Source of the DNA: Candidatus Binatia bacterium
Lineage (GTDB): Bacteria > Desulfobacterota > Binatia > UBA9968 > JAJDTQ01
Direction of reading: 5' to 3'
DNA length: 33,682 nucleotides
Assembly (NCBI GenBank): GCA_022823055.1
Contig: JAJDXX010000057.1
Span: forward strand, 1-33,682
Below the pieces are notes generated by a model. That model did no database searches, had not been told where the DNA came from, and saw only the letters and a program-made list of their open reading frames with translations. Positions 1-33,682 of this stretch are shown piece by piece (the stretch's first letter is position 1; each line of letters opens with the position of its first letter). Made by a program: the position numbers and the translations under genes.

Positions 1-38
1 CTTGTCTCCCATCCGTGCATCCGTGCTCCACTCCGTTC

Positions 39-57
39 CTGTTGGTCTTCCCAACAG
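39..57. other. Short perfect hairpin in the left-hand gene-free region
   Basis: Seven-base arms CTGTTGG and CCAACAG enclose a five-base loop. There is no T-run after it, so it is a weak candidate for the terminator of a gene lying to the left of the window. An 8-base direct repeat (ATCCGTGC twice, 11-26) sits just before it. No convincing coding region is seen in 1-455. Confidence 0.3.
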
Positions 58-136
58 CCTGATCCGGAGCACTCCTGCCAGCAATCAATGTGTGCAGTTT
101 TCGGTTGCCACAAATGGGAGATTTACAGTTGCCCGC

Positions 137-236
137 TACAATTCCCGCGAAAGCGGGAATCCAGGGGTGGAGAGGGGCCAAACGGGCATATTCCCCGCCA
201 CACCCCGCCTGGATTCCCGCTTCCGCGGGAATGACG
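137..236. repeat. Palindromic repeat, copy 1 (about 100 bp)
   Basis: The two ends are near-perfect inverted copies of each other (about 138-165 and 208-236). Each contains an ATTCCC-N8-GGGAAT core (141-160 and 213-232). The roughly 40-base middle is almost identical to the middle of the copy at 10933-11033. To its right lie a TTGACACA-containing box (263-282) and a half copy of the palindrome (288-319), both also found around copy 2. The ATTCCC-N8-GGGAAT core has the same form as the dRS3 repeats known from Neisseria. Whether the families are related is inference. It carries no gene and is probably a non-autonomous mobile or REP-like element. Confidence 0.85.
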
Positions 237-287
237 GTATGGGATGTCGGTGTCATATCCAATCCGAGTCGTGTTTGACACAGCTTG

Positions 288-319
288 GGAAGCGGTAATC
301 CAGGGGCGGAGAGGGGACC
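288..319. repeat. Partial (half) copy of the palindromic repeat
   Basis: This stretch matches the left half of the full repeat (GAAGCGG, then TAATCCAGGGG, then GGAGAGGGG) with a few changes and then stops. It follows the box TCCGAGTCGTGTTTGACACA at 263-282. That box recurs in reverse at 10886-10906 with one extra base. The pairing of box and half repeat at both loci shows that the repeated unit is larger than the palindrome alone. Confidence 0.6.
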
Positions 320-455
320 TTTGTTTGACTTTCCACCAAGCCTCTGTTAGCTCCTAACCATCCTGGCAGCACGTGCTTGAATCCTCCTGCCATCGAACAC
401 CGACTCCCCTCAGGACAATGATGATTGCGGCTTGCGCGCCCGTTTGGTGGTGCAT

Positions 456-1709
456 ATGAACCTCACGCGTATCAAGGGCTTCGCCGACGTTCTGCCCGGA
501 GACGTGGAAGCGTGGCAGCGGATCGAAAGGGCGGCAGAACGGGTATTTGCGAGCTACAACTTCAAGGAGATTCGCATACCCGTGCTGGAGAAGTCGGAGC
601 TCTTTTCCCGTTCCCTGGGCGAGTCCACGGACGTCATCGAGAAGGAGATGTACACCTTCGCCGACCGGGACTCCAAGGCGACGCTGCTGAGCCTGCGGCC
701 GGAGGGCACCGCCGGCGTCGTGCGGGCGTACGGTGAAGGAAAGCTCCACCAAGTGGAGCCCGTGCGCAAGCTCTACTACCTCGGCCCCATGTTCCGCCGG
801 GAGCGGCCTCAGAAGGGCCGGCTGCGGCAGTTCCACCAGATCGGCGCCGAGGTGTTCGGCCGCACCGATCCCTACGTCGACGCCGAGTTGCTGCTGTTGC
901 TGCGGGACCTGTGGGAGGATCTCGAAGTGACCGATACGGTCCTGGAGGTGAATTCCATCGGCTGCGCCGAGTGCCGTCCGGGCTACCGCGCGGCGCTGGT
1001 GGCGTTCCTGGAGGAGCGCCGGGCCGAGCTGTGCGCCGATTGCGACCGCCGGCTGGAGAACAATCCCCTGCGGGTGCTGGACTGCAAGCGGCCGTCCTGC
1101 GGCGGCATCGTGAGCGCGGCGCCGTCGATCCTTTCCCACCTTTGTGACGATTGCCGGAGTCACTTCGACACGGTGCTGGAACTGCTCCGGGACCTCCGGC
1201 CGGAGCCGGTGGTGAACCCGCGCCTGGTGCGCGGCCTGGACTACTATTGCCGGACTACCTTCGAATGGAAGGCCGGCGCGGGCCTGGGGAGCCAGAACAC
1301 CGTGGCCGCGGGCGGCCGCTACGACGGGCTGGTGCAGTCCCTGGGGGGGCCGCCGGTGGCGGGCGTGGGCTTCGCCCTGGGGGTGGAGCGCCTGGCGCTG
1401 CTCCTGTCGGAAGGGGACACGAACGAAAGCGGCGCGCCGCTGCTCTATCTCGCCTGGATGGGCGAGGCGGCCCAGCGCTGGACGTTCGCCCTGGCACACC
1501 GGCTGCGCCGGCGCGGGCGCCGGGTGGACCTGGAGGGCGAGGCCCGGAGCCTCAAGAGCCAGATGCGGCGTGCCGACAAGCAAGGGGCGAGCGTGGTGCT
1601 CATCGTCGGCCCAGACGAAATGGAGAGAGGCAGGGCGCTGGTGCGCCACATGGCGACCAAGGAACAGACCGAGGTGGATTTCGCGGACGTTGAGGAAAGT
1701 CTCGGGTGA
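456..1709 (+). CDS. hisS: Histidine--tRNA ligase
   Basis: Class II aminoacyl-tRNA synthetase that charges tRNA-His in the cytoplasm. The 417-residue product has the normal length. Visible family marks are the motif 2 region ([20 protein letters not shown]), the histidine-specific motifs LVRGLDYY and AAGGRYDGL, motif 3 ([11 protein letters not shown]), and a C-terminal anticodon-binding domain from about residue 330. The frame is open upstream to a TTG at 432, but the ATG at 456 ([14 protein letters not shown]) fits the usual start of the family. No good Shine-Dalgarno sequence is seen. The stop codon lies 4 bases before the GTG proposed for aspS, a common hisS-aspS pairing that implies co-transcription. 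A weak promoter may lie near 325-353 (TTGACT, then a poor -10), but I would not rely on it. Confidence 0.96.
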
Positions 1710-1713
1710 ACAC

Positions 1714-3510
1714 GTGAACAAGCGGAACGTGGACTTGATGGGCGACTGGCAGCGAAGTTGCCGCTGTGGCGAGCCGGGCGAGGGTGACGTGGGCGGGGAA
1801 CTGACCCTGATGGGCTGGACCCAGTCCGTGCGGGACCACGGCGGTCTTCTCTTCATCGACCTGCGGGACCGCTCCGGCATGGTCCAGGTCGTGCTGAACC
1901 CCGAGGTGACGCCCGAGGCCCACGACAAGGCCAAGCGGGTACGCTCCGAGGACGTGCTGGCGGTGCGCGGAACCCTGGTGCACCGGTCCGACGAGACCGT
2001 GAACCCCAACATCCCCACCGGCGCGGTGGAACTGATGGCGCGGGAGTTGCGGGTGCTCAACCCTTCGCGGGTGCCGCCGTTTCCCGTCGACGACGAGGTC
2101 GAGCCCACCGAGACCAGTCGTTTCCGCTACCGCTATCTCGACCTGCGGCGACCGCGCGGCCTGCGCCCCCTGGAGATCCGCCACCGCATGCTGTCCACCA
2201 TCCGCAACCATCTGAACGACCTGTCGTTCATGGAAGTGGAGACCCCCGTGCTCACCAAGAGCACGCCCGAAGGCGCGCGTGACTATCTCGTTCCCAGCCG
2301 CATGCACCCGGGCAAGTTCTACGCGCTGCCCCAGTCGCCCCAGCTCTTCAAGCAGATCCTCATGGTGGGCGGGGTGGACCGCTACTTCCAGATCGTGCGC
2401 TGCTTCCGTGACGAGGACCTGCGCATGGACCGGCAGCCCGAGTTCACTCAGCTCGACATCGAGATGTCCTTCGTGCAGCCCGAGGACATCTTCGCCATGG
2501 TCGAGGGGATGATGCAGCGGGTGTTCCGGGAGGTCCGGGGTGTGGAGCTGGAGACGCCGTTTTGCCGCCTGAGCTGGGAGGAGGCCATGGGACGGTACGG
2601 CACGGACAAGCCGGACCTGCGCTTCGGCCTGGAGCTGGTGGAGCTTTCGGACACGTTCCGTGACTCCAAGGTCGCCATCTTCACGCGGGCGCTGGCCGCC
2701 GGCGGCATCGTCAAGGGCCTGCGGGCGCCCGGCGCCGGTGACCTGTCGCGCAAGGAACTGGACGACCTCACCGAACTGGTGGGCCGTTACGGCGCCAAGG
2801 GGCTCGCCTGGATCAAGGTCACCGACAGCGACTGGCAGTCGCCGCTGACGAAGTTCCTGAGCGAGGCCGAGAAGGATGCGCTCCGGGACCTCACCGGAGT
2901 GCAGTCCGGCGACGTGATCTTCATGCTCGCCGACGACTTCGACATCGTCAACGAGGGTCTCGCCAACCTGCGGCTGGAGATGGGCCGGCGGCTCGGACTC
3001 GTGCAGGAAGGCGTCCAGGCGTTTACCTGGGTCCTCGACTTTCCGCTGGTGGAATGGAGGAAGGCCGAAGGCCGTTTCACCGCCGTGCACCACCCCTTCA
3101 CCGCGCCGCGAGAGGAAGACCTGCCGCTCCTGGAATCCGACCCCGCCCGGGTGAAGTCCCGCGCCTACGACTTGGTGCTCAACGGCATGGAGCTGGGCGG
3201 CGGCAGCATCCGGATACATTCCCCCGAGCTGCAGCGGCAAGTGTTGTCGCTGCTCGACGTCAACCCCGACACGGTGGACGACCAGTTCGGCTTCCTCCTG
3301 GAAGCCCTGGACCTCGGCGCCCCGCCCCACGGCGGCATCGCCTTCGGCGTCGACCGCCTGGCCATGTTGTTGAGCGACTCGCCGGCCATCCGCGACGTCA
3401 TCGCGTTTCCGAAGAGCCAGCGCGCGGTTTGCATGCTGACGGAGGCGCCCACGGCGGTGGATGTGAGGCAGCTTGCGGAGCTGCAGATCAGGACGTTGGC
3501 GGGGGATTAG
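1714..3510 (+). CDS. aspS: Aspartate--tRNA ligase (bacterial type)
   Basis: Charges tRNA-Asp. The 598-residue product is the bacterial type. It has an N-terminal OB anticodon-binding domain, the class II core with motif 2 ([20 protein letters not shown]), a GAD insertion domain at roughly residues 290-420, and motif 3 ([14 protein letters not shown]). The GTG at 1714 gives an N-terminus reaching into GDWQRS, which resembles deltaproteobacterial relatives. The ATG at 1738 is the alternative start. The catalytic N-terminal region reads DHGG with His42, the residue associated with non-discriminating AspRS, which also charges tRNA-Asn. The second residue linked to that property, usually Gly, appears to be Glu here, so specificity is open. 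Gene follows hisS by 4 bases. Confidence 0.95.
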
Positions 3511-3682
3511 CCACAAGGCCGGATCTCCCGCCGTGCCTAACGCTGGCTTGCGGAAGTCTTCCGCGCCCTCAGTACAGAGAAAGGTGATGTCAGGCTGGGC
3601 GGACCATATCGAGCCCATCAAGGACACCCGACGGTCCTAATTCATCCGTCTGTGCCGAAATGTCAAGAGGCCGAAGAGAGCC
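3511..3682. other. Convergent intergenic region between aspS and def
   Basis: This 172-base gap separates two genes that point at each other. Two small hairpins are visible: GCGGA-AGTCT-TCCGC near 3550-3564, and GAGGC-N8-GCCTC at 3667-3684, the latter touching the end of def. Neither has a proper T-run, so both are weak terminator candidates. No coding potential is seen. Confidence 0.35.
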
Positions 3683-4216
3683 TCATCTTTCCGTCCAGTA
3701 GCGCGCCAACTCGGTGAGGTAAGTCAGCGTCGCAAGATCGGGCATTCGGTCCATGTACACGCGGCCGCGCAGATGGTCCACTTCGTGCTGGATGACACGC
3801 GCGTGGAAATCCTCGGCAACGAAGTCCAGCGGTTTGCCGTCGCGGTCCAACGCCGTGACCCTCAGTCGTTTGTAGCGGGGGACGCGGCCCCGAATCTCGG
3901 GGATGCTCAGGCATCCCTCCCAGTCTTCCTCGATTTCGTCGTCCAGCGGGACGATTTCGGGATTGATGAGAACGGAAAGGGGCACGGCCTCCTTGCCGGG
4001 GTAACGAGCGTTGTCGGCTACTTCCAGCACCGCCACCTGTATGGATTCGTGAACCTGCACCGCGGCCAAGCCCACCCCCTGGTACTCGTGCATGGTGACC
4101 ACCATGTCGTCGATGAAGCGCTGGAAATCCGGTTGGTCAACCGCTTCGGCAGGAACTTCGCCGGCAGGTGTGCGCAGCACTGGATTGCCCAAGCGGGCGA
4201 CCTTGAGGATGGCCAT
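3683..4216 (-). CDS. def: Peptide deformylase
   Basis: Removes the formyl group from the initiator methionine of new proteins, using a metal ion. All three family motifs are present in the 177-residue product: motif 1 GVGLAAVQ (47-54), motif 2 EGCLS with metal ligand Cys102, and motif 3 QHEVDH with ligands His144 and His148 and catalytic Glu145. Motif 1 carries Val where Pro or Asn is common. The frame is open 12 codons further upstream, but the ATG at 4216 gives the standard start (MAILKVARLGNPVLR). It is divergent from the suf regulator, with about 260 bases of shared control region. It stands alone rather than beside fmt, its frequent partner. Confidence 0.95.
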   Translation of the reverse strand: MAILKVARLGNPVLRTPAGEVPAEAVDQPDFQRFIDDMVVTMHEYQGVGLAAVQVHESIQVAVLEVADNARYPGKEAVPLSVLINPEIVPLDDEIEEDWEGCLSIPEIRGRVPRYKRLRVTALDRDGKPLDFVAEDFHARVIQHEVDHLRGRVYMDRMPDLATLTYLTELARYWTER

Positions 4217-4314
4217 CCGACGTTGGTAGCACAGCGGTTTCGGGGCCTTCAAGCCGCCGTTGGGTTCGGCCGGAAGTCAGTCCCAGCGGATCGGGCGTGG
4301 AGGCGGAGGCGTGT

Positions 4315-4344
4315 TTGACAACATAGACGCTTTAGGTCTATATT
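4315..4344 (+). promoter_or_regulatory. Sigma-70-type promoter of the rrf2-suf operon
   Basis: TTGACA at 4315-4320 is a perfect -35 box. TATATT at 4339-4344 is a 5/6 -10 box, and the spacer is 18 bases. Transcription should start near 4351, leaving a leader of about 75-130 bases depending on the start codon used. A palindrome occupies the spacer and enters the -10 box (see the next entry). Confidence 0.75.
4323..4341. promoter_or_regulatory. Inverted repeat, likely operator of the Rrf2/IscR-type regulator
   Basis: ATAGAC (4323-4328) and GTCTAT (4336-4341) form a perfect 6-7-6 inverted repeat lying between the -35 and -10 boxes and overlapping the -10. Rrf2 proteins bind palindromes and commonly repress their own operon. 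Position and the adjacent regulator gene make autorepression likely. This is inferred from placement, not from a match to a proven motif. Confidence 0.6.
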
Positions 4345-4477
4345 TTCTTTGATCAGACGGACAATGTGCCACGCAAGGGAGAACCTTTCGGAGTTGTGAA
4401 GCGTTCTCGCCAGGGGATCCAGCATGCACGCATCGACTGTGAATTCCGCCAGAACCACGGCCGACCGAAGCTCGCTG

Positions 4478-4912
4478 ATGAACATCGGCAGGAAGGTCGA
4501 CTACGCGGTACGCGCGCTTTCGTATCTGGCGGCCCAGCCGCACCTTTGGGTGGTGGGCAGCAAGGAGATCGCCGCGCGGCAGGACATTCCGACGCATTAC
4601 ATGTCGAAGATCATGAAGGATCTCGCGGCGGCGGGGTTGGTGCAGTCTCACGTGGGCCGCAAGGGCGGCTTCAGCTTGGCGCGTCCGGCGGAGTCCATCA
4701 GCGTCAAGGAAGTCTACGAGGCCGTCGAGAAGCCGCTGAGCCTGATGGAATGTCTGGATCATCACTGCTGTCCCTATGACACGGTGTGCACGCAGATTTC
4801 CGTGTGGGAACGGGCGCAGATGCTGCTGGTGGAGTACTTGGCAGGGGTCTCCATCGGGAGCCTTGCCGACCGCGAGGGGCTCAAGGGGCGCCTGAACGGG
4901 CTGCACAGTTGA
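4478..4912 (+). CDS. Rrf2-family iron-sulfur transcription regulator (IscR/SufR-like)
   Basis: Winged-helix regulator of 144 residues heading the suf operon. The N-terminus (MNIGRKVDYAVRALSYLA) is the usual Rrf2 start. The helix-turn-helix covers about residues 28-60, followed by the wing motif GRKGGF. Counting from this ATG, cysteines fall at 92, 97, 98 and 104. The 92/98/104 set is the same spacing that holds the [2Fe-2S] cluster in E. coli IscR, so cluster sensing is likely. An earlier in-frame ATG at 4424 has a better purine-rich sequence before it (AGGGG) and would add 18 residues without family support. I prefer 4478. It probably represses the suf genes when clusters are plentiful. Confidence 0.88.
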   Translation: MNIGRKVDYAVRALSYLAAQPHLWVVGSKEIAARQDIPTHYMSKIMKDLAAAGLVQSHVGRKGGFSLARPAESISVKEVYEAVEKPLSLMECLDHHCCPYDTVCTQISVWERAQMLLVEYLAGVSIGSLADREGLKGRLNGLHS

Positions 4913-4923
4913 ATTTTTGTAGG

Positions 4924-4954
4924 CCGAAGGGGACCCCTTCGGGTCCATCTTCGG
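4924..4954 (+). other. Strong two-part stem-loop before sufB
   Basis: CCGAAG (4924-4929) pairs with CTTCGG (4949-4954). GGACCC (4931-4936) pairs with GGGTCC (4941-4946) around a CTTC loop, with only a small internal bulge. No T-run follows, so it is not a typical terminator. It ends 4 bases before the first possible sufB start. It could set mRNA processing or stability between regulator and suf genes, or limit ribosome access to sufB. Confidence 0.6.
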
Positions 4955-4958
4955 ACGG

Positions 4959-6425
<1,467 letters not shown>

Positions 6426-6454
6426 AGCCGTCGCAGACCATTCGGATGTAGAGA

Positions 6455-7263
<809 letters not shown>

Positions 7264-7267
<4 letters not shown>

Positions 7268-8655
7268 CGGAGGCGTCCGCCGAGCAGCAGGGCTACCTCG
7301 AGGACTTCGAGAAGCTCGCGGCGCGGGCCTCGCGCAACGGCGGCGCCTGGGTCGGCGACCTGCGCCGCAGGGCCATGGACCGCTTCCGCTCCCTGGGGTT
7401 TCCCACGACGCGCGACGAGGAGTGGAAGTACACGAGCCTGGAGGGGCTGCGGCGGGCGCGTCTGCGTACCATCGACACGGTGACGGGCGGGGCGCGGAGG
7501 CACGATCCGTTCGATTCGGGCGACTGGGAGCGCTACGAGTTGATGTTCCCGTGGACCGGCGAAGGGAAAACCGGCCCGGGAGTGCGTGAGGGGCGTGGTC
7601 GAGGCAGCGACGCGGGGAACGCGAACGTGGCTGAGAAGGGGTCGAACCGGGTCGCCGCGGGTGCGCGCGATGGGGACGTCTTCATCGGCCGTCTGGCGGA
7701 CGCCGTGGAACTGCGTTTGCCCTGGGTGGAAGCGCACCTCGGGCGTCACGCCGACTATGATGGACACGCGCTCCGTGCGCTCAACACGGCCTTCGTGGAG
7801 GATGGCGCCGCGGTCCGGCTAGGGCGCGGAGTCGACCTCGACCGGCCCGTCCACATGGTCTTCCTCGCCGACGCCGGGCAGGAGTCCAACCGCATCGTGC
7901 ATCCGCGCACCCTGGTGGTGGTGGGCGCGGGCAGCCGGTTGACGCTGGTGGAGGCCTACGCGGGCTCTGGCGGCGCGGTCGGCTGCACCAACGCCGTCAC
8001 TGAGATCGTGCTGGAGGACGACGCCGAGCTGGACCACTACCGCCTGGTGCGCGAGGGCGGCGGGACGTTCCACCTGGGCTCGGTGCAGGTGCACCAGTCG
8101 CGCAACAGCCGCTACCGTTCGCATTCGGTGATCACGGGCGGTGCCATGACGCGCGTGGAACTGAACGCGCTGCTCGACGGCGAGGGCGCCGACTGCCTGC
8201 TCCAGGGACTCTACGTGGCCGGCGGCTCGCAGCACGTGGACAGCCGCACGGCCATCGAGCACGCCAAGCCCCACGGCACCAGCAGCGAGCTGTACAAGGG
8301 CGTGCTCAACGACCGTGCGCGGGCGGTGTTCAACGGCAAGATCGTGGTGCGCAAGGAAGCGCAGAAGACCGACGCGCGGCAGTCCAACCGGAACCTGATG
8401 CTGTCCAGGGACGCGGAGATCGACAGCAAGCCGCAGTTGGAGATCCTGGCTGACGACGTGCGTTGCGCCCACGGCACCACCATCGGCCAACTGGAAGAGG
8501 ACGAGATGTTCTACCTGCGCTCGCGCGGGCTCGACGCCGCGGTGGCCCGGAAGCTGCTGGTGCATGGCTTCGCCAGCGAGATTCTTGACGGCGTCGCCAT
8601 CGAGCCGTTGCGGGACGGTCTCACGAACCGGGTGTTGTCCGAGTTGCGGGCGTGA
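7264..8655 (+). CDS. sufD: Fe-S cluster assembly protein SufD
   Basis: Partner of SufB in the scaffold. The 463-residue product carries the DDVRCAHGTT motif, matching the Cys and His (358 and 360 in E. coli) that act at the SufB-SufD interface. The FYLRSRGLD helix and C-terminal SEILDGV follow. The start is the ATG in the ATGA overlap with sufC; the open frame upstream of it lies inside sufC. Between the N-terminal helical domain and the beta-helix there is a Gly/Arg/Asn-rich linker (about residues 98-135) that looks poorly conserved and is probably disordered. A small GACGGG/CCCGTC hairpin (8656-8675) separates it from sufS. Confidence 0.94.
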
Positions 8656-8717
8656 GACGGGAACGTAGGCCCGTCAACGGCCAGCGCGATCGAACGGGGT
8701 CTTCTTCAGGATAGAGC

Positions 8718-9983
8718 ATGAGACAGGTCAAGACAGCGGAGTGTAACGGGCCGGCCGAGGCCTTCGACGTGGCGCGGGTGCGCGAGGATTTTCCGATTCT
8801 CGGCGAGAGCGTCCACGGCAAGCCCCTGGTGTACCTCGACAACGCGGCCACGGCGCAGAAGCCGCGCTCCGTCATCGAGCGTGTGGCGGGCTACTACGAG
8901 ACCGAGAACTCCAACATCCATCGGGGCGTGCACCGCCTGAGCGAGCTGGCCACCCGGGCCTACGAGGACGCTCGCGGCGCGGTGCGGCGGTTCCTCAACG
9001 CGGCGCAGGACCGGGAGATCGTGTTCGTGCGCGGCGCCACCGAGGCCATCAACCTCGTGGCCCGGTGCTACGGCGGTGTCAACCTCGAGGCCGGGGACGA
9101 GGTGGTGATCTCCGCCATGGAGCATCACTCCAACATCGTGCCGTGGCAGCTCATCTGCCAGGAGAAGGGCGCGGTGCTCCGGGTCATTCCGGTGGACGAC
9201 CGCGGCGACGTCGTCATGGAGGCCTATCACCGGCTGCTGGGACCGCGCACCCGCATCGTGGCGTTGCCGCACGTGTCCAACGCCCTGGGCACGGTGAACC
9301 CCATCAAGGAGATGATCGCGGACGCGCACCGGGCAGGCATCCCGGTGCTCATCGACGGCGCCCAGGGGGCGCCCCACGCCGCCGTGGACGTGCAGGACCT
9401 GGACTGCGACTTCTACGCCTTCTCCAGCCACAAGCTCTACGGCCCTACCGGCGTCGGCGTGCTCTACGGAAAGGCCGGACTGCTGGAGGCCATGCCGCCC
9501 TACCAAGGGGGCGGTGACATGATCCTGACGGTGAGCTTCGAGGCCACCGAGTACAACGCGCTGCCGTACAAGTTCGAGGCCGGCACGCCCAACATCGCCG
9601 GGGTCATCGGCCTGGGCGCGGCCGTCGAGTACCTTACCGGCCTGGGCATCGAGGCGGTGGCGGCCCACGAGGACCGGGTGCTCGCCTATGCGGTGGAACG
9701 GCTCACGTGCGTTCCCGGCCTGCGGCTCATCGGCACCCCCGCTCGCCGGGCGTCGCTGGTGTCGTTTATCTTCGGCGACGTGCACGCCCATGACATCGGC
9801 ACCATCCTGGACCAGGAGGGCATCGCCGTGCGCACCGGACACCACTGCGCCATGCCCGTGATGGACCGGTTCGGCGTACCGGCCACCGTGCGCGCCTCGT
9901 TCGCATGCTACAACACCGAGGCCGAGGTGGACGTGCTGGCGGAGGGACTCGAAAGGGTAAGGAGGCTGTTCGACGGTGTCTGA
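8718..9983 (+). CDS. sufS: Cysteine desulfurase SufS
   Basis: PLP enzyme that takes sulfur from cysteine and passes it as persulfide to SufU for cluster assembly. The 421-residue product is a group II (SufS-type) desulfurase. The PLP-binding lysine is Lys239 in FSSHKLYGPTG, and the catalytic cysteine is Cys377 in RTGHHCAMP. The N-terminal AFDVARVREDFPIL and YLDNAAT motifs are typical. The ATG at 8718 follows an AGGATAG ribosome site by a few bases. The 62-base gap from sufD is the widest gap among the assembly genes. The stop codon overlaps the sufU start. Confidence 0.96.
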   Translation: MRQVKTAECNGPAEAFDVARVREDFPILGESVHGKPLVYLDNAATAQKPRSVIERVAGYYETENSNIHRGVHRLSELATRAYEDARGAVRRFLNAAQDREIVFVRGATEAINLVARCYGGVNLEAGDEVVISAMEHHSNIVPWQLICQEKGAVLRVIPVDDRGDVVMEAYHRLLGPRTRIVALPHVSNALGTVNPIKEMIADAHRAGIPVLIDGAQGAPHAAVDVQDLDCDFYAFSSHKLYGPTGVGVLYGKAGLLEAMPPYQGGGDMILTVSFEATEYNALPYKFEAGTPNIAGVIGLGAAVEYLTGLGIEAVAAHEDRVLAYAVERLTCVPGLRLIGTPARRASLVSFIFGDVHAHDIGTILDQEGIAVRTGHHCAMPVMDRFGVPATVRASFACYNTEAEVDVLAEGLERVRRLFDGV

Positions 9984-10425
9984 CCTGAGGGACCTCTACC
10001 AGGAGCTGATCCTGGACCATAACCGCAAGCCGCGGAACTTCGGGCCGCTGGCCGGCGCCAACCGCAGCGCCCGCGGCGTCAACCCGCTGTGCGGCGACAA
10101 GGTCGCGGTCCACCTGCACGTGGAGGACGACCGCGTGACGGGCGTGAGCTTCGAGGGCACGGGCTGCGCCATCTCCATCGCCTCCGCCTCGGTCATGACC
10201 GAGAGCCTGAAGGAGCAAAGCTGTGACCACGCCAGAGAGCTGTTCGAGCGGTTTCACCAGATGGTGGCCAACGACGACGGCGGCAACGACGGCGCCGGCA
10301 TGGGCAAGCTGGCGGCCTTCGCGGGCGTGCGCGACTATCCGGCGCGCGTGAAGTGCGCTACGTTGGCATGGCACACGTTGCGCGCGGCCCTGGACGGCGA
10401 GGACAAGGCCGTGAGCACCGAGTAG
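9976..10425 (+). CDS. sufU: SufU-type sulfur acceptor / scaffold protein
   Basis: Receives sulfur from SufS and passes it to SufBCD. The 149-residue IscU-fold product has Cys39 and Asp41 in NPLCGD, Cys64 in GTGCAIS and Cys127 in RVKCATLAW. This is the zinc-ligand set of SufU. The roughly 20-residue insertion between the second and third cysteines, which separates SufU from IscU, also appears present. The GTG start overlaps sufS by 8 bases. No sufE is found in the operon, as expected when SufU does the job. Confidence 0.94.
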   Translation: MSDLRDLYQELILDHNRKPRNFGPLAGANRSARGVNPLCGDKVAVHLHVEDDRVTGVSFEGTGCAISIASASVMTESLKEQSCDHARELFERFHQMVANDDGGNDGAGMGKLAAFAGVRDYPARVKCATLAWHTLRAALDGEDKAVSTE

Positions 10426-10455
10426 GGCGGCGGGAGCCGGACCGGGAGATATTCC

Positions 10456-10779
10456 GTGGAAAGCGTTGCGGAGCAGAAGGACATCGAACGGCGCGCCATC
10501 GAGGCGATACAGACTTGCTACGACCCCGAGGTGCCGGTGAACATCCACGAAATGGGCCTGATCTACGGCGTGGAGGTGGACCCCCTCGGTGAGGTGACCG
10601 TTACCATGACCCTCACCGCACCCAACTGCCCGGCGGCCCAGTCCCTTCCCGCGGAGGTGGAGGAGAAGGTCCGGTCGGTGGACGGCGTCACGGACGTGCA
10701 CGTGGACATCGTCTGGGAGCCGCCTTGGGACCCTAGCCGCATGTCGGACGCGGCCAAGCTGCAGCTCGGGATGCTGTAA
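10456..10779 (+). CDS. sufT: SufT-like DUF59/MIP18-family protein
   Basis: A 107-residue member of the MIP18 (DUF59) family. It has the N-terminal DPEVPVNIHEMGLIYGV motif, Cys58 in TAPNCPAAQ, and the C-terminal WDPSRMSDAAK tail. SufT proteins help mature or deliver Fe-S clusters to target proteins. The position at the end of a sufBCDSU run favours that role over the related PaaD of phenylacetate degradation. It starts at a GTG after an intergenic stretch that includes a GGGAGA purine run. No T-rich terminator is visible after it. Confidence 0.9.
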   Translation: MESVAEQKDIERRAIEAIQTCYDPEVPVNIHEMGLIYGVEVDPLGEVTVTMTLTAPNCPAAQSLPAEVEEKVRSVDGVTDVHVDIVWEPPWDPSRMSDAAKLQLGML

Positions 10780-10854
10780 CCTTTGTGCCCTGCGTTCCAG
10801 GAGGAGTGCCAGCAGGCCCCGTCAAGCTCTTGCGTCAAACTCGTGCGACGGGAA

Positions 10855-11100
10855 CCTTACGAAACGTCATTCCCGCGGAACAGTTTGTGTCAAGACACGA
10901 CTCGGACACAAAAGTGGCACCCCGCCCCGAACCGTCATTCCTGCGGAAGCGGGAATCCAGGGGTGGAGAGGGGCCAAACGGGCGTATTCCCCGCCACACC
11001 CCCGCCTGGATTCCCGCTTCCGCGGGAATGACGTGTTCGTAACGTCTCTGCGTGGCGAGTTTTGACACAGCCTGGGAAGCGGGAATGACGTTTCGTAAGG
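10855..11100. repeat. Composite inverted repeat enclosing palindromic repeat copy 2
   Basis: The outer arms 10855-10893 and 11062-11100 are inverted copies: 22 bases at the outer edge and 8 at the inner edge (TGTGTCAA) are identical, with 9 differing bases between. The outer 22 bases contain a half copy of the core palindrome. Inside lie the box at 10886-10906 (reverse of 263-282) and the full copy at 10933-11033. The whole is a nested, nearly symmetrical structure about 246 bp long with no gene. It fills the space between sufT and lysS. Confidence 0.8.
10933..11033. repeat. Palindromic repeat, copy 2 (101 bp)
   Basis: The terminal inverted repeats are 29 bases (10933-10961 and 11005-11033) with a single mismatch. 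The cores are ATTCCT-N8-GGGAAT (10937-10956) and ATTCCC-N8-GGGAAT (11010-11029). The middle is nearly identical to copy 1 at 137-236, in the same orientation. It would form a long hairpin if transcribed. Confidence 0.9.
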
Positions 11101-11133
11101 TCTTGCCGGCTCCGAGAAAAATTTCCATAGATC

Positions 11134-12621
11134 ATGGACGAAATCAACGAGGAGATGAAGGCGCGCCGCCACAAGCTGACGCAATTCAGGGCGCGACAGT
11201 TGGCGAAACACCGTTCCGCGTATCCCAACGACTTTCGTCCTGTCCATAAAGCCCGGGACCTTCGTGACCGCTACGGAAATTTGGCCCAACCGGAACTGGA
11301 AGAATTGTCGGAGGAGTTCTCGTTGGGTGGCCGCATACGGGCGCTCCGGCCACACGGCAAGGCAGCGTTCTTCGAAGTCGAGGACAGCACGGGGAGACTG
11401 CAAATCTACGCGCGCATGGACAGGCTGGGGACGGACGCTTACGAAGAGGTCCGCTTGCTGGACGTGGGTGATATCGTTGGTGTACGTGGCCGGCTGTTCC
11501 GGACCCGCACGAACGAGCTTACCATCGAAGCCCGGGAAGTCCGGATGTTGAGCAAATGCCTTCGGCCGCTGCCCGAGAAGTGGCACGGCCTGAAGGATGT
11601 GGAAACACGCTACCGGCAACGCTACGTGGATCTGATGGTCAACCCCGACGTTCGCGAAGTGTTCCGGAACCGCTCGCGGATCATTGGGCTGGTACGCGAG
11701 TTTCTGCAGGAAAAGGGATTCCTTGAGGTCGAGACCCCGATGATGCAGCCTGTGGCGGGCGGCGCGGCAGCCAAGCCGTTTGTGACCCACCACAACTCGC
11801 TGGACCTAGACCTCTACCTGAGAGTAGCGCCGGAGCTGTTTCTCAAACGACTGCTCGTAGGCGGCTTCGACCGCGTGTTCGAGTTGAATCGCAACTTCCG
11901 CAACGAGGGACTTTCGACGCGCCACAATCCCGAGTTCACCATGGTCGAGTTCTATCAGGCCTACGCCGACCACGAGTACATGATGGAGCTTACCGAAGAG
12001 CTGTTCAGGAGACTCGCGGAGAAGATCTGCGGAAGTCTACGCATTCCCTGCGGCGAACACGAAATTGACCTGGAACCGCGTTGGAAACGGCTCTCCGTGA
12101 CCGAAGGCGTGGCCCAGTACGCGGGAGTGGAAGAGTCAGAACTGAAAACGTTGCAGGATTTGTGGAAGGTCAGGGATAAACTGAACCTCAAGCTCGATCC
12201 CAAACTGGACCGCAGCGGGCTTCTGGTGGAACTCTTTGAGCACTTGGTGGAGCCGCACTTGATCCAACCTACCTTCGTGACGGGGTACCCTCTGGAAGTA
12301 TCGCCTCTGGCGCGCCGGAACGACATGGCCCCCGCGTTTGTCGATCGCTTCGAGCTGTTCATCGGCGGGCGGGAGTTGGCCAACGCCTTCTCCGAGCTCA
12401 ACGACCCGGACGACCAGCGGCGCCGCTTCGAGGAGCAGGCGGCGGCCCGGCGGGCCGGCGACGATACCGCCTGCGAGGTGGACGAGGACTACGTGCGCGC
12501 CCTGGAGTACGCCATGCCGCCGGCGGCGGGGGAGGGCATCGGCATCGACCGCCTGGTGATGCTTCTGACCGATTCCCCCTCGATCCGCGACGTCATCCTC
12601 TTCCCGTTGCTGCGTTCCTGA
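11134..12621 (+). CDS. lysS: Lysine--tRNA ligase, class II
   Basis: Charges tRNA-Lys. The 495-residue product has an N-terminal OB anticodon-binding domain (about 60-165), motif 2 (FRNEGLSTRHNPEFTMVE), and motif 3 (GEGIGIDRLVMLLTDSPSIR). The start MDEINEEMKARRHKL fits the family. No Shine-Dalgarno sequence precedes it, and a second ATG at 11155 follows GAGGAG too closely to be good. Base and codon use change within the gene. Up to about 12330, GAA and GAG, TTG and CTG are mixed and GC is lower. Beyond that point glutamate codons are all GAG and GC matches the neighbours. This suggests recombination within lysS. lolC starts 2 bases after its stop. Confidence 0.96.
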   Translation: MDEINEEMKARRHKLTQFRARQLAKHRSAYPNDFRPVHKARDLRDRYGNLAQPELEELSEEFSLGGRIRALRPHGKAAFFEVEDSTGRLQIYARMDRLGTDAYEEVRLLDVGDIVGVRGRLFRTRTNELTIEAREVRMLSKCLRPLPEKWHGLKDVETRYRQRYVDLMVNPDVREVFRNRSRIIGLVREFLQEKGFLEVETPMMQPVAGGAAAKPFVTHHNSLDLDLYLRVAPELFLKRLLVGGFDRVFELNRNFRNEGLSTRHNPEFTMVEFYQAYADHEYMMELTEELFRRLAEKICGSLRIPCGEHEIDLEPRWKRLSVTEGVAQYAGVEESELKTLQDLWKVRDKLNLKLDPKLDRSGLLVELFEHLVEPHLIQPTFVTGYPLEVSPLARRNDMAPAFVDRFELFIGGRELANAFSELNDPDDQRRRFEEQAAARRAGDDTACEVDEDYVRALEYAMPPAAGEGIGIDRLVMLLTDSPSIRDVILFPLLRS

Positions 12622-12623
12622 CC

Positions 12624-13868
12624 ATGCCGTACGAGTTGTTCGTAGGGCTGCGCTATCTGCGTGCCCGGCGCAGCGAGCGGTTCATCTCTCTGCTCACCGT
12701 CATCTCCGTGCTCGGAGTGATGATCGCCGTGGTCACCCTCAACGTGGTGATCGCGGTGATGACCGGCTTCGAGGAGGTGCTGCGTGACCGCCTCCTGGGC
12801 CTCAACGCCCACGTGCTCCTGGTCCGGCCGGCCAGCTACCTGCGGGGTTATGACGACCTCGCCCGGCGCGTCGGCGAGCGCGACGAGGTGATCTCGGCCG
12901 CGCCCATGCTTACCGGGCATATCATCCTCACCTCCAGAAACCGGGTTTCGGGCGTGATCGTACGCGGCATCGATCCGGACCGTTCCAGCGTGGAACTCCA
13001 GGAACATCTTCAGGAGGGACGCCTGGACGGTCTCAAGACGCGCACCCCGGTGACCGTGGACGGCCGGGAACTGCAGCTCCCGGGCATCATCATCGGCGAC
13101 AGGCTCGCGGAGCAGCTACGGGTGGGTCCGGGCGACGCGCTGCAGGCGGTGTCGCCCATCGGCAGCCCCACCGCCGTCGGCATCATCCCGCGCATCCGGC
13201 GTTTCGCCGTGGTCGGCATCTTCGATTCGGGCATGCGCGAGTACGACAGCGGGTTGGCGTTCCTCAGTCTCCCGGCGGCCCAGGACTTCTTCGGCGTGGG
13301 CAAGGTCGCCACCAGCATCGAGATCACCGTCACCGACGTGGGCAACGCCCAGGCCATCGCCGCGGGCATCCAGGAGGATGTCGGCGACCGCTACCGGGTG
13401 GAGGACTGGACGCGGCTATGGCCCAACCTGTTCGCAGCGCTGCGCCTGGAGAAGACGGTGTATTTCCTGGTGCTCCTGCTCATGGTGCTCATCGCGGCTT
13501 TCAACATCGTCTCGACCCTGATCATGGTGGTGATGGAGAAGCGCAAGGACATCGCGGTGCTGCGCTCCTTGGGGGCATCCGGCGGCAGCATCCGCTGGAT
13601 CTTCCTGCTGAAGGGGTGGATCATCGGCGCCGCCGGCACCGTGCTGGGCGTGGTGATCGGCTACGTGCTCGCACGGCTCATCGAGCGGTACCAGTTCATC
13701 GATCTGCCCGAGGACGTCTTCGTGGTCTCCACCGTGCCGGTGAGCATCTCGCCGCTCTACTTCGCCCTGGTGGCCCTGGCCTCCCTGGTCATCTGCTGTC
13801 TCGCCAGCATCTACCCGGCGCGGCAGGCGGCGCGGCTTCATCCGGTGGACGTCATCCGTTACGAGTAG
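12624..13868 (+). CDS. lolC: Lipoprotein-releasing ABC transporter permease (LolC/LolE family)
   Basis: Inner-membrane permease that extracts mature lipoproteins for passage to LolA. The 414-residue product has one N-terminal membrane helix (about 22-48), a large periplasmic domain (about 50-265), and three C-terminal helices (about 270-300, 320-345 and 375-400), the MacB/FtsX-like layout. The N-terminal GLRYLRARR motif and C-terminal IYPARQAARLHPVDVIRYE are typical of LolC/E. Only one such permease is present, next to lolD. It may act as a homodimer, like the single LolF of some lineages, unless a lolE lies elsewhere. Confidence 0.92.
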   Translation: MPYELFVGLRYLRARRSERFISLLTVISVLGVMIAVVTLNVVIAVMTGFEEVLRDRLLGLNAHVLLVRPASYLRGYDDLARRVGERDEVISAAPMLTGHIILTSRNRVSGVIVRGIDPDRSSVELQEHLQEGRLDGLKTRTPVTVDGRELQLPGIIIGDRLAEQLRVGPGDALQAVSPIGSPTAVGIIPRIRRFAVVGIFDSGMREYDSGLAFLSLPAAQDFFGVGKVATSIEITVTDVGNAQAIAAGIQEDVGDRYRVEDWTRLWPNLFAALRLEKTVYFLVLLLMVLIAAFNIVSTLIMVVMEKRKDIAVLRSLGASGGSIRWIFLLKGWIIGAAGTVLGVVIGYVLARLIERYQFIDLPEDVFVVSTVPVSISPLYFALVALASLVICCLASIYPARQAARLHPVDVIRYE

Positions 13869-13874
13869 GTGGAC

Positions 13875-14558
<684 letters not shown>

Positions 14559-14680
14559 CCGGCAACGGACCGTACGCGGGGGTACTTCCGTGTGCGCGGA
14601 ACGGGTTTCGGCTGTTTCGATACGCTTTACAACCGCGTGTGAACTTGGTAGCAATACCTTCCTTTTCAGCGTATTGACTC

Positions 14681-17056
14681 ATGCGAGCTACAATTTGCCG
14701 AAGAATCGCCGCGGTTCTGACCGGGATGTGCTGTATTGTCGGTTGGCATGGTCCAGCCGTGGCCCAGTCTCTGGTCAGCGAGGTTCGCGTCGCGGGCAAC
14801 CTGAGGGTGGAGGAGGACGCCATCCGGTTGAGCATCCAGGCCCAGCCGGGGGACCCGTTCGACGCCGAGCTGGTGAACCGTGACGTCAAGGCCATCTACC
14901 GCATGGGTCTCTTCGATGACGTCAGCGCGGACTTCTCCGCCGCCGGCGTTCTGACCTACACGGTCAAGGAACGCCCGTACGTGAGGGAGGTCCGAATCGC
15001 AGGCAACGACAAGGTGTCCACGGAGGACATCGAAGCGGCCCTGGGAGTCCAGTTGCGCACGGCTCTGGACACCGCGCGTTTGCAGGAAGGACTGCAGCGG
15101 GTGCTGCGCCTGTACAGCGAGGCCGGCCACGTCAATACCCGGGTCGACTACACGCTGACCCCGGCCGAGAACAACCAGACCATCGTGACCCTGAGCGTCT
15201 TCGAGGGCGAGACGCTGCTGATCCACAAGATTACCTTCGAAGGCAACCGCGCCTTCTCCGACGACGAGTTGAAGGATGTCATGGATACGAAGGAGCGGTG
15301 GTTCATTCCCTTCACCAGCCGCGGCCGCCTGGATCCGGACGTCCTTACCAACGACACCGCGCAGTTGTCGTCGTTGTACTACGACAACGGGTTCGTGGAC
15401 CACAAGATCGACGAGCCCATCGTCCTGCCGCGGGGCGAAGGCCTGGAGGTCGTGATCCGCATCCAGGAAGGCGAACGCTACCGCGTCGGAGAGGTGAAGG
15501 TCGGCGGAGATATCGGCCGGACGCCGGAGCGGCTGCTGGAACGGGTCAGCCTCACCTCGGGGCAGGTTTTTCGCCGGAGCCGTCTGCTCAACGACGTGAC
15601 CGCGCTGCAGGAACGCTACGCGGACCGCGGCTACGCCTTCGTCGAGGTGACCCCTCGGACACGCTTCAACGTCGAAGAGCGGCTGGTGAACGTCAGCTAC
15701 GTGGTCAAGCAGGGGCCGCTGGTCTACTTCGACGAGGTGAGGATCGCCGGCAACGTCAAGACCCGGGACAAGGTGATCCGGCGGGAGCTCGAAGTGGCGG
15801 AGGAGGCACGGTTCTCCTCGGCGAGGGTCCGGGAGAGCCGCAACGCCTTGTTGCGCACGGGCTTCTTCAAGGACGTGACCGTGTCCACGGAGAAGGCCGA
15901 CCGGGATGACCGGATCAACCTGGTGGTGAACGTGGAGGAAGCGCCCACCGGTGCCTTCAGCGTCGGCGCGGGCTACAGCACCGCCAGCGGGTTCTCCTTC
16001 CGAACCTCCCTGGAAGAACGCAACCTCTTCGGTACCGGACGGCGGGTGTCCGCGGACCTCACGCTGAGCAAAACCGACCAGGACATCGTCCTGGGCTTCG
16101 TGGAACCACGCATTTTCGATACCCGCGCGGATCTCGGTTTCGACGTTTTCCACACTACCGCGGAGTACGCCACGTGGACGAACCGGCGCAGCGGTTTCTC
16201 CACCCGGATCAGCGCTCCGTTGCGATACCTTCGCCTGCCGTACCTGGGACGCCGCGCCGACGTCTGGCGCAGCGATGATCCGGACCTGGAGCCCGGGTTC
16301 TCCATCCTGGATCACCTTAACGGCGGCATCGGCTACACCTTTTTTCGTTCCAAGGTAACGGACGTGGAAAACGACGCACCGCTGAGTATCGAGCCGGGAG
16401 CATCCACCACGAGCGCGGTCACGCCGAGGCTTTCCTACGACACGCGCAACCACTTCTTTTCCCCTACCGCGGGGACACGCTCCGCGCTGTCCGTCAAGCT
16501 CGCCGGACTTGGGGGAGACAACCGCTTCATCCGGAGTGACTTCTCCATAGCCTGGTACTATCCGATTCTCGCGAATTTCGACTGGGGCAAGAGCTTCGCC
16601 CTGATGCTGGGAGGCCGGATCGGCTACGCGGACTCCTGGACCGAACGGGAACTGCCGCTGTTCGAGCGCTACTTCGCCGGCGGCATCAATTCCGTGCGCG
16701 GGTACGAGTATCGTACCCTGGGACCGCGGGAATGCCCCAGGGGCGAGCCCGAGGACGATTGTGACGACCCCGAGACCGTGGGCGGCACCAAGCAGCTCAT
16801 CCTCAAGACCGAGCTGCACTTTCCGATCGCGAATCAATGGGGCTTTCGGGGCTCTCTCTTCTTCGACCAGGGACAGGCCTTCAGGGCCACCGAGAACATC
16901 AGCATCGAGGACTTGAAGCGTTCGGTGGGGCTGGCGATGCAGTGGCAGTCGCCCATCGGACCGGTCAGACTGAGTTGGGCGTTCCCGGTGAACGCGGAAC
17001 CCACCGATCGCAAGGAGCTTCTCGGGTTCGCGTTCGGGACGGTGGGCGGTTTTTGA
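14681..17056 (+). CDS. bamA: Outer membrane protein assembly factor BamA
   Basis: Omp85 insertase that folds beta-barrels into the outer membrane. The 791-residue product has a signal peptide (cleavage likely after AVA at 26-28) and five POTRA domains to about residue 425, each with a VxxVxxxGN-type strand (VSEVRVAGN, VREVRIAGN, IHKITFEGN, VGEVKVGG, FDEVRIAGN). A 16-strand barrel follows, with the VRGY motif near residue 674. It ends in Phe (AFGTVGGF), as outer-membrane barrels do. After VRGY there is an acidic insert with two cysteines (CPRGEPEDDC) in the long loop 6, possibly a disulfide. The stop codon overlaps the -35 box of the promoter for skp. Confidence 0.96.
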   Translation: MRATICRRIAAVLTGMCCIVGWHGPAVAQSLVSEVRVAGNLRVEEDAIRLSIQAQPGDPFDAELVNRDVKAIYRMGLFDDVSADFSAAGVLTYTVKERPYVREVRIAGNDKVSTEDIEAALGVQLRTALDTARLQEGLQRVLRLYSEAGHVNTRVDYTLTPAENNQTIVTLSVFEGETLLIHKITFEGNRAFSDDELKDVMDTKERWFIPFTSRGRLDPDVLTNDTAQLSSLYYDNGFVDHKIDEPIVLPRGEGLEVVIRIQEGERYRVGEVKVGGDIGRTPERLLERVSLTSGQVFRRSRLLNDVTALQERYADRGYAFVEVTPRTRFNVEERLVNVSYVVKQGPLVYFDEVRIAGNVKTRDKVIRRELEVAEEARFSSARVRESRNALLRTGFFKDVTVSTEKADRDDRINLVVNVEEAPTGAFSVGAGYSTASGFSFRTSLEERNLFGTGRRVSADLTLSKTDQDIVLGFVEPRIFDTRADLGFDVFHTTAEYATWTNRRSGFSTRISAPLRYLRLPYLGRRADVWRSDDPDLEPGFSILDHLNGGIGYTFFRSKVTDVENDAPLSIEPGASTTSAVTPRLSYDTRNHFFSPTAGTRSALSVKLAGLGGDNRFIRSDFSIAWYYPILANFDWGKSFALMLGGRIGYADSWTERELPLFERYFAGGINSVRGYEYRTLGPRECPRGEPEDDCDDPETVGGTKQLILKTELHFPIANQWGFRGSLFFDQGQAFRATENISIEDLKRSVGLAMQWQSPIGPVRLSWAFPVNAEPTDRKELLGFAFGTVGGF

Positions 17057-17082
17057 CGGCGCTGGTTGCCGAGCCGTATAAT
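17053..17082 (+). promoter_or_regulatory. Promoter overlapping the end of bamA, driving skp-lpxD and downstream genes
   Basis: TTGACG (17053-17058) contains the bamA stop codon TGA. TATAAT (17077-17082) is a perfect -10 box, and the spacer is 18 bases. A start near 17089 would give a leader of only about 20 bases with a GGAGG ribosome site. The lipid A genes could thus be expressed apart from lysS-lol-bamA. Confidence 0.65.
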
Positions 17083-17109
17083 TGAGCTATATTCTTGCTG
17101 GAGGTTATG

Positions 17110-17634
17110 GTGACCCGAGTCTGTGCGGTTCTCTTGTTGACGCTGCTGCTGACCCCCGCGTGGGGCCAGGAGCTCAAGGTCGGGTTCGTCAATCTACAGA
17201 GGGCCATCAGCTTGTCCGAGCGCGGCAAGAGCGCGCGTGTCCAGTTCCAGGCGTCGGTCAAGGACAAGCAGGACGCATTGCGGAAGGAGCAGCAGGCCAT
17301 CGAGAAGGAGCAGCGGGACCTGCAGAAGCAAGGCGTCTTGATGAAGGAGAGCGAACGGGCCAAGGCGCAGCTCCGCTTCCAGCGGCGCGTGCGCGATTAC
17401 GAGCGTGACAAGCGCGACATGCAGGAGGAATTGGCTCTCAGGGAACGCGAGATCACCGACGGAATCCTGAAGGATCTGCAAAAGATCATCGCGGAGCTGG
17501 GCAAGACCGGGAAGTTCACCATGATCCTTGAACGAAGCCAGCTTCTCTACACGGACAAGGGAACCGACGTCACCGATGACGTGATCAAGCTTTACAACGA
17601 GCGCTTCAAGAAGACGGCCGACAAGGACAGGTGA
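17110..17634 (+). CDS. skp: Skp/OmpH-family periplasmic chaperone
   Basis: Holds unfolded outer-membrane proteins in the periplasm for BamA. The product has a signal peptide (hydrophobic [11 protein letters not shown], cleavage near AWG-QE), the VGFVNLQRA start of the mature domain, a long charged coiled-coil (about residues 35-120) rich in Lys, Glu, Gln and Arg, and a C-terminal beta segment ([14 protein letters not shown]). The GGAGG at 17100-17104 sits 5 bases before the GTG at 17110, which I chose. The ATG at 17107 is only 2 bases from it, and a TTG at 17095 precedes it. The stop overlaps the lpxD start as GTGA. Confidence 0.92.
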
Positions 17635-18686
17635 CCACCTCAGGCAAATCGCTCGCGGAACTCGCCGAGTTCGTCGGCGGACGGGTGGCCGGTGACGCGG
17701 ACGTGACCATCCAGAGGGTGTCTTCCATAGAGGACGCCGGCCCGGACGACATCACTTTTCTGGCCCATCCGCGCTACCGGGACCATCTGGCCTCGTGCAA
17801 CGCCGGCGCGGTCATCGTGGCCCACGACCTGCGCGCGGACGTCGCGCTCAACTTTCTTCACGTCGACGATCCCCACCGGGCGTTCGCGCAAATACACGCG
17901 TTGTTCAGTCCCGCGGCCGTGCACGCGCCGGGCGTCAGCCCCTTGGCCGCCGTCGATCCATCCGCCGTCGTGGAACCGAGCGCCAGCCTCTATCCTCACT
18001 GCTACGTGGGAAAAGACGCCCGGGTCGGCCAAAGGACGGTGCTCATGTCTGGCGTGTCCGTCGGCGCCGGAGCGCGGCTCGGTCGTGATTGCGTGCTGCA
18101 TCCCAACGTGACGGTGGCGGAGGGCTGCCGGGTCGGCGACGGCGTCGTTCTTCACGCGGGCGTGGTTATCGGCAGCGACGGCTTCGGCTACGCGGGCCAC
18201 GGTCCAGGGCGTCTCAAGGTGCCGCAGGCCGGGATCGTAGAGATCGGCGAGAACGTGGAGATCGGCGCCAACACCACCATCGATCGGGCCACCATCGGCA
18301 GCACCCGCATAGGCGCGGGCACGAAGATCGATAATCTCGTACAGATAGGGCACAATGTGGTGGTTGGCGAACGGTGCCTGATCATTGCCCAGACGGGCAT
18401 ATCCGGCAGCGTGGTGGTGGGCGACGACGTGGTGCTGGCCGGACAGGTGGGCGTCAAGGACCACGTGGAGATCGGCTCCCGGTCGGTGATCGGACCCAAG
18501 AGCGCCATCGTGCAATCGGTGCCGCCCGGCTCCGTGCTCTCCGGGCTGACCTCGGCCGCGCCGCACAAGGAGTGGCTCAGGGTGATACGGCTCCTGCCGA
18601 AGCTGCCCGCGCTTTGGCGGCGGGTGGCCGAGATCGAGCGGGCCTTGCGCCGGACGGCCTCTACGGAGGACAAGGAGGTCCCGTAG
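17631..18686 (+). CDS. lpxD: UDP-3-O-acylglucosamine N-acyltransferase LpxD
   Basis: Third step of lipid A synthesis: adds the second acyl chain, from acyl-ACP, to the amino group of UDP-3-O-acyl-glucosamine. The 351-residue product has an N-terminal uridine-binding domain (to about 100) with [10 protein letters not shown] long left-handed beta-helix of hexapeptide repeats follows, with the conserved SDGFGYA and IDRATIG segments and the catalytic histidine His241 in IGHNVVVG. The GTG start lies in a GTGA overlap with skp. fabZ follows after 4 bases. Confidence 0.95.
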
Positions 18687-18690
18687 CGAA

Positions 18691-19134
18691 ATGATGGACG
18701 TAATCGAGATACGCAAGCTGATCCCGCATCGCTATCCGTTCCTTCTGGTGGATCGAATCGTGGAGCTCGAGCCGAACAAGCGTATCGTGGGCATCAAGAA
18801 CGTCAGCATCAACGAGAGCTTCTTCCAGGGCCACTTCCCGGACAAGCCCATCATGCCGGGCGTGCTGATCTGCGAAGCCATGGCGCAGGTAGGCGCCATC
18901 TTCGCGCGCCGCAGCGACCCATCGTCGGACAACGACCCGTGGGACAAGGTTTTCGTCCTCACGGGTCTCGACCGGGTGAAGTTCAAGCACCTGGTGGTGC
19001 CGGGCGATCAGTTGCGCATCGAGTTGGAAATCACACGGCGGCGCAAGAACTATTGGCGCCTCGCCGGGCATGCGACGGTGGACGGACGGCGCGTGGCGGA
19101 GGCGGAATTGTCCGCCATGGAGATGCCTGCGTGA
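18691..19134 (+). CDS. fabZ: 3-hydroxyacyl-ACP dehydratase FabZ
   Basis: Dehydrates 3-hydroxyacyl-ACP for fatty-acid elongation and so competes with the lipid A acyltransferases for the same acyl-ACP. The 147-residue hot-dog fold has the catalytic His48 in GHFPDKPIMPGV and Glu62 in CEAMAQ. The N-terminal IPHRYPFLLVDR is typical. A short polar stretch (SDPSSDNDPWD) lies in the variable loop. Either of two consecutive ATG codons (18691, 18694) may start it. The end overlaps the next gene as GTGA. In many relatives lpxA lies here, but it is absent. Confidence 0.95.
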   Translation: MMDVIEIRKLIPHRYPFLLVDRIVELEPNKRIVGIKNVSINESFFQGHFPDKPIMPGVLICEAMAQVGAIFARRSDPSSDNDPWDKVFVLTGLDRVKFKHLVVPGDQLRIELEITRRRKNYWRLAGHATVDGRRVAEAELSAMEMPA

Positions 19135-19967
19135 CGCCGGACGTGCCCGCGGACCGGGTCGGCCTGATCGCCGGCAGCGGCCGCTTCCCACTGATATTCG
19201 CCCGCAACGCGCGACAGGCCGGGGTACGCGTCATCGCGGTGGCCCACCACGGGGAAACGGACCCGGAGATCGAGCAGTTCGCCGCGGAGGTCACCTGGAT
19301 CCGGGTGGGGCAGTTGGGGCGGATCATCCGGACCTTCCACAAGGCGGAGGTCCGTCACGCCGTTATGGCGGGCGGCATCCGCAAGGTGCGCATGTTCTCG
19401 AACTTCAGGCCCGATCCCAGAGGCTTGGCATTGCTGGCGCGGATGCGGCGCCGCGACGACGACCACCTGTTGCGCGGGGTCGCCGGGGAGCTCGAGGGCG
19501 AGGGCATCCGGGTGGTGCCTTCAACGATTTTCCTCGAACGCATCATTCCCGGAACGCCGGGGGTGTTGACCCGCACCGAGCCGAGCGAGCAGCAATGGCG
19601 GGACGTGCGTCAGGGAATCCCCATGGCGAAGACGCTCGGACGCATGGGCATCGGTCAAACCCTGGTGCTGAAGGAGGGGGTCGTGCTGGCCGTCGAGGCC
19701 ATCGAGGGCACGGATGCCGCCATCCGCCGCGGGGGCGAGGTCGTGGAAGGCTCCATCGTGGTGGTCAAGATGAGCAAGCCGGACCAGGACCTGCGCTTCG
19801 ACGTGCCCGCCATCGGTCCGGGGACCATCGATGTCCTGCGGGAAGCCGGGGGCGGCGTGCTCGCGGTGGAGTGTGGGCGGTCGATTCTGCTGGACAAGGA
19901 GGAGTTGCTGGCGGCCGCCGACGATGCGGGCATCGCGGTGGTCGCGGCGGCTTCGGAGCCGGAATGA
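19131..19967 (+). CDS. lpxI: UDP-2,3-diacylglucosamine pyrophosphatase LpxI
   Basis: Hydrolyses UDP-2,3-diacylglucosamine to lipid X and UMP, the step done by LpxH in gammaproteobacteria. The 278-residue product begins VGLIAGSGRFPLIFARNAR, the mark of the LpxI (DUF1009) family. It continues with the GGIRKVRMF segment and a C-terminal domain (MGIGQTLVLKEGVVLAVEAIEGTD). The GTG at 19131 overlaps the fabZ stop, and the longer open frame upstream lies inside fabZ. The stop overlaps the next gene as ATGA, so translation is probably coupled on both sides. Confidence 0.94.
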   Translation: MTPDVPADRVGLIAGSGRFPLIFARNARQAGVRVIAVAHHGETDPEIEQFAAEVTWIRVGQLGRIIRTFHKAEVRHAVMAGGIRKVRMFSNFRPDPRGLALLARMRRRDDDHLLRGVAGELEGEGIRVVPSTIFLERIIPGTPGVLTRTEPSEQQWRDVRQGIPMAKTLGRMGIGQTLVLKEGVVLAVEAIEGTDAAIRRGGEVVEGSIVVVKMSKPDQDLRFDVPAIGPGTIDVLREAGGGVLAVECGRSILLDKEELLAAADDAGIAVVAAASEPE

Positions 19968-20896
19968 GCGAGCGGGACCCCATCGCGGTGGGCGTGATCG
20001 GCGTGGGCTACGCCGGCAGCCTCCATGCGGCCAAGTACGCGGCCTTGCCCGCGGCCGAGCTTGTGGCCGTGGCCGACATCGACGAACGGCGCGCGCAGGA
20101 GGCCGGGGCACGTTACCAGGTGCACGCGGTCACCGATTTCCGGCGGATGCTCGAACGCGTGCGCTGCGTGAGCGTTGCCGTGCCGACGCAGCAGCACTAC
20201 CGGGTCGCCCGCGCTTGCCTGGAGGCCGGAGTCGACGTGCTCGTGGAGAAGCCCATCACTGCGACGGTGTCCGACGGCTGCGAGCTGGTGAAGGCCGCGC
20301 GGCGCCACGGCCGCGTCCTTCAGGTGGGGCACCTGGAACGCTTCAATCCGGTGGTGCGCGCACTTTCCTCGGTGATCTCGGCGCCGCGGTTCGTGGAGTG
20401 TCACCGGCTGGCGCCGTTCATTGCCCGGGGCACGGACGTCGACGTGGTGCTGGACCTGATGATTCACGACATCGACGTGATCTCCAGCCTGGTGCACGCG
20501 CCCGTGGCCCAGATCGACGCCACCGGCGTCACCGTGCTCACGGAAAGGCCCGATATCGCCAACGCGCGCATTCGATTCGAGGACGGATGCGTCGCCAACG
20601 TAACCGCGAGCCGGGTGTCGATGAAGCGCGAGCGCAAGATCCGCTTCTTTCAGCACGACGCGTACATATCGCTGGACTACGACGCCAAAAAGGCGCACGT
20701 GTACCGCATGGAGGACCGGAGCCGCGGCTGGGACGGCATCTCGGGACAGACCATCGTGACCGAGAACGGCGACGCCCTTCGGGACCAGATCGAATCGTTT
20801 CTGGAATCGGTGGCGACCCGCAGGGATCCGGTGGTGAGCGGGGAGGACGGGTTGCACGCCCTGCGGATCGCCTCCGCGATCAGCGAGCGCTTGTGA
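19964..20896 (+). CDS. Gfo/Idh/MocA-family NAD(P)-dependent oxidoreductase
   Basis: A 310-residue sugar-type oxidoreductase. It has the dinucleotide-binding GVGYAG turn (13-18), the EKPIT motif with likely catalytic Lys96, and the IHDIDV motif with His168 and Asp169 in the substrate domain. It is locked into the lipid A operon, overlapping lpxI by ATGA and lpxB by one base. A known relative in such a position is GnnA, which oxidises UDP-GlcNAc at C3 as the first step to the diamino-sugar lipid A of Acidithiobacillus. The aminotransferase GnnB that should accompany it is not in this window, so the reaction remains inferred. Confidence 0.85.
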   Translation: MSERDPIAVGVIGVGYAGSLHAAKYAALPAAELVAVADIDERRAQEAGARYQVHAVTDFRRMLERVRCVSVAVPTQQHYRVARACLEAGVDVLVEKPITATVSDGCELVKAARRHGRVLQVGHLERFNPVVRALSSVISAPRFVECHRLAPFIARGTDVDVVLDLMIHDIDVISSLVHAPVAQIDATGVTVLTERPDIANARIRFEDGCVANVTASRVSMKRERKIRFFQHDAYISLDYDAKKAHVYRMEDRSRGWDGISGQTIVTENGDALRDQIESFLESVATRRDPVVSGEDGLHALRIASAISERL

Positions 20897-22077
20897 TGAC
20901 GGACCAAGCGAGCCCGGAGGAGCGGCCGGCAGAGGTGATGCTGGTGTGCGGGGAAGCCTCGGGCGACGCCCGCGGGGCCGAGTTGGTAAGGAGCCTGAGG
21001 CAGCGCAACCCGACGGTGGAGCTTTTCGGCATGGGCGGCGCCGGCCTGCGCCAGGCGGGGATGAAGGTGGTCCACGACTTCGCCAAGGTATCGGGCGTCG
21101 GGCTGTCGGAAGTGCTGGGCAGCCTGCGCCATGTCTGGCTGGCTTACCGGCTCTTGCGGCGCCTGCTGCTGCGCACGCGCCCGGCCCTGCTCATCCTCAT
21201 CGACTTTCCCGAGTTCAACATGCGCCTGGCGCGCCTCGCCCGGCGCCACGGCATCACCGTGCTCTACTACATCAGTCCACAGGTGTGGGCCTGGCGCCGC
21301 TACCGCATCCGCCAACTCGCCGCCTGCGTGGACGCCATGGCCGTGGTGTTCCCGTTCGAGGAGGACCTGTACAAGTCCTCGGGGGTGCGAACGGTGCACT
21401 TCGTCGGACACCCCCTGGTGGACGCCGTCCAGCCCAGCCGGGATCGCGAGACCAGCCTTCACGGGTTGGGACTGGAAGGCGCGAAGCTGACCGTGGCGAT
21501 CATGCCCGGCAGCCGGCACAAGGAAGTGGCCTCGCTCATCGGTCCCATGCTGGAGGCGGCGCGGGGTCTGGCACGTGAGCGAGAGGTCCAGTTCGTTCTG
21601 ATACGGGCCAGCACCATCGAACCCGGCGAGTTGGAGCAGGCCGTGGCGGAAGCTCCCTTCACCGTGCGCATCGCCGACGGCGACGCCTACAACATGCTGG
21701 CGGCGGCGGATCTCGTGTGGGTGGCTTCCGGGACCGCGACCCTGGAGGCGGGCCTGCTCAGGAAGCCCATGGTCATCACCTACCGTCTGTCGCCGCTGAG
21801 CTATTGGCTCGGGCGTCTGCTCATTCGGGTGGAGCATATCGGCATGGTGAACATCATCGCGGGCGAACGGGTGGTGCCCGAGTTGATCCAGAGCGAGGTC
21901 ACGGCCGAGAGGATTCTGGCCGAAACCCGGCGTCTGCTCCGGCCCGAGGTTTACCGGGCGGTGGTGGCGAAGCTCGAGGCGGTGCGCCGGCGCCTGGGTC
22001 CTCCGGGTGCTCCCGGACGGGTCGCGGACATGGCCATGCGGTTGCTGGCACGCGAAGGCACGGGAGCGCCGTCATGA
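20896..22077 (+). CDS. lpxB: Lipid-A-disaccharide synthase LpxB
   Basis: Joins UDP-2,3-diacylglucosamine and lipid X to make the lipid A disaccharide at the inner face of the membrane. The 393-residue GT19 enzyme has the N-terminal VCGEASGD motif, the PEFNMRLAR segment, YYISPQVWAWR, the VGHPLVD region, the nucleotide-binding PGSRHKEV, and the WVASGTATLE segment near the C-terminus. The ATG at 20896 shares its first base with the stop of the oxidoreductase (TGATG). A GTG at 20893 is an alternative. The stop overlaps msbA by ATGA. Confidence 0.95.
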   Translation: MTDQASPEERPAEVMLVCGEASGDARGAELVRSLRQRNPTVELFGMGGAGLRQAGMKVVHDFAKVSGVGLSEVLGSLRHVWLAYRLLRRLLLRTRPALLILIDFPEFNMRLARLARRHGITVLYYISPQVWAWRRYRIRQLAACVDAMAVVFPFEEDLYKSSGVRTVHFVGHPLVDAVQPSRDRETSLHGLGLEGAKLTVAIMPGSRHKEVASLIGPMLEAARGLAREREVQFVLIRASTIEPGELEQAVAEAPFTVRIADGDAYNMLAAADLVWVASGTATLEAGLLRKPMVITYRLSPLSYWLGRLLIRVEHIGMVNIIAGERVVPELIQSEVTAERILAETRRLLRPEVYRAVVAKLEAVRRRLGPPGAPGRVADMAMRLLAREGTGAPS

Positions 22078-23825
22078 CACCCTACCGGCGTTTGCTCGGG
22101 TACCTGCGGCCTTACGTGTGGCCGCGCTTCTGCGCCGCGATCGCGTGCATGCTGCTGTTCAGCGCATCCACCGCCGCGCTCCCGTTCGTCGTGCGGGACA
22201 TGGTGGACCGCATGTTCGTGGACAAGGACCCCGGGATGCTGGTCTACATCCCGCTCATGGTGGTGCTGGTCTTCGCTGTTCGCGCGGGGTCCAACTTCGG
22301 CCAGATCTACCTGATGGACTACGTCGGCCATCGGATCATTCGCGACCTGCGCTCCGCGCTGTGCGAGAAGCTCCAATGGCTCTCGCTGGCCTATATCCAT
22401 CGCAATCCCTCCGGCACACTGCTCTCCCGTGTCACCAGCGACGTGAGCCTGGTCCGGGTCGCGCTCACCAGCGCCGTCGCCTCGCTGGCCCGCAACGCGA
22501 CCTCGGTGACGGCGTTGACGCTGGTGGCTTTCTACATGGACTGGGTGCTGGCGGCCATCGCTTTCGTGGCCTTCCCCGCCGCCGTGCTTCCGGTGCGGCG
22601 GCTCACGGGGCGCGTCCGCACGGCCACCCGGCGAAGCCAGGCGAGCACCGGCACCCTTGCCGCGATCCTCCAGGAAAGTCTCCAGGGAAGCCCCATCGTC
22701 AAGGCCTTCGGCATGGAGCGATACGAGCTGGAGCGCTTCAACCGCGAGAACCGGGAGGTCCTGCGTCACAGCATGAAGGCGAGCCGCGCCCGTGCCATCA
22801 TTCCCTCGGTCATGGAAGTGCTGGCGGCCATCGGCATCGCCGGCGTGCTGTGGTACGGGGGCGCCTCGGTCATGGCCGGCGGGCGCACCGCCGGCGAATT
22901 CTTCGCCTTCATCACCGCCATGCTGCTGGTCTACGAACCCTTCAAGCACCTGAGCCGCACGCTGCCGGAGATCCATCAGGGCATTGCCGGGGGCGAGCGA
23001 ATCTTCGACGTGCTGGACGCGCCGCTGGACATCGCCGACGATCCGGACGCCGTTCCCGCCGAACGGTTTTCCGATCGCATCTCGTTCCGGCAAGTGAGCT
23101 TCGGGTATCGCGAGGAGCCCGTCCTCAAGGGCATCGACCTGGAGATACGGCGCGGCGAGACGGTGGCTCTGGTGGGCACGAGCGGCGCCGGCAAGACGAC
23201 GCTCTCGGCCCTGCTGCCGCGGTTCTACGACGTCACCTCGGGCAGCATCGCCCTCGACGGAATGGACGTGCGCAAGCTCACCCTCGCGTCGCTCCGGCGC
23301 CAGATCGCCATCGTCACCCAGCATACCTTCCTGTTCAATGACAGCGTGCGCAACAACATCTCCTACGGCGACCCCTCCAAGGGCGTGGAAGAGGTGGTCC
23401 GCGCCGCCAAGGCGGCTCATGCCCACGACTTCATCACGGAGTTGCCCATGGGGTACGATACCGTGATCGGAGAGTTGGGAATGAAGCTGTCCGGAGGACA
23501 GCGGCAGCGCATCGCCATCGCCCGCGCGGTGCTCAAGAACGCGCCGATCCTGATCCTCGACGAAGCTACCTCCGCCTTGGACTCCGAGTCGGAGCGGCTC
23601 GTGCAGGATGCCCTCGACGCGCTCATGGAGAACCGCACCAGCCTTGTGATCGCCCACCGCCTGTCGACCATTCGCAACGCCACTCGCATCGTGGTCCTCG
23701 CCAAGGGCGCCGTCGTGGAGGAGGGCACCCACAAGGACCTGCTGGCCCGACGGAAGGAATACAGCCGCCTCTATCATTTGCAGGCCATGGAAGGCAGTGC
23801 GACGGAAAGGAAGTACCTGCACTGA
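22074..23825 (+). CDS. msbA: Lipid A export ABC transporter MsbA
   Basis: Flips lipid A-core across the inner membrane. The 583-residue half-transporter has a six-helix membrane domain (to about 310) and a nucleotide-binding domain with Walker A GTSGAGKTT (near 367), signature LSGGQRQRIAIARA (near 471), Walker B ILILDEATSALD and H-loop VIAHRLSTI. Context between lpxB and waaA, rather than sequence alone, distinguishes it from other exporters of this fold. It starts in an ATGA overlap with lpxB. A 51-base gap without obvious signals follows. Confidence 0.92.
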   Translation: MTPYRRLLGYLRPYVWPRFCAAIACMLLFSASTAALPFVVRDMVDRMFVDKDPGMLVYIPLMVVLVFAVRAGSNFGQIYLMDYVGHRIIRDLRSALCEKLQWLSLAYIHRNPSGTLLSRVTSDVSLVRVALTSAVASLARNATSVTALTLVAFYMDWVLAAIAFVAFPAAVLPVRRLTGRVRTATRRSQASTGTLAAILQESLQGSPIVKAFGMERYELERFNRENREVLRHSMKASRARAIIPSVMEVLAAIGIAGVLWYGGASVMAGGRTAGEFFAFITAMLLVYEPFKHLSRTLPEIHQGIAGGERIFDVLDAPLDIADDPDAVPAERFSDRISFRQVSFGYREEPVLKGIDLEIRRGETVALVGTSGAGKTTLSALLPRFYDVTSGSIALDGMDVRKLTLASLRRQIAIVTQHTFLFNDSVRNNISYGDPSKGVEEVVRAAKAAHAHDFITELPMGYDTVIGELGMKLSGGQRQRIAIARAVLKNAPILILDEATSALDSESERLVQDALDALMENRTSLVIAHRLSTIRNATRIVVLAKGAVVEEGTHKDLLARRKEYSRLYHLQAMEGSATERKYLH

Positions 23826-23876
23826 CGCCGGCCGCCCTCCCACGCGGACCGGCGGCGATCGACGGAGCCGGAACGG

Positions 23877-25169
23877 GTGTTGAGCCTCTACAATACGGTG
23901 TGGCACGCGGGCCTTATGCTCGCGCTCTTGGCGTGGCCCTTGCTGTTCCTCCTCCCGCGGCGTCCGTACCGGGGGCTGCGCGAGCGGTTCGCCGCCTATC
24001 CGGGCGCGCTGCGCGACTCGCTCGCCGGTTCCCGCCCCATCTGGGTTCATGCCGCTTCCGTGGGCGAAGTACGTTCAGCCGCCGCGCTGCTTCGGTGCAT
24101 CAAGGCGCGCTGGCCGGAACGCAAGCTGCTGCTGTCCACGGTCACCGCCACGGGCCGGCAGACCGGCTGGGAAAACCTTCCTCACGTGGACGCTGTCACC
24201 TACCTGCCGCTGGACCTGCCGTGGCTGGTCTCGCGCAGCCTTCGGCGCCTCCGTCCGGAGGTGATCATCGTGCTGGAAACCGAGATCTGGCCCAATTTCA
24301 TCCACGCGGCGCACCGGCTGCGCATACCGCTGGTGGTGCTCAGCGGCCGTCTGTCGCCGCGTGGCGCGGCCCTCTTCAAACGGTTCCAAGGACTCTTCCG
24401 CCCCGCGCTGGAGCGGGTGTCCGCCTTCGGCATGCAGGACGACGAGAACGCCGCGCGCCTGCTGGATCTGGGAGTGGACCCTGCCAGGGTGACGGTCACC
24501 GGCTCCCTGAAGCACGCACCGGACGCGGCGGCGGAGCCGCCCGCGGACCTGTCGGGCTTCGGCCCGGGCCCCGTGGTGGTGGCGGGCAGCACGCACCGGG
24601 GAGAGGAAGAGGTGCTGCTGGATGTCCTTCCCGGCTTGCGCCGCCGTTTCCCGGGCCTGTTGATGGTCCTCGCTCCGAGGCATCCCGAGCGGTTCGCCGA
24701 GGTGGAACGCCTGCTGCGGCAACGCGAGCTGCGTTACCACAAGCGGACTGAACCCACCGGCGTCCGGTCCGGGGAGGTCGGCGTGCTGCTGCTGGATACG
24801 CTGGGCGAGTTGCCGCGCGTGTACGGCCGCGCGGACGTCGCGTTCGTGGGCGGGACGCTGGTCCCGGCGGGAGGACACAATCTCCTGGAACCGGCGCGTT
24901 GCGCCAAACCGGTGCTGTTCGGTCCCCATCACGCCAACGTCGCCGGCATCGCGCGCGCTCTCCTGGAAAGAGGCGGCGGCGTCGAGGTGCGCGGCCCCGA
25001 GGACCTCCAGGCGGAGATCAGCGGCCTGTTGGAAGAGCCCGGCCGGGCGGCGGCGGTGGGCCGCGCCGCCGCGCGGGCGGCGGCGGTGGACGCGGACGTC
25101 CTGCCGCGGAGCCTCAAACTGGTGTGCCGCCAAATTCCGCACGCCGCCTCCCGGGGTCCCCTTGGCTAG
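23877..25169 (+). CDS. waaA: Kdo transferase WaaA
   Basis: Adds 3-deoxy-D-manno-octulosonic acid from CMP-Kdo to the lipid A precursor. The 430-residue GT30 enzyme has an N-terminal membrane anchor (about 10-28), the catalytic-base motif ASVGEVRSA with Glu64, the ETEIWPNF motif, AGSTHRGEEE, and the C-terminal GGTLVPAGGHNLLEPA. Whether it adds one or two Kdo residues cannot be read from the sequence. The GTG at 23877 or the TTG right after it (23880) starts the gene. The end overlaps the likely TTG start of lpxK by 8 bases. Confidence 0.95.
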   Translation: MLSLYNTVWHAGLMLALLAWPLLFLLPRRPYRGLRERFAAYPGALRDSLAGSRPIWVHAASVGEVRSAAALLRCIKARWPERKLLLSTVTATGRQTGWENLPHVDAVTYLPLDLPWLVSRSLRRLRPEVIIVLETEIWPNFIHAAHRLRIPLVVLSGRLSPRGAALFKRFQGLFRPALERVSAFGMQDDENAARLLDLGVDPARVTVTGSLKHAPDAAAEPPADLSGFGPGPVVVAGSTHRGEEEVLLDVLPGLRRRFPGLLMVLAPRHPERFAEVERLLRQRELRYHKRTEPTGVRSGEVGVLLLDTLGELPRVYGRADVAFVGGTLVPAGGHNLLEPARCAKPVLFGPHHANVAGIARALLERGGGVEVRGPEDLQAEISGLLEEPGRAAAVGRAAARAAAVDADVLPRSLKLVCRQIPHAASRGPLG

Positions 25170-26253
25170 TGTGCCGGTACGATGGGTCCGCGACGTCTGG
25201 CAAGGGCGCGGCGCGGCGGCCCGCATCCTGTGGCTGCTGCTGTGGCCGTGGAGCTTGGTCTACCGGGCCGTGATCGGGCTGCGAAACCTTCTGTACAACG
25301 TCGGGGTGCTGCGTTCCCGGAGACTCCCGGTTCCGGTGGTGAGCGTCGGCAACCTCACGGTGGGCGGCACCGGCAAGACCCCCACGGTCCTGTGGCTGTC
25401 CCAGGCCCTGCGGCGGCGCGGCCTCGGGACGACGATCCTGACACGCGGCTACGGCGGCGCCGGCACGGCCGCCGTGATCGAGCCCGAAGATGCCGGGAGA
25501 TGGCTTGACGAGGCCGCCGGCAGGCTACTGGTTTACGGCGACGAACCGGCCATGATGAGCGCCCTGTATGGTCAGAGGGTGGGTGTGGGCGCGGATCGCT
25601 ACCGTGTCGGCCTGGAGTTGAGCCGGGACCCGCTGAAAGCGGACCTCTTCGTGCTTGACGACGGATTCCAGCACCGGCGGCTCGAGCGGGACCTCGACAT
25701 CGTCCTCGTGGGGTCCGACTGCGAGGGGTCGCTCCTGCCGGCGGGGCCGTTTCGAGAGCCGGTCCGGGCGTTGCGCCGCGCCCGTGTCGTCGTGGTGACC
25801 GGGGCGCACGACCGCTGGCGGAAACGGCTCGAACCCCGTTTCGACTCGTCCAGGATCTTCTTCGGAAACCGGCGGCCGCGCGCCGTGCTCATACGCACCG
25901 AGAGCGGCCACCGGGAGCTGACGCTGGCCGCTCTCGCCGGCGCCCGGGTCCTGGCGGTGGCGGCGATCGGCGACCCGGCGCCTTTCTACGCCATGCTTCG
26001 CGAGTGCGAGGCGGTCGTGGTGGACACGCTGGAGTATCCCGATCACCACACGTACACGGAAGGAGACTGGCGCGAGATCAACCGCCGCCCGGCGGAGAAG
26101 ATCGTCACGACCGAGAAGGACTACGTCAAGTTGGCGCGGTTCCCCTTTTCCACCGGACGTTTGCTGGCCCTGAGAATCGAAATGGTTGTGGACCGGCCGG
26201 AAGAATTGCTGGATTACGTCGTCGAGGCGGTGCGTCCGGCGGCGCATGACTGA
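25162..26253 (+). CDS. lpxK: Tetraacyldisaccharide 4'-kinase LpxK
   Basis: Phosphorylates the 4' position of the lipid A disaccharide. The product (up to 363 residues) has an N-terminal membrane-associated helix (about 20-45), the Walker A motif VGNLTVGGTGKT (62-73), the LTRGYGG segment and FVLDDGFQHRRLERD. The C-terminal EKDYVKL is also typical. A TTG at 25162, inside waaA, and a GTG at 25171, 2 bases after it, are both possible starts. It is the last gene of the long envelope run. Confidence 0.94.
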   Translation: MASVPVRWVRDVWQGRGAAARILWLLLWPWSLVYRAVIGLRNLLYNVGVLRSRRLPVPVVSVGNLTVGGTGKTPTVLWLSQALRRRGLGTTILTRGYGGAGTAAVIEPEDAGRWLDEAAGRLLVYGDEPAMMSALYGQRVGVGADRYRVGLELSRDPLKADLFVLDDGFQHRRLERDLDIVLVGSDCEGSLLPAGPFREPVRALRRARVVVVTGAHDRWRKRLEPRFDSSRIFFGNRRPRAVLIRTESGHRELTLAALAGARVLAVAAIGDPAPFYAMLRECEAVVVDTLEYPDHHTYTEGDWREINRRPAEKIVTTEKDYVKLARFPFSTGRLLALRIEMVVDRPEELLDYVVEAVRPAAHD

Positions 26254-26268
26254 CCGTGCGTACCACGT

Positions 26269-26297
26269 TTGCATTGCAGGGTGCATGAAGATAAGAT
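26269..26297 (+). promoter_or_regulatory. Promoter of the first RRM protein gene
   Basis: TTGCAT (26269-26274), a 17-base spacer, and TAAGAT (26292-26297) make a reasonable sigma-70-type promoter. The leader of about 60 bases includes the 10-base palindrome CGTTCGAACG (26323-26332). With the terminator at 26656-26690 this makes the gene a single-gene unit. Confidence 0.5.
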
Positions 26298-26363
26298 CGG
26301 GCCGGTTGCCGTGCTGATGTCACGTTCGAACGCCGTGTTCGGACCTCGAAGAGGGGGTGTGCC

Positions 26364-26627
26364 ATGGGTGACAGACTTTACGTGAGTGGACTGCCCTACG
26401 CCGTGACCGAAGCCCAGTTGCAGGAGCTTTTCGCAGCACACGGCACGGTGGCTTCGGCAAGGATCGTAACCGATCGCTTTACCGGCCGGTCGCGCGGTTT
26501 CGGGTTCGTCGAGATGGGCTCGGACGCCGAGGCCCAGGCAGCCATGGAAGCCTTGAACGGAACGGAGCTTCAGGGGCGCGTGCTCAAGGTGAACGAGGCG
26601 CACGAACGGCGGACACGAGACTCCTGA
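26364..26627 (+). CDS. RRM-domain RNA-binding protein (first of two)
   Basis: An 87-residue single RNA-recognition-motif protein with RNP2 LYVSGL near the N-terminus and RNP1 RGFGFVEM in the centre. Such small bacterial RRM proteins are known from cyanobacteria and many other groups, often cold- or stress-induced, and bind single-stranded RNA. The tail is short and charged (EAHERRTRDS), without the glycine-rich end of its paralogue at 31559-31861. A strong AGAGGGGG sequence precedes the ATG by about 7 bases. It has its own promoter and terminator. Targets are unknown. Confidence 0.9.
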   Translation: MGDRLYVSGLPYAVTEAQLQELFAAHGTVASARIVTDRFTGRSRGFGFVEMGSDAEAQAAMEALNGTELQGRVLKVNEAHERRTRDS

Positions 26628-26655
26628 ACGGCCCTTGCCGGCAAGACTGCAACCA

Positions 26656-26690
26656 CGAAGGGGCGGCGGATGCGCCGCCCTTTCGTTTTT
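26656..26690 (+). terminator. Rho-independent terminator after the first RRM gene
   Basis: Arms of 13 bases (26656-26668 and 26673-26685) pair with one G-U wobble around a 4-base loop and are followed by TTTTT (26686-26690). This is the clearest terminator in the window. A separate perfect palindrome, CTTGCCGGCAAG, lies just before it (26634-26645). The next gene's start codon is only 9 bases after the T-run. Confidence 0.9.
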
Positions 26691-26698
26691 GGAGAGCC

Positions 26699-28048
26699 AT
26701 GGAAACAACAACGATCACGGACTGTACGATCCTGCCCATGACCGGTCGCGGCGCGGTCATCGAATCAGGTTACGTGACCGCCGTGGACGGCAACATCACC
26801 GCGGTGGACAAGGGCGAAGCGCCGGCAAGGGAAGGGGAGACGCGCATCGACGCCCGCGGCAAGGTGCTCCTGCCCGGGCTGGTCAATGCCCACACGCATC
26901 TCTACCAGGTGCTCCTGCGGGCGGTGTGGGAGGACATGCCGTTTCTCGACTGGCTTGAGCGCATCTACGGCGTGGCGCGTGTGCTGAACCCGGAGCACGC
27001 GGCGGCGGGCGCCTTGCTGGGCTGTCTCGAGAATCTCAAGGGCGGCGTCACCACCGTCTGCGAGCACAATTTCCTGAACCCCGGCCCGGAGTGCGCCGTG
27101 GCCACGGTAGACGCCATCACCGGCTCGGGTCTGCGTGGCGTGTTTGCGCGCACGGTCATGGACACGGGGGAGATCGTACCGGACTGCACCAAGGAGACCC
27201 CCGAGACCGCCTTCGGGCGCATCGAGGATTTAATGGCGCGTCAGGGCGGCGGCGACCCGCGGTTGACCTTCCGCACCGGACCCAACACCCCGCCCATCAA
27301 CGCCTCGCCCGACCTCCTGCGGGAGATCCGCCGGTTCGCGGACGCCCTTTCCATCGGCATCAGCGCCCACGTGGCGGAATCGGCCTCCGTGGTGGAGGTG
27401 ACGCGCCGGACGCTGGACCGCGCCGGCGTGGTCGAGCACCTGAAGGACTTCGGCATTCCCGGCGAGGACGCGATCTTCGCCCACAGCGTCCACCTGTCCG
27501 CCGACGAGATCCGCCATCTGGCGGGAACCCGCACGGCGGTGTCGCACAACCCCGTGAGCAACATGATGCTTGGGGACGGCATCGCGCCCGTGGTGGAGAT
27601 GCTGGAGGCCGGCGTCCGGGTCGGCCTGGGCACGGACGGCGCGGCGAGCAACCACGGCCAGGACTTGTTCGAGACCATGAAGGCCGCGTCGCTGTTGCAG
27701 AAGGTCAAGCACCAGGACGCCGGCGTCATTGATCCTTACAGCGTTCTGTGCATGGGCACGGTCGACGGCGCCCACGCGCTGGGCCTCGGGTCGGTCTGCG
27801 GTACGGTGGAGGTTGGCAAGCGCGCGGACCTGATCCTGGTGGACGTGGACAAGCCGCATTTCCAGCCCGTCAACGACCTGGTGAGCCAGTTGGTGCATTG
27901 CGCCAAGGCCACCGACGTGGACACGGTGGTGGCCGACGGCAAGGTGCTCATGCGCGAGCGCCGCTGCACCCTGCTCGACGAGGAGGCCGTCGTGCGGCGC
28001 GCGCAGGCCGCGCGCCGCGACCTCATGGAGCGCATGTCCGCCGCTTGA
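26699..28048 (+). CDS. Amidohydrolase, MtaD/SsnA/TrzA-like deaminase family
   Basis: A 449-residue cytosolic metal-dependent hydrolase of the ATZ/TRZ and MtaD group, which deaminates or dechlorinates aromatic and purine compounds. The metal ligands are visible: His65 and His67 in NAHTHLYQ, His224 in SAHVAES, His262 in AHSVHLS, and Asp313 in GTDGAASN. The closest named activity is 5-methylthioadenosine / S-adenosylhomocysteine deaminase, but the family is broad and substrates cannot be assigned. It starts 9 bases after a strong terminator, with GGAGAG overlapping the end of the T-run. How it is transcribed is unclear. Confidence 0.88.
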   Translation: METTTITDCTILPMTGRGAVIESGYVTAVDGNITAVDKGEAPAREGETRIDARGKVLLPGLVNAHTHLYQVLLRAVWEDMPFLDWLERIYGVARVLNPEHAAAGALLGCLENLKGGVTTVCEHNFLNPGPECAVATVDAITGSGLRGVFARTVMDTGEIVPDCTKETPETAFGRIEDLMARQGGGDPRLTFRTGPNTPPINASPDLLREIRRFADALSIGISAHVAESASVVEVTRRTLDRAGVVEHLKDFGIPGEDAIFAHSVHLSADEIRHLAGTRTAVSHNPVSNMMLGDGIAPVVEMLEAGVRVGLGTDGAASNHGQDLFETMKAASLLQKVKHQDAGVIDPYSVLCMGTVDGAHALGLGSVCGTVEVGKRADLILVDVDKPHFQPVNDLVSQLVHCAKATDVDTVVADGKVLMRERRCTLLDEEAVVRRAQAARRDLMERMSAA

Positions 28049-28067
28049 GGCTGTTCTTATTCCGGTC

Positions 28068-28104
28068 GCGCACGCGAGACGCCGGCGCGGGCGTTCGTGT
28101 GCGC
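28068..28104. other. GC-rich inverted repeat between two convergent genes
   Basis: GCGCAC...GACGCC (28068-28083) pairs with GGCGTTCG...GTGCGC (28090-28104) with small bulges and a 6-base loop. It lies midway between the amidohydrolase gene and infA, which converge. This suggests a shared two-way terminator, although there is no T-run on either side. Confidence 0.45.
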
Positions 28105-28111
28105 CGATGGG

Positions 28112-28333
28112 TCAGTTGCGGTGCCGGTAGGTAATCCGGCCGCGGGTCAGGTCATAGGGCGACAGCTCAAGCGTCACCCGGTCTCCGGGCAGGATCTTGA
28201 TGTAGAACTTGCGCATCTTGCCCGCGGTGTACGCAAGGACGTTGTGCTTGTTGTCCAGTTCGACCTTGAACATGGCGTTGGGAAGGCTCTCCATCACCGT
28301 GCCCGTAACCTCGATATTGTCCTGCTTGCTCAT
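28112..28333 (-). CDS. infA: Translation initiation factor IF-1
   Basis: Binds the ribosomal A site during initiation. The 73-residue S1/OB-fold protein is complete and standard ([20 protein letters not shown], then [16 protein letters not shown], ending [10 protein letters not shown]). The open frame extends far upstream, but the start at 28333 matches the family. No close Shine-Dalgarno sequence is seen. A possible promoter lies at 28401-28429. It is convergent with the amidohydrolase gene. Confidence 0.96.
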
Positions 28334-28400
28334 GGAACGCGTGCTGGTCGCACCAAACCCCCTTTCCCGGAGCCCGAGCGGCTCGGTTTCATGTTGCGAT

Positions 28401-28429
28401 AGAGTAGCCCAAGGGGGATGAATTGTCCA
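28401..28429 (-). promoter_or_regulatory. Possible infA promoter
   Basis: Read on the minus strand, TGGACA (28429-28424), a 17-base spacer and TACTCT (28406-28401) give a 5/6 -35 box and a poor 3/6 -10 box about 70 bases before the infA start codon. No better alternative is seen in the divergent region. Confidence 0.3.
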
Positions 28430-28605
28430 TCCCCGCCGCGCGGGCGCCACCCTTCGGCCACACGTTGCAATCGCGGAGTCCGTGTGAAAGACTACGCGGG
28501 TCGCTCGGGCGCCGCCTCCGAAGGCTTGCGGAGGGGCGGTCCGGCGGACACCCCTGTCTTTTTCGCATCGCGTTCCGGATACCGGAGCGGTGCGCCGGAG
28601 TTCTC

Positions 28606-28980
28606 GTGGGCGCCGATCGTCTGTTCCTGTTGCTGGGTTCGTTGTCCGGGTTTGCCGGGGTCGCGCTGGGTGCGTTTGCCGCTCACGGTCTGCGCGGCAG
28701 ATTGTCGCCGGAGATGCTCGACATCTTCGAGGTGGGCGTGCGCTATCAGATGTACCACGCCTTGGGGCTGCTGGCGGTGGCATTGGCGTTCGGGCGCTGG
28801 CCCCGCCCCGAGTTGCTGGCGGCGGGCTGGTCGTTCGTCGTCGGCACGCTGGTGTTCTCGGGCACCCTTTACGTCCTGAGCCTTTCGGGCATCCGTTGGC
28901 TGGGCGCCGTCACCCCCATCGGCGGGCTTGCGTTCCTGGTCGGGTGGCTCAGCCTGGCGTGGGGCGCCTGGAAAGGGTAG
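28606..28980 (+). CDS. DUF423 family small membrane protein
   Basis: A 124-residue protein with about four membrane helices and the family's N-terminal signature ([19 protein letters not shown]) and [13 protein letters not shown]423 proteins are widespread inner-membrane proteins of unknown function. The frame is open back to 28423, but the upstream part looks non-coding (Arg- and Pro-rich, no family match). The GTG at 28606, with a GGAG a few bases before it, matches the usual start. It is divergent from infA and 23 bases before the amidohydrolase_2 gene. Confidence 0.85.
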
Positions 28981-29003
28981 GGCGGGTTCGGCAGGAGGAT
29001 CAC

Positions 29004-30140
29004 ATGGCCAAGAACGGATACCGAATTCTCGACAGCGACATGCACATCATGGAGCCGCCGGACTTGTGGGAGACGTACCTGGAGCCCGAGTTCAGGCCGC
29101 AGGCCCCGCGCGGGGTCACCAGCGAGAACGTGCGCGACCTGCGCATGGTCCATCCGGACGGGAGGCTCTGGGGTCTTCCCGAGGTCCATGCCGGCAACGT
29201 CACGCAAGGGCACAACTTCAAGAAGAACCAGGGCATCTACGGCACCCACGCCGAGCGGGGCTGGACCCCGGAGGTGCAACTGGAAGCCATGGACATCGAG
29301 GGCATCGACGTGGCGGTGCTCTATCCCACGCGCGGGCTCCAGGCCCTGAGCGAGGCGAACATGGAGCCGCGTTTCGCCGCCGCCGTGGCGCGGGCCTACA
29401 ACAACTGGCTTCACGATTTCTGCGCCGCCGACCCCGCCCGTCTGCTGGGCGCGGGCATGCTGTCTCCCTTCGACGTCGACGCGGCGGTCGAAGAGGCCAG
29501 CCGTTGCGCCCGCGAACTCGGGTTCCGGGGCATCTTCATGCGCTCGAATCCCGTCAACGACCGCAACTTTCACGACCCCTGCTACGAGCCCCTGTGGAGC
29601 GCCCTGGAGGAACTTCACATGCCCCTGGGGCTGCACGAATCCTCGTCTTCCGGCGTACGTCAGGTGGGCGATCAGTTCGAGCCCAACTTCATGCTGCGGC
29701 GGGTGTACGCCCAGCCGGTGGAGCAGATGCTCGCCATGGGCAGCATGTGCGCGGGCGGCGTGCTGGCGCGGCATCCGAACCTGAGGGTGGCCTTTCTGGA
29801 GGCCAACTGCGGCTGGCTGCCGTGGCTCCTCTGGCGCATGGACGAGGCATGCGAGAGGGAGGCCGACGTCTGGTCGCCGGACCTGGCCATGCCCCCGAGC
29901 GAATATTTCAAGCGCCAGTGTTTCGTGTCCGTGGAACCGGATGAGGAGCCGGTGAAGTACGTCATCGACTACCTTGGGAACGAGCGCATCGTGTTCTCCA
30001 CCGACTATCCCCACGGCGACTCCAAGTTTCCCCACGCGGTGGAGAGCTTCCTCGAACTCCCAACCATCAGCGCGGAAGACAAGCACAAGATCCTGTGGGA
30101 CAACTGCGCGGCCTATTACGCCCTGGACCGGGACGCATGA
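29004..30140 (+). CDS. Amidohydrolase_2 family metal-dependent hydrolase or decarboxylase
   Basis: A 378-residue TIM-barrel protein of the amidohydrolase_2 (PF04909-type) group, which includes ACMSD and gamma-resorcylate decarboxylase. Likely metal-site residues are Asp12/His14/Glu17 in DSDMHIMEP, His211 in GLHES, and Asp334 in FSTDYPHGDSKFP. The first motif is DMH rather than the classic HxH, a variant shared by a large uncharacterised subgroup. The ATG at 29004 has a perfect AGGAGG at 28993-28998. Substrate unknown. The transporter just downstream may serve the same pathway. Confidence 0.88.
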   Translation: MAKNGYRILDSDMHIMEPPDLWETYLEPEFRPQAPRGVTSENVRDLRMVHPDGRLWGLPEVHAGNVTQGHNFKKNQGIYGTHAERGWTPEVQLEAMDIEGIDVAVLYPTRGLQALSEANMEPRFAAAVARAYNNWLHDFCAADPARLLGAGMLSPFDVDAAVEEASRCARELGFRGIFMRSNPVNDRNFHDPCYEPLWSALEELHMPLGLHESSSSGVRQVGDQFEPNFMLRRVYAQPVEQMLAMGSMCAGGVLARHPNLRVAFLEANCGWLPWLLWRMDEACEREADVWSPDLAMPPSEYFKRQCFVSVEPDEEPVKYVIDYLGNERIVFSTDYPHGDSKFPHAVESFLELPTISAEDKHKILWDNCAAYYALDRDA

Positions 30141-30174
30141 GGGCGCGGCGGATACCCGCACGCTCCCCCTCTCG

Positions 30175-31335
30175 ATGAACGATACGGGCCGCATCCGACC
30201 GGCGCGCGGGATCCTCTTCGCGGGCGCGCTGCTGTGGAACATGTGCAACGGCATGTTGTTCGTGCTCACGCCGCTCTTCGGCGTGACACTGGGGCTCTCC
30301 GTGCTCGACATCGGCTCCCTGGTGGGGCTTCCGTACCTGCTGACCATCGTCATGCGCTTCGTCGGCGGCGCCCTGGCCGACCGCTACGGCGAGCACCGCA
30401 TGCTCCAGGCGTGCTATTCCCTGAACGTGCTCGCGGCCGTCACGCTGGCCCTGGCCAGCGGGTTCCTCTCGCTGATGCTGTCCAGCACCTTGGCGAACCT
30501 GTCGCGCAGCATGTTCTGGGTGCCGGCCCAGTCCATGGCGAGCCAGCTCTCCAGCCGCTATCCCGGCAGGATGCTCGGGCAGTTGTCGGCGGCCAACTAC
30601 ATCGGCCAATTGTTGGGCTTGGCCCTGGGCGGCGTTCTCGCGGGCTGGCTGGGATACGGCTACACTTTCGTCCTGGTGACCCTGGCGTCGGTCGTCGGCA
30701 TGCTTCTGGGCTTCGTGCTCCCGCCCATCCGCGTGCACGGCGGACGCACCGTGTGGGAAACTACCGTGGGGATGAGCCGCCGCCTGCTCCAGGGACGGAC
30801 CTGGCTGCTCATCTCGACTTCGTGCGCGGCGGCCGTGCCCTTCGGCATCACCCAGTCCATCTACCCGGTCTACATGAGCGACCTTGCTTTTCCCGAGGGC
30901 TGGATCAGTGTGATCATCGCGGTGCGCTCCATCGGTCCGGTGGTCATCGGATTGGCCCTGGGCTCGGAGATCACCATTGAACGCGAGAAGGGGTTCTACG
31001 CGCTCAGCATGGCCGGGTTGGGCCTGTTCATCCTGGCCACCACCTGGACCCAGGGGTGGCTGCTTCTGGGTCTCTGCATCGCGGGCCTGGGCATGGCCGG
31101 GGCGGTGGCGGACCTGCTCAATCAAGTCCAGGCGGTGGACCTCAGCCGCGCCAGCGATCGGTCGGCGGTGATGGCCGCCACCGGACTCGGCTGGAACATG
31201 TCGCCCATGGCCCTTCCGCTGGTCCTGGGCTGGGCGGCGGACACGTGGGGTTTCGCGCTGATGTTCGCCGGCGCCGGGGTCTTCTTCCTGCTAGTCGCTT
31301 TGGGGACGCCCCTTTGGTACCGCTTGTTGCGTTAA
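30175..31335 (+). CDS. MFS-family transporter
   Basis: A 386-residue major-facilitator protein with about 12 membrane helices. The loop 2-3 signature reads GGALADRYGEHR, and a charged loop lies at the centre (about 180-200). No substrate can be read from the sequence. It begins 34 bases after the amidohydrolase_2 gene, so the two are probably co-transcribed, and import of that enzyme's substrate or export of its product is a reasonable guess. The ATG at 30175 has only a weak ribosome site. Confidence 0.85.
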   Translation: MNDTGRIRPARGILFAGALLWNMCNGMLFVLTPLFGVTLGLSVLDIGSLVGLPYLLTIVMRFVGGALADRYGEHRMLQACYSLNVLAAVTLALASGFLSLMLSSTLANLSRSMFWVPAQSMASQLSSRYPGRMLGQLSAANYIGQLLGLALGGVLAGWLGYGYTFVLVTLASVVGMLLGFVLPPIRVHGGRTVWETTVGMSRRLLQGRTWLLISTSCAAAVPFGITQSIYPVYMSDLAFPEGWISVIIAVRSIGPVVIGLALGSEITIEREKGFYALSMAGLGLFILATTWTQGWLLLGLCIAGLGMAGAVADLLNQVQAVDLSRASDRSAVMAATGLGWNMSPMALPLVLGWAADTWGFALMFAGAGVFFLLVALGTPLWYRLLR

Positions 31336-31376
31336 TGACATCAGCGGTTATCGATTCGCGAATATTCGTAAGCCAG

Positions 31377-31406
31377 TTGACAAAGCGGCCAGCGGGTCAA
31401 TATAAG
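31377..31406 (+). promoter_or_regulatory. Promoter of the second RRM protein gene
   Basis: A perfect TTGACA (31377-31382), an 18-base spacer and TATAAG (31401-31406). Overlapping palindromes ATTCGCGAAT and GAATATTC lie just upstream (about 31354-31369) and may bind a regulator. Transcription from about 31413 gives a leader of about 145 bases. Confidence 0.65.
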
Positions 31407-31412
31407 GAAGTC

Positions 31413-31558
31413 CGGGTCTACAATTGAACGATATCTTTTTTGCCTTGTGAGAGACCGCGTAAGACCCAAGCCGGTTCGAGAGCCTCGATCGTCCCGCATG
31501 CGTTCGGCTTTCACCGTGTACTGTCGCGGGGTTGAAAAGAAGAAGGACGGAGGAAAGC
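31413..31558 (+). promoter_or_regulatory. Long 5' leader of the second RRM gene
   Basis: About 145 untranslated bases lie between the promoter and the start codon. They include a six-base stem AAGCCG (31468-31473) with CGGCTT (31505-31510) enclosing smaller pairing segments, and end in a very strong ribosome site (GGAGGAAAG). Long leaders of this sort are common on cold-shock and self-regulated RNA-binding protein genes. No known riboswitch is recognised. Confidence 0.4.
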
Positions 31559-31861
31559 ATGAACGAAAAGCTGTATGTGGGCGGTCTGCCCTATGCGACA
31601 ACGGAAGATCAATTACAGGACGTGTTTGCGGAGCACGGCACCGTCGTGTCCGCCAGGATCATCACCGACAAGTTCACGGGCCGCTCGCGGGGATTCGGTT
31701 TCGTGGAGATGGGGTCGGCGGATGAGGCGCAACGGGCCATCGACGCTCTGCACGAATCGGAACTGGGCGGACGCAAGCTCACGGTCAGCGAGGCGCGACC
31801 TCAGGAACGCCGCGGGGGATTCGGAGACAACCGCGGCGGCGGAAACCGGAACCGCTGGTAG
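31559..31861 (+). CDS. RRM-domain RNA-binding protein with glycine/arginine-rich tail (second of two)
   Basis: A 100-residue protein with RNP2 LYVGGL and RNP1 RGFGFVEM, closely similar to the RRM protein at 26364-26627 through the whole domain (both have ITD/VTD-FTGRSRGFGFVEMGS). It adds a tail rich in Gly, Arg and Asn (RRGGFGDNRGGGNRNRW), like the RGG-type tails that add RNA affinity in cyanobacterial and eukaryotic relatives. An earlier in-frame ATG at 31532 is unlikely given the strong GGAGG before 31559. It has its own promoter and a long leader. It converges with rpiA, with 9 bases between stops. Confidence 0.9.
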   Translation: MNEKLYVGGLPYATTEDQLQDVFAEHGTVVSARIITDKFTGRSRGFGFVEMGSADEAQRAIDALHESELGGRKLTVSEARPQERRGGFGDNRGGGNRNRW

Positions 31862-31870
31862 CCGGTCCCG

Positions 31871-32563
31871 TCAGGCGAGCTTCTCCGGCTCCGCCCGCTC
31901 CTCCAGGCTCCCGTCGGACCTGCCGATGATGATCCGGGTGGCGAGCCCGCTGAAGATCCCGCAATCCACGACACCGCAGGTTCCGACGATTTCGCGTTCC
32001 AGCGCGGGCGGATCCTCGATGACACCGAACGAGCAGTCCAGGATGTAGTTGCCGTTGTCGGTCACGAAGGGGGCGCTGTCCGACGAGCGGAAGCGCGCGT
32101 CGCAGCCGAGGTCCCGCAGGCGCTCGCGTGTCATCTGCCAGCCGAACGGCACCACCTCCACGGGCAGGGGAAAGGCGCCGAGGCGCTGCTTCAGCTTGCT
32201 CTCATCGACGATGATCAACTCGGTGTCGCTCGCGGAGGCGACGAACTTCTCGCGCAGCAGCGCCCCGCCGCCGCCTTTGATGAGGTTGAATGCGGGATCC
32301 ACCTCGTCGGCGCCGTCGATGGTCACATCGACGTGAAGCACCTCCGCGAAGCTGGTGAGGGGAATGCCCAGTTCCCGCGCCAGGGTGGCCGAACGCTCGG
32401 ACGTGGGGACGCAGCGGATACGCAGCGACTCTTCGCGGATCCTCTCGGCCAGCCGGACGATGGCGAAATAGGCCGTCGAGCCCGTTCCCAGACCTACGAT
32501 CATGTCGTGCGCGACATAATCCGTGGCGCGCTCACCGGCGATCTTCTTTGGATTGGGTGCCAT
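31871..32563 (-). CDS. rpiA: Ribose-5-phosphate isomerase A
   Basis: Interconverts ribose-5-phosphate and ribulose-5-phosphate in the pentose phosphate pathway. The 230-residue product has the phosphate-binding GLGTGSTA motif, catalytic-site Asp83 and Asp86 in IDGADEVDP, Lys96 in KGGGG, and Glu105 in LLREK. The long open frame upstream is not family-like. The ATG at 32563 gives the standard N-terminus. A TACAAT hexamer lies only 8 bases upstream and no ribosome site is seen, so the mRNA may be nearly leaderless. Confidence 0.95.
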   Translation of the reverse strand: MAPNPKKIAGERATDYVAHDMIVGLGTGSTAYFAIVRLAERIREESLRIRCVPTSERSATLARELGIPLTSFAEVLHVDVTIDGADEVDPAFNLIKGGGGALLREKFVASASDTELIIVDESKLKQRLGAFPLPVEVVPFGWQMTRERLRDLGCDARFRSSDSAPFVTDNGNYILDCSFGVIEDPPALEREIVGTCGVVDCGIFSGLATRIIIGRSDGSLEERAEPEKLA

Positions 32564-32571
32564 GACGCTGG

Positions 32572-32577
32572 ATTGTA
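32572..32577 (-). promoter_or_regulatory. Possible -10 box of rpiA
   Basis: On the minus strand TACAAT (32577-32572) is preceded after 16 bases by TTCTCA, a 4/6 match to the -35 consensus. Transcription would begin about 2 bases before the rpiA start codon. Confidence 0.4.
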
Positions 32578-32682
32578 ACGCACCGGAGGGTCTTGAGAAA
32601 CCGCCCGGAAGTGGCCACCGTGCCCAGTGCAACGGCGCCCGCAACGCTTGAAAGGGAAGGTTGCGGCGGTTAATCTTAGGCG

Positions 32683-33498
32683 ATGCGTTTCCCGGGATTT
32701 GTCCGGTCGGTGGCGGGCGCGCTGCTGGTGGCGGTGTCGGGGGCTTGTGCTCCCTTGAGCGTAGAGGACGAGCGCAGCCTGGGAGCCGACTTCTCACGCA
32801 ATTTCGAGCACCGCACCGAACTGGTGCGCGACCCCACCGTTACCCGGTACATCTCCGCCATCGGTACGAGGCTTCTTGAACAGGCGGGACCCCAGCCGTT
32901 CAGCTACCGTTTCAAGGTCGTCCCAAAGAACGACGTCAATGCGTTCGCCGCGCCCGCCGGCCATATCTACCTTTACACCGGTACCATTCTCGCGGCGCGC
33001 AACGTGAGCGAGTTGGCCGGGGTCATCGCCCACGAGATCGGGCACGTGGCCAAGCGCCACGTCGCCCGCAACTTCAACCGCGCCATCGCCACCCACATTC
33101 TGCGGCAGGCGGGTGCGGCCGCCGCCCAGATCGCCGCGGGAGCCGACGCAGGGCGGGCCACCGCGGCCCTCGGCGGACTGGCGGCCATGGGGTATCTCAA
33201 CACCTTCAGCCGCGAGGCCGAGCACGAAGCCGACGTCTTTGCCCTAGGTCTCATGTACCGGGCGGGCTACGATCCGCGCGGGCTCGTCAGCTTCTTTGAA
33301 ACGCTGCAAAGGGAGAAAGGCGGCTCCGCGCCGAGCTTTCTGTCGAGCCACCCGGCGACATCGGTGCGTATCGTCAACGCGCGGAAGCTGATCGAACGGA
33401 TGCCCCGGGGGGTCCGCCTGGAAACCGAGGATGGAGGCCGGCTGCAGCAGATCCAGCGCATCCTCCGCGAAGGCGCCGGTTCACTTGTCCGTCATTGA
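32683..33498 (+). CDS. M48-family zinc metalloprotease, probable lipoprotein
   Basis: A 271-residue protease with the HEIGH zinc motif (His117, Glu118, His121) and the third ligand Glu180 in SREAEHEAD. The N-terminus has a signal peptide ending in SGAC, where Cys22 may be lipidated; the residue at -3 is Ser rather than Leu, so this is a likely but imperfect lipobox. The family includes BepA and LoiP, which degrade or help assemble outer-membrane proteins in the periplasm, fitting a genome region rich in envelope genes. It is divergent from rpiA, with 119 bases between starts. Confidence 0.9.
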   Translation: MRFPGFVRSVAGALLVAVSGACAPLSVEDERSLGADFSRNFEHRTELVRDPTVTRYISAIGTRLLEQAGPQPFSYRFKVVPKNDVNAFAAPAGHIYLYTGTILAARNVSELAGVIAHEIGHVAKRHVARNFNRAIATHILRQAGAAAAQIAAGADAGRATAALGGLAAMGYLNTFSREAEHEADVFALGLMYRAGYDPRGLVSFFETLQREKGGSAPSFLSSHPATSVRIVNARKLIERMPRGVRLETEDGGRLQQIQRILREGAGSLVRH

Positions 33499-33570
33499 TG
33501 CAAATGAACCATTACCCAATCAATTCAACGGGTTGTAAAAACACTAGTCGCTCCGAAAAGTCAATACCCC

Positions 33571-33663
33571 GGAAGCGGGCAAACAGGCAGGGTGGGGGGG
33601 GTGCCACGGGTGGCGGAACCCCCCCCCACCCCCCGGATTACCCCGTACGCGGGAAAGAAGTTT
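33571..33663. repeat. Corrupted third copy of the palindromic repeat at the window end
   Basis: The stretch begins GGAAGCGGG and ends near GGATTACCCCGTACGCGGGAA. It follows the order of the repeat at 10941-11035 (GGAAGCGGGAAT ... CCAC ... GGATTCCCGCTTCCGCGGGAATGACG) but with many substitutions. Homopolymer runs of 8 G (33594-33601), 9 C (33619-33627) and 6 C (33629-33634) replace the ordinary middle. Real decay or, more likely, poor base calls at a contig end inside a repeat would explain it. The 70 bases before it (33499-33570) are AT-rich with no gene. Confidence 0.55.
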
Positions 33664-33682
33664 AGGGGGCGGGCCACCGCGG

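Follow-up and report, generated by a model that had tools for sequence, protein, structure and literature searches.

A putative REP-carrying MITE inserted in the loops of REP palindromes in a Candidatus Binatia genome

Introduction

Bacterial MITEs are 70-300 bp long, have inverted terminal repeats and no coding capacity, and are moved by transposases acting in trans. NEMIS, RUP and ERIC are named among them (PMC3733652). CGTC-1 REPs are described in the same source as having an 8-bp stem, a 4-nt loop, a CGTC head and a CCA tail, and as occurring mostly in head-to-head dimers. CGTC REPs are known from five phyla; Neisseria is named among the CGTC-1 hosts, and the dimers of H. neapolitanus sit within 41-bp palindromes. 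No dedicated transposase is reported there for CGTC REPs (PMC3733652).

ISRm22, ISPpu9, ISPa11, IS1397 and IS621 are ISs targeting REPs; ISRm22 is described as inserting at the axis of the REP palindrome, with 6-bp direct repeats (PMC1525189). IS1272 and TnSha1 (IS1182 family) target hairpins or inverted repeats. According to their descriptions, they have no primary sequence specificity, replace or partly delete the hairpin and generate no duplication (PMC5678879, PMC4923244).

The Binatia element reported here would share its type of target with IS1272 and TnSha1. As these two are described, it would differ from them by its size (about 200 bp), its putative lack of genes, its single target family (REP) and the duplication of the loop. 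It resembles ISRm22 by insertion at the REP palindrome axis with a duplication (PMC1525189). The described REP-targeting ISs belong to the IS4, IS110 and IS3 families, and REP cargo is not among the features given for them (PMC1525189). Compared with the CGTC-1 REPs as published, the REP dimer would here be the interior of a MITE and the REP loop its target; compared with NEMIS, RUP and ERIC, the cargo would be the same in kind as the target, hence the nested arrays. The parts are of already known kinds (MITE, CGTC-1 REP, hairpin-targeting IS1182); the self-nesting combination looks new. Among open-licence papers, neither an IS1182 MITE with REP cargo nor an element carrying its own target was found, and a literature search by the exact end sequence returned nothing related.

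The window is the whole stretch of DNA analysed (33,682 nucleotides). It corresponds to an entire contig (C2) of a Binatia MAG of 4.27 Mb in 253 contigs. Two of its sites are best explained, with a probability of about 0.8, as copies of a non-autonomous MITE that carries a REP dimer, is inserted in a REP loop and was probably moved by an IS1182-type transposase.

Anatomy of the two copies in the window

Coordinates are those of the window. Strand is given only where assigned. Target halves and terminal repeats are named according to the preferred reading.

Copy A
141-160: REP core 1, ATTCCCGC-GAAA-GCGGGAAT; CGTC head tag absent.
213-236: REP core 2 (213-232) and GACG head tag, present on the right side only (233-236).
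237-271: subterminal spacer, from the REP dimer to the right end.
272-287, minus strand: right terminal inverted repeat (box), TGTTTGACACAGCTTG; inward reading, CAAGCTGTGTCAAACA.
288-303: half REP GGAAGCGGTAATCCAG (loop GGAA, GCGGTAAT and CCAG tail); right half of the copy A target.

Copy B
10854-10864: ACCTTACGAAA, extending the inverted repeat beyond the half REP and pairing with 11091-11101; relic end score weak (10/16).
10865-10880: left half of the target REP, CGTC-ATTCCCGC-GGAA.
10881-10896, plus strand: left terminal inverted repeat, CAGTTTGTGTCAAGAC.
10897-10932: left subterminal spacer.
10933-10956: REP 1 of the internal dimer, CGTC tag and core (core 10937-10956, one mismatch).
11010-11033: REP 2 of the internal dimer, core (11010-11029) and GACG tag.
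11034-11058: right subterminal spacer.
11059-11074, minus strand: right terminal inverted repeat; inward reading, CAGGCTGTGTCAAAAC, the exact consensus.
11075-11090: right half of the target REP, GGAA-GCGGGAAT-GACG.
11091-11101: TTTCGTAAGGT, inverted copy of 10854-10864.

The sequence-only reading had seen in copy A a palindrome, a box and a half palindrome. All these pieces exist, the box being located at 272-287 and not at 263-282, and the half palindrome at 288-303. It had also placed box and half palindrome, inverted, on both sides of a second site near 10855-11100. This was confirmed at 10865-11090, where half palindrome, box, spacer, two cores, spacer, box and half palindrome follow each other. 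Its view that the repeat unit is larger than the palindrome holds as well: the unit is a box-bounded element whose interior is a REP dimer.

Cores 1 and 2 of copy A form a head-outward REP dimer folding into one hairpin. Copy A is one-ended: the left box is absent and only the right one survives. In copy B, the loop GGAA is found on both flanks, i.e. as a 4-bp target-site duplication. The 11-bp inverted repeat outside its half palindromes is possibly the spacer of an older, outer layer. Copy B folds into one long hairpin (-92.7 kcal/mol, z -13.1 vs shuffles); the corresponding values for copy A are -44.3 kcal/mol and z -4.1. Spacers of the window copies are 25, 35 and 36 bp long. No Rfam match was found in the window at gathering scores. 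Copy A lies upstream of a putative hisS-like gene. Copy B lies between a suf-type iron-sulphur cluster and a lysS-like gene. The stretches concerned are 432-10779 and 11134-12621, and the names were read from translations.

The REP palindrome

A genome-wide count gave 559 exact ATTCCCGC-N4-GCGGGAAT cores in the 4.27-Mb genome (reversed-pattern control, 0) and 88 exact junctions of half palindrome and box (control, 0). Uninterrupted REPs were counted in the unselected stretches plus the window (681,457 bp). Of these 77 exact cores, 75 carry a CGTC-type head and, opposite it, a CCAG-type tail; the remaining two have a tail and an unclassified tag. The palindrome fits the published CGTC-1 REP (8-bp stem, 4-nt loop, CGTC head, CCA tail). 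The ATTCCC-N8-GGGAAT core noticed earlier is present, and it fits this description too; dRS3 and CGTC-1 may be the same thing.

Complete REP dimers found in the unselected stretches number 22, with no box (12), one box (7) or two boxes (3). REP dimers therefore also exist without the MITE.

Two side observations concern the REPs. A stretch of about 24 bp around CTCGACCCCGATCGGGG splits one stem of some of them, ATTCCCGCGAAAGC^...^GGGAAT (loci L211, L226, L228, L300, L304 and L309; 10 matches in 648 kb of unselected stretches). In the relative G113, locus L072 carries another long intergenic palindrome, with arms like CGTTCGTCCTGAGCGTAGCGGAG...GAAGTCGAAGGGCG, at the site of the L191 REP dimer of the window's genome; a similar long palindrome in L072 stands at a place where L191 has almost nothing.

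Element ends and insertion target

Thirty loci were compared. The box is CAGGCTGTGTCAAAACTC or a variant of it, is found at one or both ends of the insert and mostly directly abuts ATTCCCGC-N4. It is best read as the terminal inverted repeat, CAGGCTGTGTCAAAAC, of a MITE-like element, and the 'half palindrome' as half of the REP whose loop received the insert. A half REP with the full 4-nt loop adjoins 232 of 265 distinct ends (175 from loci of the genome itself and 90 from those of relatives, with at most 2 mismatches allowed in ATTCCCGC; these loci were mostly picked for holding the repeat); 33 ends lie off any half REP. In the unselected stretches (647,775 bp), 33 of 43 boxes are on a half REP, and 20 scrambled boxes gave 34 matches in total, of which 1 on a half palindrome. 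By extrapolation, the density of 43 boxes per 648 kb corresponds to about 284 per genome.

In the window's genome, a REP core follows inside the end in 125 of 181 cases, mostly from 43-59 bp onwards; another 31 ends open into a further half REP and end, i.e. another layer, and 25 have no palindrome inside. Two-ended copies provided 52 end pairs, with inverted arms, 124-317 bp apart (190-206 bp for 31 pairs). Since an end meets a REP core or a further half REP, the unit would consist of end, spacer, REP dimer, spacer and end. The element is putatively non-autonomous, about 200 bp long and without transposase gene. The earlier description of a nested, self-targeting element is borne out in outline: the element holds a REP dimer, sits itself in a REP loop, and has further layers, as the 31 ends just mentioned show.

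According to the sequence-only reading, occurrence of box and half palindrome independently of the full palindrome would make the composite unit a chance one. Independent occurrence is found in part (12/22 dimers boxless, 25/181 ends without palindrome). It does not make the composite chance, because a mobile element and its target should show it. An ordinary REP mosaic (BIME), in which chance neighbours need no mobile element of their own, could account for the dimers without box, about half of them. The junction counts are far from their controls (88 vs 0; 33/43 vs 1/34) and refute this explanation; near-identical copies at different sites and the long-range symmetry of ends and spacers also argue against it, so that hardly any credence is left to it.

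A second small repeat of about 70 bp, CATTGATATGAAAATAA...GGAATCCCGCTACACCCCAATGAGTC, adjoins REPs and also occurs inside MITE spacers (L216, L213, L309 and L010 of the same genome and L066 of a relative; 8 matches in 648 kb of unselected stretches).

Loop duplication and flank types

Ends were sorted by the tag of the adjoining half REP: 185 head, 54 tail and 12 without classified tag (251 in total). The loop is of type R-AA at 148 of the 185 ends on a head (CGTC) half and of type TT-Y, its complementary strand, at 45 of the 54 ends on a tail half; uninterrupted REPs follow the same rule of loop and strand. As R-AA and TT-Y are the two strands of one loop, both halves hold the whole loop. Duplication of the loop is also indicated by the 232/265 ends that keep a half REP plus the full 4-nt loop. 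As read from the DNA, the putative element is thus seen in the 4-nt loop of another REP, with the full loop on both halves.

Across the 52 pairs, the two loops are equal (15), one base apart (13), exactly mirrored (10), mirrored within one base (4) or other (10). Random re-pairing gives 9.3 equal pairs (P 0.024) and 10.4 exactly mirrored ones. Given these end-shuffling expectations, the evidence from the pairs taken alone is modest, and that from the tag-specific loops is stronger. Loops are equal within one mismatch in 13 of 14 head/tail pairs.

Head halves on both sides are found in 30 of the 52 pairs vs 0 of the 77 uninterrupted REPs, so simple insertion alone is insufficient to explain the flanks. 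In a hairpin-replacing insertion, the transposase would cut the two strands of the long REP-dimer hairpin opposite each other and the upper part would be replaced, without duplication. The head/head pairs would then be expected, 11 of the 30 being mirrored exactly or within one mismatch (CGTC-ATTCCCGC-GGAA, insert, TTCC-GCGGGAAT-GACG). IS1272 and TnSha1 are described as deleting part of the target hairpin, and a mirrored flank is also present in Omnitrophota (L134). However, mirrored flanks were rejected as proof of hairpin replacement, re-pairing yielding as many, and 12 head/head pairs have a duplicated loop within one mismatch. The partner REP is retained more often by young copies on tail halves than by older ones (see below), suggesting that its loss is later. 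Hairpin replacement is therefore considered unlikely, though it is the most serious of the rival explanations.

Nesting, age and decay

An outer end (score of at least 12/16) is found on the same side at 58 of 183 head-side ends; the chance is 0.3% per side at random places in the 45-100 bp range. Outer ends were also counted in the 45 pairs with classified tags (the 7/52 with an unclassified tag being left out): at least one is present in 16 of 30 head/head pairs and in 5 of 14 head/tail pairs, and 4 pairs have one on each side.

Near-identical copies are found at different sites, and copies lie within the remains of older ones, forming Russian-doll arrays. In 20 of 185 end contexts, at different sites, 99-100 of 100 bases match one young reference; some of these ends were fetched because they are located at contig ends. 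They correspond to at least 10 copies, given that two ends may stem from a single copy cut by a contig break. These near-identical copies point to a recent burst.

The partner REP is intact at 6 of 9 young tail-half ends vs 6 of 45 older ones (Fisher P 0.002). Its loss thus seems to be later decay. One-ended copies, such as copy A, fit such decay. The head:tail ratio of young ends (17:9) does not differ significantly from that of older ones (168:45; P 0.14).

The whole composite, half REPs included, could alternatively be a REPIN/BIME-like unit, with a CGTC head at either end, moved by a RAYT-like transposase, the box being a passive part of its interior. This would be consistent with outside tags that are mostly heads (185/251 ends vs 54 tails), with the reported prevalence of head-to-head dimers among CGTC REPs, and with loci that hold the entire composite at a counterpart without REP (L309 of the genome itself vs L090; L057 and L273 of a relative vs L304 of the genome itself). 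Yet copies of the same outer form differ in interior sequence and loop type, 14 head/tail pairs exist, with loop duplication on tail-side flanks, and of the 26 young ends, 9 adjoin a tail half. The same ends enclose other interiors in Omnitrophota and Elusimicrobia, and CGTC REPs are reported without dedicated transposase. Such a unit is improbable, and insertion of a MITE in the REP loop is preferred.

In orthologous stretches (mostly from G113, about 85-95% identical in the longer matches), no clean case of an intact REP facing an insert was found: whole arrays are present or absent. In one comparison (L095/L184), both sides have a dimer, and only one of the two dimers has ends. The contigs of the MAG break at such repeats, and several contigs of the genus end inside them.

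Distribution across genomes

The exact junction was found in 6 of 148 genomes of the class, all in the genus of the window (6/9 of its genomes). Among the matches listed, most named relatives sharing this junction are Candidatus Binatia MAGs. REP cores and junctions covary over the nine genomes of the genus (Spearman 0.93), related genomes being not independent and the junction pattern itself requiring a half REP.

Outside Binatia, the matches listed include Omnitrophota, Elusimicrobia, one Vicinamibacteria bin and one Allomuricauda contig. The Allomuricauda match has no second end or REP nearby and seems due to chance. In Omnitrophota and Elusimicrobia, the same ends are found in REP-like loops, with interiors other than the Binatia REP dimer. 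Inspected by eye, a 130-bp insert of Elusimicrobia (L079) has GAAA doubled on both sides, and the five two-ended Omnitrophota copies comprise three that double three bases, one mirrored and one mixed. The contig binned as Vicinamibacteria carries the same MITE (L096, 3490-3763), with a dimer middle resembling that of L005 of the window's genome; this may reflect either misbinning or transfer.

Candidate transposases

Box-type ends were located, by inverted-repeat scan, in all six annotated plasmid IS1182 elements fetched (out of 188 matching records), and the likeness of the ends to IS1182 is drawn from these six. Their left or common forms are CAGACTGTGTGAAAAC, CAGACCGTGCGAAAAC, CAGAGTGTGTAAAAAC, CAGACCGTGTAAAAAC, (C/T)AGACTGTGTGAAAAC and GAGGCTGTGTAAAAAC. 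In one Omnitrophota genome, six contig ends fall within an element that is bounded by such ends and located in REP-like half palindromes; 102 bp in, a protein start, MPIITGDRQQM, resembles IS1182 starts (over these 11 residues only). In a genome of the genus (G114), CAGACCGTGTGAAAACTC is followed 61 bp inward by the start of a decayed IS1182 gene (family match), outside any REP. From these three observations, we infer that the agent is a DDE transposase of the IS1182 family with CAGRCTGTGTNAAAAC-type ends.

Not every IS1182 has box-type ends: in the nine genomes of the genus, all seven IS1182 genes that passed the cut-off have CTAG-type ends. The IS1182 genes of the window's genome (contigs C41 and C252) are rejected as parents for the same reason. 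Three long end pairs of the sampled contigs were checked as parents; all enclose ordinary-looking genes. The contig-end element of L215, whose end AAGGGAATTATATA and protein start resemble L243, is probably an IS1595 in a MITE end, and that of L218 and L234 is another multi-copy IS inserted in the MITE. The latter has ends GAGCCACTTGCAAAAC and occupies the same MITE position in both contig ends.

Searches of the genus for the IS1182 and IS1595 families revealed no intact autonomous partner with these ends, and a MITE-type end, with up to two mismatches allowed, is absent from the 30 IS1595 loci fetched from the genus. G119, a genome in a single contig, carries 4 insert ends and yields nothing for IS1182 at E 1e-20. 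In Omnitrophota, searches at class and phylum level recovered no full-length copy bounded by these ends on both sides. Neither the junction nor the protein-start pattern was matched in viral contigs, and the IS end searched had no match in plasmids.

The sequence-only reading had raised the idea of a Neisseria-style dRS3 target of a phage integrase or Piv. The core has indeed the ATTCCC-N8-GGGAAT form given for dRS3, and IS110-family elements are described as inserting in REPs. This attribution to a filamentous-phage integrase or a Piv/IS110 recombinase does not stand up well, and is very improbable: the ends match those of IS1182 DDE transposons, viral contigs hold no exact junction match, and no Piv or IS110 gene is so bounded in the loci read. 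Terminal inverted repeats and a doubled loop would also be atypical of Piv/IS110, most IS110 members being described as having no inverted repeats.

Proposed mechanism and significance

An IS1182-type transposase acting on the MITE thus remains the preferred explanation. The element would comprise an end CAGGCTGTGTCAAAAC, a spacer, a head-outward pair of CGTC-1-type REPs, an inverted spacer and an inverted end. A DDE transposase of the IS1182 family would recognise its CAGRCTGTGTNAAAAC-type ends and cut the REP hairpin across the loop, duplicating 4 bp; in three of the five two-ended Omnitrophota copies, the duplication, as read by eye, is of 3 bp instead. Each insertion would bring two new REPs and, with them, further targets. 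The half-hairpins left over from the target dimer would then tend to vanish, which would leave one-ended copies (window 141-303) and head/head flanks (window 10865-11090).

It is conceivable, although rather doubtful, that the MITE is a vehicle spreading CGTC REPs, its cargo being also its target and each insertion seeding two sites. The covariation of REP cores and ends points in this direction, as do the same ends in REP-like loops of Omnitrophota and Elusimicrobia. Opposing it are the 12/22 dimers without end and the interiors found outside Binatia, which are not the same REP dimer. If true, the MITE would be the mobiliser so far missing for the CGTC REP superfamily, and would explain REP dimers inside larger palindromes.

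A transposon that carries and targets CGTC REPs would provide a testable route for REP spread, and its nested arrays a natural record of insertions. It would exemplify the targeting of hairpin loops, with duplication of the loop, by an element whose ends resemble those of IS1182, some members of which are described as deleting hairpins. These repeats also help to explain assembly breaks in the genus.
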